Positions 1 through 64,000 of a DNA stretch of 64,000 bases are shown here, piece after piece. Position numbers and translations under genes: made by a program. Position 1 is the first letter of the stretch. Each line of letters opens with the position of its first letter. Origin of the DNA: Acidimicrobiales bacterium (lineage in GTDB: Bacteria; Actinomycetota; Acidimicrobiia; Acidimicrobiales; JAUJNH01); assembly GCA_030448245.1 (NCBI GenBank), contig JAUJNH010000001.1, positions 129,960 to 193,959 on the forward strand, in the 5' to 3' direction. The notes beneath the pieces are model-generated. The model was not told the DNA's origin, ran no database searches, and worked only from the letters and a program-made list of their open reading frames with translations.

Positions 1-263
1 AGGGGCAGGTCACCGAGGTGCTGCTCGTCCTCGACGCCACCACCGGCCAGAACGGGTTGGTGCAGGCCAAGCAGTTCACCGACGCGGTCGAGCTGACAGG
101 CGTCGTCCTCACCAAGCTGGACGGCACGGCCAAGGGTGGGATCGCCCTGGCCGTGCAGACCGAGCTGGGGATCCCCATCAAGCTGGTGGGGCTGGGCGAG
201 ACGGCCGACGACCTGGTCGACTTCGACCCGGACGAGTTCGTGGACGCGCTCTTCTCCGAGTAG
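1..263 (+). CDS. ftsY: Signal recognition particle receptor FtsY, C-terminal end (partial)
   Basis: Only the end of the GTPase domain is inside the window; the frame is open from base 3. Visible are the segment DATTGQNGL, the guanine-specificity motif [10 protein letters not shown] and the closing GLGETADDL...FVDALF stretch typical of FtsY rather than Ffh, which would continue into an M domain. FtsY docks SRP-bound ribosomes at the membrane, and its partner ffh follows 44 bp downstream on the same strand. The start lies upstream of the window. Confidence 0.95.
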
Positions 264-307
264 CGCCCGGTAGCGCCGGCGGGCTCCGGTAGGGTTGCCG
301 ACCGCCC

Positions 308-1654
<1,347 letters not shown>

Positions 1655-1673
1655 GAGAGAGAACCGAGACACC

Positions 1674-1946
1674 ATGGCCGTGAAGCTCCGCCTGATGCGG
1701 ATGGGCAAGACCAAGCAGCCGACCTACCGGGTGGTGGCGGCCGACAGCCGCTCGCCCCGCGACGGCCGGTTCATCGAGATCCTCGGGACCTACGAGCCCC
1801 GCCAGGACCCGAGCCGGGTGAACATCGACGGCGACAAGGCCCTGGGCTACCTCCGCAACGGCGCCCAGCCCACCGACCGGGTCAAGAAGCTGCTGACCCA
1901 GACCGGCACCTGGGCCGCCTTCGAGGAAGGCAAGCGGTCTTCGTGA
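1674..1946 (+). CDS. rpsP: 30S ribosomal protein S16
   Basis: A 90-residue S16 starting [11 protein letters not shown], with [20 protein letters not shown] and the GTYEPRQDP segment typical of the family. The ATG at 1674 is preferred over in-frame upstream codons because S16 starts with this conserved strand and a purine-rich GAGAGAGAACCGAGA lies just upstream. Its stop overlaps the next gene by four bases (GTGA), indicating translational coupling in the ffh-rpsP-KH-rimM run. Confidence 0.97.
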
Positions 1947-2236
1947 GCAACATCGACCCCGAGCCGGAGGCCGGCGACGCCGTCCCCGCAGGCTCGGGGG
2001 GCACGGCGCAGGCCGTCCTCGAGTACGTCGTCCGCCACATCGTCGACGACCCTGACGCCATCCGCGTCGAGGTCGAGGAGCGGCGGCGGGGGATCGAGCT
2101 GCACCTGAACGTCGGCCCCGACGACATGGGCAAGGTCATCGGGCGACGGGGCCGGGTGGCCCAGGCCATGCGCACGGTGGTGCGGGCCGCCGGCGCCAAG
2201 GACGGTGTCGAGGTCAACGTCGCCATCGACGACTAG
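1943..2236 (+). CDS. khpA: KH-domain RNA-binding protein (KhpA/YlqC type)
   Basis: A 97-residue protein with a single KH domain; the RNA-binding GXXG loop is seen as [15 protein letters not shown] near residues 64-78. The N-terminal 20 residues are an acidic, glycine-rich tail. KhpA proteins are small RNA chaperones, paired with KhpB in other bacteria, and this gene characteristically sits between rpsP and rimM. The GTG start overlaps the rpsP stop. The family assignment is firm; its RNA targets here are unknown. Confidence 0.93.
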
Positions 2237-2246
2237 AAGCCCGGCC

Positions 2247-2726
2247 GTGGGCGAGGAGCAGCCGTTGGTCCTGGAGGTCGGCCGGATCCTCCGGGCCCAC
2301 GGGGTCAAGGGCGAGGTGGTGGTGCGCTTCACGTCGGAGCGTGAGGAGCGGCGGGCGGTGGGCGCGGTGGTGGACGCCCCCGGCGGGCCGCTGACCGTCA
2401 CCGCGGCCCGCCACCTGTCGGGTGGCGACTGGGTGGTGCGCTACGCCGAGGTGGCCGACCGCGCCGCAGCCGAGTTCCTGCGCGGCGCCGTCCTCTCGGC
2501 GGAGGCCATCGACGACCCCGACGAGCTGTGGGTGCACGAGCTGCTCGGCTCGGTGGTGGTCGACCAGGACGGCTGCGAGCGGGGGAGCGTGGCCGAGGTG
2601 CACGAGGGGGTGGCGGCCGACCTGCTGGTGCTCGACACCGGCCACCTGGTCCCGGTCACGTTCGTGGTGGGCCACGGGCCGGGCCGCATCGAGGTCGAGG
2701 TGCCGGAAGGCCTGTTCGACCTCTAG
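2247..2726 (+). CDS. rimM: 16S rRNA processing protein RimM
   Basis: About 159 residues starting GTG at 2247 (VGEEQPLVLEVGRILRAHG). The N-terminal RimM domain shows VGRILRAHGVKGEVVV. The C-terminal PRC-barrel follows with ELWVHELLG and ends VPEGLFDL, close to the family consensus. RimM binds S19 and helps mature the 30S head. The gene starts 10 bp after khpA. Its normal neighbour trmD is separated from it here by a kinase gene on the other strand. Confidence 0.95.
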   Translation: MGEEQPLVLEVGRILRAHGVKGEVVVRFTSEREERRAVGAVVDAPGGPLTVTAARHLSGGDWVVRYAEVADRAAAEFLRGAVLSAEAIDDPDELWVHELLGSVVVDQDGCERGSVAEVHEGVAADLLVLDTGHLVPVTFVVGHGPGRIEVEVPEGLFDL

Positions 2727-2748
2727 CCCCCGAGCTGGCGGGCGCTGG

Positions 2749-4521
2749 TCAGTCGTCCTTGTCGTCCTTGTCGGGCTTGGTCACCTGGAACGAACCCTCG
2801 AGCTGGCGCCGGAGGCCCTGGCTCGCCTCCCACCGGGCCTCCGAGGTCTGGAAGTTGAGGGCGTAGGCCCGGTCCTTGCTGGTCACGAAGGTGAGGTTCG
2901 AGGCGTGGAGCCGGGCGGCCCCGGCGCTGTAGCGGTACTCCCAGATGGCACCGGGGTAGCCCTGGAACTCGGTCCTCTCGAGCCGGAGCTGCTCGTAGCC
3001 CGCGTGAGTGTCGCCGAAGACCTTGCTCGAGCGCTGCCAGGCCTCGAGGGGGTCGACCGGCTCGTCGCCCCAGTCGACCCGCAGGTACGTGCCGGTGGCC
3101 GGGTCGGTCAGGTCGATGCGCCGGCCTCCGCCACCCTCGACCGTGCGCACCTGCCAGCTCGCCGGGTGGGCGATGCTGTAGCCGCCTGCGGCGTCTACGC
3201 GGCGAGTCCATCCGGCGGGGGTCTCGACGGCCTGGGCCGCGGCGGTCGCCGGCGACGCCTCGGGCCTGGCGGTGGTGCTCGGGGCCTGGGTGGCCGCGGC
3301 GGCCGTGGTCGGCGTGTCGGCTGTGGCCCGGGTGGTGGCCGTGGTGGCAGCCGTGGTCGGGGCCGGGTCGTCTCCACCGGCCAGGGCCAGGCCTGCGGCC
3401 ACCAGGGCGATGAGCACCACGGCGGCGGCCAGCCCCAGCAGCCACGGGCTGGTGCTGGAGCGCCCGTCCGACCTGCTGGCCGCGGGTGCCGGCTCGGCCG
3501 GCCGCCATGCGGCCGCCGCCGGCCGCGGCGCGGCGGCCACGGGTGGCGGCGTGGGTGCGGGCGGCGGCGGTGGCGGCGGCAGTGGCGGCGCCGCTGGCGG
3601 TGGCGGAGGCGGAGCCGGTGCCGGTGCCGGTGCCGGTGCGGGCGGCGCGGCGGCGACGGTGGCGGCGAGGGTCGTCGGGGCGGCCAGCGACGGCTGGCTG
3701 GCGGCGATCGTGTCGAGCAGGCGCTCGAGCTTGGCGGGGTGGGCCCGCTGTTCCGGGTCCTTGCGCATGCAGCCCTCGATCACCGGGGCCAGGGCACCGG
3801 CGTGCTCGGGGACGGGCACCGGCCCGTGCACCACCTCGCCGAGGGCGGCGAGGCCCGGGGCGTCCCCGTACGGCCCGCGGCCCTCGACCGCGAACCAGAG
3901 CGTGGCCCCCAGCGCCCACAGGTCGGCGCCCGCCTCGGCCCGCCGGCCCGACGCCTGCTCGGGGGCCAGGTAGCCGGGTGAGCCGAGCACGCTGCCGGCC
4001 AGGGTGAGGTCGGCGTCGCCCTCCATGAGGGCGATGCCGAAGTCGGCCACCTTCACCCCGCCCCCCGGCGTGACCAGCACGTTGCTCGGCTTCACGTCGC
4101 GGTGGACGACGCCGGCCGAGTGGAGGGCCACGAGGGCGCCGAGCACCTGGCGACCGATGTCGGCTGCGGCCGCCGGTTCCAGGGGACCGTCGGCGGCGAC
4201 CACGTCGTGGAGGGTGGGGGCGTCGACGTACTCCTGCACGAGGAACACCCGGTCACCGCCGTCCACCACGTCGTAGATGCTGACCAGGCTTGGGTGGCTG
4301 ACCCGGGCCGCCACCCTGGCCTCGCGCAGCACCCGCTGCCGCAGGGTGCCCTCGTCCCCGAGGGCGCCCCGGTCCCGGAGGGGGACCTCCTTCACGGCCA
4401 CCCGTCGCTCGAGCAGCTGATCCTCGGCTTCCCAGACCGTGCCCATCCCACCCCGGCCCCGCACCGAGCACAGGAGGTAGCGGTCGCCGACGACGCGTCG
4501 CTCGGTGGTCTCCTCGGGCAC
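2749..4521 (-). CDS. Membrane-anchored Ser/Thr protein kinase (PknB-like)
   Basis: A 590-residue kinase. Residues about 15-275 form the catalytic domain: glycine loop [14 protein letters not shown]-binding Lys44 in VAVKEV, catalytic loop [16 protein letters not shown] in VADFGIAL and [13 protein letters not shown] in the activation segment. A long Ala/Pro linker, one membrane segment ([18 protein letters not shown]) and an extracellular domain of about 190 residues follow, the latter starting after a Thr/Ala-rich stretch. No PASTA repeats are visible; the outer domain is of a type I cannot name, with [12 protein letters not shown] near its start, as in PsbP/DUF1795-like folds. The tail is Asp/Lys-rich. 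It sits in reverse orientation between rimM and trmD. Confidence 0.93.
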
Positions 4522-4576
4522 GGGATGGATCTACCCCACGTTGGCGGCCTGCACCCGTGTGCGACGATGCCTCCCC

Positions 4577-5335
4577 GTGCGAATCGACGTGTTCACCATC
4601 TTCCCGGACCTCGTGGACGGGTTCTGCTGGTTCAGCCTGCTCGGCAAGGCCCGTCTGAGCGGGGCCGTCGAGGTGCGCGTCCACGACCTGCGGTCCCTGG
4701 CCACCGACCCCCACCGGTCGGTCGACGACGCCCCCTACGGCGGCGGAGCCGGGATGGTCCTGCGCCCCCAGCCGGTGTTCGAGGCGGTCGAGGCGGTCCA
4801 GCCGCCCCGGCCGCTGCTGCTGCTCGGCCCCGCCGGCATCCGGCTCGACCAGCGGGTGGCCGAGCACCTCGCCTCGGGACCTGGCTTCTCCCTGCTCTGC
4901 GGGCGCTACGAGGGCGTCGATGCCCGGGTGGCCGAGCACCTGTGCGACGGCGAGCTGTCGATCGGGGACTACGTCCTCGGGGGCGGCGAGGTGGCGGCCT
5001 GCGTGGTGGTCGAGGCCGTCACCCGCCTGTTGCCCGGCGTGCTGGGCAACGCCGCCTCGGCGACCGAGGAGAGCTTCGGCGCCTCTGGCCTGCTCGAGCA
5101 CCCCCAGTACACCCGGCCCGAGTCCTACCGGGGCCACGAGGTGCCGGCGGTGCTCCGCTCGGGCGACCACGCCCGCACCGCCCGCTGGCGCCACGCCCAG
5201 GCGGTGCTGCGCACCGCCGAGCGCCGCCCCGACCTGCTCGAGGCCCGAGGAGGCCTGAACGACGAGGACCGCCGGGTCCTGGCCGAGCACGACCTGCTCG
5301 AGCGCGTCGAGCGGGCCCTCGACGGCTCCGCCTAG
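4577..5335 (+). CDS. trmD: tRNA (guanine-N1)-methyltransferase TrmD
   Basis: A 252-residue SPOUT methyltransferase making m1G37 in tRNA. Start GTG at 4577 ([11 protein letters not shown]). Family motifs in order: [31 protein letters not shown] and [15 protein letters not shown], the knotted SAM-binding region, then GVLGN. A C-terminal helical domain follows. It precedes rplS, the usual partner. The 55 bp shared with the divergent kinase gene must hold both promoters. Confidence 0.96.
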
Positions 5336-5421
5336 CGGCGTCCGAGGCTGGCCGTCCGTCCGGCTGGCGCGCTAGGTTGGCGAGCCGCCCGCTGCACTGT
5401 CGCGCCCAGGAGCCCCTCGCC

Positions 5422-5772
5422 ATGAACCCGACCGACCTCGTCGACCGCGCCAGCCTCCGGAACGACGTGCCCCCGTTCTCGCCGGGCGACACCCTGAAGG
5501 TCCACGTGCGAGTGGTCGAGGGCGCCAAGGAGCGGGTGCAGGTGTTCCAGGGCGACGTCATCGCCCGGTCTGGCTCCGGGGTGCGGGAGACCTTCACCGT
5601 CCGCAAGGTCAGCTACGGCGTGGGCGTCGAGCGCATCTTCCCGGTCCACTCGCCCGTGATCCAGAAGATCGAGGTCACCCGCCGGGGCCACGTGCGTCGG
5701 GCCAAGCTCTACTACCTGCGCGACCTGCGCGGGAAGGCGGCCAAGATCAAGGAGAAGCGGACCGCCCGCTAA
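5422..5772 (+). CDS. rplS: 50S ribosomal protein L19
   Basis: A 116-residue L19 starting at ATG 5422. Motifs: [48 protein letters not shown] and the basic tail [20 protein letters not shown]19 sits at the 30S-50S interface. A TAGGTT hexamer lies near 5372 and an AGGAG sequence at 5408. lepB follows after 6 bp. Confidence 0.97.
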
Positions 5773-5778
5773 GCCCCC

Positions 5779-6405
5779 GTGGCGTCCTCCGAGACCGAGC
5801 AGGGTCGCCGCAGCCGGGCCAGCAGGATCGCCATCGACCTCGCCGTCCTGGTGGTGGCCATCGTGCTCATCACCACCCTGCTGCGGACCCTCGTGGCCCA
5901 GGCCTTCTACATCCCGAGCCTCTCGATGGCGCCCCAGCTGGAGGTGCAGGACCGGATCGTGGTGTCCAAGCTGTCCTACCGGCTGCACGACGCCCGACGC
6001 GGCGACATCGTCGTGTTCGACGCCCCGCCGGAGCTGGAGGCGCCCAAGGAGCCCGATCCCCTGCCCACCCGGGCGGTCCGGGCCGTGCTCGAGGGCGTCA
6101 ACGTGGTGAAGCCGACCAAGACCGAGTACGTCAAGCGGGTGGTCGGGCTCCCGGGCGAAGAGGTGGTCGGCCGGGGCGGCAGCCTCTACGTCAACAACAC
6201 CCTGCTCGTCGAGCCCTACCTGCCGGCCGGGTTGCGGACCGACGACTTCGGCCCGGTCACGGTGCCGCCGAACAGGCTGTTCGTGATGGGCGACAACCGC
6301 GGCTCGTCGTTCGACAGCCGCAGGTTCGGCCCGATCGACAGCTCCAGCCTGGTGGGTCGTGTCGCGGTGAAGGTCTGGCCCCTCGGAGGCGCCTGCTGGC
6401 TGTGA
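5779..6405 (+). CDS. lepB: Signal peptidase I
   Basis: A 208-residue S26 peptidase that cleaves signal peptides outside the membrane. One N-terminal membrane segment (about residues 16-36), nucleophile Ser49 in IPSLSMAPQ, general-base Lys119 in YVKRVVGLPGE, and the C-terminal box VMGDNRGSSFDSRRFGPI. The GTG start is 6 bp from rplS, so the two are probably co-transcribed. The rplS-lepB pairing is normal for actinobacteria. Confidence 0.95.
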   Translation: MASSETEQGRRSRASRIAIDLAVLVVAIVLITTLLRTLVAQAFYIPSLSMAPQLEVQDRIVVSKLSYRLHDARRGDIVVFDAPPELEAPKEPDPLPTRAVRAVLEGVNVVKPTKTEYVKRVVGLPGEEVVGRGGSLYVNNTLLVEPYLPAGLRTDDFGPVTVPPNRLFVMGDNRGSSFDSRRFGPIDSSSLVGRVAVKVWPLGGACWL

Positions 6406-6447
6406 CGGCCGGGTACAGTCCTCGTCCATCGACGAGCGGAGGTCGCC

Positions 6448-6741
6448 GTGAGCGCTGAAGACCTCGAACGGTACGAGACGGAGATCGAGCTCCAGCTCTA
6501 CCAGGAGTACAAGGCCGTCCTCCCCATGTTCCGGTACGTGGTCGAGACCGAGCGGCGGTTCTACCTGGCGAACGACGTGAAGATGGGCGCCCGGTCCGAG
6601 GGCGGCCGCACCTGGTTCGAGATCGAGCTCGAGGATGCCTGGGTCTGGGACATGTACCGCCCCGCCCGCTTCGTCCAGCACGTCCGGGTCGTCACGTTCA
6701 AGGACGTCAACATCGAAGAGGTCCCCGACAAGGACGCCTGA
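6448..6741 (+). CDS. DUF2469 family protein
   Basis: A 97-residue protein matching the small actinobacterial DUF2469 family (Rv2901c type): MSAEDLERYETEIELQLYQE at the start and MYRPARFVQHVRVVTFKDVN near the end. It is acidic and has no membrane segment. The function is unknown, but the gene is consistently found between lepB/rnhB and yraN. The GTG start has GGAGG upstream at 6438. A TACAGT hexamer (6414-6419) could be its -10 element. Confidence 0.9.
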   Translation: MSAEDLERYETEIELQLYQEYKAVLPMFRYVVETERRFYLANDVKMGARSEGGRTWFEIELEDAWVWDMYRPARFVQHVRVVTFKDVNIEEVPDKDA

Positions 6742-6775
6742 GGCTCGCTGTCACGCCGGGGCGGATGCTGGCGGC

Positions 6776-7126
6776 GTGACCTTCGAGCGGATCGCGCTGG
6801 GGCGGGCCGTCGAGGAGCGCACCGCCTCGTGGTACCGGGCCAACGGCTACGAGGTGGTCGACCGGAACTGGCGGTGCCCGGAGGGCGAGGTCGACGTCGT
6901 CGCCGTCCGCCGCCGTGACCGGCTGGTGGTGTTCTGCGAGGTGAAGGCCCGGCGCAGCGCCCGATTCGGGTCGGCCGCCGAAGCGGTGGGCCGGGACAAG
7001 CAGGCCCGCCTCCGGCGCCTGGCGGCGGCCTGGCTGGCCGGCCACCGCACGGGGGCGGCCAGCATCCGCTTCGACGTGGCCGCCTGGGACGGCGGCCGTT
7101 TCGAGGTGGTCGAGGGTGCCTTTTGA
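6776..7126 (+). CDS. yraN: YraN family endonuclease-like protein (UPF0102)
   Basis: About 116 residues, start GTG 6776 (VTFERIALGRAVEERTASW). The restriction-endonuclease-like core is visible as GEVDVVAVRRRDRLVVFCEVKAR, with the acidic residues and EVK lysine typical of PD-(D/E)XK folds. It ends FDVAAWDGGRFEVVEGAF. The role is unproven; context beside comM and dprA is conserved in actinobacteria and suggests DNA processing. Confidence 0.9.
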   Translation: MTFERIALGRAVEERTASWYRANGYEVVDRNWRCPEGEVDVVAVRRRDRLVVFCEVKARRSARFGSAAEAVGRDKQARLRRLAAAWLAGHRTGAASIRFDVAAWDGGRFEVVEGAF

Positions 7127-7141
7127 GCGGGCGGTCCGGTT

Positions 7142-7366
7142 TCAGCGGCGGCGGGTCGGGCGTCGGGTCCCGCGGTGGTCCCAGCACGGGCGGTGCCAGT
7201 GCCGGCGGTCCTCGGGGGCCAGGCGCGGGACGGCGACCACGTGACCCATGCCGGGCGGGATCTCCTGGTCACAGCCGGGACAGCGGTAGGCCTTCCGGGC
7301 CTGGAACGGGTGGAGGAAGCGCACCTCGACGTCGCCGTCGCCTGCTCGCTCGTCGGGCGGCCTCAC
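7142..7366 (-). CDS. Small zinc-binding (HNH/treble-clef-like) actinobacterial protein
   Basis: A 74-residue protein with a CX2C knuckle (YRCPGCDQEI) followed by PGMGHVV and HWHRPCW, so Cys, Cys, His, His and Cys are spaced as a zinc site. The HPFQARKAYRCPGCDQ and RRHWHRPCWDH segments match a small conserved actinobacterial family often mislabelled ATP/GTP-binding protein. I chose the GTG at 7366 because it lies 6 bp past the stop of the 36-residue membrane ORF upstream; a GTG at 7408 is also possible. It is convergent with yraN. Function unknown. Confidence 0.75.
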   Translation of the reverse strand: MRPPDERAGDGDVEVRFLHPFQARKAYRCPGCDQEIPPGMGHVVAVPRLAPEDRRHWHRPCWDHRGTRRPTRRR

Positions 7367-7371
7367 GCGGA

Positions 7372-7482
7372 TCAGCCGAGCAGGCCCCAGAGGACCAGCA
7401 GCAGGCACACGGCGATGGCGGCCGCGACGATCCAGGCGTCCGATCTGCGGCGGCGCTGCTGGCGGGTGGCGTCGAAGCCCAC
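7372..7482 (-). CDS. Possible 36-residue single-pass membrane microprotein
   Basis: A short reading frame (GTG at 7482, TGA at 7372) encoding a basic N-terminus (ATRQQRRRRSDAW) and one hydrophobic segment of about 18 residues (IVAAAIAVCLLLVLWGLL). The charge pattern predicts the N-terminus inside the cell. Its stop is 6 bp before the preferred start of the zinc-knuckle gene, so the two look translationally coupled. It is too short for routine gene callers; evidence is composition and spacing only. Confidence 0.45.
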   Translation of the reverse strand: MGFDATRQQRRRRSDAWIVAAAIAVCLLLVLWGLLG

Positions 7483-7652
7483 CGGACCAGTGTCCCCCGC
7501 CGGGGCCGGCTGGCCCAACCGAGCCGTGGTCGCCCTTGCCGGCGCGTCGGTGTCACCGACCCTGGTACCGTTGCCTTCCAGCGCTTCTCAGCGCCTCGAG
7601 CGGCGGCCCGCCCGGCCTGCGCTCCTCCCGCCCAGCTCGGAGGAAGCGCCGC

Positions 7653-9158
7653 GTGCTCGCCTGCATCCCCACCGCCAGCCTGTTCGGTGTCGACGCCGAC
7701 CCGGTCACCATCGAGGTCCAGGTCCACTCGGGGCTCCCGTGCACCACCGTGGTCGGCGGCCCCGACGCCACCTGTCGGGAGGCCAAGGAGCGGGTCCGGG
7801 CCGCCTTCGCCTCGTGCGGCTTCGAGTGGCCGAACAAGCGGGTCACGATCAACCTGTCGCCCGCCTGGCAGAAGAAGCGGGGGTCGGCCATCGACCTGGC
7901 CATGGCCGTCGGGATCCTGCTGGCGTCCGAGCAGCTGCCGGCCGGGTCGATCAGCGGCTACGCCTTCCTGGGCGAGCTGGGCCTCGACGGTGCCGTCCGG
8001 CCGGTGGTGGGGGTGGTGCCCCTGGCCGAGGCCGCCGGCGGCGACCCGCTGGTCGTGCCCGCCGCCCAGGTCGTCGACGCCGGTCTGGCCTCGTCGCGGG
8101 TGGTCGGCGTCGGGCACCTCGGCGACCTCGTCAGGGCGCTCAAGGGAGAGGCGCCCTGGCCGCTGGCCCACAGCCCGAAGCCGGGACACCGCCGGGCGCC
8201 CCGCCCCGACCTGGCCGACGTCCGCGGCCAGGCCGTGGCTCGCGCCGCCCTCGAGGTGGCAGCGGCCGGTGGGCACCATCTGCTGCTCACCGGCCCACCC
8301 GGCGGGGGCAAGACCATGCTGGCCGAGCGCCTGCCCGGCCTGCTCCCGCCGCTCACGCAGGCCGAGGCGCTCGAGGTCACCAAGATCCACTCGGCGGCCG
8401 GTGTGCTGCCGGTCGGGGCCGGCCTCCTCGACGAGCCGCCCTACGAGGCGCCCCACACCACCGCCTCGGCCATCGCCCTGATCGGAGGGGGCAGCAGCCA
8501 GCTGCGGCCGGGCGCCATCTCGCTCGCCCACCGGGGCGTCCTGTTCCTCGACGAGCTCGGCGAACAGCGGCCGGTCGTCCTCGAATGCCTCCGGCAGCCG
8601 CTCGAGGAGGGGGTCATCCGCATCCACCGGGCCATCGGGTCAGCCACCCTGCCCGCCCGCTTCCTGCTGGTCGCAGCCATGAACCCGTGCCCGTGCGGCG
8701 AGGGCGGCGGGCGCCGCTGCCGCTGCCAGCCGGGCGAGCGGCTCCGCTACGCCCGGCGGCTGTCGGCTCCGCTGCTCGACCGGTTCGACCTGCGCCTCCA
8801 CGTCCCCCGGGCCGAGCCGGGTCAGCTCCTGGGCGAGGCCGCCGGCGAGGCCACGGCGGTCGTGGCGGCGCGGGTCGCCGTGGCCCGCCGCCGGTCGATC
8901 GCCCGCGGGACCTCGATCAACGCCCTCGTCCCAGGCAGCCGGCTCGACGAGCTGGCCCCGCTCGACCGAGCCGCCCGGCGCCTCCTGGCCGGCCTCCTCG
9001 CTCGGGGCGGCCTGTCGGCCCGGGGGCTGCACCGGGTCCGGCGGGTCGCCCTGACCCTGGCCGATCTGGCCGGGGCCGACCCGCCGCTGACGGAGGAGCA
9101 CGTCGGCACCGCCCTCGGCCTCCGGGCCGAGCTGGCCACGCTCCAGGCGGCGTCGTGA
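7653..9158 (+). CDS. comM: ComM/YifB family Mg-chelatase-like AAA+ ATPase
   Basis: A 501-residue protein. The N-terminal ~190 residues are the Lon-protease-like S5 fold. The AAA+ core has Walker A GPPGGGKTML at about residue 214, Walker B VLFLDELGE near 297 and the conserved VAAMNPCPCGEGG with its cysteines. A C-terminal Mg-chelatase domain follows. In naturally competent bacteria ComM is a branch-migration helicase acting on recombining DNA. The GTG start has GGAGGA at 7639-7644. The stop overlaps the dprA start. Confidence 0.94.
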   Translation: MLACIPTASLFGVDADPVTIEVQVHSGLPCTTVVGGPDATCREAKERVRAAFASCGFEWPNKRVTINLSPAWQKKRGSAIDLAMAVGILLASEQLPAGSISGYAFLGELGLDGAVRPVVGVVPLAEAAGGDPLVVPAAQVVDAGLASSRVVGVGHLGDLVRALKGEAPWPLAHSPKPGHRRAPRPDLADVRGQAVARAALEVAAAGGHHLLLTGPPGGGKTMLAERLPGLLPPLTQAEALEVTKIHSAAGVLPVGAGLLDEPPYEAPHTTASAIALIGGGSSQLRPGAISLAHRGVLFLDELGEQRPVVLECLRQPLEEGVIRIHRAIGSATLPARFLLVAAMNPCPCGEGGGRRCRCQPGERLRYARRLSAPLLDRFDLRLHVPRAEPGQLLGEAAGEATAVVAARVAVARRRSIARGTSINALVPGSRLDELAPLDRAARRLLAGLLARGGLSARGLHRVRRVALTLADLAGADPPLTEEHVGTALGLRAELATLQAAS

Positions 9159-10327
9159 CGGTGGCCGCCGGGCGCCGGCCCGTCGCCCCGCCGGCCGAGG
9201 CCTACCTGGCGGCCCTCGCCGGCCTGCCCGGCATGGGGCCGCGACGGCTGGGCGCGCTGCTCGAGGTCAACAGCGGGGCGGCGGCGGCGTGGGCAAGCGT
9301 CGTCGCCGGGACGTCGGCGGCCGATCCTGCGGTGGCCGCCACCTTGGGCCGGGACCCGGCTGGGCGAGCCGCCCGCTGGGCGGTCGATGCCCAGGCGGTC
9401 GAGCCCGAGGAGCTGCTGGCCCGCCACCGGGCCGCGGGCGTGACGCTGCTCACCCCGTGGCACGCGGCGTGGCCGGCCCGCCTGGTCGACGATCCGGAGC
9501 CGCCGGCCATGCTCTGCACCCGCGGCGACCCGGCGGCCCTGGCCGGCCCCGCCTGCGCGCTCGTCGGCACCCGGTCCTGCTCGGGCGAGGGGCGGCGCAC
9601 CGCCCACGACATCGGCCGCGACCTGGCCGATGCCGGGGTGGCGGTCGTCTCCGGCCTCGCCCTCGGGATCGACGGTGCGGCTCATCGGGGCGCCCTGGCC
9701 GCCGGGCCCGGTGCCGGCGGGCCGGTCGGGGTCGTGGCGGGCGGGGTCGACGTTGCCTACCCGCCGTCGCACGCCGGTCTGTTCGACGAGGTGGCGGCCG
9801 CCGGCGCGCTGGTCAGCGAGGCACCGCTCGGCACCCCACCCGAGCGATGGCGGTTCCCGGCTCGCAACCGCATCATCGCCGCCCTGGCCGACGTCGTGGT
9901 GGTCGTCGAGAGCCACGACCGGGGCGGATCGATGCACACGGTGGACGCCGCCATCGATCGGGGCCGCACCGTCGGCGCCGTTCCCGGTCCGGTGCGGAGC
10001 CCCGCCAGCACCGGCACGAACGCCCTCCTGGCCGACCAGGCCCTGGTCGTCCGGGACGCCGAGGACGTGCTGGCCGCGCTCGGCCTCGGTGGCGCGCTCG
10101 TGCCGAGGCGGGGCGCCCAGCCCGAGTGCGCTACCCCGCCCCTCCTCGCTGCCGACGCCACCGTGCTGGACGCGGTCGGGTTCGCTCCGACGACCACCGA
10201 CGAGGTCGTCGTGACCGCCGGCATTGGCCTGGGTCCGGTGCTCACGTCGCTGCACCGGCTGGCGTCCGCCGGCCGGGTCGATGCCGGCCCGGGCACCTGG
10301 AGCCGACGCGGGGACACCCGACGGTGA
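9155..10327 (+). CDS. dprA: DNA-processing protein DprA
   Basis: A 390-residue protein starting GTG 9155 (VTVAAGRRPVAPP), overlapping the comM stop by four bases. An N-terminal SAM-like helical region (LAGLPGMGPRRLGALL) is followed by the Rossmann-fold core: ALVGTRSCSGEGRRTAHD, VVSGLALGIDGAAHRGAL, RFPARNRIIAAL and SMHTVDAAIDRGR. A C-terminal winged helix spans about residues 325-390. DprA loads RecA onto incoming single strands. Together with comM it suggests a DNA-uptake or recombination module. Confidence 0.95.
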   Translation: MTVAAGRRPVAPPAEAYLAALAGLPGMGPRRLGALLEVNSGAAAAWASVVAGTSAADPAVAATLGRDPAGRAARWAVDAQAVEPEELLARHRAAGVTLLTPWHAAWPARLVDDPEPPAMLCTRGDPAALAGPACALVGTRSCSGEGRRTAHDIGRDLADAGVAVVSGLALGIDGAAHRGALAAGPGAGGPVGVVAGGVDVAYPPSHAGLFDEVAAAGALVSEAPLGTPPERWRFPARNRIIAALADVVVVVESHDRGGSMHTVDAAIDRGRTVGAVPGPVRSPASTGTNALLADQALVVRDAEDVLAALGLGGALVPRRGAQPECATPPLLAADATVLDAVGFAPTTTDEVVVTAGIGLGPVLTSLHRLASAGRVDAGPGTWSRRGDTRR

Positions 10328-10486
10328 GGGTCTCGACGCCGCTCCGGTGGCTGCTCGGATGGCCGGGTGCTGCCTGGTCGGCCACCGGAGCCTGGCTGGG
10401 ACGCAGGTCTACACTCACCCGTCCAGGGAGCGGCTCCTGCACGTGCACGAGCCCACCGATCCTCGAGGGTAGGCCGGGCGCGATCG

Positions 10487-11263
10487 ATGACCGACACCGA
10501 CGACGTCGAGGCGATCTCCCGCATCTGGGAGGACTACAAGCAGTCGAACGCCCCCACGGCCCGGGACCGCCTGATCGTCCACTACTCCCCGCTGGTCAAG
10601 TACGTGGCCGGGCGGGTGGCCTCGGGCTTGCCGCAGTCAGTCGACCAGGGAGACCTCGTCTCCTACGGGATCTTCGGTCTGATCGACGCGATCGACAAGT
10701 TCGACACCGGCCGGGGCATCAAGTTCGAGACCTACGCGATCACCCGCATCAAAGGCGCGATCATCGACGAGCTCCGCTCGCTGGACTGGGTCCCTCGCTC
10801 CGTGCGGACAAAGGCCCGCCGGGTGGAACAGGCGTACGCCAGCCTCGAGCACCGCCTGCTGCGGACGCCGACCGATGCCGAGGTCGCCGGCGAGATGGGG
10901 ATCTCCAAGGACGAGCTGCAGGAGGTCTTCACCCAGATCTCGTTCGTCGGCCTGCTGGCCCTCGACGAGGTGCTGGGCGGCGACGGGCAGGCCCAGACGC
11001 TCGGCGACACCCTGCCGGACAAGGGCGAGAGCCCGGTCAGCGCCTTTGAGGGCGAGGAGACGAAGCGGGCGCTCGCCGCAGCCATCAACCGGCTCGGTGA
11101 CCGCGAGAAGATGGTGCTCACCCTCTACTACTACGAGGGCCTCACCTTGGCCGCGATCGGCCAGGTGCTCGGGGTCACCGAGAGCCGGGTGTGCCAGATC
11201 CACACCAAGGCGGTGCTGCAGCTGCGGTCCCGCATCAAGTCGGCCGAGCACGAGTCGGCCTGA
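10487..11263 (+). CDS. whiG: RNA polymerase sigma factor, WhiG/FliA family
   Basis: A 258-residue sigma-70 family protein, start ATG 10487. Region 2: [37 protein letters not shown] and [18 protein letters not shown]. Then comes the WhiG/FliA-typical [12 protein letters not shown], region 3 ([16 protein letters not shown]) and region 4 ([31 protein letters not shown]). In Streptomyces WhiG drives sporulation genes, and the order dprA-whiG-metallopeptidase-rpsB is the same there. No flagellar genes are in view, so a developmental or envelope role is more likely than motility; that is inference. A TACACT hexamer at about 10409 may be an upstream -10. Confidence 0.93.
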
Positions 11264-11327
11264 GCCACCCCAGCGTTCTCCGCTTCCCCCAGCTGCGCCG
11301 TCCCTCCCCAGCCAGGAGGAAGCACCT

Positions 11328-12959
11328 GTGGGTCGCACACGCGCCGTTCTCGCCACCCCGATGGTGGCCCTGCTGCTGGCCGGCCCCGCAGCCGCGGACC
11401 CCCGGCCGGTCACTCCCGTCCTCTACCGGCCTCCGGTCCCGGGACCGGTCGTCGACCCGTACCGCCCGCCGTCGACGCCCTACGGGCCGGGGAACCGCGG
11501 CCTCGAGTACGCCACCAGCCCGGGGGAGCCGGTCGGTGCACCGGCCGACGGTGTGGTGACCTTCGCCGGTCCCGTCGCCGGCGGGCTGCACGTCGTGGTC
11601 CTGCACCAGGACGGGATCCGCACCTCGCTGTCGTTCCTGGCCGCCATCCTGGTCGTGCGCGGCCAGCGGGTCGTCGGCGGCCAGCCCGTCGCCCGAGCCG
11701 GGGCCACGCTGCACCTGGGGGCGCGGCGAGGCGACGCGTACCTCGACCCGGCCAGCCTGTTCGCCGACACGGGCGGCGGGTCCGGCTCGATCCTCGTGCC
11801 GGACGACCCAGGGCGGCCCCTCGGGGTCGAGGAGGAGGCCGCCGGCCTGCGCAGGCTCCTGACCGGAGTGTCGGTGCGGCCGGCGCTCCTCGCAGCCGGT
11901 CACCTGCCGGTGGTGGGTGCCGCGGCCACGGTGTCGGCGGCGGAGGTGGCCGCGCTGGTGCGGGCAGCCACCGTCGTGGGGGCGCCCCCCGGGTGGGCGG
12001 TCCTGACCGCGACGGCCGCCGCCCTGGCCGACCGGACCCCCTGCACCCCGCCAGCCTCACCCCCTCCGCCCCGGCCGGCTGGCCGGCGGCTGCTGGTGCT
12101 GGTCGGCGGCCTCGGGTCCTCGAGCACGGCTGCCGCCATCTTCGCCCTCGACACCGCCGCCCTGGGCTACGCACCCGCCGACGTCGTCCGGTTCTCCTAC
12201 CGCGGCGGCACCACTGCCGAGAACCCCTACGAGGCGCCCGACACCCTTGCCGGCATCGAGCCGGCGGCCCGGCGGCTGGCCACCCTGCTCACCCGGCTCG
12301 CCGCCACCCGTCCGGGCCAGCCTCTCGACGTCGTGGCTCACAGCATGGGCGGCCTGGTGGTCCGAGCCGCCTTGGCCCTCGCGCCGACCACCGGAGCCGT
12401 CCCGGCCACCGTGGTGACGTTCGGGACCCCGCACGGAGGCGCCGACCTCGCGGCCGTGGCCCGCCTCACGTCGATGAGCGCGGCCGGACGGCAGCTGGGA
12501 GAGGGCTTGGCGGTCCTGCCGGGCGGGCTGGCGCCGGCCTCGCGTTCGGTGGCCGACCTCGCTCCGGGCTCCGAGCTGCTCTCGCGGCTGGCGGACGCCG
12601 GTCCGCCGGGCCCGCCGACGCGAGTGGTCGCGGTGGGCGCCCGAACCGATCTGGTCGTCCCGCCCCCGGGGGCCCGGTGGCCGGGGGTCCCGAGCACCAC
12701 CGTCGACGTCGCCCTTCGCACGCCTCTGGCCCACGGCGCCCTCCCGGGATCTCCGGCCGCCACCCGCGAGGTGGCCCTCGCCGTGGCCGGGGCACCTCCC
12801 ACCTGCCGTTCCGACGCCGAGACCCTGGTCGACGTCGCCTTTGGCACGGCCGTGCAGGCCGGCACCTACGGGGTCGGCGCCGCCGCCGCCGCCGGGCTGG
12901 CCGGGGTCCCGCCGCTGCGGCCGGGCCTCCCCGCCTCCTTCAGCGGGCGTGAGGGGTAA
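11328..12959 (+). CDS. Secreted fusion: degenerate M23/LytM domain plus alpha/beta-hydrolase lipase-like domain
   Basis: A 543-residue secreted protein, GTG 11328 with AGGAGG at 11315. Signal peptide about residues 1-23 ([15 protein letters not shown], then DP). Residues about 58-147 have the LytM/M23 shape ([20 protein letters not shown], ending [17 protein letters not shown]), but the zinc ligands are replaced: NRGLEYA stands where HXGXD is expected and TLHLG where HXH is expected. From about residue 255 there is an alpha/beta hydrolase: [12 protein letters not shown], nucleophile elbow AHSMGG (Ser near 339), FGTPHGG, with candidate Asp (ARTDLVVPP) and His (PLAHGALP). This resembles lipase_2/PGAP1-type enzymes. 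Beside whiG the slot is normally a plain M23 peptidase. Substrate unknown. Confidence 0.82.
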
Positions 12960-13099
12960 CCTCCCCCGTTGGCCCGGCCCCAGGTGCCTGGCCCATCCAC
13001 CGACAGCAACGCACAACAGCCGCTGGCACCCCACGGTCGCGCTCATCCGGAGCGTGCCCTGCCTGCGGTGGAGACAACCGAGGGAGAGACCCACCAGAC

Positions 13100-14401
13100 A
13101 TGGCCGTCGTCACCATGAAGCAGCTGCTCGAGGCGGGTGTCCACTTCGGGCACCAGACCCGCCGCTGGAACCCGAAGATGAAGCGATTCATCTTCGGCGA
13201 GCGCAACGGCATCTACATCATCGACCTGAAGCAGACGCTCGAGCGGACCGCAGCCGCGTACGAGTTCGTCCGCGACCTCGTGGCCGACGGGGGCACCGTG
13301 CTGTTCATCGGCACCAAGAAGCAGACCCAGGACCCGATCGCCACCTCGGCCAAGGCCTGCGGGATGCCGTACATCAACGAGCGCTGGCTCGGCGGCATGC
13401 TCACCAACTACACGACGATCCTCACCCGCGTGCAGAAGCTCCGCGAGCTGGAGCGCATGCAGGCGGCCGGCGACTTCGAGGCCATGCCCAAGAAGGAGGC
13501 CCTGATGAAGTCGCGCGAGCTCGAGGAAGCTCCAGCGCAACCTCGGGGGCATCAAGGGCATGAGCCGCCAGCCCGACGCGGTGTTCGTGATCGACACCAA
13601 GAAGGAGCACATCGCCGTCACCGAGGCGAACAAGCTGAACATCCCGATCGTCGCCGTCGTCGACACCAACTGCGACCCGGACCTGATCCAGTACGTGATC
13701 CCGGGCAACGACGACGCCATCCGGGCGGGCAACCTGCTTTGCCGGGTCATCGCCGACGCCGTCGACGAGGGCCGCTACATCGCCGCCAAGAAGGCCGGAC
13801 GGGCCGCGCAGGCCGCCGCAGCCGCCCGCACCGCCGAGGACGAGGCCCGCATCGCCGCCGAGCAGGCCGAGGCCCGACAGCAGGCCGCGGCGGCCCAGGC
13901 CGAGCGTGAGGCCCGGCTGGCCACCGCCGCCGTCTCCGTCGGTGCCGTGGACGGCGGCAGCGACGAACCGGACGACTCGGCCGGGCCCGCCGACGCGGCC
14001 GGGTCCACCGGCGACCGCAGCCGAGCCCACCGACGCGGCACCCGCCGATCCGAGCCCCGCCGACGTCGCCGCGGAGGAGAGCGGCCGAGGCCGCCGCCGC
14101 CGCCGGCCGACCGCGCGGCCGGCCGCCGCGCCGCCGGACGACGACGCCCCCCCGGCCACCGCCGACGCCTGACGCGGGCGTCACCCGAGACCGACACGAT
14201 ACCGCAGATACCGCAGATACCGCAGATACCGCAGATACCGCAGATACCGCAGATACCGCAGAGCCCACAGACGCCGTGGGCGCGGCGGGCACCGCGCCGG
14301 CCGACCCCGCCCCGGCCGACGTGGCGGCCGGAGAACCGGAGCCTGACGGCGCCGGGTCGCCGGCGGCGCCGGCTGCCGATGGCGCACCCGTCGACGCTTG
14401 A
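13100..14401 (+). CDS. rpsB: 30S ribosomal protein S2 with long Ala/Asp-rich tail (frameshifted in this assembly)
   Basis: The S2 core starts at ATG 13100 ([20 protein letters not shown]) behind a GAGGGAGAGA site. It runs in frame to EALMKSREL, where one extra G (GAGG for GAG, about 13525) shifts it. The next frame continues [29 protein letters not shown] and [11 protein letters not shown], the normal S2 end. An Ala/Glu-rich tail follows. Frame switches near 14005 and in or after a seven-C run near 14150 are needed to read a continuous Ala/Pro/Asp tail ending VDA at 14399-14401. Without them stops occur at 14172 or the frame runs on into tsf. Tails on actinobacterial S2 are common; this one is unusually long and repetitive. 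Confidence 0.85.
14198..14260 (+). repeat. Seven perfect 9-bp tandem repeats in the rpsB tail
   Basis: GATACCGCA is repeated seven times without a mismatch. In the frame ending at 14401 it reads (Asp-Thr-Ala)x7, matching the flanking Ala/Pro/Asp tail. In the frame continuous with tsf it reads (Ile-Pro-Gln)n. The A+T-richer unit stands out from its surroundings. It is a likely length-variable minisatellite. Confidence 0.95.
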
Positions 14402-14432
14402 GCGCGTCCCAGAAACGACAGGAGAACCCGAG

Positions 14433-15233
14433 ATGGCCGTGAGCGCTGCCGATGTGAAGCGGCTCCGGGACACCACCGGCGCCGGCATGATGGACGCCAA
14501 GAAGGCGCTGGAGGAGGCCGGCGGCGACCATGCCGCGGCCGTCCAGCTGCTGCGGGAGAAGGGCCTGAGCAAGGTCGGCGCTCGCAGCGACCGGGAGAAC
14601 ACCGAGGGGGCCGTCGGCACCTTCCTCGACCGCGAGAAGGGTGTGGCCGCCCTCGTCGAGCTCAAGTGCGAGACCGATTTCGTGGCCAAGAACCCCGACT
14701 TCGTCAACATGGCGCACGAGCTGGCGGCCCTGGTGGCCGAGGGCGGTGAGGCTGCCGTGGCCGAGAAGAAGGACGAGCTGGACACGCTCAAGATCACGCT
14801 GAAGGAGAACATCGACGTTGGCGCTGTCAAGCGCCTCGCGGCGGGCTCCGGCACGGCCGTCGACCTCTACCAGCACGTCCAGGACGGCCGGGTGAAGAAC
14901 GGTGTGGTCGTGGTCCTGGAGGGCGGGACCGTCGAGCTGGCGCACGAGATCGCCCTCCACGCCGCCTTCAAGAAGCCCCGCTTCCTGTCCCGTGACGAGG
15001 TGCCGGCGGACATCGTCGACGCCGAGCGGGCCACGTTCGAGACCATCGCCCGCAACGAGGGCAAGCCCGAGGCCGCCCTGCCGAAGATCGTCGAGGGCCG
15101 CCTGCAGGGCTTCTACAAAGAGGTCGTCCTCCTGGACCAGCTGTACGTGCGCGAGGAGAAGCAGTCCATCAGCCAGCTGCTCGGAGACGCGAAGCTCGCG
15201 GGCTTCGCCCAGGTCGTCATCGGCGCCAAGTAG
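14433..15233 (+). CDS. tsf: Translation elongation factor Ts
   Basis: A 266-residue EF-Ts starting ATG 14433 ([20 protein letters not shown]) with AGGAG at 14420. The N-terminal UBA-like domain shows [18 protein letters not shown]. The core shows [14 protein letters not shown], which contacts EF-Tu, and [15 protein letters not shown], ending [12 protein letters not shown]. It recycles EF-Tu-GDP. rpsB-tsf-pyrH-frr is the standard order. No damage within the gene. Confidence 0.97.
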
Positions 15234-15236
15234 CAG

Positions 15237-16034
15237 ATGAGCTCGGCCCAGGGCCCGAGCGGCCCTGCGGAGCGGACGGCCCAGGGCCCGGGCGGCCCTG
15301 CGGAGCGGACGGCCCAGGGCCCCCGGTGGCCCCGGGTGATCCTCAAGATGTCGGGCGAGGCGCGGGCCAGCGCCGCCTCCGACGAGACCGTCGACAACGG
15401 CACGGTCGACCGGATCGCCACCGAGATCGCCGACGCCCGGTCGCAGCTGGGGGTCGAGATCGGGGTCGTGATCGGCGGGGGCAACATCTGGCGGGGCGCG
15501 GCGGGCGAGTCCGAGGGCATGGACCGGGCCACCAGCGACCACATGGGCATGCTCGGGACGGTCATCAACGCCCTCGCCCTCCAGGATGCGCTGGAGCGCC
15601 ACGGCCAGCCGACCCGGGTCCAGTCGGCCATCGAGATGGCCGCGGTGTGCGAGCCCTACATCCGCCGCCGGGCGATACGCCACCTCGAGAAGGGCCGGGT
15701 CGTGGTGTTCGCCGCCGGCCTGGGCAGCCCGTTCTTCACCACCGACACCCCGGCTGCGCTGCGAGCGGCCGAGATCGGGGCGGGGGCGGTGCTGAAGGGC
15801 ACCGCGGTCGACGGCGTGTACACGGCCGACCCGCGCCTCGACCCGACTGCCACCAGGATCCTCACCCTCACCTTCGACGACGCGCTGCGGCAGGACCTGC
15901 GGGTGATGGACCTGACGGCCTTCACCATGTGCCGAGAGAACGGCATCCCGGTCCTGGTGTTCGACGTGATGCAGGCGGGGAACATCGTCCGCGCCATGGC
16001 CGGGGAGCCGGTGGGTACGCTCGTCACACGATGA
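15237..16034 (+). CDS. pyrH: UMP kinase PyrH
   Basis: A 265-residue amino-acid-kinase-fold enzyme phosphorylating UMP to UDP. Core motifs: RVILKMSGEA, VVIGGGNIWRG, HMGMLGTVINALALQDALE, the TTDTPAALRAAEIGAGAVLKGT nucleotide site, VDGVYTADPRLDP and MDLTAFTMCRENGIP. The first ~33 residues are an extra Gly/Pro/Ala-rich leader from a 33-bp direct repeat, before the usual beginning of the family (RWPRVILKMSGEA). ATG 15237 is 3 bp after the tsf stop; no later in-frame start would keep the first strand. The stop overlaps the frr start (ATGA). Confidence 0.94.
   Translation: MSSAQGPSGPAERTAQGPGGPAERTAQGPRWPRVILKMSGEARASAASDETVDNGTVDRIATEIADARSQLGVEIGVVIGGGNIWRGAAGESEGMDRATSDHMGMLGTVINALALQDALERHGQPTRVQSAIEMAAVCEPYIRRRAIRHLEKGRVVVFAAGLGSPFFTTDTPAALRAAEIGAGAVLKGTAVDGVYTADPRLDPTATRILTLTFDDALRQDLRVMDLTAFTMCRENGIPVLVFDVMQAGNIVRAMAGEPVGTLVTR
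15245..15322 (+). repeat. 33-bp direct repeat at the pyrH 5' end (2.4 copies)
   Basis: Two 33-bp units, 15245-15277 and 15278-15310, differ by one base and are followed by a 12-base partial third copy. The unit length is 11 codons, so the frame is kept and the protein carries AQGP(S/G)GPAERT twice and then AQGP. It adds an N-terminal extension to UMP kinase. Confidence 0.93.
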
Positions 16035-16385
16035 GCGCAGCCTCCGAGGTCGTCGCCATGGTCCTGGACGACACCCGGGAGAAGATGTCCAAGGCGGTCG
16101 ACCACACCTCGGACGGTCATCCGCCTCGCCATCCCGGCGCTCACCGAGGAGCGCCGCCGCGACCTGGCCAAGCAGGCCAAGCACAAGGCCGAGGACGGCC
16201 GCATCGCGGTCCGCAACCTCCGGCGGCAGGCCCGCCACGAGCTCGAGGCCTTCGAGAAGGACGGCGAGGTCGGAGCCGACGAGGTCGAGCGGGCCGAGCG
16301 GGACCTCGACAAGCTCACGGCCGACCACGTCGGCAGGATCGACGACATGCTGCACCACAAGGAAGCGGACCTGATGCAGGTGTGA
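16031..16385 (+). CDS. frr: Ribosome recycling factor lacking domain II (deleted and frameshifted)
   Basis: The start ATG overlaps pyrH. The first helix is normal RRF (LDDTREKMSKAVDHT). The sequence then jumps directly, with a frame change near 16115, to the second half: VIRLAIPALTEERRRDLAKQ, RIAVRNLRRQARHELE and DDMLHHKEADLMQV to the stop at 16385. Compared with the usual ~185 residues, roughly 75-80 are absent. These are the ones corresponding to domain II, including the RTGRA segment, leaving only the three-helix domain I. As frr is essential in bacteria studied, an assembly deletion is the simplest reading; a real change would be striking. Confidence 0.8.
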
Positions 16386-16466
16386 GCGGGACGTGGGTGC
16401 GTGCCATCCAGGCAGAGACCTGTCAGGGTTGGTGGCTGGGCTACCCGATCCCGAGGAGGCGGAGCC

Positions 16467-17899
16467 GTGGCAGACCGCGAGGATGACTACGAGGAGGGGG
16501 TGCACCTGCTCCCCCCAGAGCAGCGTCTCCCCGACGACGCGACCGAACGCTCGTCGGTGTGGGCGGCCGCCGCGGGCGAGGAGCTCGACGACCTCGACGA
16601 CGACCCCTGGTCGCCCCCGACCGGCGGTGTCACCAGCCTGGCCGGAGGTGATCACCTGGACGTCGGCACGGCGTCCGGGCCGGTCGAGATGCAGGACTGG
16701 ACCGAGGCGCCCACCGGCAACGTCCGCGCGTCATCCTCGGCGCCGACGACGACTGGAGCACCCGGACGGGCAGCCAGCCCCGCTGGCGGGGCGGTCAGGA
16801 CGACTGGACCGAGAACGACTTCGACGACGGGCTCCTGACCGGCGCCGACCCCATCGGCGCCCTCGACGAGTCACGGGACGACCGACCGGACATGTACTCG
16901 TTCGAGGAGGACCTGCCGAGCCAGCCTCAGCCGGTCGTGCAGCTCCCCTCGGCCGGGACCCCTCTCGTCGAGCCGCCGAGCGGGCCGACCGAGATCACCC
17001 CGCTCGGGGAAGGGGCCCGATCGACCTCGACGGTGGCCCCCATCCGCACCCGGGCCCGGACCGACGACCCCCAGGGCCCGGCGGCCACGACGGGCAGGAA
17101 CCTGTCGATGGCCGCCATCGTCGGCGCCGGCTTCGCGCTGTTCGCCGGGTTCCTCTTCCTCATCGGCAAGAACATCGGCCCTTGGCTGCTGGTCACCGGC
17201 GTGATCATGGTGTGCGCCTACGAGCTGTTCGGCGCCTTCCAGCGGGCCGGGCTGCGGCCGGCCACCCTCCTGGGCCTCACCAGCTGCTTCGCCCTCATGT
17301 GGGGCGCCTACGCCCGCGGCGTGCCAGCCGTCACCCTGGTGCTGTTCCTCGCCTTTGTCGGCAGCATGCTCTGGTACCTGCTGAAGGTCATCCAGGCCCG
17401 GGCGCTGCTGGGGGTGGGCACCACCATGCTCGGGATCGTCTGGGTCGGGCTGCTGGGCTCGTTCGGCGCCCTGATGCTGGTGGGCGGGCCCGACGGCCGC
17501 ATGGTGCTGCTGGGCGCCATCCTCTGCACGGTGGCCAGCGACATCGGCGGCCTGGCCGTCGGGACGTTCGCCGGCCGGTCGCAGATCGCCCCGGAGGTCA
17601 GCCCCAACAAGACGGTCGAGGGCACGCTCGGCGGCCTCCTGCTGTCCATCCTGGTCGGCCTCATCTTCGGGAGGGCCTCGGGAGTCTGGGAGAGCAGCCT
17701 GGCCAACGGGCTGCTGCTGGGCCTGGTGGTCGGCGTGGTGGCCCCCATGGGCGACCTGTCGCAGTCGCTGATCAAGCGCGACCTGGGCGTCAAGGACATG
17801 GGCACCGCCCTGCCGGGCCACGGCGGCTTCCTCGACCGCTTCGACTCGATGCTGTTCGCCTTGCCCGCCACCTACTTCCTCGCCCTGTCGATCCTCTAG
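16467..17899 (+). CDS. cdsA: Phosphatidate cytidylyltransferase CdsA with long cytosolic N-terminal region (one frameshift)
   Basis: CdsA makes CDP-diacylglycerol for phospholipid synthesis. The C-terminal ~270 residues hold about eight membrane segments and the signature [15 protein letters not shown] followed by [13 protein letters not shown]. The start is GTG 16467 ([11 protein letters not shown]) after AGGAGG at 16456, giving an acidic N-terminal region of ~210 residues. One base is missing near 16723: the sequence reads [11 protein letters not shown] and then, in another frame, [11 protein letters not shown] and [12 protein letters not shown]. An ATG at 16892 would give only the membrane part. 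The [13 protein letters not shown] junction is too coherent to be chance, so I annotate the long form. Confidence 0.85.
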
Positions 17900-17939
17900 C
17901 GCCTTGGCGCGGCCGGGCGTGGTGGGGCAGCCTGTGCCG

Positions 17940-19108
17940 ATGCGCACCGTCGCCGTGGTGGGGGCCACGGGCTCCATCGGGGCTCAGACCGTCGAGGTGG
18001 TGCGGGCCGAGCCCGACCGCTACCGGGTCACGGCGCTCGGGGCCAACCGCAGCGTCGACGCCCTGGCCGCCCTGGCCCGCGAGCTGCGGCCGGCGGTGGT
18101 GGCGATCGCCGAGGCATCGCTCGAGGCCGACCTCAAGGCGGCCGTGCCGGCGGCGACCGAGGTGCGCAGCGGCCCCGGGGCCCTGGCGTCGCTGGCCGCC
18201 GAGGCGGAGGTCGTCGTCAACGGCGTGGTCGGGTTCGCCGGCCTGTCCGTCACGCTGGCTGCCCTCGAGGGCGGCCGGCGGCTGGCCCTGGCCAACAAGG
18301 AGAGCCTCATCGCCGCAGGACCGGTGGTCCAGCGAGCCCGCCGCACGCCGGGCGCCCAGATCGTCCCGGTCGACTCCGAGCACTGCGCGGTGCACCAGTG
18401 CCTCCGCAGCGGAGCAGCCGACGGCAGGGACGTGGCCGAGGTCGTGCTGACGGCCAGCGGGGCCCGTTCCGGGGCCGCTCGGCCGATGATCTCGCCCAGG
18501 TCACGGTGGACGACGCCCTGGCCCACCCCACCTGGTCGATGGGCCCGAAGATCACGGTCGACTCGTCGACCCTGATGAACAAGGGCCTCGAGGTCATCGA
18601 GGCGGTCGAGCTGTTCGGGCCGGACTTCGGCGTGGGCTACGACCAGGTCGACGTCGTGGTCCACCCTCAGTCGGTCGTGCACTCGATGGTCACCTTCAGC
18701 GACGGCGCCACCATCGCCCAGCTCTCGATGCCCGACATGCGCCTGCCGATCGGCTACGCGCTGGCCTACCCGGACCGGTTGCGCACCCCGTTCGGGGCCA
18801 TCGACTGGGGCAGCCTGCGGCGCCTCGACTTCGAGCCGCCCGACCTGGGGGCGTTCCGCTGCCTCGCCCTGGCCTTCGCCGCCGGCCGGGAGGGCGGCAC
18901 CCGCCCAGCCCAGCTGAGCGGGGCCAACGAGGTGGCGGTCGAAGGCTTCCTGGCCGGACGGATCCGCTGGGTCGACATCCCGGCCGTGGTCGAGGCCGCC
19001 CTCGAGCGCATCGAGGGAACGAATCCGGACTCCGTCGACGTTGTCCTGGAGGCCGACCGCCAGGCTCGGACAGCCGCAGCGCGCGTGATCGAGGAGCTCG
19101 AGCGATGA
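17940..19108 (+). CDS. dxr: 1-deoxy-D-xylulose 5-phosphate reductoisomerase (one frameshift)
   Basis: First committed enzyme of the non-mevalonate isoprenoid pathway. NADPH site VAVVGATGSIGAQTVEVV at the start (ATG 17940), LALANKESLIAAG, and the metal/substrate motif VDSEHCAVHQCL. Near 18459-18462 a GGGG run should be GGGGG: VVLTASG then continues in another frame as PFRGRSADDLAQVTVDDALAHPTWSMG, then KITVDSSTLMNKGLEVIEA, VVHPQSVVHSMV and SGANEVAVEGFL. The C-terminal helical domain is complete. Its stop overlaps rseP (ATGA). Confidence 0.92.
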
Positions 19109-20388
19109 CCACCGTGGACGCACCCCCCGCACCCGCCCCCGGGGCCGACCCTCCGACCGCGAAGGGGGACGTCGGGTCGGTGCTGCGCCTGGTGGCCGCC
19201 GTCACCGCTTTGGGCGTGCTGTCGGTGTGGGCTGGCTTCTGGAAGGCGCTGCTCGTCATCGCCGCCCTGTTCGTGATGGTGATGCTGCACGAGGTGGGCC
19301 ACTTCGTCATGGCCCGCAGGGCCGGGATGAAGGCCACCGAGTTCTTCGTCGGCTTCGGCCCCCGTCTGTGGTCGGTCCGCCGGGGCGAGACCGAGTACGG
19401 CGTCAAGGCCCTGCCGCTCGGGGGCTACGTGAAGATCATCGGGATGACCAACCTCGAGCCGGTCCCGGCCGAGGACGAGCCTCGCACGTACCGCCAGAAG
19501 CCGTTCTGGGGCCGGCTGGGTGTGGCGGTCGCCGGGTCGGCCGTGCACATGGTCCTGGCCTTCCTCCTGCTGTTCGCCCTGAACGCCGTGGTGGGCAACG
19601 GCCTCCACGCCCAACAGCTGCCGGTCATCGACACCCTCGCCGGCATCGAGGGGCGCCCGGTCCCGGCCGCCGACGCCGGCCTGCAGGTGGGAGACGAGAT
19701 CCTCGCCCTCGACGGGGCACCGGTCGCCGGGTTCGAGGACTTCCGGTCGTACGTCCGGTCCCGCCCGGGCACGCCGATCCGGGTCGACTACGAGCGGGGT
19801 GGCCGGACGGCCACCACGACGCTCACCCCCATCGAGGTGCCGGCCGACCCGGCGGAGGGCCCGGGTCCCGCCACCAGGGGCTTCGTCGGCATCTCCGCCC
19901 GGAGCGAGCCCACCACCGTGGGGCCGGTGCAGGCCCTCGGCCGCAGCGCCTCCGACTTCGGCACCCTCTTCAAGGGGACCGGTGGTGCGCTCGGCAAGCT
20001 GCTCTCGTTCGGGGGCATCCAGAGCTACGCCGACCAGGTGCAGGGCAAGGAGGTGGCCCAGGGCGACGAGGGAAACCGGTTCCTCTCGCCGGTCGGGGTG
20101 TACCGGGTGGCCGGGGCGGCCGCCGAGCAGGGGATCGGGTCGGTGCTGCTGCTCCTGGTGCTCATCAACATCTTCGTCGGGATCTTCAACATGCTTCCGC
20201 TGCTGCCCTTCGACGGTGGCCACGTCTCGATCGCGGTGTACGAGGCCATCCGCTCTCGGATCAAGGGCCGCCGCCACTTCGCCGACGTGGGCAAGCTGAT
20301 GCCGGTCGCCTACGTCACGGTGGCCCTGCTGGTCCTCATCTCGATCTCGTCGCTCTACATCGACATCGTCAGGCCCCTCGACCTCTAG
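19105..20388 (+). CDS. rseP: RIP metalloprotease RseP / site-2 protease (M50)
   Basis: A 427-residue membrane zinc protease. HEVGH at residues 62-66 lies in the first membrane segment, followed by FVGFGPRLWSVRRGETEYGVKALPLGGYVKIIGM. One PDZ domain is seen (ADAGLQVGDEILALDGAPVAGF). The third zinc ligand is in NMLPLLPFDGGHV within a late segment. Such proteases cut anti-sigma factors or other single-pass proteins inside the membrane. It lies between dxr and ispG, the usual actinobacterial triplet, here with an alkB-like gene inserted before ispG. Confidence 0.95.
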   Translation: MTTVDAPPAPAPGADPPTAKGDVGSVLRLVAAVTALGVLSVWAGFWKALLVIAALFVMVMLHEVGHFVMARRAGMKATEFFVGFGPRLWSVRRGETEYGVKALPLGGYVKIIGMTNLEPVPAEDEPRTYRQKPFWGRLGVAVAGSAVHMVLAFLLLFALNAVVGNGLHAQQLPVIDTLAGIEGRPVPAADAGLQVGDEILALDGAPVAGFEDFRSYVRSRPGTPIRVDYERGGRTATTTLTPIEVPADPAEGPGPATRGFVGISARSEPTTVGPVQALGRSASDFGTLFKGTGGALGKLLSFGGIQSYADQVQGKEVAQGDEGNRFLSPVGVYRVAGAAAEQGIGSVLLLLVLINIFVGIFNMLPLLPFDGGHVSIAVYEAIRSRIKGRRHFADVGKLMPVAYVTVALLVLISISSLYIDIVRPLDL

Positions 20389-20542
20389 CGGCGGGGAGGG
20401 CAGCCCCTACCCCCGGCCGCCTCCGTCGCGGCCGTGGTGGTGTTTGAGGGTGTCGGGCCGGCACAGCCGTCCCTCGGGCGCTGGATCCCGTCGGCAGCCG
20501 CCCGTCCGGCAACCGAACGTGTGTTTGCTAGGTTGAGTGGCC

Positions 20543-21145
20543 ATGGCGCCGGCTTGGCAGCCCACCCTCCTCGACGTCGGAGCACCGGTGGTCTGCCTGT
20601 CCGCGCCCGTGACCCGCACCCGGCTCGATGCGGGCAGCTGGGTCGACCATGCCCCCGGCTTCCTGGTTTCCAGCGGGTCGCTGTTCGACGAGCTGGCCGA
20701 CAGCATCGGGTGGCGGCAGCGGCGCAGGGTGGTGTGGGAGCAGGAGCACCTCGAGCCTCGGCTCACCTCCGGCGGCCTGGCCCTGCCCCTGCCGGGCGTC
20801 CTCGAAGACGCCCGCGTCCTGCTGTCCGAACGCTACGGCGTCGACCTCGACGCCTGCTCGGCCAACCTCTACCGGGACGGGCGCGACTCGGTGGCGTGGC
20901 ACCGCGACCGGGTGCACCGGGTCCTGCAGGACCCGATCGTGGTGACGCTGTCGGTGGGCCACCGCCGACCGTTCCTCGTCCGACCCCACGGCGGCGGCCG
21001 CTCCACCCGGTTCGACCCGGGCGAGGGCGACCTGCTCGTGATGGGCGGGGCCTGCCAGCACCGGTGGGAGCACACCGTGCCCAAGGTCGCCTCGGCCGGC
21101 CCGCGCATCTCGATCATGCTGCGCCACACCCGACCACGCCGCTGA
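20543..21145 (+). CDS. AlkB-like 2-oxoglutarate/Fe(II) dioxygenase
   Basis: About 200 residues. Iron ligands H120 and D122 in SVAWHRDRV, H177 in RWEHTVPK, and the 2-oxoglutarate arginine in GPRISIMLRHT. The substrate-side segment CSANLYRDGRDSV matches AlkB proteins, which reverse alkyl damage on DNA or RNA bases. The ATG lies 9 bases after a TAGGTT hexamer (20529-20534) without a Shine-Dalgarno site, so the message is probably leaderless. It is transcribed alone between rseP and ispG. Confidence 0.88.
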   Translation: MAPAWQPTLLDVGAPVVCLSAPVTRTRLDAGSWVDHAPGFLVSSGSLFDELADSIGWRQRRRVVWEQEHLEPRLTSGGLALPLPGVLEDARVLLSERYGVDLDACSANLYRDGRDSVAWHRDRVHRVLQDPIVVTLSVGHRRPFLVRPHGGGRSTRFDPGEGDLLVMGGACQHRWEHTVPKVASAGPRISIMLRHTRPRR

Positions 21146-21284
21146 CCAGGGGCGCCCGGTCCGGCTCCGCGGCGGCGGACGGGCCTCTTGCTACCCGTCG
21201 AATGATGAAGCAGCACTGGGCAAGGACCATGCCAGCGCGCGGAACGAGGCGTACCGCGATCGCCCGGCTCGGACTGGGCCCGTA

Positions 21285-21512
21285 CCCGGCGTGTCCGGCC
21301 GTCACCTCGCGGTCCTCGGTCAGCTGGACATGTTCAAGCGGGGTCGGCCCTCGCCTTGTGGCACCGGACGTGGAACGGCTCGTGGAGCCCGTGGGTGAGC
21401 CTGCGTGGGTCCCATCCGCATCGCCGTCTTCGCCCGCGCCTCCGACGGCGCCCTCTGGCGCAACGTCTGGAACGGGACGCGGCAGCTGGGGGTCGGCCAG
21501 GGCGCCCACTGA
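21285..21512 (+). pseudogene. Decayed PLL/DUF346-type lectin-like repeat gene
   Basis: The 421-bp gap between the alkB-like gene and ispG carries no intact gene, but three frames together read like the Trp-rich PLL (DUF346) repeat: PAVTSR in one frame, GQLDMFKRG in another, then ALWHRTWNGSWSPWVSL and, after another shift, VFARASDGALWRNVWNG, ending at a stop at 21510-21512. The DGALW-R-WNG pattern repeats twice. No start or signal peptide remains. I read this as a fragment of a secreted sugar-binding-type protein. Confidence 0.6.
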
Positions 21513-21566
21513 CCAGCACCCACGTCGCGGTGCACCAGCCGGTGGTAGGGCCGGTCATCTGGGAGG

Positions 21567-22808
21567 ATGGCTGCGGTGCAGCTGATCGCGAGCAGGTACG
21601 AGCGGCGCAAGACCCGGCAGATCCACGTCGGCCCGGTCGCGGTGGGCGGCGACGCCCCGATCAGCGTGCAGTCGATGACGATCACCAAGACGGCCGATGT
21701 CGAGGGAACCCTCCAGCAGATCTACGCGCTGGCCGCCGCCGGCGCCGACATCGTGCGGTGCACGTGCAACCGTGAGGAGGCGGCCGAGGGACTGGCCCAG
21801 ATCGTCCCCCGCAGCCCGGTGCCGATCGTGGCCGACATCCACAACAACCACAACATGGCGCTGGCCGCCCTGGACGCCGGGGTCCAGTGCCTGCGCCTCA
21901 ACCCGGGCAACATCACCGACCCGTCGAAGATCAAGCTGGTGGCCACCGAGGCGAAGGGGCGAGGCGTGCCGATCCGCATCGGGGTCAACGCCGGCTCGCT
22001 CGACGACTCGCTCTACAAGAAGCACGGGGGCGCCACGCCCGAGGCGATGGTCGAGTCGGCCGAGCGCGAGCTGGCCTACTTCGACGACGTGGGCTTCGAG
22101 GACGTGAAGATCTCGGTCAAGGCGTCGAACGTGCCGCTGATGGTCGAGGCCTACCGCCAGCTGTCCGAGGCCACCGACCACCCGCTGCACCTGGGTGTCA
22201 CCGAGGCCGGCCCCTTGCCGGGCGGCCTGGTCAAGGCCACCGCCGGCATGGGCACGCTGCTGATGGAGGGCATCGGCGACACGATCCGCTACAGCCTGAC
22301 GGCCGACCCGGTCGAGGAGGCCAGGGCGGGCCGCATGCTCCTCGAGGCCCTGGGCCTGCGCGAGCGCAAGGGCGTCGACCTCATCGCCTGCCCCAGCTGC
22401 GGGCGGGCCGAGGTCGACGTGATCAAGGTGGCCAACGACGCTCTGGCCGCCTTCGGCGAGCGCGAGATCCCCCTGCAGATCGCCGTGATGGGCTGCGTGG
22501 TGAACGGGCCCGGTGAGGCTCGCGACGCCGACCTGGGCATCGCCGCCGGCCGCCGCAAGGGCCACCTGTTCATCAAGGGGCGCAACGTGGCCGTGGTGCC
22601 CGAGGACGAGATGGTCGAGACGCTGGTCCGCTACGCCGAGCGGATGATGGAGGTGGGCGCCGACCAGGTCCTGGCCGAGTCGGACACGGCCAGGGCCGAG
22701 AAGGCGGCGGCCGAGGACCGGGCCGCCCTGCTCGAGGTGCAGGGCGCGGACGCCAACGACGCCAGCACCAAGATCGACCTGATCCGCAAGCGGGTCGAGG
22801 GCGCCTGA
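21567..22808 (+). CDS. ispG: 4-hydroxy-3-methylbut-2-en-1-yl diphosphate synthase IspG (GcpE)
   Basis: A 413-residue iron-sulfur enzyme of the non-mevalonate pathway, acting downstream of Dxr. TIM-barrel part: DAPISVQSMTITKTADVEGT, VADIHNNHNMA, LRLNPGNI and IGVNAGSL. 4Fe-4S cysteines in CPSCGR and MGCVVNGPGE. The C-terminal extension after VRYAERMMEV is Ala/Glu-rich. The ATG has GGGAGG immediately upstream (GGGAGGATGG), closer than usual. Confidence 0.96.
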   Translation: MAAVQLIASRYERRKTRQIHVGPVAVGGDAPISVQSMTITKTADVEGTLQQIYALAAAGADIVRCTCNREEAAEGLAQIVPRSPVPIVADIHNNHNMALAALDAGVQCLRLNPGNITDPSKIKLVATEAKGRGVPIRIGVNAGSLDDSLYKKHGGATPEAMVESAERELAYFDDVGFEDVKISVKASNVPLMVEAYRQLSEATDHPLHLGVTEAGPLPGGLVKATAGMGTLLMEGIGDTIRYSLTADPVEEARAGRMLLEALGLRERKGVDLIACPSCGRAEVDVIKVANDALAAFGEREIPLQIAVMGCVVNGPGEARDADLGIAAGRRKGHLFIKGRNVAVVPEDEMVETLVRYAERMMEVGADQVLAESDTARAEKAAAEDRAALLEVQGADANDASTKIDLIRKRVEGA

Positions 22809-22819
22809 GTCAAGCGCCC

Positions 22820-23563
22820 GTGGCCGTGCACCAGGTGGCGGCGCTGGGCTTCGGCCGGGCCCACGAGGTGTACGAGCGGGCTCGCCCCGGCTACCCGCAG
22901 GGCGTGCTCGAGCTCCTCTCCGCCACGGGAGCGCTGGCGCCCGGCCGGCTGGTGCTCGACGTCGCCGCCGGCACCGGCAAGCTCACCCGTCAGCTCAGCC
23001 CGACCGGGGCGGCGGTCGTCGCCGTCGAGCCGCTCGCCTCGATGCGCGAGGCGCTGGTCGGCACGCCGCTGGTCGTCGCCGGCACGGCCGAGGCGCTGCC
23101 CCTGCGGCCCGGGTGCGCTGACCTGGTCACGGTGGCCCAGGCCTTCCACTGGTTCCAGCCTGTCCCCGCCCTCGCGGAGATGGTGCGGGTCCTCCGGCCC
23201 GGAGGCTGGCTCGTGCTGGTCTGGAACGAGCGCGACGAGTCGGTGCCGTGGGTGAAGGCCTTCGGCGACGTCATCGAGCGTCACGCCGGCGGCCGGCCCT
23301 ACACCCGGACGGGTGACCCGGGCGCTCTCCTGCGCGCCGCCGGGTTGGAGGCCGTGGCCAACACCCGCCTCGACCACCACCTCGAGTCGACACGTGCAGG
23401 TGTGGTCGAACGGGCAGCATCCACGTCCTACGTCGCGGCTTTGCCGGCCGACCGCCGGGACGCCGCCCTGGCCGAGGTGGCGGCGCTCGTCGAGGGGTTC
23501 GCCGAGCCGTTCCCCTTCCCCCACGTCACCGACGTGCACCTGGGGCGGGTGCCCGCCGCCTGA
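22820..23563 (+). CDS. Class I SAM-dependent methyltransferase
   Basis: A 247-residue Rossmann-fold methyltransferase. Motif I VLDVAAGTGKLTRQL, motif II acidic end VVAVEPLASM, AEALPLRPGCADLVTVAQAFHWF, and EMVRVLRPGGWLVLVWNERD after motif III. The AFHWF and NERD features match the broad methyltransf_11 type seen in many actinobacteria. The substrate cannot be told. The GTG starts 12 bp after ispG, so it may be co-transcribed. Confidence 0.85.
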   Translation: MAVHQVAALGFGRAHEVYERARPGYPQGVLELLSATGALAPGRLVLDVAAGTGKLTRQLSPTGAAVVAVEPLASMREALVGTPLVVAGTAEALPLRPGCADLVTVAQAFHWFQPVPALAEMVRVLRPGGWLVLVWNERDESVPWVKAFGDVIERHAGGRPYTRTGDPGALLRAAGLEAVANTRLDHHLESTRAGVVERAASTSYVAALPADRRDAALAEVAALVEGFAEPFPFPHVTDVHLGRVPAA

Positions 23564-23569
23564 GCTGGC

Positions 23570-23851
23570 TCAGGAGGGCGACGCCGGCTCGTCGTCAGCC
23601 CCGGCCGGCGGAAGGGCGGCGGGCTCGGCCGGCGTGGCCTTGAGCGTGTCGACGAAGGCGGTGGCCCCGTTGATCAGCGCCTTGCCGACCCGCTTGCCGA
23701 CCTCGCTGCCGACGACCCCGCCCAGCACGGCCCCGGCGAACGACCCGACGACCGGGATCGGGATGACCGCCTGCCCGATCCGGGCGCCGCCGAGCATCCC
23801 GGCGCTGATGCCGGCCGTCTTCGAGATGCTCTCCTTGTCGACCTCGTCCAT
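23570..23851 (-). CDS. Small glycine-zipper protein
   Basis: A 93-residue protein. The middle is a glycine-zipper hydrophobic stretch (SAGMLGGARIGQAVIPIPVV, then GAVLGGVVGSEVGKRVG), as in proteins that pack helices in or on membranes. The tail is Pro/Ala/Glu-rich. Start ATG 23851 with GGAGCGACAC just upstream. It is convergent with the methyltransferase. No known function. Confidence 0.6.
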   Translation of the reverse strand: MDEVDKESISKTAGISAGMLGGARIGQAVIPIPVVGSFAGAVLGGVVGSEVGKRVGKALINGATAFVDTLKATPAEPAALPPAGADDEPASPS

Positions 23852-23969
23852 CGTGTCGCTCCTTCGCTCGAGTCCTTGCCAAGGAGGGTGCCAGGTCCCG
23901 GGCCGGCCCGTGCTGCGCGCGACGCTGCCGGGCACCGGGCGGCGACGTCGGTCACCTCACCCGGCGCGC

Positions 23970-24269
23970 TCAACCGGGTGGCTTGAGCGTGACGGGTTCT
24001 CCGGGTCGCCAGGGGATGGCCTGGAAGACGGCGGCTGCGGGCAGGCGGGCGTAGAGGTGGGGGTAGGCGCCGTGGCCTGTCTCCTCGACGCGCAGGGTAC
24101 CCGGCCGGAGGGCGCCCTCGTCGAGGACCAAGAAGGTGAGCGAGGTGGCGTCGCCGTAGTAGCGCTGAATCGTTCCAGCCACCTGGTCTGGCCAGGACAG
24201 GTGGACGAAGCCGCCGGAGTCGGGCTCGACGTCGCCTCCGTCCCATGACGTCATGATGCGGACGAGCAC
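23970..24269 (-). CDS. DUF952 family protein
   Basis: About 99 residues. GGFVHLSWPDQVAG and YYGDATSLTFLVLDEGAL are close to the DUF952 pattern (GFIHLS...Q, then a strand ending LVID). LRVEETGHGAYPHLYARLP matches the E...(F/Y)PHLY motif near the end. The segment before GGFVHLS is shorter than usual. The family may be ADP-ribosyl-transferase-related but its role is unsettled. Divergent from the topoisomerase gene. Confidence 0.65.
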   Translation of the reverse strand: MLVRIMTSWDGGDVEPDSGGFVHLSWPDQVAGTIQRYYGDATSLTFLVLDEGALRPGTLRVEETGHGAYPHLYARLPAAAVFQAIPWRPGEPVTLKPPG

Positions 24270-24351
24270 CGGCCCATCCTGGCGCGCCCCGCAGCCATCT
24301 GCCCTGGGGCCGACGTGTGGTGAACGGCGGCCCGGGGAAGGGTCGGCAGCG

Positions 24352-25389
24352 ATGGAAGAGGCCGAGCTCGCCGCTCGCGAGGCTGGGCTGAACTACGTCT
24401 CCGATGCGAAGCCCGGGATCCGCCGGGTGCGGCGGGGGAAGGGCTTCTCGTACGTCGGGCTCGACGGCAGGCCGGTCTCCGCCGCCGAGCGCAAGCGGAT
24501 CGAGGGGCTGGTCATCCCGCCGGCGTGGACCGACGTGTGGATCTGCCCCCGCCCCGACGGGCACGTCCAGGCCACCGGCCGCGACGCCAAAGGCCGCAAG
24601 CAGCATCGCTACCACCCCGACTGGCGCCGGATCCGCGACGCCACCAAGTACGAGCGCCTGGTCGACTTCGGCGCTGGGCTCCCGGCGCTGCGGGCCGCGG
24701 TCGAACGCGACCTCGAGCTGGCCGGCTTCCCGCGCGAAAGGGCCCTCGCCCTGGTCGTGTCGCTCCTCGACCGCACCCTGGTGCGGGTGGGCAACGACGA
24801 GTACGCGTCGTCGAACTCGTCCTACGGGCTGACCACGCTCCGGGCCGACCACGCCGAGGTCGAGGGGGCGAAGGTCGTCCTCGACTTCGTGGGCAAGAGC
24901 GGCACGCCGCAGAAGGTGGCCCTCCACGACAAGCGGCTGGCCCGCCTGGTCCGGCGGTGCAGCGAGCTCGGGGGCCAGGAGCTGTTCTCCTTCCTCGACG
25001 GCGGCCGGGTGTGCGACGTGGGGTCGTCCGACGTCAACGACTACCTGCGGGAGAAGACGGGGGCCCAGGTGACGGCCAAGCACTTCCGGACCTGGGGCGG
25101 GACGTGCGCGGCGGCGGCCGCCCTCGTGCTGTGCCGGCCGCCGGCCACCAAGAAGGAGGTCGACGCCCAGGTGCTGGCCGGCATCGACGTCGCCGCCTGT
25201 GTGCTGGGCAACACCCGGGCCGTCTGCCGCTCGTCCTACGTCCACCCGGCCGTCCTCGACGCCCACGCCTCCGGCGTCCTCCTCGAGACGTGGAAGCAGT
25301 CCCGGGCCACCGAGCGGGCCAACAGGGCCGAGCGGACGGTCCTGTCAGTGCTGCAGCGGGCCGCCGGCGACCTCATGCTGGCGGGCTGA
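24352..25389 (+). CDS. DNA topoisomerase IB (poxvirus/eukaryotic type)
   Basis: A 345-residue type IB topoisomerase, which relaxes supercoils through a 3'-phosphotyrosine. The N-terminal DNA-clamp part shows IPPAWTDVWICPRPDGHVQA and KQHRYHPDWR. Catalytic residues lie in the recombinase-like core, with nucleophile Tyr296 in CRSSYVHPAV, preceded by TAKHFRTWGGT. Start ATG 24352. Bacterial IB enzymes are accessory to topoisomerase I. It is followed by proS after 46 bp. Confidence 0.92.
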   Translation: MEEAELAAREAGLNYVSDAKPGIRRVRRGKGFSYVGLDGRPVSAAERKRIEGLVIPPAWTDVWICPRPDGHVQATGRDAKGRKQHRYHPDWRRIRDATKYERLVDFGAGLPALRAAVERDLELAGFPRERALALVVSLLDRTLVRVGNDEYASSNSSYGLTTLRADHAEVEGAKVVLDFVGKSGTPQKVALHDKRLARLVRRCSELGGQELFSFLDGGRVCDVGSSDVNDYLREKTGAQVTAKHFRTWGGTCAAAAALVLCRPPATKKEVDAQVLAGIDVAACVLGNTRAVCRSSYVHPAVLDAHASGVLLETWKQSRATERANRAERTVLSVLQRAAGDLMLAG

Positions 25390-25435
25390 GCCTCCCCAGG
25401 GGTCGGCCGCCGCCCCGCCGGTAGGGTGCGCCGCC

Positions 25436-26833
25436 ATGGCCAAGGTGCTCACCCCTCAGGCGGAGGACTTCCCGCGCTGGTACCAGGACGTGGTGGCCAA
25501 GGCCGATCTGGCCGAGAACGGCCCGGTGCGGGGCACGATGGTCATCAAGCCGTGGGGCTACGCCATCTGGGAGCTGCTGCAGGCCGAGATCGACCGGCGC
25601 ATCAAGCAGGCGGGGGCCAAGAACGCCTACTTCCCGCTGTTCATCCCCGAGTCGTTCCTGAAGAAGGAGGCCCAGCACGTCGAGGGCTTCAGCCCCGAGC
25701 TGGCCGTGGTCACCCACGGCGGGGGTGAGGAGCTGGCCGAGCCCGTGGTGGTGCGGCCGACGTCCGAGACGGTCATCAACCACCTGTTCGCCAAGTGGGT
25801 GCAGAGCCACCGTGACCTACCCCTGCTCATCAACCAGTGGGCCAACGTCGTGCGCTGGGAGCTGCGGCCCCGGCTGTTCCTGCGCACCTCCGAGTTCCTG
25901 TGGCAGGAGGGCCACACCTGCCACGCCACCCGCGACGAGGCCCAGGCCTACGCCCTGCGCATCCTGGCCGACGTGTACGCCGACACCATGTACAGCGTCC
26001 TCGGCGTGCCGATCCTCGTCGGCCGCAAGCCCGAGGACGAGAAGTTCGCCGGCGCCGACGCCACCTACACCTGCGAGGGGATCATGGTCGACGGCAAGGC
26101 CTTGCAGATGGGCACCAGCCACGAGCTCGGCCAGAACTTCGCCAAGGCCTTCGGCATCACGTTCCAGTCGGCCGAGGGCGGCGCCGCCGAGCACGTCTGG
26201 CAGACGTCGTGGGGCGCCTCCACCCGCCTGATCGGGGCGCTGATCATGTGCCACGGCGACGACGACGGCCTGCGGCTCCCGCCGCTGGTGGCGCCGGCCC
26301 AGGTCGTCGTGCTGGTGGTGCGCGACGAGGGCGACGTGGCGGGGGCGGCCGCCGACCTGTCCCGCCGGCTGGCCGACGCCGGCCTGCGGGTCGAGCTGGA
26401 CGACAAGGTGGCCACCTCGTTCGGGCGCCGGTCCACCGACTGGGAGCTGAAGGGGGTGCCGGTGCGGGTCGAGGTCGGGCCCCGCGACCTGGCCGAGGGC
26501 CTGGTCACCGTGAAGCGCAGGGTGGGGAGGGTGGTGGAGCAGGTGCCGCTGGCCAACGTGCTGGAGGCCGTGTGCGTCGCCCTCGAGCTGGCCGAGCAGG
26601 ACCTGGTGACCGAGGCCACCCTCCGCCGCGAGCAGGCCACCGTCGAGACGTCGACCCTCGACGAGGCGCTCGAGGCGGCCCGCACGGGCGTCGCCCGGGT
26701 GTCCTGGGACCTCGTCCGCGACCAGCCCCTCGGCGGTGGCGTCACCGTCCGCTGCCTCCAGCGGCCCGACGGCGGCATCCCCCTCGCCGCCGACGAGCCC
26801 GACATGGTGGCCTTCCTCGCCCGCGCCTACTGA
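25436..26833 (+). CDS. proS: Prolyl-tRNA synthetase, archaeal/eukaryotic-like short type
   Basis: A 465-residue class II synthetase. Motif 1 region VIKPWGYAIWELLQ, motif 2 LRTSEFLWQEGHT, motif 3 TSWGASTRLIGALIM. There is no large insertion between motifs 2 and 3, and the chain ends in Tyr (FLARAY), both marks of the ProS type 3 (archaeal/eukaryotic-like) group. The anticodon domain includes VELDDKVATSFGRR. ATG 25436 lies 9 bases after TAGGGT (25422-25427) with no Shine-Dalgarno site, suggesting a leaderless message. Confidence 0.95.
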   Translation: MAKVLTPQAEDFPRWYQDVVAKADLAENGPVRGTMVIKPWGYAIWELLQAEIDRRIKQAGAKNAYFPLFIPESFLKKEAQHVEGFSPELAVVTHGGGEELAEPVVVRPTSETVINHLFAKWVQSHRDLPLLINQWANVVRWELRPRLFLRTSEFLWQEGHTCHATRDEAQAYALRILADVYADTMYSVLGVPILVGRKPEDEKFAGADATYTCEGIMVDGKALQMGTSHELGQNFAKAFGITFQSAEGGAAEHVWQTSWGASTRLIGALIMCHGDDDGLRLPPLVAPAQVVVLVVRDEGDVAGAAADLSRRLADAGLRVELDDKVATSFGRRSTDWELKGVPVRVEVGPRDLAEGLVTVKRRVGRVVEQVPLANVLEAVCVALELAEQDLVTEATLRREQATVETSTLDEALEAARTGVARVSWDLVRDQPLGGGVTVRCLQRPDGGIPLAADEPDMVAFLARAY

Positions 26834-26921
26834 GCGCCCCGTACGGCCGTCGCCCGGCGCGGCGAACAGGCGGAGGCGGTCTGGTACCTTCGGTCGACCT
26901 CTCGCCGGGCGCCGGCGGGGC

Positions 26922-27031
26922 GGTGGCACGTGGAGGGACGACCGGAAGGACGAGGAGGTGCAGCGGTGAGCGGACCGGTGGCACGTGGAGGGACGACCGG
27001 AAGGACGAGGAGGTGCAGCGGTGAGCGGACC
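26922..27031 (+). repeat. Perfect 55-bp tandem duplication over the rimP start
   Basis: 26922-26976 and 26977-27031 are identical. Each copy carries GGAGG, a spacer and GTGAGCGGACC, that is, the rimP ribosome-binding site and start codon. Because 55 is not a multiple of three, the upstream GTG (26966) opens a different frame from rimP (27021). The rest of the 187-bp gap after proS shows a TACCTT hexamer at 26886-26891 that may be a -10 element. Confidence 0.95.
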
Positions 27032-27530
27032 GGCCGAGGTGGCCGCTGCACTGCTGCGCGCCCACGTCGAGGCTGCCGGCTGCGAGCTGTACGACGTGGT
27101 CTGGGCCCCGGGGCTCCTCCGGGTGCTCGTCGACCGCGAGGGCGGCATCGACCTCGGCACGCTCACCCTGCTCTCGCCGGTGCTCTCGGCCGCCCTGGAC
27201 GCCGCCGAACCCGACCCGGTGCCCGGGCGCTACACCCTCGAGGTCTCGAGCCCGGGCCTCGAACGCCAGCTGAAGACGCCGGCCCACTACCGGCGGTTCG
27301 TGGGCACCCCGATCAACGTGAAGCTGACGGCGGCGGCCGCGGCCGAGGGCGACCGCCGGTTCCGGGCCACGCTCGAAGAGGCCGACGACGAGGGCTTCTC
27401 GGCCGGGGGGCGGCGCCTCTCCTACGGCGACGTCGAGCTGGCCATGACCGTGTTCGAGTGGGGGCCGGCGCCCAAGCCTGGCGGCGGCCGGCCCCCCAAG
27501 ACCTCCAAGAAGGCGAAGGTGCAGCCGTGA
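27021..27530 (+). CDS. rimP: Ribosome maturation factor RimP
   Basis: A 169-residue protein. The N-terminal alpha/beta domain is visible (AAALLRAHVEAAGCELYDVV, RVLVDREGGIDLGTL) with the family hallmark YTLEVSSPGLERQLKT. The C-terminal SH3-like part follows with RRFVGTPINVKL. The tail is basic. RimP helps assemble 30S subunits. GTG 27021 in the second copy of the 55-bp repeat is in frame; the copy at 26966 is not. The stop overlaps the nusA start. Confidence 0.94.
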   Translation: MSGPAEVAAALLRAHVEAAGCELYDVVWAPGLLRVLVDREGGIDLGTLTLLSPVLSAALDAAEPDPVPGRYTLEVSSPGLERQLKTPAHYRRFVGTPINVKLTAAAAAEGDRRFRATLEEADDEGFSAGGRRLSYGDVELAMTVFEWGPAPKPGGGRPPKTSKKAKVQP

Positions 27531-28816
27531 AGCCCAAGGACGCGAGCGGGAGCGACGAGATCCGTCAGGCGCTCGAGGCGGTGGCCCAAGCCAAGAGCAT
27601 CTCGACCGACATGCTCCTCGAGGCGCTGGCCCAGGCCATGCTGGCCGCCTACAAGCGGCTGCCCGAGGCCGAGGAGTTCGCCCGGGTCGAGATCTACCCC
27701 GACACCTTCGAGATCCGGATCATCGCCCAGGAGCTGGACGAGGACTTCAACGTCCTGCGCGAGTGGGACGACACCCCCAACGAGACCTTCATGCAGCGGG
27801 TCATGGCCCAGACCGTCAAGCAGGTCATGAGCCAGCGCATCCGAGAGGTCGAGCGCGACCAGAAGTACGAGGACTACGCCGGCCGCGAGGGCTCGATCGT
27901 CACCGGCATCGTGCAGCAGACCGAGGCCCGGTTCACCCTCCTCGACCTCGGCAAGGTCGAGGCGCTCCTGCCGTCGGCCGAGCAGGTGCCCCACGAGCGG
28001 TTCGAGCGCAACGCCCGGCTGAAGGCCTACATCGTGGAGGTGCGCAAGACCACCAAGGGCCCGCAGATCGTGGTGAGCCGCACCCACCCAGGCCTGATCC
28101 TGCGCCTGTTCGAGCTCGAGGTGCCCGAGATCGCCAACGGGATCGTCGAGATCCGGGCCTGCGCCCGCGAGCCTGGCCACCGCACCAAGATCGCCGTGTA
28201 CTCGAACGACCAGAACGTCGACCCCGTCGGGTCGTGCGTGGGTGCCCGGGGGGCCCGGGTCCGCATGGTCACCAACGAGCTGCGGGGCGAGAAGGTCGAC
28301 ATCGTGCCGTTCAGCGACGACCCCGGTGAGTTCGTCATGCGGGCTCTGCAGCCGGCCAAGGTGAAGGAGGTCCGCCTCGACGACGAGATCGGCGTGGCCA
28401 CCGTCATCGTCAACGACTACCAGCTGTCGCTGGCCATCGGCCGCGAGGGCCAGAACGCCCGCCTCGCCGGCCGCCTGACGGGCTGGGAGATCCAGATCAA
28501 GTCCGAGGCCCAGCTGGCCGAGGAGGAGGCTGGCTACGCCGAGGGCGAGTGGGTCGAGCGCGAGGCCGGCGAGATGGTGTGGGTGCCCGCCGACGGCAGC
28601 GAGGCCATGTCGATGGAGCAGTACTACGCGGGCGACGCCAAGGGTGACGACGAGGCGACCGCCGGTGCCGGCGGGGCCGAGGCTGCGCCCGAGGCGGGTG
28701 GCGGCGACGGGGCTCCCACCGCAGCACCGGGTGAGGCGCCCCTCGAAGCGGTCGCCGGCGGGGCCGGACCCGCCGAGGCCGGCGCCGAGGCCGGCGAGCA
28801 GGGGGCGGGCGCGTAG
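27527..28816 (+). CDS. nusA: Transcription termination/antitermination factor NusA
   Basis: A 429-residue NusA. N-terminal RNAP-binding domain ([20 protein letters not shown]), S1 domain ([20 protein letters not shown]), then KH1 and KH2 ([40 protein letters not shown]). The last ~100 residues are a low-complexity Gly/Ala/Glu tail with no second acidic repeat domain. The GTG overlaps the rimP stop by three bases. It heads the nusA-ylxR-infB region. Confidence 0.95.
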
Positions 28817-29079
28817 CCGGCCCGGTCCGGACCTGCGTCGGCTGCCGAGCGAGCCGGGACCAGGCCCAGCTGATCCGGCTGGCCAGGGTCGACGGCGGCC
28901 AGCTCGCCGTCGGCCGGGCGCTGCCCGGGCGGGGGGCCTGGCTGTGCTCCGCCACCCCTGTCGCGTGCCTCGACCTGGCGGTGCGGCGCAAGGCGATGAG
29001 CCGGGCGCTGCGGGCCGAGCTGGCCCCCGACGCCGCGGCCCGGCTTCGCGTCTACCTGGCCGAACGTGCGAGACTATGA
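28813..29079 (+). CDS. ylxR: YlxR family RNA-binding protein (start codon unclear)
   Basis: The frame directly after nusA encodes a clear YlxR/DUF448 protein: RTCVGCRASRDQAQLIRLAR, then LPGRGAWLC, VACLDLAVRRKAMSRALR and a stop at 29077-29079. No in-frame ATG, GTG or TTG lies between the nusA end and the conserved RTCVGCR, so the left boundary is set at the GTA at 28813 only as a marker. A base error near the start or an unusual initiation could explain this. The nusA-ylxR-infB order is near universal in Gram-positives. Confidence 0.75.
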   Translation, partial: VAGPVRTCVGCRASRDQAQLIRLARVDGGQLAVGRALPGRGAWLCSATPVACLDLAVRRKAMSRALRAELAPDAAARLRVYLAERARL

Positions 29080-29189
29080 CGCTGCACGCCCACAGGAACT
29101 ACCCGGGGGGCTCCCATGCACCGAGCAGGACATGCCGTGACCGGCTGACCAGCGCTACGACGAAGACCCAGAAGAGGTGAAGGCAGGAC

Positions 29190-32144
29190 TTGGCGACGAA
29201 GAAGATCCGTGTGCACGAGCTGGCAAGAGAGCTCGGGCTCACGAACAAGGAAACCCTCGACCTCTCGGTCGACCTGGGCATCGGCGTGAAGAGCCATTCG
29301 AGCTCCATCGAGGACCCTCAGGCTGACCGCGTGCGGCGCAAGGCCGACCAGCTGGGCCTCCGGCGCGACGTCCAGCCCGAGGAGCCGAAGAAGGACGGGC
29401 CGACCGCCGCCCCCGCCGCCCCGCCCGCCGCTCGCCCCAGCACGCCCACGTCGCCGCCGCCCCCGCCCCGGCCGACCGCTCAGCCGTCCGCTCCGCCCGT
29501 GATCCCCTCCGAGCCGCGCCCGGGTGCCGGCGCACCCCTCCCGGTGCCCCAGCCGCCGCGGCCCGCCGAGGTCCCGCGGCCCGAGGTGGTCAGCACCCCG
29601 GCTCCTCGCCCGACGCCGCCACCGCCGCCCAACGCCCCGCCTCCGCCCCCCGCCCCGCCCCGCCCCAGGGCCCAGCCGTGGGCTCGCCTCCCCGCCCGGC
29701 CGACGTCCCGGCCGCCCGGGCCGGCGAGACCGGTGCGCCGCCCCGGCCGCCACAGGGCACCCCCAGGCCGGGCGGCCCGGCCGGCCCCGGTGGGCGCCCG
29801 GCGCCGCCCCCAGAGCCGGCCCATGTCGCCCAGCGGCAAGCCGATCCCGCCGCCCCCGGGCCAGCGCGGGCGTCCGCAGATGTCGCCCTCCACCGGGCGG
29901 CCCATCCCGCCCCCGCCGGGTCTCGGCGGCCGGGCGGCGCCGTCCGGCGGTCGTCCGGGCGGACCTGGTGCCGGCGGGCCCTCGGCCCGTCCCAGCTACG
30001 GCGGCGGCATGCGCACGGGCGGCGCCGGCGGTGCCGGAGCCCGACCCGGGTACGGCGGTGGCGCCGGTGCGCGCACCGGCGGCCCTGGTGGCGGCGGCGC
30101 CTGGCGGCCGTCCCGGCGGCGGTCCCGGTGGTGGCGGCGGTGGTGGCGGCGGCGGCTACGGCGGCCGTCCCGGCGGTGGTGGCGGCCCCGGTGGTGGCGG
30201 CGGCTTCGGCGGCCGTCCCGGCGGTGGTGGCGGCCCCGGTGGCCGCGGCCGGCCCCAGCGCGGCCGGCGCCGCAAGCGTCGCCTCAGCGAGGAGGACCTC
30301 AAGGAGAAGGAGCTCACCCGCTACAGCCGAGTCGGCGCGCCGATCCCCGAGGGTGAGATCGTCATCGAGCGGGGCTCCACCGCCCAGGACATCGCCCCCA
30401 AGCTGAACCGGACGCCGGCCGACGTGCTGCGCTTCCTGCTCCAGCACGGCGAGATGGTCACCGCCACCGTCCCGCTCTCCGACGAGGCCATCGAGGTCTT
30501 CGCCAGCGAGCTGGGGGCCGAGGTGGTGCTGGTCGAGCCGGGCACCGCGCAGGAGGCCGAGCTCGCCCTCAAGTACTTCGACGACGAGGACGACCCCGAG
30601 GATTCGCTGCAGCCCCGGCCACCGGTCGTGACCGTCATGGGCCACGTCGACCACGGCAAGACCACCCTCCTCGACAAGATCCGCAAGACCAACGTGGTGG
30701 CCGGCGAGGCCGGCGGCATCACCCAGCACATCGGGGCCTACCAGGTCGTGCTCGACGGCCGGGCCATCACCTTCATCGACACGCCGGGCCACGCCGCCTT
30801 CACCCAGATGCGCCCGCGGCGCCCAGGTCACCGACATCGTGATCCTGGTCGTGGCAGCCGACGACGGGGTGATGCCCCAGACCCGCGAGGCCATCGCCCA
30901 CGCCCAGGCCGCCGACGTGCCGATCGTGGTCGCCATCAACCGGATGGACCGCGACGACGCCAACGCCGACCGGGTCAAGCAGCAGCTGGCCGAGATGGGC
31001 CTCAACCCGGAGGACTGGGGCGGCGACGTCCCCATGGTCCCGATCAGCGCCCTGCGGGGCGACCGGATCGGCGACGTCCTCGAGCAGGTGCTCCTCCAGG
31101 GCGACATCGCCCTCGAGGGCGAGCTGGTGGCCAACCCCGCCGGCAAGCCGGTCGGCTCGGTGCTCGAGGCCAACCTCGACGTGGGCCGCGGGCCCGTGGC
31201 CACCGTCATCGTCGAGAACGGCACGCTGCGGGTCGGCGACTTCATCGTGGCCGGCTCGGCCTGGGGCAAGGCGCGCCCTCATCGACGACAAGGGCAAGCA
31301 GGTCAAGGCGGCCGGGCCGTCGACGCCGGTGCGGGTCCTCGGCTTCAACGAGCCTCCCTCGGCCGGCGACGAGTTCCGGGTCACCAAGGACCAGGCCACG
31401 GCCCGCACCATCGGCGAGCTGCGGGCCAACTCCAAGCGCTTCCGCGAGCAGCGCTCGACCGCCTCGGTGATGGGCCACGTGGGCGCCGGCGCCAAGCTCG
31501 AGGACATCTTCGAGCAGATCCAGTCGGGCGGCACGGCCACCCTCAACCTGATCGTCAAGGCCGACGTCCAGGGCTCGCTTGAAGCCGTCACCGAGAGCCT
31601 CCGCAAGCTCGAGCGCGACGAGGTCAAGCTCAGCTTCGTCCACCGGGCCGTCGGCGGGATCACCGAGAACGACGTGCAGCTGGCCGCCGCCTCGAACGCC
31701 ACGATCATCGGCTTCAACGTGCGGCCCGACCGCAAGTCTCGCGAGGCGGCCGAGCGGGCCGACGTCGAGATCCGGACCTACGAGATCATCTACAAGCTGC
31801 TCGAGGACGTCGAGTCCGCCATCGTCGGCATGCTGGCCCCCGAGTTCGAGGAGGTCATCACCGGCGAGGCCGAGGTCCGCCAGATCTTCACGGTGCCGAA
31901 GATCGGGGCCATCGCCGGCTGCTACGTGCGGTCGGGGGTCATCACCCGTGGCTCGAAGGTCCGGTTCCTCCGCGACGGGGTCATCATCTGGAAGGGCTCG
32001 ATCACCTCGCTGCGCCGCTTCAAGGACGACGCTCGCGAGGTGGCGGCCGGGTACGAGTGCGGCATCGGCCTCACCAACAACCAGGACCTCCGCCCCGGCG
32101 ACGTCATCGAGACGTTCGAGGAGCGGGAGATCCCCCGCACCTGA
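29190..32144 (+). CDS. infB: Translation initiation factor IF-2 (at least three frameshifts)
   Basis: TTG start at 29190 ([20 protein letters not shown], an IF2N domain). A very long Pro- then Gly-rich linker (about 29400-30250) is followed by a second IF2N domain ([19 protein letters not shown]). G domain: [23 protein letters not shown], then [10 protein letters not shown]. Domains II-IV end EEREIPRT. Frames change near 30095 in the Gly-rich repeat, at 30813 (a G missing in [32 protein letters not shown]) and near 31270 (GSAWGK...ALIDDKGK). Two compensating shifts in the linker near 29670 and 29815 are also possible. Apart from these shifts the protein is complete. Confidence 0.9.
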
Positions 32145-32201
32145 CCTGCGGCTGATCTTGCCGTAGCGCCGGCCATCGTCGGGGTTTAGCCTCGGAGGCC
32201 G

Positions 32202-33486
32202 ATGACGATCGGCCTGCGGATCGACCCCGAAGAGCAGACGGTGGACGCCGGGCTCCCTGCGGTCTTCACCACCACGTCGTGAACCAGAGCGGAGTGGTCG
32301 ACCGGGTCGCCCTCGACATCCTGGGCTCGGCCGGCGCCTGGTCGAGGACCGACCCGCCCGCCGTCGCCCTCTTCCCGGGCACCGACGCCACGGCCGTCCT
32401 CACCGTCGTCGAGCCGCTCGGGACCGCCCTCGGCCCGGTGCCCCCTCGGTGTGCGGGCGGTGGCCGAGACCTCCGGCTTCGTCGAGGTGGGCGAGGCCAC
32501 CCTGAACGTCGGAGCCAGCCGATCCGTCGAGGCCGAGCTGCGCCCCGCACGGCCACCGGCAAGCGCCGGGCCACCAGCGTGGTCTCCCTCCGCAACCTGG
32601 GCAACGCCCCCACCAAGGTCCAGGTGGTGGCGTCCGACCCCGACGACGCCATCGTCTTCGACGCCCTACCCCCGTGCAGATCGGCCCCGGCATGATGTCG
32701 GCCGAGCTGCCGCTGCGGATGCGCCTCCCGTCGCGGGAGAGGCAGGGCGCCACCCTGCCCACACCGTGCTGGTCGAGGGGGCGACACCGGCCAGGCCCTC
32801 GACGGCCAGGTCCGCCAGCCCCCCAAGAAGCGGTGGCCGGTGATGGCCATCATGTTCGCCGCTCTCCTGGCCGTGGCCGGCATCATGTTCCTGCGGCCCG
32901 TCGACTCGGTGGCCATCAAGGAGGGGTCGGCCGACACGACACCACCACCACCACCACCGCCGCCGCCGCCACCACCACGACCGTCGCCCCCACCACCACG
33001 GTGGCGGCCGCCGCCCCGGCGTCCGACCCGGCCGCAGCCGGGGCGGCGCCACCCGGCGGCGGCGGCGGCCCGTCCGGCGGCGGCGGCGGTGCCCCTGGGC
33101 GGCGGTGGCGGCGGCGGTGCGGCCCCGGCGCCAGGGGCGGCGCCGGCCACGACCGCCAGGCCAACTGGCGGTGCCTTCGTTCCCAGGCCCACCATCGGCG
33201 GGGCCAGCTCCGTCTGCCCGGGTAGGAAGGGCAGCGCCCAGGAGACGGCCCAGCGGGTGGTGTGTGCCTGGGAGGCCAACAAGCTGCAGGCGGAGGTCAC
33301 CAGCACCATTGCGCCGGGTGCGCCTCGAAGCTCGGCGGCATCCCAACGGTGGGGGGCCAGATCGCTCAGGCGCCGCCCGCCGGCAGCACGACCGTGTCGA
33401 TCTCGGGGTGCCAAACCGGAATTGCCGAGGGCATCAGAACGGCCGTCATCACCAACGGACTGGTGTCGGACGTGTTCCCCTGCTGA
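32202..33486 (+). pseudogene. Membrane-anchored Ig-like (NEW3-type) protein, broken by about eight frameshifts
   Basis: Joining frames from ATG 32202 gives one coherent protein. First come Ig-like segments (VNQSGVVDRVALDILGSAG with an Asn-X-Ser, FPGTDATAVLTVV, FVEVGEATLNVG, VVSLRNLGNAPTKVQVVAS and VQIGPGMMSAELPLRMRL). Then follow KKRWPVMAIMFAALLAVAGI as a membrane segment, a Thr/Ala/Pro/Gly-rich linker, and a cysteine-containing outer domain (SAQETAQRVVCAWEANKLQ; STTVSISGCQTGIAEGIRT; end VFPC). Shifts fall near 32274, 32443, 32545, 32676, 32780, 32941, 33100 and 33315. I do not recognise a function. It sits between infB and ylxP, where nothing is usually found. Confidence 0.6.
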
Positions 33487-33518
33487 CGTGCTGCCACTGA
33501 ACCCGGTGGCCTGACGGG

Positions 33519-33803
33519 GTGCACGCCGCCGCCCTCGAGGTCGACCTCCGGCTGCCCCACTCGACGTCGCTGAAGGACAAGCGGGCGGTGCTGCGCAGCG
33601 TGCTCGACGGGGCCCGCAACCGCTACCGGGTCGCCTCGGCCGAGGTGGGCCACCAGGACCTGCGCCAGCGGGCGCTGGTCGGCTTCGCCGCCGTGGCCGG
33701 CACGGCGAGCCACGTCACCGAGGTGCTCGACGAGGTCGAGCGCTTCGTGTGGAGCTTCCCCGAGGTCGAGGTCATCACCACCGACCGCACCTGGCTCGGC
33801 TGA
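33519..33803 (+). CDS. ylxP: DUF503 / YlxP family protein
   Basis: A 94-residue protein starting GTG 33519. Family pattern is clear: AALEVDLRLPHSTSLKDKRA, VLRSVLDGARNRYRVASAEV, then VTEVLDEVERFVWSFPEVEV ending TDRTWLG. In other bacteria the gene sits between infB and rbfA, as here, and a ribosome-maturation role is suspected from context. No damage. Confidence 0.9.
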   Translation: MHAAALEVDLRLPHSTSLKDKRAVLRSVLDGARNRYRVASAEVGHQDLRQRALVGFAAVAGTASHVTEVLDEVERFVWSFPEVEVITTDRTWLG

Positions 33804-33816
33804 CGCCGGCCGCGCC

Positions 33817-34226
33817 TCACTCGCTCGCTGCGCTCGCTCCGTTCGGGCGGGTTGGTCGTCGGCCTTCGGCCGGCTCACTGTTGCGGCCAGGGGAGCAAGC
33901 TCCTTCCGGCCGCGAACGAGGGAGGCTCCGCACGCTGCGCCCCCTCGAGCTCCCCCGGCGGACTCCGGCTTGCGCTCGGGGGAGCCCCCTTCCTGCACCA
34001 GCGCTCATCACTCGCTTGCGGCGCTCGCTCCTCCGGGCGGGTTTGGTCATCGGCCTTCGGCCGGCTCGCCGAACGGCCACGGGGGAGCTCGCTACCGGCC
34101 GCCTGACGAGGGGGCTGCGCCCCCTCGAGCTCCCGCCAGAGGCGGCTCCGGCTTGCGCTCGGGAGAGCCTCCTTTCCAGCCGCCTGACGGGGGCTTCGTA
34201 GGTTGGGCCTCCTCGAGCTCCCCCCA
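33817..34226. repeat. Two imperfect ~190-bp intergenic repeats rich in hairpins
   Basis: The 464 bp between ylxP and rbfA hold no credible gene. Two diverged copies begin near 33817 and 34008, each with TCACTCGCT..GCGCTCGCTCC, then GGTC(G/A)TCGGCCTTCGGCCGGCTC, then CTGCGCCCCCTCGAGCTCCC and CTCCGGCTTGCGCTCGG. A 40-bp partial third copy ends near 34226. Internal hairpins include CGGCCTTCGGCCG and GGGGGAGCCCCC. They look like repeated extragenic elements. The rbfA promoter lies beyond them. Confidence 0.75.
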
Positions 34227-34267
34227 CCTGAACCGGGTCGCCGATGCGCCGCGTACGATGACGTGGT

Positions 34268-34720
34268 GTGGCCAGGACCGAGGGGGCTTCGCCTCGCGGG
34301 TACAAGCGGACCGACCGGCTGAACGAGCTGCTGCGCGAGATCGTGGCCGACGAGCTCGAGCGGATCGGCGACGACGACGACGTCCGGCTCCGGCTCGTCA
34401 CCATCACCGGCGTCGAGACCGTCGCCGACCTGGCCGTGGCCACCGTCTACTACGCCACGCTGGGCGACGAGGCCGAGGTCGCCGCCGGGCTCGACAGCCA
34501 GCGCCACCGGCTGCAGCGAGCCGTCGCCTCCCAGGTGCGGGCCCGCCGCACGCCCGTCCTCAGCTTCCGGGCCGACCCGGGCATCCTGGCCGGGCGCCAG
34601 GTCGACGCCCTGCTGCGCGACCACCCCGTCCGCGACGACGACGTGCCCGTCGACCCCGCCCTCTACCGCGACCTCGGGACCGACGATCCCGACGGCAAGG
34701 ACAAGGGCATCCGTGGCTGA
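34268..34720 (+). CDS. rbfA: Ribosome-binding factor A
   Basis: A 150-residue protein. The KH-like fold is recognisable from YKRTDRLNELLREIVADELE, VTITGVETVADLAVATVYYA and HRLQRAVASQVRARRTPVLSF. The C-terminal ~40 residues are acidic. RbfA acts on the 16S 5' end during 30S maturation and cold adaptation. The GTG is 9 bases after TACGAT (34254-34259) with no Shine-Dalgarno site, so it is probably leaderless. It overlaps nrnA by 8 bases. Confidence 0.9.
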   Translation: MARTEGASPRGYKRTDRLNELLREIVADELERIGDDDDVRLRLVTITGVETVADLAVATVYYATLGDEAEVAAGLDSQRHRLQRAVASQVRARRTPVLSFRADPGILAGRQVDALLRDHPVRDDDVPVDPALYRDLGTDDPDGKDKGIRG

Positions 34721-35735
34721 GGCCGTCCTCGAGGCCGCCCTCGACCGGGCGGCCGAGGTGGTCGGCGGCTCCGACGAGCTGCTGCTCACCTGCCACAAGA
34801 GCCCCGACGGCGACGCCCTCGGCTCGACGCTGGCCCTCCACCACCTGTGCCGCAGCCAGGGCCGGACGAGCCAGGCCACCTGGAGCGAGCCGTACGAGGT
34901 GGCGCCCCACTACCGGTTCCTCCCCGGCCTCGACCTGTGCACCAAGCCGGCCGACGCCCGCCAGCAGCCGGCGGTGGTGGTCACCTTCGACTGCGGCTCG
35001 CTGGCCCGGCTCGGCGACCTGGTCGGCCCGGCCACCTGGGCTCGCGAGCACGGCCAGCTCGTCGTGGTCGACCACCACGCCACCAACGACCGCTTCGGCT
35101 CGCTCAACGTCGTCGACGAGCGGGCGGCCGCCACCGTCGTCCTGGTCCACCGGCTGGCCCAGCGGCTGGGCTGGCCCCTCACCCGCGACGTGGCTGTGTG
35201 CCTGTACACCGGGCTGGTCACCGACACCGGCCGGTTCACCTACGCCACCACCACGCCGGCGGTGTTCGCCCTGGCCGAGGAGCTGGCGTCGTTCGGCCTC
35301 CCGATCGCCTCGATGACCCGGCAGCTGTTCGAGTCGCACCGGCTGGCCTACCTGCACCTGGCCGGTGAGGCGCTGGCCCGGGCCCGCCTGGTCGACGACC
35401 TGTCGTTGGTGTGCACGTGGGTGGGCCAGGACGACCTGGCCCGCCACGGCGTCAGCGTCGACGAGGTCGAGGGCCTCATCGACCTGGTGCGGCGCACCTC
35501 GGAGGCCGAGGTGGCGTGCGTGGCCAAGGAGGCCGACGACGGCGTGCGGGTCAGCCTCCGCTCGGTCACCCACCAGGACGACCGGCGGGAGTGGGGCATC
35601 GACGTCGGCGCCGTGGCCACCCGGCTGGGCGGGGGCGGGCACCGCTACGCCGCCGGCTTCACCATGCCCGGGCCCGTCCCTGAGGTCCTGGCCGCCGTCG
35701 AGGAAGCGCTGGCGGAGCACGTCCGGGCCACGTGA
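34713..35735 (+). CDS. nrnA: DHH/DHHA1 phosphoesterase, NrnA-like (oligoribonuclease / pAp phosphatase)
   Basis: A 340-residue two-domain phosphoesterase. Metal motifs CHKSPDGDALGS, VVTFDCGS, VVVDHHATND (the DHH) and GLVTDTGRFTY. The DHHA1 substrate domain carries GGGGHRYAAGF. Relatives degrade nanoRNA and cyclic-dinucleotide products or dephosphorylate pAp. The rbfA-nrnA-truB-ribF order is conserved in Gram-positives. GTG 34713 overlaps rbfA. Confidence 0.92.
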   Translation: MAEAVLEAALDRAAEVVGGSDELLLTCHKSPDGDALGSTLALHHLCRSQGRTSQATWSEPYEVAPHYRFLPGLDLCTKPADARQQPAVVVTFDCGSLARLGDLVGPATWAREHGQLVVVDHHATNDRFGSLNVVDERAAATVVLVHRLAQRLGWPLTRDVAVCLYTGLVTDTGRFTYATTTPAVFALAEELASFGLPIASMTRQLFESHRLAYLHLAGEALARARLVDDLSLVCTWVGQDDLARHGVSVDEVEGLIDLVRRTSEAEVACVAKEADDGVRVSLRSVTHQDDRREWGIDVGAVATRLGGGGHRYAAGFTMPGPVPEVLAAVEEALAEHVRAT

Positions 35736-35760
35736 CCACCGGCTCCTTGGCGGCCCGGCC

Positions 35761-36645
35761 GTGACGCCAAGGGCCGCTGGCGCCGGTGTCCACGGCCTGG
35801 CCGTCGTCGACAAGCCCGCCGGCTGGACCAGCCACGACGTGGTGGCCCGCTGCCGCAAGCTGCTGGGCACCCGCAAGGTCGGTCACTCGGGGACCCTGGA
35901 CCCCGGGGCCACCGGGGTCCTGCTCGTCGCAGCCGGCCACGCCACCCGGTTGCTCCGGTTCCTGTCCGACCTGCCCAAGACCTACGTGGGCGAGGTGGTG
36001 CTGGGCACCACGACCACCACCCTCGACGACGAGGGCGAGGTCGTGGCCAGCTTCGCCATGGACGGCGTCACCCTGGAGGCGGCCCGCGCCGCTTCGACCA
36101 CGCTGGTGGGTGACATCCAGCAGGTCCCGCCGATGGTCTCGGCCGTGCAGGTGGGCGGCCGCCGACTGCACGATCTGGCCCGTCAGGGCCTCGAGGTCGA
36201 ACGGGCCGCCCGTCCGGTCACGGTCCACTCGTTCGGGCTGGACGCCACCGACGACCCGCTGGTCCTGCGCCTGGCCGTCACGTGCTCGACCGGCACCTAC
36301 GTGCGGGTGCTGGCGGCCGACCTGGGCGCCCTGCTCGGCGGCGGCGCCCACCTGCGGCGGCTGCGGCGGACCGCGATCGGGCCGTTCGACGAGAAGGCGG
36401 CCATCCCGCTCGACGAGGTCCGCCCGGAGGCTCTGGCGCCGCCGCTGGCCGCCGTCGCCCACCTGGCGCGGGTGGTGGTGGGGGAGGAGGGCGCCGCCGA
36501 CGTCGGCCACGGCAAGGTGCTGCCCGCCTGGGAAGGCGGCGGGCCGTGGGCGGTGACCGGGCCGGACGGCGGGCTCCTGGCCGTCTACGAGCGCTACCGC
36601 CCCGGGCTGGCCAAGCCCGCGGTGGTGGTGCCGGCCCACTTCTAG
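35761..36645 (+). CDS. truB: tRNA pseudouridine(55) synthase TruB
   Basis: A 294-residue enzyme starting GTG 35761 (VTPRAAGAGVHGLAVVDKPA). Motifs: GWTSHDVVARCRK, VGHSGTLDPGATGVLLV with the catalytic Asp, KTYVGEVVLGTTTTT, QQVPPMVSAVQVGGRRLHDL and CSTGTYVRVLAADLG. The C-terminal region is PUA-like. It makes pseudouridine 55 in tRNA. 11 bp upstream of ribF. Confidence 0.95.
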   Translation: MTPRAAGAGVHGLAVVDKPAGWTSHDVVARCRKLLGTRKVGHSGTLDPGATGVLLVAAGHATRLLRFLSDLPKTYVGEVVLGTTTTTLDDEGEVVASFAMDGVTLEAARAASTTLVGDIQQVPPMVSAVQVGGRRLHDLARQGLEVERAARPVTVHSFGLDATDDPLVLRLAVTCSTGTYVRVLAADLGALLGGGAHLRRLRRTAIGPFDEKAAIPLDEVRPEALAPPLAAVAHLARVVVGEEGAADVGHGKVLPAWEGGGPWAVTGPDGGLLAVYERYRPGLAKPAVVVPAHF

Positions 36646-36656
36646 GCTCGGCCGGC

Positions 36657-37676
36657 GTGGACGTCGTCACCGACCCGGCGCGCTGCCCCTCGCCGGCGAA
36701 CGGGACCGTTGTCACCATCGGCGTGTACGACGGCGTCCACCTCGGGCACCGGGCGGTCCTGGCCGAGGTGCGGGACCTGGCCGACAAGCGGGGCTGCGAC
36801 ACCGCAGTCGTCACCTTCGAGCCCCACCCGGCCCGGGTGGTGCGGCCGGCGTCGGCCCCGCTGCTGCTCACCGACCTCGATCAGAAGCTGGAGCTGCTCG
36901 CGGCCTGCCAGGTGGACCACGTTGTGGTGATCGGCTTCGACGAGGCCCGCAGCCGCCAGTCAGCGGCCGACTTCGTTGCCGAGACGCTGGTCGGCTGCCT
37001 CCACGCCCGGGCCGTGGTGGTGGGCCACGACTTCCACTTCGGCCACCGCCGGGAGGGGACCGTGCCGTTCCTGGTCGAGCAGGGCGGCCGCCACGGCTTC
37101 GATGTGCTCGGCCTCTCGATCAAAGCCGAGGCCGGCGGCGCCGTCTCCAGCACCCGCATCCGGAGCCTGCTGGCCGCCGGCGACGTCGAGGGCGCCGCCG
37201 TCCTGCTGGGCCGCCCCCACGAGGTCCGGGGCGTCGTGGCCCACGGCGACGGTCGGGGGAAGGAGTGGGGCTTCCCGACCGCCAACGTGGCCGTGCCTGC
37301 CGACATCTGCCTCCCGGCCGACGGCGTCTACGCCGGCTGGTACGTCCACCCCGACGGCACCCAGACCCCGGCCGCCATAAGCCTCGGCCGCCGCCCCCAG
37401 GTCTACGAGGACAGGGGCGAGCGCCTGCTCGAACCCCACCTCCTCGACTGGGACGGCGACCTCTACGACCAGGCGGCCAAGGTCCGCTTCACCCACCACC
37501 TCAGAGCCCAGGAGCGCTTCCCGGAAGTCGAGGATCTGCTGGCCCAGATCGGTCGAGACATCGAGGCCGCCCGCAGGTTGCTGCAGGCCTCTCTCGCGGG
37601 TAGGTCGGGGGAGCCGCAGATCGCGGGGCCTGCATGGCGAGCGCCCGATCCTGACGCCTGGCGGCTTGGCCCGTAG
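36657..37676 (+). CDS. ribF: Bifunctional riboflavin kinase / FAD synthetase
   Basis: About 339 residues, GTG 36657. The N-terminal FMN adenylyltransferase half shows TIGVYDGVHLGHRAVL, VVTFEPHPARVV and VVGHDFHFGHRREGTV, with SSTRIRSLLAAGDV. The C-terminal riboflavin-kinase half shows GRGKEWGFPTANVAVP and DGVYAGWYV, then VRFTHHLRAQERFPEVEDLL. A ~35-residue tail after the family's normal end is unremarkable. It turns riboflavin into FMN and FAD. Confidence 0.95.
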   Translation: MDVVTDPARCPSPANGTVVTIGVYDGVHLGHRAVLAEVRDLADKRGCDTAVVTFEPHPARVVRPASAPLLLTDLDQKLELLAACQVDHVVVIGFDEARSRQSAADFVAETLVGCLHARAVVVGHDFHFGHRREGTVPFLVEQGGRHGFDVLGLSIKAEAGGAVSSTRIRSLLAAGDVEGAAVLLGRPHEVRGVVAHGDGRGKEWGFPTANVAVPADICLPADGVYAGWYVHPDGTQTPAAISLGRRPQVYEDRGERLLEPHLLDWDGDLYDQAAKVRFTHHLRAQERFPEVEDLLAQIGRDIEAARRLLQASLAGRSGEPQIAGPAWRAPDPDAWRLGP

Positions 37677-37827
37677 TCTGCCGGGGAAGCTGCAGGACGC
37701 TAGGCGCCGTCGCCGCTGTTGAGAAGCGCCGTCGGTTCCGGTCATCGATGACGCCGAGCAGGCCGACGCCACCCGCAACCGGCGCCTCACCGGGCTGCAG
37801 CCGGTGCTGGGCGAAGTGCAGGAAGCG

Positions 37828-37888
37828 CTGGATGCCGGACTTCTCGTCGACCGACCACACCACGGGGTTCTCCGGCGGGTTCAATGAC
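37828..37888 (-). mobile_element. Short IS630-type transposase remnant
   Basis: On the minus strand a 60-bp stretch reads SLNPPENPVVWSVDEKSGIQ, the well-known segment around the second catalytic Asp of IS630-family transposases (LNPPEN-VV-SVDEKS-IQ). Similarity stops on both sides. No terminal repeats or other transposase motifs are visible within the 290-bp ribF-arfB gap. It is a scar, not an element. Confidence 0.5.
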
Positions 37889-37966
37889 TTACGCGCGGGC
37901 CCACTAGGCCGCTGCGCATCTCGGCTGTGGCGAGTGCGCCGCGCGTAGTTCGGTCGGGGGAGCGGG

Positions 37967-38350
37967 CTAGTCGTCGGGCGGCGGCGCCTGCCGGTTGCGC
38001 TTGGTCTGGCCGGTCCGCCGCTTCGCCTGGAGGCGGCGTTCGACCGCGCCGCGGCTGGGGCGGGTGGGGCGGCGGGGGCGGCCCACCACCAGGGCGGCAT
38101 CCACCTTGGCCGCCAGGCGCTCAAAGGCGAGGTCTCTGTTGCGGGCCTGGCTGCGGGTGTCCTCGGCCACCGCCCGCACGACCGGCCCCAGCCGATCAAG
38201 GAGCAGCGCCCGCTGCGCCTCGCTCGGCGCCGCCGACGCCCGCACGTCCCAGGCCAGCTCGACCCGGGTCTCGGAGGTGTTGGCGTGCTGGCCCCCCGGC
38301 CCGCCCGACCGGCTCAGCTTCACCACCACCTCGTCCTGGGGCACCTCCAC
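37967..38350 (-). CDS. arfB: Alternative ribosome-rescue peptidyl-tRNA hydrolase ArfB
   Basis: Carries the release-factor GGQ loop as [20 protein letters not shown] near the N-terminus and a basic tail ([17 protein letters not shown]), the part that enters the mRNA channel in ArfB. No codon-recognition domain, length about 127 residues. The GTG at 38350 ([17 protein letters not shown]) aligns best with the family. A GTG at 38431 would add 27 residues but run nearly to the start of the divergent rpsO. It rescues stalled ribosomes. Confidence 0.88.
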
Positions 38351-38442
38351 CCGGCCAGCCTGCCAGGCGACGGTGGCGCCCTCTGCTACCGTTTGCGGGT
38401 CGGACCGTCGTGCGGGCGCGCCCGGCCACACCAGATCAGCGC

Positions 38443-38709
38443 ATGAAGGAGCTCATGGACACCGCAGCCATCGTCACCGAGCACGGCAAGCACGGGACCG
38501 ACACCGGATCCCCGGAAGTGCAGATCGCCCTGCTCAACGCCCGCATCAAGCACCTCACGGAGCACCTGCGGGAGCACAAGCACGATCACCACACCCGCCG
38601 GGGGCTCATGCAGCTCATCGGCAAGCAGCGCAGGTTGCAGGCCTACCTGCGCAAGCACGACGTCGAGCGCCTCCGGGCGATCAACGCCAAGCTCGGCCTG
38701 CGGAAGTAA
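38443..38709 (+). CDS. rpsO: 30S ribosomal protein S15
   Basis: A complete S15: [38 protein letters not shown] and [18 protein letters not shown], ending LGLRK. ATG 38443 gives 88 residues, the usual length. A second ATG at 38455 has AAGGAG 4 bases upstream and could also serve. It leads an rpsO-pnp-M16 unit and is divergent from arfB. Confidence 0.96.
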
Positions 38710-38719
38710 CAGCACCACC

Positions 38720-38744
38720 CTCGAGCGGCCGCCGGCCGCTCGAG
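38720..38744 (+). terminator. Perfect 11-bp hairpin after rpsO
   Basis: CTCGAGCGGCC and GGCCGCTCGAG pair perfectly around a GCC loop, 10 bp after the rpsO stop. There is no U-run, so it is more likely a processing or attenuation site between rpsO and pnp than a full terminator. Confidence 0.7.
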
Positions 38745-38780
38745 TCGCATCTGGAGGGCGTTCGGAAAGCCCGCCGGTTG

Positions 38781-38821
38781 CCGGTTGTGAACCACCTGCC
38801 CCGCAGGTGGGTGACAACTGG
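38781..38821 (+). promoter_or_regulatory. Extended stem-loop in the pnp leader
   Basis: An outer stem CCGGTTGT / ACAACTGG (one G-U pair) encloses an inner stem CCACCTG / CAGGTGG around CCCCG, about 55 bases before the pnp start. In other bacteria, including Streptomyces, the rpsO-pnp spacer folds into an RNase III-processed hairpin through which PNPase limits its own synthesis. The same role is inferred here. Confidence 0.55.
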
Positions 38822-38875
38822 GAACCGACGTCTGGCCCGGTCGCCCTCCTCTGACAACCAAGAGGAGACTGCACC

Positions 38876-41416
38876 ATGGCAGACCCCATCCATGTGTCGG
38901 CGCCCATCAGCGGCACCGACCAGACCATGTCGTTCGAGACCGGCAAGCTGGCCATCCAGAGCCAGGGTGCCGTCGTCGCCCAGCTGGGCCGCACCACCGT
39001 GCTGGTCACGGCCAACGCGTCAGCGCCCCGCGAGGGCATCGACTTCTTCCCCTTGACGGTCGACGTCGAGGAGCGCATGTACGCAGCCGGGAAGATCCCC
39101 GGCTCGTTCTTCCGCCGGGAGGGGCGCCCGAGTGACGCCGCCATCCTGACGTGCCGGCTGATCGACCGGCCGCTGCGCCCGTCGTTCGCCAAGGGCTACC
39201 GGGGCGAGACCCAGGTGGTGGCCACGGTCATCGGTGCCGACCAGGAGAACCCCCACGACGTGCTGGCCATCAACGGCGCCAGCGCCGCCCTGATGCTGTC
39301 GGGCATCCCGTTCGAAGGTCCCATCGGGGCCGTGCGCATCGGCTTCTCCCAGGACGGCGAGTGGCTGCCCCACGTCACCTACCAGGAGGGTGACCAGTGC
39401 ACCTTCGAGCTGGTGGTGGCCGGCCGTGAGACCGACGGCGAGATCGCCATCATGATGGTCGAGGCCGGCGGCACCGAGAAGGCCTGGGACTACTACCTGG
39501 CCGGCGCCCCCAAGGTCACCGAGGAGGCCATCGCCGCCGGGCTCGAGGCGTCGAAGACCTGGATCCGCGAGTCGATCCAGCTGCAGCACGAGCTGGTCAA
39601 GGCCGCTGGCACCTCCGAGCCGTTCGCCTGGGAGCCGGTCGTCGACTACGGCGACGACGTCGTCGAGGCCGTCGAGAAGGTCGGAGTCGACCGCATCACC
39701 GCGGCCGCCGGCATCTCCACCCGCAACGAGCGCGAGGCGGCGCTCAGCGCCGCCGGCCGCGAGATCGCCGCCGAGCTGGCTGCCAGCGACGCCGCCTTCG
39801 AGGGCCGCGAGAAGGAGATCAAGGCGGCCGTCCGCAGCCTCACCAAGAAGTTGGTGCGCAAGCGGATCATCGCCGAGGGCGTCCGCATCGACGGCCGGGG
39901 CCTGCGCGACATCCGGCCGGTGGCGGCTGAGGTGGGCGTCATCCCCACCTCCCACGGCTCCGGGCTGTTCCAGCGGGGCGAGACCCAGGTGCTGAACGTG
40001 CTCACCCTCGGCATGCCGCGGATGGACCAGCTGCTCGACACCCTCGGGATCGAGGACAAGAAGCGCTACATGCACCACTACAACATGCCGCCGTCGGCGA
40101 ACGGCGAGACCGGACGGGTGGGCTCGGCCAAGCGCCGCGAGATCGGCCACGGCCTGCTGGCCGAGCGGGCCCTGCTTCCCGTGGTGCCGAGCATGGACGA
40201 GTTCCCCTACGCCCTGCGCCTGGTGTCCGAGGTGCTGTCGTCGAACGGCTCCACCTCGATGGGCTCGGTGTGCGCCTCGACGCTGGCGCTCATGGACGCC
40301 GGCGTGCCCATCAAGGCGCCGGTGGCCGGCATCGCCATGGGCCTCATCAACGAGGGTGACGAGTTCGTCACCCTCACCGACATCCTCGGGGCCGAGGACG
40401 CCTTTGGCGACATGGACTTCAAGGTGGCGGGCACGGCCGAGTTCGTCACCGCCCTGCAGCTCGACACCAAGATCGACGGTTTGCCGGCCGACGTGCTGGC
40501 CGCTGCTCTGGGCCAGGCTCGCGAGGCTCGCCTGTCGATCCTGGGGGTCATGGCCAACACGATCTCCGACCCCCGGGCCGAGGTGAACGAGACGGCGCCG
40601 AAGATCGTCAGCTTCGAGATCCCGATGGACAAGATCGGCGAGGTGATCGGCCCGAAGGGCAAGGTCATCAACCTGATCCAGCAGGAGACCGGCGCCGACG
40701 TGAACGTCGACGACGACGGCGTGGTCGGCACCGTCACCATCGGCTCGAAGGACGGTGCGGCCGTGGCCGAGGCCCGGCGCCGCATCGAGCAGATCCTCGA
40801 CCCGCCCCGGGCCGAGGTCGGCGACGTCTACCCCGGCAAGGTCGTGAACATCACCAAGTTCGGCGCCTTCGTCAACATCCTGCCCGGCCGCGACGGCCTG
40901 CTCCACATCTCGAAGATGGGCGGCGGCAAGCGCATCGAGCGGGTCGAGGACGTCCTCGAGCTGGGCGGCTCGGTCGAGGTGCGGGTCGACGACATCGACC
41001 CCAACGGCAAGGTCTCCCTGTCGCTGGCGACACCGCTCGACATCCCCGAGGGTGTGGGCTCCAGCGGTGGCGGGGGCGGCGCTCCGGCGCCCCGCCGCGA
41101 GCGCGGCGACCGACCCGACCGCGGCGACCGCGGTGACCGGCCCGAGCGCTCGGCCACCCCGGCCGGCGGCGGCCGCGCCGGCCTGTTCGCCACGCCGGAG
41201 GAGCGGAGCAACGCCGGCGCCGGGGCCGGGCCCGGGGCTGCCAAGACGGTCACGTTCGAGTCAGAGTTCGAGGCCGAGCTGGCCGGAGAGTTCGGCAACC
41301 TCGGCCCCGCCGAGGAGAGCACGACCAGCACACCCGGCGGCGACGGCCCGCGTCGCAACCGCAACCGCGGTGGCGGTGGCGGTGGCCGTGGCGGCCGCGG
41401 CGGCGGGCGGGGCTAG
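38876..41416 (+). CDS. pnp: Polyribonucleotide nucleotidyltransferase (PNPase)
   Basis: An 846-residue PNPase. Two RNase PH domains (GKLAIQSQGAVVAQLGRTTV, PGSFFRREGRPSDAAILTCR; later RIIAEGVRIDGRGLRDIRPV, GLFQRGETQVLNVLTL and FGDMDFKVAGTAEFVTALQL). Then KH (MDKIGEVIGPKGKVINLIQ) and S1 (VYPGKVVNITKFGAFVNILP). The last ~140 residues are an Arg/Asp/Gly-rich tail ending in RGG-type repeats, an added RNA-binding extension. The ATG has AAGAGGAG upstream. Degrades RNA 3' to 5'. Confidence 0.96.
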   Translation: MADPIHVSAPISGTDQTMSFETGKLAIQSQGAVVAQLGRTTVLVTANASAPREGIDFFPLTVDVEERMYAAGKIPGSFFRREGRPSDAAILTCRLIDRPLRPSFAKGYRGETQVVATVIGADQENPHDVLAINGASAALMLSGIPFEGPIGAVRIGFSQDGEWLPHVTYQEGDQCTFELVVAGRETDGEIAIMMVEAGGTEKAWDYYLAGAPKVTEEAIAAGLEASKTWIRESIQLQHELVKAAGTSEPFAWEPVVDYGDDVVEAVEKVGVDRITAAAGISTRNEREAALSAAGREIAAELAASDAAFEGREKEIKAAVRSLTKKLVRKRIIAEGVRIDGRGLRDIRPVAAEVGVIPTSHGSGLFQRGETQVLNVLTLGMPRMDQLLDTLGIEDKKRYMHHYNMPPSANGETGRVGSAKRREIGHGLLAERALLPVVPSMDEFPYALRLVSEVLSSNGSTSMGSVCASTLALMDAGVPIKAPVAGIAMGLINEGDEFVTLTDILGAEDAFGDMDFKVAGTAEFVTALQLDTKIDGLPADVLAAALGQAREARLSILGVMANTISDPRAEVNETAPKIVSFEIPMDKIGEVIGPKGKVINLIQQETGADVNVDDDGVVGTVTIGSKDGAAVAEARRRIEQILDPPRAEVGDVYPGKVVNITKFGAFVNILPGRDGLLHISKMGGGKRIERVEDVLELGGSVEVRVDDIDPNGKVSLSLATPLDIPEGVGSSGGGGGAPAPRRERGDRPDRGDRGDRPERSATPAGGGRAGLFATPEERSNAGAGAGPGAAKTVTFESEFEAELAGEFGNLGPAEESTTSTPGGDGPRRNRNRGGGGGGRGGRGGGRG

Positions 41417-41421
41417 CCGGC

Positions 41422-42663
41422 TTGATCCGGACGGCGCAGCTCGGCAACGGGCTGCGGGTGGTGACCGAGCGGATGCCCGACGTCCGCTCGGTCAGCTTCG
41501 GTGTCGAGGTGGGCACGGGCAGCCGCGACGAGCCCGCGGCCATCGCCGGCGCCTCCCACTTCCTCGAGCACCTGCTGTTCAAGGGCACCGAGCAGCGCAG
41601 CGGCCGCGAGATCTCGGAGGCAGTCGACGCCGCCGGCGGTGACATGAACGCCTGCACGGCGCGGGAGTCGACGACGTTCTACGTGCGTGTCCTGGACGAC
41701 GACGCCGAGCTGGGGCTCGACCTTCTCTGCGACACCGTCCTCCACCCGACGCTCGACCCGGCCGATGTCGACGTCGAGCGCCAGGTCATCCTCGAGGAGA
41801 TCCTGCAGCACGACGACGACCCGGGCGACGTGGTGCACGAGCTGTGGGCCGCGGCCCTCTTCGCCGGCCACCCGCTCGGCCGGGACCCGCTGGGGTCCCA
41901 CGACACCGTCCGCCAGACCGCCGCCGAGCAGGTCCGCCGCTTCTTCGCGGCCCACTACCGGCCGGCGAACATGGTGGTGGCCGCCGCCGGCCACCTCGAC
42001 CACGACGAGGTGGTGTCCGCCATCGAGGCCCGCTTCGCCGGATGCGACGGCGGTGGCCCGCCCGCCCGGACGGCGCCGGGCGAGGCCCAGGAGCGCCTGA
42101 TCGTCGAGGAGGACGACACCGAGCAGGTCCACCTCGTGCTCGGAGTCCGTGGGCTCGCCCGCGATGCCGAGGACCGCCACGCCCTCGCCGTCCTCGAGCA
42201 CGCCCTGGGCGGCGGGCTGTCGAGCCGCCTGTGGCAGCAGGTGCGCGAGGAGCGGGGGCTGGCCTACAGCGTCTACTCCTTCCGCAGCCAGTACCAGGGC
42301 ACCGGCACGCTCGGCGTGTACGCAGGCACGGCACCCGACCACCTCGAGGAGGTGCTCGGCCTGGTGGAGGGCCAGCTCGACGCCGTCGCCGCCGCCGGCA
42401 TCACCGAGCGCGAGCTCGGGATCGCCGTGGGCCACCTGGTGGGGGAGCTCGCCCTGTCGCTCGAGGACTCGGGCTCGCGCATGGCCCGCATCGGCCGCTC
42501 GCTCCTCGTCCACGACCACGTGCGCACCTACGACGAGGTGGCCGCCCGCCTCCGAGCCGTCACCCTGGCCGACGTGGCAGCGGTGGCCGAACGGGTCCTC
42601 ACCCGCCCCCGCACCCTGGCCGTCGTCGGCCCGGTCGACCGCTCCACCCTGGCCGGCCGCTAG
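41422..42663 (+). CDS. M16 family zinc peptidase (processing-peptidase-like)
   Basis: A 413-residue pitrilysin-type peptidase with inverted zinc motif HFLEH in GASHFLEHLLFKGTEQR, the distal glutamate region VERQVILEEILQHDDDPG, and a C-terminal half carrying LGGGLSSRLWQQVREERGLAYS. Start TTG at 41422, 6 bp after pnp. pnp-M16-dapB is the usual actinobacterial order; the substrate is unknown. Confidence 0.92.
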   Translation: MIRTAQLGNGLRVVTERMPDVRSVSFGVEVGTGSRDEPAAIAGASHFLEHLLFKGTEQRSGREISEAVDAAGGDMNACTARESTTFYVRVLDDDAELGLDLLCDTVLHPTLDPADVDVERQVILEEILQHDDDPGDVVHELWAAALFAGHPLGRDPLGSHDTVRQTAAEQVRRFFAAHYRPANMVVAAAGHLDHDEVVSAIEARFAGCDGGGPPARTAPGEAQERLIVEEDDTEQVHLVLGVRGLARDAEDRHALAVLEHALGGGLSSRLWQQVREERGLAYSVYSFRSQYQGTGTLGVYAGTAPDHLEEVLGLVEGQLDAVAAAGITERELGIAVGHLVGELALSLEDSGSRMARIGRSLLVHDHVRTYDEVAARLRAVTLADVAAVAERVLTRPRTLAVVGPVDRSTLAGR

Positions 42664-42722
42664 CCACCCCCGTCCGCCACGCCGCCGGTCCAAGGGGAGC
42701 CCGGCGGCACGCGCATCGTTTG

Positions 42723-42747
42723 GGCCGGGCAGGTTCTCAGCCCGGCC
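42723..42747 (+). terminator. Hairpin terminator after the rpsO-pnp-M16 unit
   Basis: GGCCGGGC and GCCCGGCC form an 8-bp stem around a 9-base loop, followed by TTT, 60 bp past the M16 stop. The remaining ~180 bp to the next gene show nothing convincing. Confidence 0.65.
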
Positions 42748-42924
42748 TTTGGGAGCGCCGGTGGCGAGGGAGGTAGGGTCCGCGCGTGACGGTTGACGAT
42801 CCGTTGCGCGGCTCGAGGCGGGTGCTGGTCTACGGCGTGTGGGTCTCCAGTCGCGCTCGAGGCCCGCTGAGCCAGGTCTCGAACCACGTCCTCGGGAGGT
42901 GTGCGAGCGGACCCGTGCTGACGC

Positions 42925-43566
42925 TCAGCCGGCTCCGAACTCGGCGGATCCGGTGCGGCCGCGCTTGAGCTCGTAGAACGAGTCGATCGTCGACAGGGCC
43001 ATCACCGAGTCCCACAGCCGGCCGGCGTCCTCGCCCAGTGGTGGAGGCGACACGATCGGGCCGAACGTCCCGTGCCCGGCGCCGTCGACGTGCAGCACGG
43101 GCGAGCCCACGTCGGGGCCCGCCAGCCGCTGCGCCTCCTCGAGCGACCCGGCGATGGCGGAGTCGAGGTCGGGGTCGTCGACCGATTCGAGGAGGTCGGT
43201 GACGCCGGCTGCTTCGGCCACCTCATCGAGCAGGGCGGGGGTGGGGTCTTCGTCGGCGACGTGGAAGCGGACGCCCCACTCGCGGTAGAAGCGGCCGACC
43301 GCTTCGTTGTCGCCCCGGGCGAGGGCTGCCTGCACGACGCGAAGGGCCCGAGCGGCCAGGTCGAGCTTGGCCCGGAACTCCGGGGTGTCGAGGAACGCCG
43401 GCAGGGGGCGGTCCTTGTTCAGCAGCGCCAGGCTGAACGTGCGCCAGCGGATGTCGAGGCCCCGCTGCTCGGCCACCTCCACCAGCCACCGGGACGTGGC
43501 CCACGTCCACGGGCAGCCCGGGTCGAAGTAGAACGTCACACCCGTCGCCGCGGCTCCGTCGCTCAT
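42925..43566 (-). CDS. DsbA-family / Rv2466c-like thioredoxin-fold oxidoreductase
   Basis: A 213-residue protein beginning MSDGAAATGVTFYFDPGCPW. The thioredoxin-fold motif is CPWT (GCPWTWATSRWLVEVAEQRG). The cis-proline region is VGSPVLHVDG. WATSRWLVEVAEQRGLDIRW is characteristic of the mycothiol-dependent reductase family of mycobacterial Rv2466c, where the motif is CPWC; here the resolving Cys is Thr. ATG 43566 is 9 bases from TACGGT (43580-43575), so it is likely leaderless. MshC at 63 kb suggests the thiol partner may exist. Confidence 0.82.
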   Translation of the reverse strand: MSDGAAATGVTFYFDPGCPWTWATSRWLVEVAEQRGLDIRWRTFSLALLNKDRPLPAFLDTPEFRAKLDLAARALRVVQAALARGDNEAVGRFYREWGVRFHVADEDPTPALLDEVAEAAGVTDLLESVDDPDLDSAIAGSLEEAQRLAGPDVGSPVLHVDGAGHGTFGPIVSPPPLGEDAGRLWDSVMALSTIDSFYELKRGRTGSAEFGAG

Positions 43567-43633
43567 GGCGGCTGACCGTAGCCCAGCGCCAACAACGGCC
43601 TCGGCCGCGCAACCCCGGTACCTTCGGCCGGGC

Positions 43634-44190
43634 ATGGCCTCGCTCAGCACGACGTGCCGGGTGCTGCTCGTCTCGGGCAGCCTGCGCAGCAGGTCGACGA
43701 ACACCGCCGTGCTGCGCACGGCGCTGGCCGTGGCCGGCGGGAACGTCGAAGCCGTCCTCTACGAGCACCTCGACGGGCTGCCGCACTTCAACCCGACGAC
43801 GACGGGGCCCCGCTCCACCCTGCGGTCGCCGACCTGCGTCAGCAGATCCGCGAGGCACACGCCCTCCTCCTGTCGACGCCCGAGTACGCGGGGGCGCTCC
43901 CTGGGTCGTTCAAGAACCTCCTCGACTGGACCATCGGCGACGATCAGCCCGGGTCGATCTACGAGAAGGCGGTGGCGTGGATCAACGCCTCAACCCGTGG
44001 GGCCGTCGCCGCCCACGAGTCGCTCCGCACGGTGCTGGGCTACGCCAAGGCCAGGATCGTCGAAGAAGCCTGCTCGGAGATCCCGGTCACGGGGGCGATG
44101 CTCGGGATGACGGCCTCGTGGCCGACCCGGCGGTCGCGAGCGGATAGCGAGGTCGCTGGCGGTGCTGGAGCGAGGGGCCAGGCGGGGTGA
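43634..44190 (+). CDS. NADPH-dependent FMN reductase-like flavoprotein (frameshifted)
   Basis: ATG 43634. RVLLVSGSLRSRSTNTAVLR is the flavodoxin-like FMN phosphate loop. One G is missing near 43795 (CCCG-ACGACGAC): HFNP then continues as DDDGAPLHPAVADLRQQI. Next come ALLLSTPEYAGALPGSFKNL (the classic PEYxxxxPGxLKN motif) and VLGYAKARIVEE. After AMLGMT the frame breaks again (DGLVADPAVA...LAVLERGARRG is spread over two frames), so the exact end is uncertain. It reduces flavins or quinones. ATG is 10 bases after TACCTT (43619-43624). Confidence 0.75.
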
Positions 44191-44241
44191 GACGGACCCG
44201 GGCGTTCGGGCCGTGAGGCCAGCCCGTGGCCGGGCGCTCGC

Positions 44242-44736
44242 TCAGGGTCTACCCGCAGACCAGGTCGCGTCGGGTCGCCGGACCCTGGCGCAGCGCGGGT
44301 CGCCGCAGCCGTCGGTCATCCGCACCCGGCAGCGCAGGCCGCCCTCCCGGACGGCCGAGGCCAGCACGTCCTGGCCGCAGTCGTCGAAGTGCAGCTTCGC
44401 CCGGCGGAACATGGCGAAGTCACCGTCGACCGTGCCCCAGCTCAGGTAGAGGAACCGGTCGCCCCTTCGGCCGTGCACGAACGGGCCGCCGACATCGTGG
44501 CTGCCGTCGTCCTGCGGCCGAACGGTGATCTCGAAGGACCACGTCGCCGTCGGCGCGTCGCCCGGGAACAGGTCGACGACGTCCCCTGCTCGTTGCACCC
44601 CCACGTGGACGTTCTCGTACCGCCGGGCCGCGCCTCGCCCGCAGGTGCGGCCCGGCATGTCGAAGCCCTCGATCGTGACGGGCAGCACCAGCGTCGATCG
44701 CCGGTCCGAACCCCGAGGTGGAGCCCGGCCGGTCAC
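44242..44736 (-). CDS. DUF5990 family protein
   Basis: About 164 residues. PVTIEGFDMPGRTCG, NVHVGVQRAG, GPFVHGRRGDRFLYLSWGTV and FRRAKLHFDD, ending MTDGCGDPRCARV, fit the small family of unknown function DUF5990. The GTG overlaps the cupin stop by four bases, so it is the third gene of a marR-cupin-DUF5990 operon. No catalytic motif is recognised. Confidence 0.72.
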   Translation of the reverse strand: MTGRAPPRGSDRRSTLVLPVTIEGFDMPGRTCGRGAARRYENVHVGVQRAGDVVDLFPGDAPTATWSFEITVRPQDDGSHDVGGPFVHGRRGDRFLYLSWGTVDGDFAMFRRAKLHFDDCGQDVLASAVREGGLRCRVRMTDGCGDPRCARVRRPDATWSAGRP

Positions 44737-45044
44737 GGCAGATCAGCCTCGAACCAGATCTCGATCTCGGCGGTCTCGACCTCGAACCGGGCCGCGTGGA
44801 CGGCGCCGGCCGGCACCTCGTACCACTGCCCCGCCCGGTGCCTCGTCTCCTGCCCGCCAAGGCTGAGGATGAGCTCGCCCTGGGTGATGACGCCCACGTT
44901 GTGGGTCTCATGCGAGTGGTCCCCGATGACGGTGCCCGGCGGGTAGCTGGCGAACAGGACCTGGCACCCCTCGGCGACCAAGCGGTGGGCGTCGAAGGGT
45001 CCCTCGAAGGCAGGCAGCGTGGTGATGCGCGGCGGGAAGCTCAT
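44733..45044 (-). CDS. Small cupin-domain protein
   Basis: A 103-residue single cupin: PPGTVIGDHSHETHNVGVIT (metal-binding HXH with downstream residues), GELILSLGGQETRHRAGQWY and VPAGAVHAARFE for the second motif histidine. Such cupins bind a metal and a small acid or sugar. The start overlaps marR (ATGA) and the stop overlaps DUF5990, so all three are probably made together. Substrate unknown. Confidence 0.8.
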   Translation of the reverse strand: MSFPPRITTLPAFEGPFDAHRLVAEGCQVLFASYPPGTVIGDHSHETHNVGVITQGELILSLGGQETRHRAGQWYEVPAGAVHAARFEVETAEIEIWFEADLP

Positions 45045-45487
45045 GGGGGCGGCTCCTTGTCGATGATGCGGCGGATGGTGTCCATGGCCTTCAGCAGCTC
45101 CTTCACCTCGCCGGGGCTGAGGTGGGCGATGAGGGAACCCATGCGGGCGTTGGACCGGCGGGCGACCTCGGCCAGCAGGTCGGCTCCTGCCGGCGTCAGG
45201 GTCACCACCCGGCGGCGGTGGTCGCCGTCCGTCCTCGATCGCGCGACGCAGCCAGACCGCTGGAGGCGGGACACCAGCCGGCTGGCGTAGCCCAGGTCGA
45301 GGTCGAGGCTCTGGGCGATCTGCCCGATGTCCGGGTGGCCCAGCCGGTCGATGGTGAACAGGCAGCGCGACTCGGCCAGCGTCAGCCCCATGCCCTCGTG
45401 GCGATCGTCCAGGGCGCCGATCCGCTCGGTGTAGAAGCGGTTGAAGGCCCGCATGGCCACGACGTCGCGTTGTCGGGTGCCGGCCAC
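45041..45487 (-). CDS. MarR family transcriptional regulator
   Basis: A 148-residue winged-helix regulator: LTLAESRCLFTIDRLG, then IGQIAQSLDLDLGYASRLVS as recognition helix region and RSRTDGDHRRRVVTLTPAG as the wing. Start GTG 45487. The promoter directly upstream carries a perfect inverted repeat, which suggests control by this protein. A dimer sensing a phenolic or oxidative signal is the family norm; the ligand is unknown here. Confidence 0.88.
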   Translation of the reverse strand: MAGTRQRDVVAMRAFNRFYTERIGALDDRHEGMGLTLAESRCLFTIDRLGHPDIGQIAQSLDLDLGYASRLVSRLQRSGCVARSRTDGDHRRRVVTLTPAGADLLAEVARRSNARMGSLIAHLSPGEVKELLKAMDTIRRIIDKEPPP

Positions 45488-45493
45488 ACCACC

Positions 45494-45522
45494 AGTATCA
45501 CTTGCCTATTGACAAGTGACAA
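45494..45522 (-). promoter_or_regulatory. marR promoter with overlapping inverted-repeat operator
   Basis: On the minus strand TTGTCA (45522-45517), 17 bp and GATACT (45499-45494) form a good promoter whose transcript would begin at about the GTG of marR (45487), i.e. leaderless. TCACTTG and CAAGTGA (45498-45504, 45513-45519) are a perfect 7-bp inverted repeat with an 8-bp spacer lying between the two hexamers, so a bound MarR dimer would block RNA polymerase. Confidence 0.7.
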
Positions 45523-45575
45523 CCCTCGCATCGGGGAAAGGGCGGCTCGACCAGGGCGGCCGTAGGGTCGTGGGC

Positions 45576-46298
45576 GTGACGACGGTCGGGGTGCTCGGAG
45601 CTCGGGGGCGGATGGGGCGGACCGTGTGCGCGGCCGTCGAGGGCACTGACGATCTTGACCTCGGGGCCCAGGTCGACCTCGACGACGAGCTCGAGGATCT
45701 GGCGGGCAGCGACGTCGTGGTCGTCTTCACCGCGGCCGGGCAGGCCATGGACGGGCTGCGCTGGTGCGGGGCGAACGGGGTGCACGCGGTGGTCGGCACG
45801 AGCGGCTTCTCGGACGAGGAGGTGGCCGAGCTGCGGGGCCTGTTCCCCGGCCCGCCCAACCTGGCGCTGGTGGCCAACTTCGCCATCGGCGCCGTGCTGC
45901 TGATGCAGCTGGCCGAGCGCTGCGCGCCGCACTTCACCACCTGCGAGATCACCGAGCTGCACCACGACCAGAAGGTCGACGCGCCGTCGGGCACCGCCAT
46001 CGCGTCGGCCCGGCGCATCGCCGCAGCCCGGGGGGACCGCCCCTGGGCCCCAGATCCGACGACAGCCGAGGTCGTGGCCGGCGCCCGAGGCGGGGTGGTC
46101 GAGGGGATCCGCGTTCACTCCCAGCGCCAGCGGGGGATGGTGGCCAGCCAGGAGGTCGTCTTCGGCACCGAAGGCCAGTGGCTCACCCTCCGCCACGACA
46201 CCAGCAGCCGCGAGTCGTTCATGCCCGGCGTGCTCCTCGCCGTCCGCGGCATCGGCGGGCGCCCCGGCGTCACCCTCGACCTCGATCCCTTCCTCTGA
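45576..46298 (+). CDS. dapB: 4-hydroxy-tetrahydrodipicolinate reductase DapB
   Basis: A 240-residue lysine/diaminopimelate pathway reductase. NAD(P)H loop VGVLGARGRMGRTV, VVVVFTAAGQAMDG and HAVVGTSGFSDEE. The catalytic region is ITELHHDQKVDAPSGTAI, with the His pair and Lys. The GTG at 45576 is 8 bases after TAGGGT (45563-45568), probably leaderless. It works with DapA, which here lies 13 kb downstream. Confidence 0.94.
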   Translation: MTTVGVLGARGRMGRTVCAAVEGTDDLDLGAQVDLDDELEDLAGSDVVVVFTAAGQAMDGLRWCGANGVHAVVGTSGFSDEEVAELRGLFPGPPNLALVANFAIGAVLLMQLAERCAPHFTTCEITELHHDQKVDAPSGTAIASARRIAAARGDRPWAPDPTTAEVVAGARGGVVEGIRVHSQRQRGMVASQEVVFGTEGQWLTLRHDTSSRESFMPGVLLAVRGIGGRPGVTLDLDPFL

Positions 46299-46399
46299 GG
46301 GCGTGGCCCTGGCAGCTGTCGACAGCACCGGAACCACCCCGTCCTGCGGGCGACGAGGGCCGGCCCGATCCGATGAGGGCGTCGTGACGCCCGTCGGCG

Positions 46400-47693
46400 T
46401 CAGGGAGCCCTGGCCGATCCACCCGGCAGCAACGTGCCGTCGCGGGCGCTGAGCACGCAGTGCACCTGCCGATCCCCGAGGCTCCAGCTGTGCTCGGTCG
46501 GGAACGGGTAGTGGACCTCGTAGTCGTCGGCCCTGGTTGGGCCGACGTTGAGGGGCAGCCGCTCGAGGCAGCCGCCGGCACCCCGTCGGTCCACCTCGTC
46601 CGCCCCCGGGAAGCGCGAGCCGGGCAGCGGGAAGCTGGTGAAGACCTCGGCCCGGTGGGGCTGGGCGCAGGCCACGAGCTTCACCGTCTTCGTCTCGCCC
46701 TCCGGCAGTGTGACCAGGCAGTCGCCGACGCGTAGGTCCTGGGCTGGCACGGTGCCGCCCGCGGTCACCGGGCCAGTGGTACCGCGATCGGCCTGGCTGA
46801 GCGCGCCGACGATGCCGACGATCGCCAGGAGCACCATCCAGCAGGCGCCCAGGACGATCCCTGCGATCGCCATGCCGCGGCCCTTCCGACGGTTCGTGCG
46901 GATCCGCCGCAGCGCCACGATCCCGAAGACGACGCCGAGGAGGCCCCCGAAGACCGGGATGATGCCGAGGACGAGAGAGGCGATCGAGAAGCCCTCCCGG
47001 CCGTTCCCGTCAGAGGGCGGCGACCCGGGACCGGGCCGCGCTCCCTGAGGCGCCGGCCCGAACGCCGGCCACGACGGAGGCGCCTGCCCCGGGGGTGGTG
47101 GCGGCGGAGCCTGCGGTGGCGCACCCCAGGCGGGCGGTGAGGGAGGTGGCGGCGGTGCTCCCCAGCCCGGCGGCGGGGGAGGAGGCGGTGCTTCCCAGCC
47201 GGGCGGCGGGGGAGGAGGCGGTGCTTCCCAGCCGGGCGGCGGGGGAGGAGCCGGTGGCGCACCCCAGGTGGGCGGTGGGGGTGGCGGCGGTGCTTCCCAG
47301 CCGGGCGGTGGGGGAGGAGGCGGTGCTTCCCAGGTGGGCGGTGGGGTGGCGGCGGTGCTCCCCAGGCGGGCGGTGGGGGAGCAGTCGGAGGAACCTCCCG
47401 GGCCGGTGGCTGCTCCGCCGTCGGCGGCCACGTCGAGGCGCCGACGCCGACTCGGTCGAGGCCGGTGGGTCCTCGGGCGGTTGCTCGTCGGCCGGCTCGT
47501 CAGGGACCGGCGCCTCGCGGGCCGGACGCCGGCGGACGAGGCTCTTGGCCGCCGCCGCCTCGGCGACAGGTGGCTCCTGGTGCGCGGCCGCATAGGCCGC
47601 AGCCACGCCCGCCGGGATCCGGCCCCGGTCGGCGACGACATAGCCGTTCGCCCGGGCCCAGGCTCGTAGGTCTGCGTTCGTCGGCTCCGCCAT
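46400..47693 (-). CDS. Membrane protein with N-terminal Lsr2-type DNA-binding domain, Pro-rich linker, DUF4190 and septum-formation-like domains (frameshifted linker)
   Basis: ATG 47693 opens AEPTNADLRAWARANGYVVA and DRGRIPAGVAAAYAAAH, the DNA-binding tail of Lsr2, including the RGR that enters the minor groove of AT-rich DNA. A charged then Pro/Gly/Trp-rich linker follows with repeats of W(E/G)APPPPPPP. DUF4190 comes next (SIASLVLGIIPVFGGLLGVV, then GRGMAIAGIVLGACW), giving two membrane segments. Last is an outer domain DLRVGDCLVTLPEGETKTV with paired cysteines, like septum-formation-type PF13845. The linker changes frame near 47450 and 47346 in C-runs. This would tether an AT-DNA binder to the membrane. 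Confidence 0.75.
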
Positions 47694-47814
47694 CCGGCCA
47701 AGGGTGCCAGGTCCGGAGCGGCCGCCGCGGCGGCGGCGGCGGTCCCTTGGGGGGCAGATCGGGCCAAGCGCACTCGACGCCGCCAAGGCGACCGGGTGGT
47801 GCGGGCGGCTCGGC

Positions 47815-48585
47815 TCAGCGGCGGTCGTCGACCACCGAACCACCTTCGGCCGGGCCGTCGGTCCCGCCCTCTCCGGCCCCACGGCGCGGACCGGCCTCGG
47901 AGGCGTCGATCTCGTGCTTCAGCTCGGCGAGCGATCCGAGGTCGCCCGGCCGCTGACCCTGCTTGTTCTTGAGGGCCGACTGGAGGATGAACAGCCCGAT
48001 CGAGACGGCGAGAATGGGCCAGCGGTAGCGGTCGAGGAAGCCGGTGACCGCCGAGATGGGCGCGATGAAGGCCTTGCCGAACAGGCGGGCCAGGTACAGC
48101 CGGCCGATCGTGCCGATGGCGTTGAGCGTGAGGAAGACCGGGACCCGCATGCCGCTGGCCCCGGCCAGGAGGCAGACCGGGTTGTTCGGGGCGATCAGCA
48201 CGATCGGGTATCGCGCCTTTTGGAAGGCCTTCTCGAACCAGATGATCGAGGCGGCGCCGTCGCCCATCTTCCGCTCGATCCACCGGAGCGCAGCGTCGCC
48301 GTAGAACAGCCCGAGGAGGTAGAAGAGCGGGTCGGCCAGCAGCAGCCTGACGAACCCGATGCCGTAGTACGTCATCGCGTCGAGCTGGTTGGTGACCCCC
48401 ACCAGGACCCGGTTGGTCGAGTTGAGGCAGAGGAGCAGCGCCGGGCGGCGCTCGACCAGCGTGGCGTAGAAGATGTTCCCGACGTTCGACGCCACCACCA
48501 GGATGCCGACGCCGGTGAGGAGCGCAGCCAGGACCCACCGGGGTGGGCGGGCCCGCTGGGGGGGCGCGGGCGGTGGCTCGTGCAT
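47815..48585 (-). CDS. DedA/VTT-like polytopic membrane protein
   Basis: About 256 residues from ATG 48585. Four to five hydrophobic segments (WVLAALLTGVGILVVASNVG; VRLLLADPLFYLLGLFYG; RWPILAVSIGLFILQSAL). An amphipathic re-entrant-type stretch, IVLIAPNNPVCLLAGASGMR followed by VPVFLTLNAIGTIGRLYLA, resembles the DedA/VTT core. The tail is acidic and Gly-rich. DedA relatives are lipid scramblases or flippases; assignment here is by pattern only. It is divergent from fadD. Confidence 0.62.
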   Translation of the reverse strand: MHEPPPAPPQRARPPRWVLAALLTGVGILVVASNVGNIFYATLVERRPALLLCLNSTNRVLVGVTNQLDAMTYYGIGFVRLLLADPLFYLLGLFYGDAALRWIERKMGDGAASIIWFEKAFQKARYPIVLIAPNNPVCLLAGASGMRVPVFLTLNAIGTIGRLYLARLFGKAFIAPISAVTGFLDRYRWPILAVSIGLFILQSALKNKQGQRPGDLGSLAELKHEIDASEAGPRRGAGEGGTDGPAEGGSVVDDRR

Positions 48586-48646
48586 CGGCTCAGCCACCAC
48601 GGTGACGGTAGCGTGCCGCTGGGGACCATCGGCCAGGGGGGAAGCC

Positions 48647-50275
48647 ATGAAGGGCCTGATGCAGGACACGCCGCTGACGCTGTCGATGATCTTCCGGCGA
48701 GCCGAGCAGCTGTTCCCCGACAAGCGCATCGTCACCGCCGAGGTGGGCGGGGCCAAGACCCGCACCACCTATGCCCAGTGGTGCGAGCGCACCCGCCGGC
48801 TGGGCGGCGTCCTCGACGCCCTCGGCATCTCGGCCGACGGCAGAGTCGCCACCTTCGGCTGGAACACCGCCCGCCACCTCGAGCTCTACTACGCCGCGCC
48901 CTGCAGCGGCCGGGTGCTGCACACGCTGAACATCCGGCTGTTCCCCGACCAGCTCACCTACATCGCCAACCACGCCGAGGACGAGGTGGTCTTCGTCGAC
49001 AAGTCGCTGCTGCCGCTGTACCAGAAGGTGTCCGGCACCTTCACCACGGTGCGCCACACGGTGGTGATCGACGACGGTGCCCCGGGCGAGCTCCCTGACG
49101 GCTGGCTGGACTACGAGCGGCTGCTGGAAGAGGCGGGGACGCCCGTCGACCTCGAGGTCGTCGACGAGGGCAGCGCCGCCGCCATGTGCTACACGAGCGG
49201 CACCACGGGCCACCCCAAGGGCGTGGTGTACAGCCACCGGTCGACCGTGCTCCACGCCCTCGGGACGATGCTGGCCGACTCGGTCGGCATCTCCGAGGCC
49301 GACGTCATCCTCCCGGTGGTACCGATGTTCCACGCCAACGCCTGGGGCATCGGCCAGGCCGGCGTGTTCGCCGGCAGCGACTTCGTTCTGCCCGGCCCGA
49401 ACATGACGCCGGCGGCGCTGGTCGACCTGATGGAGCAGGAGCGGGTGACCCTGGCCGCCGGGGTTCCCACCATCTGGATGGGGGTGCTGCCGCTGCTCGA
49501 GGGCCGGGATCTCAGCTCGCTGACCAGGGTGGTGGCCGGCGGCTCGGCCGTGCCCAAGGCGCTGTCGGAGGGCTTCCGCCGGGCCATCGGCCTGCCGATC
49601 CAGCAGGCCTGGGGGATGACCGAGACCAGCCCGGTGGCCTCGACCGGCCGGTTGCGCAGCTCGGTGACCGGGCTGTCCGACGACGAGCTGGCCGACATCC
49701 GGGCCACCCAGGGCATGCCCATGGCGCTGGTCGACGCCCGGGTCGTCGAGCCCGACACCACCAACGTGCTGCCGTGGGACGGCACCACCTCGGGCGAGCT
49801 CCAGGTGCGGGGCCCGTGGATCGCCAGCGCCTACTACGACGACCCCCGCTCACCCGAGTCGTTCACCGCCGACGGGTGGCTGAAGACGGGTGACGTCGCC
49901 ACCATCCGGCCCGACGGCTACATCCACCTGGTCGACCGCACCAAGGACCTCGTCAAGTCCGGCGGCGAGTGGATCAGCTCGGTCGATGTCGAGAACGAGC
50001 TGATGGCCCACCCCAAGGTCAAGGAGGCCGCGGTGATCGGCGTCGCTCATCCGAAGTGGGTCGAGCGGCCGCTGGCGTGCGTTGTCGTGCGGGATGGCGA
50101 GACGCTCACCAAGGACGAGGTGCTCGAGTTCCTGGCCCCGCGGGTGGCCCGGTGGTGGCTGCCCGACGACGTGGTCTTCATCGAGGAGGTCCCCAAGACC
50201 TCGGTGGGGAAGTTCTCGAAGAAGACGCTGCGCGACCGCTTCGCCGGCCACGTCCTCCCCGACGTGACGTCCTGA
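48647..50275 (+). CDS. Acyl-CoA synthetase (FadD-like, medium/long chain)
   Basis: A 542-residue adenylate-forming enzyme. A3 loop [19 protein letters not shown]5 [12 protein letters not shown]7/A8 [20 protein letters not shown] and [15 protein letters not shown], and catalytic Lys in [17 protein letters not shown]. The [11 protein letters not shown] hinge and overall length fit fatty acyl-CoA ligases. The gene stands near a tetR pair and a diiron protein that may also act on lipids, but has its own promoter region. Confidence 0.9.
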
Positions 50276-50332
50276 ACAGATGCGACTGCGTCGCGTCGGG
50301 CCATTGGCACCGCCCGAGGTGCCGGTCGTCGA

Positions 50333-51183
50333 GTGGCCAGTCGTCGAGACCGGGTCGTCGAGTCGTCAGATCTGGCGGCGCCGGTTGTCGCGGCGCCGCT
50401 GAAGCTGGGCGCTCGACGCCGTGGGCGGGGGATCGTTCTCGCCGCCCTGGCGCTCTCGGTCCTGCTCGTGCTGGCCGCGGTTGCGCTGGCCCGGGCCCGG
50501 CGTGGCGCCGACATCCTCGGTCTCGGAGCCACCCCCACCACCGCAGGCCTGTCGGCCGCCGACGATGCGGGCGCGTCGGCGGACGGCCAGTTCGACGTCG
50601 AGCCGTCGGGCGTCGCCCCCGGCGACAGCGTGCCCGGGGCTCCGGCCGCGGCCGACCCGGCGGCACCCGTCCCATGCCGCTCCGGGGGAACCCGCCGGGC
50701 CTCCCGCCGCGGCGGGAGGGGGTGCTGGCGCGGGCGGCGGCGCGGCAGCGCCCGCCTCGTTCCTCCCGGTGCTCACCACACGCGTCGCCGGCTCCGTCCC
50801 CAGCGCGACCGGCGCCCCGGGTGCGGGCGGCGGAGGCGGTGGTGGCGGCCCGGGTGGCGGCGCCCCGCCTCCCGGTCCTCGCTGCACCATCACCCAGGCG
50901 ACGGTCACGCCCAACCCGGTGACCACCACCGGCAACAGCGGGCGGATCAGCGAGGACGTCGCCATCAGCGTGCAGACCGCCGACTGCGGCAGCGCCGCGT
51001 TCCAGGTCGCGGTGAACGGGCTCACCCTGACCGCCACCCCCGAGGGAGATGGACGGTTCTCGGTGGTGATCAACAAGGCTGCGGCCACCTGGGACCCGGG
51101 CACCTATCCCGGCTCCGTTCACCGGCGGTGGGGCGTTGAGACCGTTCTCGCTCGTCGTCCATTCGCCGCAGCAGCAGCGCTAG
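50333..51183 (+). CDS. Secreted or membrane-anchored protein with C-terminal Ig-like domain (frameshifted)
   Basis: Begins GTG 50333 with a basic N-terminus and one membrane segment (GIVLAALALSVLLVLAAVAL). An Ala/Pro/Gly-rich linker follows, then a ~95-residue outer domain CTITQATVTPNPVTTTGNSG ... FQVAVNGLTLTATPEGDGRF with two cysteines, resembling a bacterial Ig-like fold. Frames change near 50670 and near 51121; the corrected end is FSLVVHSPQQQR with stop 51181-51183. I do not recognise the family. Confidence 0.5.
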
Positions 51184-51917
51184 CGCCGGCCATCTCCTTC
51201 GGCTGCGCCCGCCGCTGCGCCCAGGTGGCCGACGAGGTCCGCCAGCCTGGCGTGGGCGTTGACCCCGCTGGTCGAGGGCAGCACGTAGGCGGGCCGCCCC
51301 CCGAACGAGCGCGGCTGCGGACCGACCACCGCACCGGCGTCGACAGCGACGCGGTAGCCGGTCAGGCCGACAAAGGCGACCGCACCAGGCCGCAGCCACC
51401 GCACCAGCCGTTCGACCCGGGCGACGCCGGCCCGGTACTCGTCAGGGTCGAGGTGGTGGGCCCGTGGCGTCGCCCGCTTCACGAGGTCGGTGAGGCCGAT
51501 CCCAGCGGTCATGGCGGCGTCGGGGTCGCGGGCGGCTGGCACCAGGCCGGCCGCCACGGCCGCCGGCCAGAACCGGTTGGTGGCCGTGGCGTAGGCGACG
51601 CCGCTGTCGGCGGCGGCCAGGCTGGGGTTCAGGCCCACGCAGAGCAGGACGAGGCCCGGCCGCACGCTGTCGGCCAGCGAGCGGGCCCGCACCGCGGTGG
51701 CAAAGCACCCCGCATCCGACGCAGCGACGGCGATGTCGGTGAAGCCGGCGCCGACGAGGCAGTCGACCAGGTGGCGGGCCGCCCAGCGGGTGCGGTCTGG
51801 CCCCACCACCCGCAGGGCCACCTCCTGGTTCACCGACGTCCGGCCGTGGAGGGCACGGAGCGCCTCGGGGGCCCGGCCGTCGGCTGGCACCACCACCTCC
51901 CGTCCCGGCCCGGCCAC
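51180..51917 (-). CDS. mug: Mismatch-specific uracil/thymine-DNA glycosylase (Mug/TDG type)
   Basis: The core of ~170 residues has LLCVGLNPSLAAADSGVAYA then TNRFWPAAVAAGL (catalytic Asn in GLNPS), DLVKRATPRA and YVLPSTSGVNAHA, all typical of the Mug/TDG branch that removes U or T from mismatches with G. About 75 residues precede it (TRWAARHLVDCLVGAGFTDI), common in actinobacterial members. The start is uncertain: an ATG at 51959 would overlap the divergent TetR start, so I prefer the GTG at 51917. Confidence 0.82.
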   Translation of the reverse strand: MAGPGREVVVPADGRAPEALRALHGRTSVNQEVALRVVGPDRTRWAARHLVDCLVGAGFTDIAVAASDAGCFATAVRARSLADSVRPGLVLLCVGLNPSLAAADSGVAYATATNRFWPAAVAAGLVPAARDPDAAMTAGIGLTDLVKRATPRAHHLDPDEYRAGVARVERLVRWLRPGAVAFVGLTGYRVAVDAGAVVGPQPRSFGGRPAYVLPSTSGVNAHARLADLVGHLGAAAGAAEGDGRR

Positions 51918-51942
51918 GGCCCCGGAACGTACGCTTCGCGAG

Positions 51943-52533
51943 GTGGCCGGCTCTGACATGAGGACCCGCATCCTCGAGGCCGCCTACGCGTGCGTGGCCC
52001 GCTGGGGGCTGGCCAAGACGTCGGTCGAGGACGCCGCTCGTGAGGCGGGCGTGAGCCGGGCCACCGTGTACCGGCACTTCCCCGGCGGCAAGGACGAGCT
52101 GCTGGCTGGCGTGGTCGACTTCGAGGTGCTGCGCTTCTTCGGGCGCCTGGCCGAGGCGGTCCAGGGGTCGACCAACCTCATCGAGGTCACCGAGGCGTCC
52201 CTCGAGTTCGCCCACCGCTCGCTCGAGGAGCACGTGGTGCTGCACCAGGTGCTGCGCTCCGAGCCCCAGCTCCTGGTGCCGCGCATCACCGACGCCACCA
52301 ACCGGCTCCACCCCGTGGTCCGTCAGTTCCTCGAGCCGTACGTGGCGGCCGAGGCGGCGTCGGGCCGGCTTCGCCCGGGCCTCGACCCGAGGATGGCCGC
52401 CGACTACGTGGCCCGCATGGCCCTCTCCTACGCCAACGCCGCCGGGCGCTGGGACCTGGGCGATCGCGAGCAGGTGCGAACGCTGGCCCGCCTCGTCCTC
52501 GGCGGCGTCGTGACCGTCCCCTCCTCCCGTTGA
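51943..52533 (+). CDS. TetR family regulator (first of two)
   Basis: About 196 residues. Helix-turn-helix TSVEDAAREAGVSRATVYRHFPGGKDELL preceded by MRTRILEAAYACVARWG. The C-terminal ligand domain is TetR-like, with a helical stretch HVVLHQVLRSEPQLLVPRIT. GTG 51943 is 8 bases after TACGCT (51930-51935), so it is likely leaderless; ATG 51958 is the alternative. It shares the HTH sequence style (YRxFPGGKD) with the next gene, suggesting duplication. Confidence 0.88.
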   Translation: MAGSDMRTRILEAAYACVARWGLAKTSVEDAAREAGVSRATVYRHFPGGKDELLAGVVDFEVLRFFGRLAEAVQGSTNLIEVTEASLEFAHRSLEEHVVLHQVLRSEPQLLVPRITDATNRLHPVVRQFLEPYVAAEAASGRLRPGLDPRMAADYVARMALSYANAAGRWDLGDREQVRTLARLVLGGVVTVPSSR

Positions 52534-52566
52534 CAGTGAGACGTTTCAGCGTTACCGTCTCACTGT
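52530..52566 (+). promoter_or_regulatory. Promoter and perfect palindromic operator of the second tetR
   Basis: TTGACA (52530-52535), 17 bp and TACCGT (52553-52558) form a promoter whose start point falls on the GTG at 52565. ACAGTGAGACG and CGTCTCACTGT (52533-52543, 52556-52566) are a perfect 11-bp inverted repeat with a 12-bp spacer, covering the promoter and the start codon. This is an ideal autoregulatory TetR site. Confidence 0.8.
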
Positions 52567-53173
52567 GACGGCTGCCGCCCCCGCTCAGCCCGCGGCGGCG
52601 AGCAGCCAGGAGGAGCGGATCCTCGACGCCGCCCTGGTCTGCATCGCCCGCTGGGGCCTGACCAAGACCGGCCTCGACGACGTGGCCCGGGAGGCCGGGG
52701 TCAGCCGGGCCACCGTGTACCGGGCCTTCCCCGGGGGCAAGGACGCGGTCACCGAGGCGGTGGCCCGCACCGAGCTGGCCCGCTTCTTCGCGGCCGTCGG
52801 CGGCCAGCTCGCGGCAGCGGACACGCTCGAGGACGCCCTCACCTCGGGCATCACCGAGGCCGGCGCCCGCATCGCCAGCCACGGGGCGTTGCGCACGGTC
52901 GTCAGCTTTGAGCCCGAGGAGATCCTGCCGCTGCTCGCCTTTGGCCGCATGGACCAGGTGCTGGCGGTCTGCACCGCCTTCGCCGCCCCGCACCTGGCCC
53001 GCTTCCTCGACCAGGCCACGGCCGCCCAGGTGGCCGAGTGGGCCGCTCGGGTCGTCGTCTCGTACTCGTCCTGGCCCTCGGTCGACGTCGACCTGACCGA
53101 CGAGCGCTCGGTGCGCCGCCTGGTCCGCCAGCTCTTCCTGCCCGCCCTCGCCACCTCTGGGAGCACGCCATGA
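52565..53173 (+). CDS. TetR family regulator (second), controlling the diiron gene
   Basis: A 202-residue protein with HTH TGLDDVAREAGVSRATVYRA and FPGGKDAVTEAV. The ligand domain carries SHGALRTVVSFEPEEILPLL. The GTG sits inside the downstream arm of its palindromic operator and would be leaderless. The stop overlaps the diiron gene (ATGA), so one regulator-effector operon is likely. Confidence 0.9.
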   Translation: MTAAAPAQPAAASSQEERILDAALVCIARWGLTKTGLDDVAREAGVSRATVYRAFPGGKDAVTEAVARTELARFFAAVGGQLAAADTLEDALTSGITEAGARIASHGALRTVVSFEPEEILPLLAFGRMDQVLAVCTAFAAPHLARFLDQATAAQVAEWAARVVVSYSSWPSVDVDLTDERSVRRLVRQLFLPALATSGSTP

Positions 53174-54300
53174 CCGACATGAAGACCAACGCCGAGATGA
53201 TCGGGCGCGACGAGATCAACGACCTCGAGGCCGTCCTCAGCGTCACCACCCCCGACGACGGCGCGCTGGCTGCCGCCGTCGAGAGCGAGTTCGACACGAT
53301 CTTCACCTGGGACTACGAGAAGGGCTCCCGGCCCAAGCTGAACCGGCTCTACGAGAAGGCCAAGACCAGCATGTGGAACGCCGAGACCGACCTGGACTGG
53401 TCGATCGAGGTGGACCAGGAGGAGGTGGTCCGCAACAACACCATCGCCAACCCGGGCCTGATGAACGCCACCGCCGACATGACCGGCACCCCGTTCGAGA
53501 AGTGGGGCGACAAGGAGTGGCTGGAGGTCGGCGTCGAGTCGCAGAACTGGATGCTGTCGCAGTTCCTCCACGGCGAGCAGGGGGCGCTGGTCTGCACCGC
53601 CCGCATCGTCGAGTCGGTGCCGTGGATCGACGCCAAGTACTACGCCGCCACCCAGGTGATGGACGAGGCCCGCCACGTCGAGGTCTTCGCCAAGTACATC
53701 GACACCAAGCTGAGCGGCCACTACCCGGTCAACGCCCACCTGAAGATGCTGCTCGACGACATCATCCAGGACAGCCGGTGGGACATGACCTACCTCGGCA
53801 TGCAGATCATGGTCGAGGGCCTGGCCCTGGCCGCCTTCGGGTTCATCCACCAGCTCACCACCGAGCCGCTGCTCAAGAAGATGCTTCGCTACGTCATGAG
53901 CGACGAGGCCCGCCACGTGGCCTTCGGCGTGCTATCCCTGCAGGACTACTACCTCGAGCTCACCCAGGCCGAGCTGCGCGAGCGCCAGGAGTTCGCCTTT
54001 GAGGCGGCGGTGCGCATGCGCGACCGCTTCCTGCAGCAGGAGGTGTGGGAGCGGATGGGCGTGCCGGTGAAGGACGCAGTCGAGATGGTCCTCAAGGCGC
54101 CCGAGCGCGAGATGTTCCAGACGATGCTGTTCTCCAAGATCGTGCCGAACTGCAAGAAGCTGGGGCTCCTCGACGCCGGCGACGGCTGGCTGCGCACCAA
54201 GTTCGGCGAGCTCGGGGTCATCCAGTTCGAGCACTGGGCCGACACCGGCGAGGAGTACGAGATGTTCGCCCTGGCCAACGGCGAGGCGCCCGCCGCCTGA
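53170..54300 (+). CDS. Ferritin-like diiron oxidase/oxygenase
   Basis: A 376-residue helical protein with carboxylate-bridged diiron ligands in a four-helix bundle. The first helix pair carries LHGEQGALVC (Glu) and MDEARHVEVFAKYI (Glu-X-X-His). The second carries IMVEGLALAAFGF and SDEARHVAFGVL. The spacing resembles ribonucleotide-reductase-R2-like and AurF-type oxygenases. No tyrosyl-radical site is obvious. The pairing with TetR and nearby fadD suggests action on a hydrophobic or fatty substrate, but that is inference. Confidence 0.82.
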   Translation: MTDMKTNAEMIGRDEINDLEAVLSVTTPDDGALAAAVESEFDTIFTWDYEKGSRPKLNRLYEKAKTSMWNAETDLDWSIEVDQEEVVRNNTIANPGLMNATADMTGTPFEKWGDKEWLEVGVESQNWMLSQFLHGEQGALVCTARIVESVPWIDAKYYAATQVMDEARHVEVFAKYIDTKLSGHYPVNAHLKMLLDDIIQDSRWDMTYLGMQIMVEGLALAAFGFIHQLTTEPLLKKMLRYVMSDEARHVAFGVLSLQDYYLELTQAELRERQEFAFEAAVRMRDRFLQQEVWERMGVPVKDAVEMVLKAPEREMFQTMLFSKIVPNCKKLGLLDAGDGWLRTKFGELGVIQFEHWADTGEEYEMFALANGEAPAA

Positions 54301-54304
54301 CCGG

Positions 54305-54838
54305 TCAGTCGCCCTGGGCGCGGGGGCAGGCCGCGCCCGGCTCCGGCGTCTGCGGGCCCTGGCGGTAAGCGGCGAGGAACCGCCTGAGGCGCGGGTCGCG
54401 GGCCGAGTCGAGGCGCAGCTGGGTGCCCCAGGCCGAGGCCACGACCGGCGAGGGGAGCTCCGGGTACGGGCTGACGAGCACGTACGTCTGCTTGGCCAGG
54501 TCGTCGAGGCGGGAGACGTCGGCCGGGGGCAGGTCTGGCCGGTACGTCACCCACACGGCTCCGTGCTCCATCGAGTGCACCGCCCGCTCGCTGGGCACGG
54601 GCTGGCGGTAGGCGCCGCAGGGCTGGAGCATCGCGCTGTGGTCACCTCCGACCGGCGGGTTCTGCCCATAGGGGACGGGCGTCGTCACGTGGTTCTGGCT
54701 GAGGTTCGAGAACGTCTCCACGCCCGGGATCGGCCCCGCCTCGCGCCCACCATCGGAACAGCCCGTCAGCACGAAGCCGAACAGCGCAGCGGCAAGCGAC
54801 ACCGCTGCGAGCCCTGACGAACGCCGTGCGCTGCTCAC
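54305..54838 (-). CDS. DUF3105 family lipoprotein
   Basis: A 177-residue lipoprotein. Signal and lipobox in AAALFGFVLTGCSDGG, Cys near residue 27. The DUF3105 core is clear: PVPYGQNPPVGGDHSAMLQP then SERAVHSMEHGAVWVTYRPD, with conserved His residues that may bind metal. Start GTG 54838. Convergent with the diiron gene, stops 4 bp apart. Function unknown. Confidence 0.85.
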   Translation of the reverse strand: MSSARRSSGLAAVSLAAALFGFVLTGCSDGGREAGPIPGVETFSNLSQNHVTTPVPYGQNPPVGGDHSAMLQPCGAYRQPVPSERAVHSMEHGAVWVTYRPDLPPADVSRLDDLAKQTYVLVSPYPELPSPVVASAWGTQLRLDSARDPRLRRFLAAYRQGPQTPEPGAACPRAQGD

Positions 54839-54949
54839 CCGGGGGGAGCGTAGGGCGGGGGTGGATGATGCCGGGGCAGCCACGCTTCGACGAGGGCAAC
54901 GGCGGTCGAGCACCCTTCCCAACAGCCACCGCTCGTTACTGTGCGGGCC

Positions 54950-55954
54950 ATGGCCGCGGACGAGGTCGTGGTCGACGCCGACGGGCACGAGGTGGCCATC
55001 GGCCACCCGGACAAGGTCTTCTTCCCCGAGCGGGGTGCCACCAAGCTCGACCTGGTCCACTACTACGAAGCCGTGCGCGAGCCGCTCCTGGCGGCCATGG
55101 GGGGCCGCCCTGCCCTGCTGCAGCGCTTTCCGGAGGGGGCCGGCGGACCGTCGTTCTTCCAGAAGCGGGTGCCGAAGTCGGCGCCGCCGTGGCTCACCAC
55201 CACCGTCGTCAGCACGCCCAACGGCACCACGTCCAACGCGCTGGTCGTCGCCGACCTGGCCCATGTGCTGTGGGCGGTGAACATCGGCTGCCTCGGCTTC
55301 CACGTGTGGCCGTACAAGGCCGACGACCCCGACCACGCCGACGAGCTGCGCATCGACCTCGACCCGTCGCCCGGGGTCGACTTCCCGATGCTCCAGGAGG
55401 CCGCCGCCGAGGTGCGGGCGTTGCTGGGCGAGCTGGGGCTCGAGGGCTTCCCGAAGACCTCGGGCAACCGGGGCATCCACGTGTACCTCCGCCTCCAGGC
55501 CCGGTGGACCAGCTACGACGTGCGCTTTGCGGCGGTGGCCCTGGCCCGCGAGCTGGAGCGGCGCCGGCCTGACCTGTGCACGGCCGGGTGGTGGAAGGAG
55601 GAGCGGGGCCGACGGGTGTTCGTGGACTTCAACCAGAACGCCCCCCACAAGACGGTGTTCGGGGCCTGGTCGGTGCGGGCCCGGCCAGGCGGCCAGGTGT
55701 CCACGCCATTCCGGTGGGACGAGCTGGAGAGCCTGGCGCCCGACGAGCTGACGCTGGCCACCGTGCCGGCCCGGATGGTCGCCGGCGGCGATCCGTGGGC
55801 CAGCGCGCCGGCCCAGGACCTCGAGCCGCTGCTGGACCTGCACCGCCGGGACCGGGCCTGCGGCCTCCTCGACGCCCCCTGGCCCCCCGTCTACCCCAAG
55901 CAGCCCGACGAGCCGCCGCGGGTGGCCCCCAGCCGGGCCCGCAAGGCGGACTAG
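54950..55954 (+). CDS. LigD-type polymerase/primase domain protein (stand-alone PolDom)
   Basis: A 334-residue archaeo-eukaryotic primase superfamily protein: VAIGHPDKVFFPERGATKLD, FHVWPYKADDPDHADELRID followed by LDPSPG (catalytic Asp pair), KTSGNRGIHVYLR and RRVFVDFNQNAPHKT. This is the polymerase domain of bacterial non-homologous end-joining LigD, here without ligase or nuclease domains. No Ku gene is in the window. ATG 54950 is 8 bases after TACTGT (54937-54942), likely leaderless. Confidence 0.9.
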   Translation: MAADEVVVDADGHEVAIGHPDKVFFPERGATKLDLVHYYEAVREPLLAAMGGRPALLQRFPEGAGGPSFFQKRVPKSAPPWLTTTVVSTPNGTTSNALVVADLAHVLWAVNIGCLGFHVWPYKADDPDHADELRIDLDPSPGVDFPMLQEAAAEVRALLGELGLEGFPKTSGNRGIHVYLRLQARWTSYDVRFAAVALARELERRRPDLCTAGWWKEERGRRVFVDFNQNAPHKTVFGAWSVRARPGGQVSTPFRWDELESLAPDELTLATVPARMVAGGDPWASAPAQDLEPLLDLHRRDRACGLLDAPWPPVYPKQPDEPPRVAPSRARKAD

Positions 55955-56044
55955 CGGACCCTGCGGATCCCGGGCACGTTTTTGACCCTCTCGGCGTTGT
56001 AGACATGCGACGGCCGCGAGGCCCGTCTCCAAGGAGGACCCAGC

Positions 56045-56815
56045 GTGCGCACCAGCACCAACCCTGCATTCAACCGGAGCCCGGCGTTCGCCGGCGAGGG
56101 CTCCCAGACGGCCGACCCCCTCGAGGAGTCGTTCTACGGGCCGAGCGCCACCTCGCAGCACACCGGCCGCATGACGGTCGACGACGTCGTCATCAAGACC
56201 GGCCTGCTGCTCGCCATCGCCATGGCGACCGGCGGCGTGACCTGGGCGCTCGGGCTGGGCGGGCTGGCCTTCCCGGCCGCCATCGTCGGGCTCGTGCTGG
56301 CCCTGGTCATCATCTTCAAGCAGGTCACCAACCCGGGCGTGATCATGGCGTACGCCGCCGTCGAGGGCGTCTTCCTCGGGGGCATCAGCCAGTTCTTCAA
56401 CGACCGGTACCCGGGCATCGTGGTCCAAGCCGTGGTCGGGACCGTCGCCGTGACCGCCGGGGTGCTGGCGCTCTACAAGAGCGGGCGCATCCGGGTGACG
56501 CCGAAGTTCACCAAGATGGTGGTCGGGGCCACGATCGGCTTCTTCGTCCTCGTCATGGTCAACCTGGTGGCCGGGTTCTTCGTCGACGGCGGTCTGGGCC
56601 TGCGCCAAGGCCCGCTGGGGATCCTCGTCGGGCTCTTCGCCATCGGCCTGGCGTCGCTCAACCTCGTCCTCGACTTCGACATGGTGGAGAAGGGTGCCCG
56701 CCAGGGGCTGCCGACCCGCTACGGGTGGTTCGCCGCCTTCGGCATCATGGTCACCCTGGTCTGGCTCTACGTCGAGATGCTGCGCCTGCTGTCGATCCTG
56801 CGGGGCAGCGACTAG
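56045..56815 (+). CDS. Bax inhibitor-1 / YccA family membrane protein
   Basis: A 256-residue protein with seven hydrophobic segments after a ~60-residue soluble N-terminus (NPAFNRSPAFAGEGSQTAD). Family features include AYAAVEGVFLGGISQFFNDR and the C-terminal YGWFAAFGIMVTLVWLYVEM. Actinobacterial members are calcium-leak-channel-like. The GTG has AAGGAGG at 56031. Confidence 0.9.
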   Translation: MRTSTNPAFNRSPAFAGEGSQTADPLEESFYGPSATSQHTGRMTVDDVVIKTGLLLAIAMATGGVTWALGLGGLAFPAAIVGLVLALVIIFKQVTNPGVIMAYAAVEGVFLGGISQFFNDRYPGIVVQAVVGTVAVTAGVLALYKSGRIRVTPKFTKMVVGATIGFFVLVMVNLVAGFFVDGGLGLRQGPLGILVGLFAIGLASLNLVLDFDMVEKGARQGLPTRYGWFAAFGIMVTLVWLYVEMLRLLSILRGSD

Positions 56816-56939
56816 CTCGGCCGGATCCGGGCGGGCCATCAGATCGACGGCCTGCCCCGGACTCCAGCGCGGGTTCCGACGTCGTCGGCCCTAGCCTGTC
56901 CCGCCCAAGCACCCCTGGTGCTTCGAGGCTGGAGGGGAC

Positions 56940-58328
56940 GTGGGGGCCGTAAGCCGGGTGCTGGGGCGGCTGGAGCTGGCGTCGGCGCGGCGCCACGTCC
57001 GGCCGGTGGGCCCGCCGCCCAGCCCCGACCTCCCGGTGGGCCACCACGTGCTCCCCCAGATCGACCACATCGTGGTGCTGATGATGGAGAACCACTCCTT
57101 CGACCAGCACCTGGGCACGCTGGGGCGGGGTGACGGGCTGCCGGTCGACGAGACGGGCGCCCCCAGCTCGACCAACCCGGCCGGCGACGGCCGGCTCGTG
57201 CGGGCCCATCGGCTGGCGAGCACCACCCAGCAGGAGGGGGTGCCGGTCCAGACCTGGGAGGCCGTGCACCACCAGTGGGCCGACGGCCGCCTCGACGGGT
57301 TCGTCCGGGCGGCCGAGGGCCTGCGGCCCGGGGCCGACCCCGACGTCGCCATGGGCCACTGGACCGACGAGGACCTGCCCTTCTACGCAGGGCTGGCCCG
57401 CACCTTCCCGCTGGCCGACCGCTGGTTCGCGTCGTGCCTGGGGCCCACCTTCCCGAACCGGCGCTTCCTCATCGCCGGCACCGCCCACGGTCTCGTCGAC
57501 GACAAGCTGGCCCACACCATCGACCGGCCGCCGGCCGGCACGCTGTTCGACCTGCTCGAGGCCTCCGGCATCGCCTGGGCCAACTTCCACCCGGTGCCGC
57601 ACCACCTCCACCTGGCCCGGCGGGCGCTCGGCACCTCCGGCCTGCGCGCCGGTCGCGCCGGCCACCGCGCCCTCAACGGCGCCAGGCAGCGGGTGCGCCG
57701 CACCGAGACCACCGCCAAGTCGCTCCTGCAGTTCACGGCCGACACCTATCCCCTCGGGCTCCTGCGGTACGCCCGCCACGTGCGCTCGATCGACCACTTC
57801 CTCCAGGCCGCCGAGGCGGGCACGCTGCCGGCCGTCAGCATCGTCGACCCGCACTTCGAGGAGTGCTCGGAGGAGAACCCGCAGGACGTGCGGGAGGGCG
57901 AGGCGTTCGCGGGCCGGATCGTCGACGCCGTGCTGCACGGCGCCGGCTGGCCCCGGACCGTCCTCGTCTGGTTCTACGACGAGCACGGTGGCTACTACGA
58001 CCACGTTCCGCCGCCGGAGGCGGTCGAACCCGACGACGTCCCACCCCGGGGCGGCGGGCCGTGGCGGTTCGACCGCCTCGGCTTCCGGGTTCCGGCCGTG
58101 GTGGTGTCGCCCTTCGCCCGGCCCAGCCACGTGTCGAGCGTCGTCCGCGACCACACTGCGGTGCTCCGGCTGATCCAGCGCACCTGGAACCTGCCGGCGC
58201 TGACCCGGCGCGACGAGGCAGCCGACGACCTCCTCGACTGCCTCGACCTCGACGGCCCGCCCGCCTTCCTCGTGCCGCCCGACCTCCCGGCGCCGGCCCT
58301 CAGCCGCGAAGGAGAGGACGGGGGCTGA
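56940..58328 (+). CDS. Phospholipase C / acid phosphatase-like phosphoesterase (PF04185)
   Basis: A 462-residue enzyme: IDHIVVLMMENHSFDQHLGT holds the first metal-binding Glu-Asn and nucleophile region, GPTFPNRRFLIAGTAHG the next conserved box, and VWFYDEHGGYYDHVPPP plus SPFARPSHVSS the C-terminal metal site. Members cleave phospholipids or phosphomonoesters. No signal peptide or Tat motif is seen, unlike secreted plc genes, so it may act in the cytoplasm or the N-terminus may be miscalled. Confidence 0.88.
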   Translation: MGAVSRVLGRLELASARRHVRPVGPPPSPDLPVGHHVLPQIDHIVVLMMENHSFDQHLGTLGRGDGLPVDETGAPSSTNPAGDGRLVRAHRLASTTQQEGVPVQTWEAVHHQWADGRLDGFVRAAEGLRPGADPDVAMGHWTDEDLPFYAGLARTFPLADRWFASCLGPTFPNRRFLIAGTAHGLVDDKLAHTIDRPPAGTLFDLLEASGIAWANFHPVPHHLHLARRALGTSGLRAGRAGHRALNGARQRVRRTETTAKSLLQFTADTYPLGLLRYARHVRSIDHFLQAAEAGTLPAVSIVDPHFEECSEENPQDVREGEAFAGRIVDAVLHGAGWPRTVLVWFYDEHGGYYDHVPPPEAVEPDDVPPRGGGPWRFDRLGFRVPAVVVSPFARPSHVSSVVRDHTAVLRLIQRTWNLPALTRRDEAADDLLDCLDLDGPPAFLVPPDLPAPALSREGEDGG

Positions 58329-58371
58329 GCCTCTTGGCCCGACGGGGAGCGGGCTTGGCAGAATGCGGCCC

Positions 58372-59079
58372 ATGCCCCGCTCAACCTGGAACCCCTGTGA
58401 TGGCGCCGTCGTCCTCGCCCCCAGCCTGCTGGCCGCCGACTTCGGCAACCTGGCCGGCGCCATCAAGGACCTGGAGGGCAGCGGCACCGAGCGCCTCCAC
58501 GTCGACGTGATGGACGGCGCCTTCGTCCCCAACTTCACCTTCGGGACCGACACCGTCCGGGCCCTGAAGAAGCTGACCGACCTGCCGCTCGAGCTGCACC
58601 TGATGATCGTCGAGCCCGAACGCCACCTCGAGACCTTTGCCAAGGCCGGCGCCGACGCCATCACGGTGCACTACGAGGTGTCGCCCCACCTGCACCGCAC
58701 CCTGACCGAGATCCGCAAGCTCGACTGCCGGGCCGGCGCCGCCATCAACCCCAGCACGCCCGCGTCGTGCCTCGACGACGTGCTGGAGTGGATCGACCTG
58801 GCCCTCGTCATGACGATCAACCCCGGCTGGGGCGGCCAGAAGCTCATCCCCCGCATGCTCAACAAGGTCGAGCAGGTGCGGGGCTCGATCGAGCGCCAGG
58901 GGCTGCCCACGGAGGTCGAGGTGGACGGCGGGGTCGACGCCACCAACGCCAGGTCCTGCGTCGACGCCGGGGCCAACGTGCTGGTGGCCGGCTCGGCCGT
59001 CTTCAGCCACGCGGACGGCCCGGCCGCCGGCGGGCGGGCCGTGCTCGAGGCTGCGGGGGCGGCGGAGGCCAACCGGTAA
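58372..59079 (+). CDS. rpe: Ribulose-phosphate 3-epimerase
   Basis: A TIM-barrel epimerase of ~235 residues: LAPSLLAADFGNL, RLHVDVMDGAFVPNFTFG, LPLELHLMIVEPERHL, VMTINPGWGGQKLI and VEVDGGVDATNA, with metal-binding His/Asp in these boxes. The ATG at 58372 follows CAGAAT (58359-58364) at 8 bases. It interconverts ribulose-5-P and xylulose-5-P. dapA follows after 9 bp. Confidence 0.94.
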   Translation: MPRSTWNPCDGAVVLAPSLLAADFGNLAGAIKDLEGSGTERLHVDVMDGAFVPNFTFGTDTVRALKKLTDLPLELHLMIVEPERHLETFAKAGADAITVHYEVSPHLHRTLTEIRKLDCRAGAAINPSTPASCLDDVLEWIDLALVMTINPGWGGQKLIPRMLNKVEQVRGSIERQGLPTEVEVDGGVDATNARSCVDAGANVLVAGSAVFSHADGPAAGGRAVLEAAGAAEANR

Positions 59080-59088
59080 CCTGCGGTC

Positions 59089-59982
59089 ATGTCCGGACCT
59101 GGGCGCTTCGGCGGCGTCGTCACCGCCATGGCCACCCCGTTCGACGACGACGGCGCCCTCGACCTCGACGGCGCCGCCCGCCTGGCCCGCTGGCTGGTCG
59201 AGCACGGCAACGACGGCCTGGTCGTCGCCGGGACGACCGGCGAGGCACCAGCCCTCAGCGACGACGAGAAGCGTGACCTGTGGCGGGCCGTGTCAGAGGC
59301 CGTGACCGTCCCGGTCATCGCCGGGGCGGGCAGCAACGACACCCGCCACTCGGTGGCCATGACCAAGGCGGCGGCCGAGGCCGGCGCGGCGGGGATCCTG
59401 GCCGTGTGCCCGTACTACAGCCGGCCGTCGCAAGCCGGGATCGAAGCCCACCTCCGGGCCATCGCCGCAGCCACCGACCTGCCGGTGGTGATCTACGACA
59501 TCCCGGTGCGCACCGGGCGGAAGGTCTCGAACGACGTGCTGGTCCGGCTGCACCGCGAGGTGCCCAACGTGGTGGCCGTCAAGGACGCGGCCAGCGACCC
59601 GTGGTCCACGGCCCAGCTGCTCGCCGCCGCCCCCGGCCTCGAGCTCTACAGCGGCGAGGACCGCCTCACGCTGCCGTTGCTGTCGATCGGCGCCTGCGGC
59701 ACCGTGGGCGTGGCCACCCACTGGACGGGGCGCCTCCACCAGCGGCTGTTCGAGGCCTTCTGGAAGGGTGACGTGCACGAGGCCAGCCAGATCAACACCC
59801 GGATGCTGCCCTCCTTCGCCTTTGAGAGCACCGACGACGCTCCCAACCCGGTGCCCACCAAGGCGGTGCTCCGCCACCTGGGGCTGCCCGCCGGCCAGTG
59901 CCGCCTCCCCGTGGGCCCGGCGCCCGAAGGGCTCGAGGCTGCCGCCGCCGCCCTGCTCGCCCCCCTCGGCGACGACCTGTGA
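59089..59982 (+). CDS. dapA: 4-hydroxy-tetrahydrodipicolinate synthase DapA
   Basis: A 297-residue TIM-barrel lyase. GLVVAGTTGEAPALSDDEK (GTTGE), Tyr in VVIYDIPVRTGRKVS, Schiff-base Lys in VVAVKDAASD and GACGTVGVATHW. Condenses pyruvate with aspartate semialdehyde in lysine/diaminopimelate synthesis. ATG 59089 is 7 bases after TAACCT (59077-59082), which overlaps the rpe stop. Its stop TGA lies in CTGTGAGCG, the same sequence that precedes rnj. Confidence 0.95.
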   Translation: MSGPGRFGGVVTAMATPFDDDGALDLDGAARLARWLVEHGNDGLVVAGTTGEAPALSDDEKRDLWRAVSEAVTVPVIAGAGSNDTRHSVAMTKAAAEAGAAGILAVCPYYSRPSQAGIEAHLRAIAAATDLPVVIYDIPVRTGRKVSNDVLVRLHREVPNVVAVKDAASDPWSTAQLLAAAPGLELYSGEDRLTLPLLSIGACGTVGVATHWTGRLHQRLFEAFWKGDVHEASQINTRMLPSFAFESTDDAPNPVPTKAVLRHLGLPAGQCRLPVGPAPEGLEAAAAALLAPLGDDL

Positions 59983-60403
59983 GCGGAGCGAGCGAGCCGG
60001 TGAGGACCGAGCGTCGCCTGTCTGGACTGAGGAGCGGGGGAGGCGAGCCCGGTGGGCGAGCCGGAGGAGCGACGAGGGAAGGCAGGCGGACAGCGAGGGC
60101 CGACACACGGCGGGGAGCAGTGAGCGATGCGAGCGAGCCGGTGAGGGCCGAGCGTCGCCTGTCTGGACTGAGGAGCGGGGGAGGCGAGCCCGGTGGGCGA
60201 GCCGGAGGAGCGACGAGGGAAGGCAGGCGGACAGCGAGGGCCGACACACGGCGGGGAGCAGTGAGCGATGCGAGCGAGCCGGTGAGGACCGAGCGTCGCC
60301 TGTCTGGACTGAGGAGCGGGGGAGGCGAGCCCGGTGGGCGAGCCGGAGGAGCGACGAGGGAAGGCAGGCGGACAGCGAGGGCCGACACACGGCGGGAAGC
60401 ACT
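59979..60403 (+). repeat. Three 141-bp tandem repeats between dapA and rnj
   Basis: The 421-bp dapA-rnj gap is filled by three near-identical 141-bp units whose AGCGAGCCGG starts at 59991, 60132 and 60273, with one substitution in copy 2. Units begin GTGAGCG(G/A)(A/T)GCG, and the rnj start reads GTGAGCGCAGCGG, so the array is bounded by CTGTGAGCG on both sides (59977-59985, 60402-60410). The unit is 47 codons, so long frames stay open through it, but codon content gives no sign of a real protein. Confidence 0.9.
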
Positions 60404-62064
60404 GTGAGCGCAGCGGTCCGGGTCACGTTCCTGGGGGGTCTGGGGGAGATCGGCCGCAACTGCGCCGCCGTCGAGGTCGAGGGCCGGTTGCTGCTCCTCG
60501 ACTGCGGCCTCATGTTCCCGACGACCGAGATGCCGGGCGTCGACCTGGTGCTGCCCGACTTCTCGTGGCTGCTGAAGAACCGTGACCGGATCGAGGGCGC
60601 CGTGCTCACCCACGGCCACGAGGACCACGTCGGCGCCCTGCAGTTCCTGCTGCGCGAGCTGTCGTTCCCGCTCTTCGGCTCGGCGCTGACGCTGGGGCTG
60701 GCCCGGGGCCGGATCGAGGAGGCCGGGCTGCTCGGCCGCACGAAGCTGGTGCCGGTGGTCGACGGCGAGCGCCGCCGGATCGGCCCGTTCGACGTCGAGT
60801 TCATCCCGGTCACCCACTCGGTGCCCCACGGCTTCGCCACCTGCTTCCGCACCCCCAGGGCAACATCCTCCACTCCGGCGACTTCAAGATCGACCTGAAC
60901 CCGGTCGACGGGCGGCGCACCGGGCTGGCCCGCATCGGCGCCATCGCCGACGGCGAGGGCATCCGGCTGCTGCTGAGCGACTCGACCAACGCCGAGGAGC
61001 CGGGCCACACCACCTCGGAGTCCGAGGTGGGCCGGGTGCTGGCCGACCTGATCCGCAAGGCCGACGGCAAGCGCGTGGTGCTGGCCTGCTTCGCCAGTCA
61101 CATCCACCGCATCCAGCAGGTCATCGACGCCGCCGTCTCCCAGGGTCGCACGGTGGCCACGCTGGGCCGGTCGATGAACCGCAACGTGCGACTGGCTCGC
61201 GAGCTGGGCGTGCTGCACTACGAGGACCGCTCGCTGATCGACATCGAGGATGCCGGGAAGGTGCCCCGCGAGAAGCTGCTCATCGTCAGCACCGGCAGCC
61301 AGGGCGAGCCCATGAGCGCCCTGTCCCTGATGGCGGCCGGTGAGAACCGGTGGCTGACGGTGGGGGAGGGCGACCTGGTGATCCTGTCCAGCCACGCCAT
61401 CCCCGGCAACGAGACCAGCGTCGGCAAGGTCATCGACGGCCTCACCCGCCGGGGCTGCGAGGTCGTCCACTCGGGCCTGGCCGACGTCCACGTCTCCGGC
61501 CACGCCATGCAGGGCGAGCTGAAGACCCTGCTGTCGGTGGCCAAGCCCGAGTACTTCATCCCCGTGCACGGCGAGTTCCGCCACCTTCGCCACCACGCTG
61601 ACCTGGCCACCGGCATGGGCGTCGAGGCCGACAAGGTGCTGCTGTGCGAGGACGGCGACGTGGTCCGCCTCGACGAGCAGACCGTCGACTTCGACGGCGA
61701 GGTGCCGGCCGGCTACCTGTACGTCGACGGCATCGTCGGCGACGTCGGCCACGGCGTGCTGCGGGACCGGCGGGTCCTGTCGGAGGAAGGCGTCGTCGTG
61801 GTGGTCGTGACGGTGGACGTCAAGACGGGGGAGGTGGTGAGCGGCCCGGAGATCATCACCCGGGGCTGGGTCCACGCCCCGGACGCCGAGCCCCTCCTCG
61901 ACGAGGCTCGGCAGGTGGTGCGGGGGGCGCTGGAGAAGCTCGACCACCGGGGCGGAGTCGAGCTCGACCAGGTCCAGCGGGCGGCCCGACAGGCGCTGGG
62001 CAAGTTCGTCAACGAGCGCACCAGGCGGCGGCCGATGATCGTGCCCGTCGTCATGGAGGTCTGA
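60404..62064 (+). CDS. rnj: Ribonuclease J (one frameshift)
   Basis: A metallo-beta-lactamase/beta-CASP RNase with both endo- and 5' exo-activity in relatives. GTG 60404 (VSAAVRVTFLGGLGEIGRN), metal motif HGHEDH near residues 70-75 and VTHSVPHGFATCFRTP. One C is missing near 60855 (ACCCC-AGG): QGNILHSGDFKIDLNP follows in another frame. Next come LLLSDSTNAEEPGHT, VSTGSQGEPMSALSLM, IPGNETSVGKVIDGLTRRG and VSGHAMQGELKTLL. It ends MIVPVVMEV. dapA-rnj is the normal actinobacterial pair. Confidence 0.92.
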
Positions 62065-62116
62065 GCGGGGCGCCTCGTGTCGCTGTTGCCCGGGAAGGTT
62101 CCCTAGGGTGCCCCCC

Positions 62117-62767
62117 GTGCACGTCGGGATCGTTGGAGGTACGGGGCCAGCCGGGATGGGGCTGGCCCTGCGCCTGGCCGCCGCCGAGGTCGAGGTCACC
62201 GTTGGCAGCCGGACCGCTGAGCGGGCCGCCCAGAAGGTGGACGAGGCGCTCGAGCGCTGGACCGATCGGCACCTGACGATCGGCCGGACCCAGAACGCGG
62301 AGGCCGCCGGCGCCGACATCGTGGTGCTGGCCACGCCCTGGGACGCCGCGGTCGCCACCGCCACCGACCTGGCCGACGCCCTGGCCGGCAAGGTGGTGGT
62401 CAGCATGGCCAACGCCCTGCAGCGCGTGGGCGACGAGTTCCAGCCCCTCATCCCGCCGCGAGGCTCGGTGGCCGAGAGCGTCCAGGCCGCCCTCGAGCGC
62501 AGCCACGTCGGCGCCGCCTTCCACCACGTCCCGGCCCGCCTGCTCGGCAACCTCGACCAGCCGATGGACTGCGACGTGCTCGTCTGCGGCGACCGGCCCG
62601 AGGCGGTGGCCCAGACCGAGGCGCTCGTGGGCTCCATCCCCGGGCTCCGCCCGGTCACCGCCGGCACCCTGTCGCTGGCTGGTGCCATCGAGGCGTTCAC
62701 CGGCGTGCTGCTCAACGTGAACGTGCGTCACAAGGCGAGGGCCAGCATCAAGCTGACCGGGTTGTAG
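62117..62767 (+). CDS. npdG: F420-dependent NADP reductase-like protein (NpdG)
   Basis: A ~217-residue Rossmann protein: VGIVGGTGPAGMGLALRLAA (GXGXXG), VTVGSRTAERA, DIVVLATPWDA and GKVVVSMANALQRV. The C-terminal half has GAAFHHVPARLLGN and DVLVCGD, matching NADPH:F420 reductases (npdG/fno). GTG 62117 is 8 bases after TAGGGT (62104-62109), so I prefer it to the GTG at 62108 that overlaps the hexamer. The stop abuts mshC. It implies coenzyme F420 use. Confidence 0.85.
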   Translation: MHVGIVGGTGPAGMGLALRLAAAEVEVTVGSRTAERAAQKVDEALERWTDRHLTIGRTQNAEAAGADIVVLATPWDAAVATATDLADALAGKVVVSMANALQRVGDEFQPLIPPRGSVAESVQAALERSHVGAAFHHVPARLLGNLDQPMDCDVLVCGDRPEAVAQTEALVGSIPGLRPVTAGTLSLAGAIEAFTGVLLNVNVRHKARASIKLTGL

Positions 62768-63883
62768 GTGCGGCTGTTCTGCACCTCACGGCGCGAGGTG
62801 ATGCCATTCGAGCCGGGCCCCACGGTCACGATGTACACGTGCGGCATCACGCCGTACGACTCGGCCCACATGGGCCACGCCGCGGTGTACGTGACCTTCG
62901 ACGTCCTGCAGCGGCGCCTGCGTGACCTAGGCCACCGGACCCTGTGCGTGCGGAACGTCACCGACATCGACGACCCGCTGTTCGCAAAGGCGCGCCAGCT
63001 CGGCGTGCACTACCTCGACCTGGCGGCCGAGGAGCTGGCTCGCTTCGATGCCTGCATGGCGGCCCTCGGCCTCCTCCCCAGCTTCAGCGAGCCCCGGGCG
63101 ACCGGCGCCATCCCGGACATCCTCGGCTTCATCGGCATGGTGCTGGACCGGGGCCACGCCTACGAGGCAGGGGGCAGCGTCTACTTCTCGGTCGCCTCGT
63201 TCCCCCCCTTCGGTGAGGTCAGCGGGTACGGCCGCGACCACATGCTGGCCCTGGCCGCCGAGCGCGGCGGCAGGACCGACGACCCGGCCAAGCGCGACCC
63301 GCTCGACTTCGTGCTGTGGCAGCCCTCGGCCGAGGACGAGCCGACGTGGCAGAGCCTGTGGGGCCCGGGTCGCCCGGGCTGGCACGTGGAGTGCAGCGCC
63401 CTGGCCCTGCGTGAGCTGGGCACGACGATCGACCTGCACGGCGGTGGGACCGACCTGATCTTCCCGCACCACGAGTGCGAGCGGGCCCAGTCCGAGGCGG
63501 CCACGGGTGAGGCCTTCGTGCGCCACTGGATGCACGTGGGCATGGTCAGCCTGGGGGGCGAGAAGATGTCGAAGAGCCTCGGCAACCTCGTCTTCGTGTC
63601 CGACCTGCTGAAGGAGTGGGAGCCGGACGCCGTGCGCCTGGCCATCCTGGCCCACCACTACCGCGGCGGCTTCGACTGGGACGACGACCTCATGCCCGCG
63701 GCCGCCGAGCGCCTCGACCGGTGGCGGGCCGCCGGCCCGGGAGATGCGGCCCTCGACGGTGTCCGAGCCGCCCTCGACGACGACCTCGACACGCCGGCGG
63801 CACTGGCTGCGATCGACCACGCCGCCGCCTCGGGTGCGGGCGTCTTCGAGCCCGCGGCGCTCCTCGGCGTGGGCCTCAGCTGA
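62768..63883 (+). CDS. MshC-like cysteine ligase (mycothiol synthesis), possibly CysS paralogue
   Basis: A 371-residue class I synthetase-fold enzyme. Cys25 in MYTCGITPYDSAHMGHAA, the MshC-style version of the HIGH motif, RNVTDIDDP, GWHVECSAL, LIFPHHECERAQ and KMSKS in GGEKMSKSLGN. There is no anticodon-binding C-terminal domain, so it is shorter than CysS and fits MshC, which joins cysteine to GlcN-inositol. The N-terminus lacks the ~15-20 residues usual in MshC, and HHECE keeps the Glu zinc ligand of CysS, so some doubt remains. Starts directly after npdG. Confidence 0.8.
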   Translation: MRLFCTSRREVMPFEPGPTVTMYTCGITPYDSAHMGHAAVYVTFDVLQRRLRDLGHRTLCVRNVTDIDDPLFAKARQLGVHYLDLAAEELARFDACMAALGLLPSFSEPRATGAIPDILGFIGMVLDRGHAYEAGGSVYFSVASFPPFGEVSGYGRDHMLALAAERGGRTDDPAKRDPLDFVLWQPSAEDEPTWQSLWGPGRPGWHVECSALALRELGTTIDLHGGGTDLIFPHHECERAQSEAATGEAFVRHWMHVGMVSLGGEKMSKSLGNLVFVSDLLKEWEPDAVRLAILAHHYRGGFDWDDDLMPAAAERLDRWRAAGPGDAALDGVRAALDDDLDTPAALAAIDHAAASGAGVFEPAALLGVGLS

Positions 63884-63901
63884 CCTGTCACCCCAGCAGC
63901 C

Positions 63902-64000
63902 ATGGCCGGACCCGCTCACCCGCCGGCTGACGCCGCCACCGCCGCCACCTGGGAGGCTCTGCGAGAGCAGACCGCGCCAGCAGCCTTCACCGAGGCCGTC
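63902..64000 (+). CDS. Start of an unidentified gene (cut by window end)
   Basis: ATG 63902 opens 33 codons to the window edge, beginning AGPAHPPADAATAATWEALR. The short visible part, Ala-rich with no motif, does not allow a family call. It follows mshC by 18 bp and may belong to the same operon. Confidence 0.4.
   Translation, partial: MAGPAHPPADAATAATWEALREQTAPAAFTEAV

Follow-up and report, generated by a model that had tools for sequence, protein, structure and literature searches.

A possible membrane-anchored Lsr2-type DNA-binding protein with a Septum_form domain in an Acidimicrobiales bacterium

What attaches the bacterial nucleoid to the membrane has long been asked, and few protein links between the two are known. 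A locus in the genome of an Acidimicrobiales bacterium (3.26 Mb in 22 contigs) raises the question of whether the DNA-binding domain of Lsr2 has been joined to a membrane protein in a single gene and, if so, whether the product holds DNA at the membrane. The locus lies in a stretch of 64,000 nucleotides that was analyzed as a whole (hereafter the window). The gene, which runs on the minus strand from an ATG at 47693 to a stop codon at 46400-46402 (46400..47693), consists of an Lsr2-type head, an acidic linker, a Pro/Trp array, a DUF4190 domain and a Septum_form domain, with two frame changes in the linker. Our preferred reading, held with about even confidence, is that a single gene here encodes a membrane-anchored DNA-binding protein, most likely one that holds DNA or the nucleoid near the membrane. 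A silencer-type head on a membrane protein, together with the other basic or helical heads found in relatives, provides a concrete family for testing. Should the broken single copy be all there is, the gene would be a curiosity; should the wider pattern be true, it would belong to a modular tether system that extends beyond the known case of Rv3852.

Domain organization of the locus

The identity and order of the domains, their conserved residues and the two frame changes of the assembly could be read directly. On the evidence of profile and sequence comparison, the N-terminal 37 residues are a genuine Lsr2 DNA-binding domain. The translation from the ATG at 47,693 opens with MAEPTNADLRAWARANGYVVADRGRIPAGVAAAYAAAHQEPPV, and the PF23359 (Lsr2_DNA-bd) profile matched residues 4-37 (47583..47684, minus strand) with 49.1 bits (E = 1.7e-12) when the whole genome was searched and with 48.1 bits (E = 6.9e-13) by hmmscan, the curated cut-off being 26.9 bits. 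The solved structures closest to the head by sequence were those of Lsr2 (2kng, 6qkp and 6qkq), its sole solved relatives. The same three structures were the top fold matches of the head model, with probabilities of 0.93-0.96 but E-values of 0.3-0.5 for this very small domain. The modelled helices span residues 6-15 and 28-38, and the RGR minor-groove motif (residues 23-25; 47619..47627, minus strand) is located in the loop between them. In alignment A2, of Lsr2 and its fusion relatives, the residues R10, W12, A13 and R23-G24-R25 do not vary, and all of them are kept in the head. The RGR motif of Lsr2 and its preference for AT-rich DNA have been described (PMC3374832).

An earlier note on this DNA, made from the letters alone, had proposed an N-terminal Lsr2-type module with an RGR hook, and had named the first 40 residues as the place where an Lsr2 match should be sought; the PF23359 match lies there and bears the proposal out. 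The model that it had named, PF11774, was the wrong one, giving no match in the fusion gene in the whole-genome profile search. In this genome PF11774 matched only the two true Lsr2 genes (contigs C9 and C21), and since these matches sit N-terminal to PF23359 in both genes, PF11774 is the dimerization domain in the Pfam copy used. The head thus belongs to the same DNA-binding family as Lsr2, RGR loop included. However, Lsr2 is soluble, with an N-terminal dimerization domain and a C-terminal DNA-binding domain, whereas here the DNA-binding domain is N-terminal, alone and joined to membrane segments.

The C-terminal half, which ends at the stop codon at 46,400-46,402, is in a different frame from the head. 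The DNA-binding part and the membrane segment are both present at the locus, and the frame between them is broken in the assembly. The DUF4190 domain (PF13828; 46820..46987, minus strand) scored 57.6 bits by hmmscan (cut-off 35), and the Septum_form domain (PF13845; 46457..46732, minus strand), presumed to be extracytoplasmic, scored 33.0 bits (cut-off 25), in agreement with what had been read from the letters. Two hydrophobic segments were recognized from the model and from hydropathy. Segment 1 (46901..46984, minus strand; model helix 12-39) is a helix with a central Pro-x-x-Gly-Gly, and segment 2 (46808..46879, minus strand; model helix 47-70) is a transmembrane helix; an Arg/Lys-rich loop lies between them. 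An alignment of twenty sequences (A1) shows the four cysteines of the Septum_form domain to be conserved, and the domain was modelled with pLDDT mostly about 90 or higher. A PDB fold search with the model of the C-terminal half returned no match, and an NCBIfam search of the fusion gene gave nothing useful.

Septum_form and Lsr2 domains in other genomes

We compared the locus with genomes of the same order, all of them from other families and genera. Septum_form was present in 191 of 397 such genomes, where its partners included lipoprotein-like proteins, DUF2510-like segments, small helical domains and a Ser/Thr kinase (L136). In three proteins (L016, L146 and L148), the domain N-terminal to Septum_form weakly resembles the IF-2 N-terminal domain (phmmer, 8-11 bits). 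In one family (f30), Septum_form is located behind K/A/P-rich basic tails (L025, L028, L152 and L244), and the measured stretches of three of these tails have net charges of +27 (L025), +26 (L028) and +15 (L152). The closest relative in architecture, L257, shares with the gene a Pro-rich N-terminal region with Pro/Trp repeats, a DUF4190-type membrane pair and a four-cysteine Septum_form domain, but does not have the DNA-binding head. None of the other DUF4190/Septum_form proteins found carries an Lsr2 head either; their heads are DUF2510-like, IF2_N-like, basic K/A tails or a kinase. The occurrence of Septum_form with such differing N-terminal modules indicates that cytoplasmic heads are exchanged on a shared outside domain. 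A bolder proposal, which we consider improbable, is that the Septum_form membrane proteins of the order are a shared chassis with interchangeable nucleic-acid-binding heads (Lsr2, H1-like tails and IF2_N-like domains) and form a class of chromosome-membrane tethers, through which the nucleoid would be connected with an envelope domain.

Several further Septum_form loci were observed. The N-terminal domains of L245, L250 and L251 are also weakly IF-2 N-terminal-like, and the tails of the four f30 proteins are histone-H1-like and are followed by very acidic linkers. At L073, on contig C21 of the same genome as the fusion gene, a one-pass Septum_form gene (5017-5529, plus strand) precedes an Lsr2 gene (5949-6383, plus strand) by about 0.4 kb.

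The Lsr2 DNA-binding domain was searched for with PF23359 in about 1,000 different actinobacterial genomes, taken as four sets with some overlap (118, 395, 397 and 397 genomes). The larger searches scored part of each genome's candidates; nearly all of the long-frame hits and some of the short-frame ones were read in translation, and a small model was run over all fetched loci. Among the hits read in these partly scored genomes, with short frames read in part, there was no second Lsr2-domain membrane protein, and no intact orthologue of the fusion was found among the partly scored candidates of the same genomes. Contig scans with the C-terminal half and with the N-terminal piece found no relative, the single-sequence patterns being too narrow, and a plasmid search with the head returned only genes annotated as Lsr2. 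Elsewhere, PF23359 was found in Lsr2 or Lsr2-like proteins, or C-terminally on ERCC4-like nucleases, helicases, BRCT proteins, a Dam-like methylase and a transposase-like protein, names that were read by eye from the sequences. These fusions resemble the present gene in using the domain as a portable DNA-binding module, but no membrane protein is among those found, and the domain is nearly always C-terminal in them, the exceptions being L197 and L119.

Role at the membrane and topology

In the mechanism that we propose, the Lsr2-type head would grip the minor groove of AT-rich DNA through its RGR loop, as predicted from its sequence; a long flexible linker, acidic and then Pro/Trp-rich, would connect the head to the membrane anchor; and the cysteine-containing Septum_form domain would lie on the outer face. 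DNA or the nucleoid would be kept near the membrane by many weak single heads acting jointly, a feature proposed because the dimerization domain of Lsr2 is absent. We infer that in the organism itself the gene is unbroken, and that its product has a cytoplasmic head that binds DNA.

Three lines of evidence support such a role. The Lsr2 domain is used elsewhere as a module on enzymes that act on DNA, including N-terminally on an HsdM-like methylase; the Septum_form proteins of relatives bear strongly basic K/A/P-rich tails; and a protein of Mycobacterium tuberculosis, Rv3852, works in this way (PMC8233713). Rv3852 ('H-NS') is a DNA-binding, nucleoid-associated protein fixed to the membrane by a hydrophobic C-terminal transmembrane helix, and the nucleoid condenses when this anchor is missing (PMC8233713). 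With this precedent, the tether would not be a new type, as the earlier note had suggested it would be. Rv3852 nevertheless differs from the present protein in having no Septum_form domain and in being restricted to M. tuberculosis and close relatives, and its DNA-binding part is different from the Lsr2-type head. Counting against a tether are the failure to find an intact orthologue and the two breaks in the gene as assembled, the absence of a DNA-binding head from L257, the weak binding to be expected of a lone Lsr2 domain without dimerization, and the topology, since a plain two-pass arrangement with the C-terminal domain outside puts the head outside as well. The earlier note's proposal of a DNA-membrane tether is plausible, and its reading of the domains was right, but it had left the topology out of account and the head could face outside.

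The main functional rival, which we regard as rather unlikely, is a membrane-bound one-component regulator like CadC/ToxR, in which Septum_form would sense the outside and the Lsr2 head would control particular AT-rich promoters. Membrane-anchored DNA-binding regulators are a well-known class, and the swapping of Septum_form among cytoplasmic modules such as the Ser/Thr kinase and the small helical domains is receiver-like. However, Lsr2-type domains read the AT-rich minor groove and not a specific site (PMC3374832), and no regulated neighbor is evident at the locus: dapB (45,516-46,298) is convergent on one side, and a membrane gene with a weak VTT match (47,815-48,768) is co-directional on the other.

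The topology raises a further alternative, namely that both ends of the protein are outside and that the head is extracellular or does not bind DNA, the Lsr2 domain being otherwise used or useless. The Arg/Lys-rich loop flanked by the two hydrophobic segments would fit this arrangement, and the relatives with lipoprotein-like N-termini suggest that the Septum_form side is outside. We nevertheless judge it unlikely. L025 and L028 have both ends in common but two hydrophobic segments and one, respectively, and because their strongly positive tails should remain cytoplasmic, a head on the inside is favored. Given the Pro/Gly break at its center, segment 1 may form a re-entrant hairpin without crossing the membrane, and no evident signal peptide precedes the head.

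The preferred reading, a protein that holds DNA near the membrane, had also been linked to the nucleoid near the septum, a suggestion that came purely from the family name Septum_form and could not be upheld, the domain occurring also on lipoprotein-like, kinase, DUF2510-like and other proteins. Rv3835 is presumably the mycobacterial Septum_form protein. Rv3835 and Cg3203 have been listed as possible ZipA orthologues, and their part in cell division 'remains to be validated' (PMC3989709). A septal location is not an absurd idea, since the soluble nucleoid protein NapM moves to the septum under stress (PMC13340245).

Linker, frame changes and gene order

The earlier note had described the linker as frame-broken in the assembly, and we found two changes in it. 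Downstream of the head, an Ala/Pro/Glu-rich acidic linker (47466..47582, minus strand; net charge -5) continues in the frame of the DNA-binding domain, as seen from translation and codon preference. The first frame change could be placed approximately at 47420..47465 (minus strand) from translation, codon preference and repeat analysis. It is followed by a Pro/Trp tandem array (47100..47388, minus strand) with units W-x-A-P-P-P-P-P-P-P-x of 33 or 36 nt. The second frame change, located by the repeat lengths, is contained in a repeat unit of 32 nt (47333..47364, minus strand), and each of the six units after it is again 33 or 36 nt long.

Codon preference follows the DNA-binding frame as far as about 47,450 and, from about 47,040 onward, the membrane frame; within the repeats it leans toward the first (DNA-binding) frame. 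This lean is not to be relied on, since the copies differ chiefly at third codon positions of the Pro/Trp frame: 13 of the 19 pairwise differences among four equal units fall there. This pattern of variation itself supports one gene, as does the DNA-binding frame keeping its codon preference up to the linker. In addition, the first Pro/Trp unit lies in frame 0, where no start codon occurs from the preceding stop at 47,502 as far as the array. This unit can therefore be reached only by reading in from upstream, which also supports one gene.

Two other genes in the window, those for RNase J (60,404-62,064, plus strand) and DXR (17,919-19,108, plus strand), are broken too: in each, two frames between them cover complementary stretches of a single family model. 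Both are conserved core genes and so are unlikely to have decayed. As each is split by a single change, assembly (consensus) error is the likeliest cause of the frame changes, and the breaks in the fusion gene are probably sequencing errors. The alternative that the changes are real and that the full protein is no longer made, as in a decayed gene, would agree with two frame changes within a single gene and with the absence of an intact orthologue from the searches of about 1,000 actinobacterial genomes, but we hold it to be doubtful: RNase J and DXR are broken likewise in the same window, pointing to consensus errors, and the domains on either side of the breaks retain all conserved residues.

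A codon model for frame changes was also tried and was rejected because it over-calls, with 20 of 56 genes flagged; one gene that it flagged as broken turned out to be three normal neighbors, RimP, NusA and RnpM. For this reason, only RNase J and DXR were relied on as evidence of assembly error.

That two separate genes, one for a small Lsr2-domain protein and one for a DUF4190/Septum_form protein, only seem fused is very unlikely: the halves do occupy different frames, the first frame is open for about 227 codons and could terminate alone at 47,010, a GTG at 47,431 is a possible start of the second half and the repeats lean by codon preference to the first frame. That frame, however, has no stop ahead of the repeats, the array starts in a third frame that offers no start codon at that place, the codon preference of the repeats is unreliable for the reason given above, and no pair of such genes, which the earlier note would have taken as contrary evidence, was found at the locus among the relatives compared.

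Other arrangements of the Lsr2 DNA-binding domain were observed during the searches. On the HsdM-like type I methylase of L197 (1313-2341, plus strand) the domain is N-terminal, and the reading frame changes before the expected end; in L119 the domain is internal. Two or three tandem Lsr2-type DNA-binding domains are present per protein in L159, L167 and L209. In Actinomycetota, a C-terminal Lsr2 DNA-binding domain is present on many ERCC4-like nucleases (L051, L054-L057, L106, L113 and others), and a search of one paper collection for Lsr2 together with ERCC4 found nothing.

Gene order was compared around dapB. In 29 relatives, the flanks of dapB (about 1.5 kb per side) contained no Septum_form or Lsr2-domain gene adjoining it. 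In one genome of the order (G009, locus L280), a VTT-like gene and dapB are directly adjacent and convergent, with 18 nt between them. Seen against these two results, the fusion gene has the look of a lineage-specific insertion.
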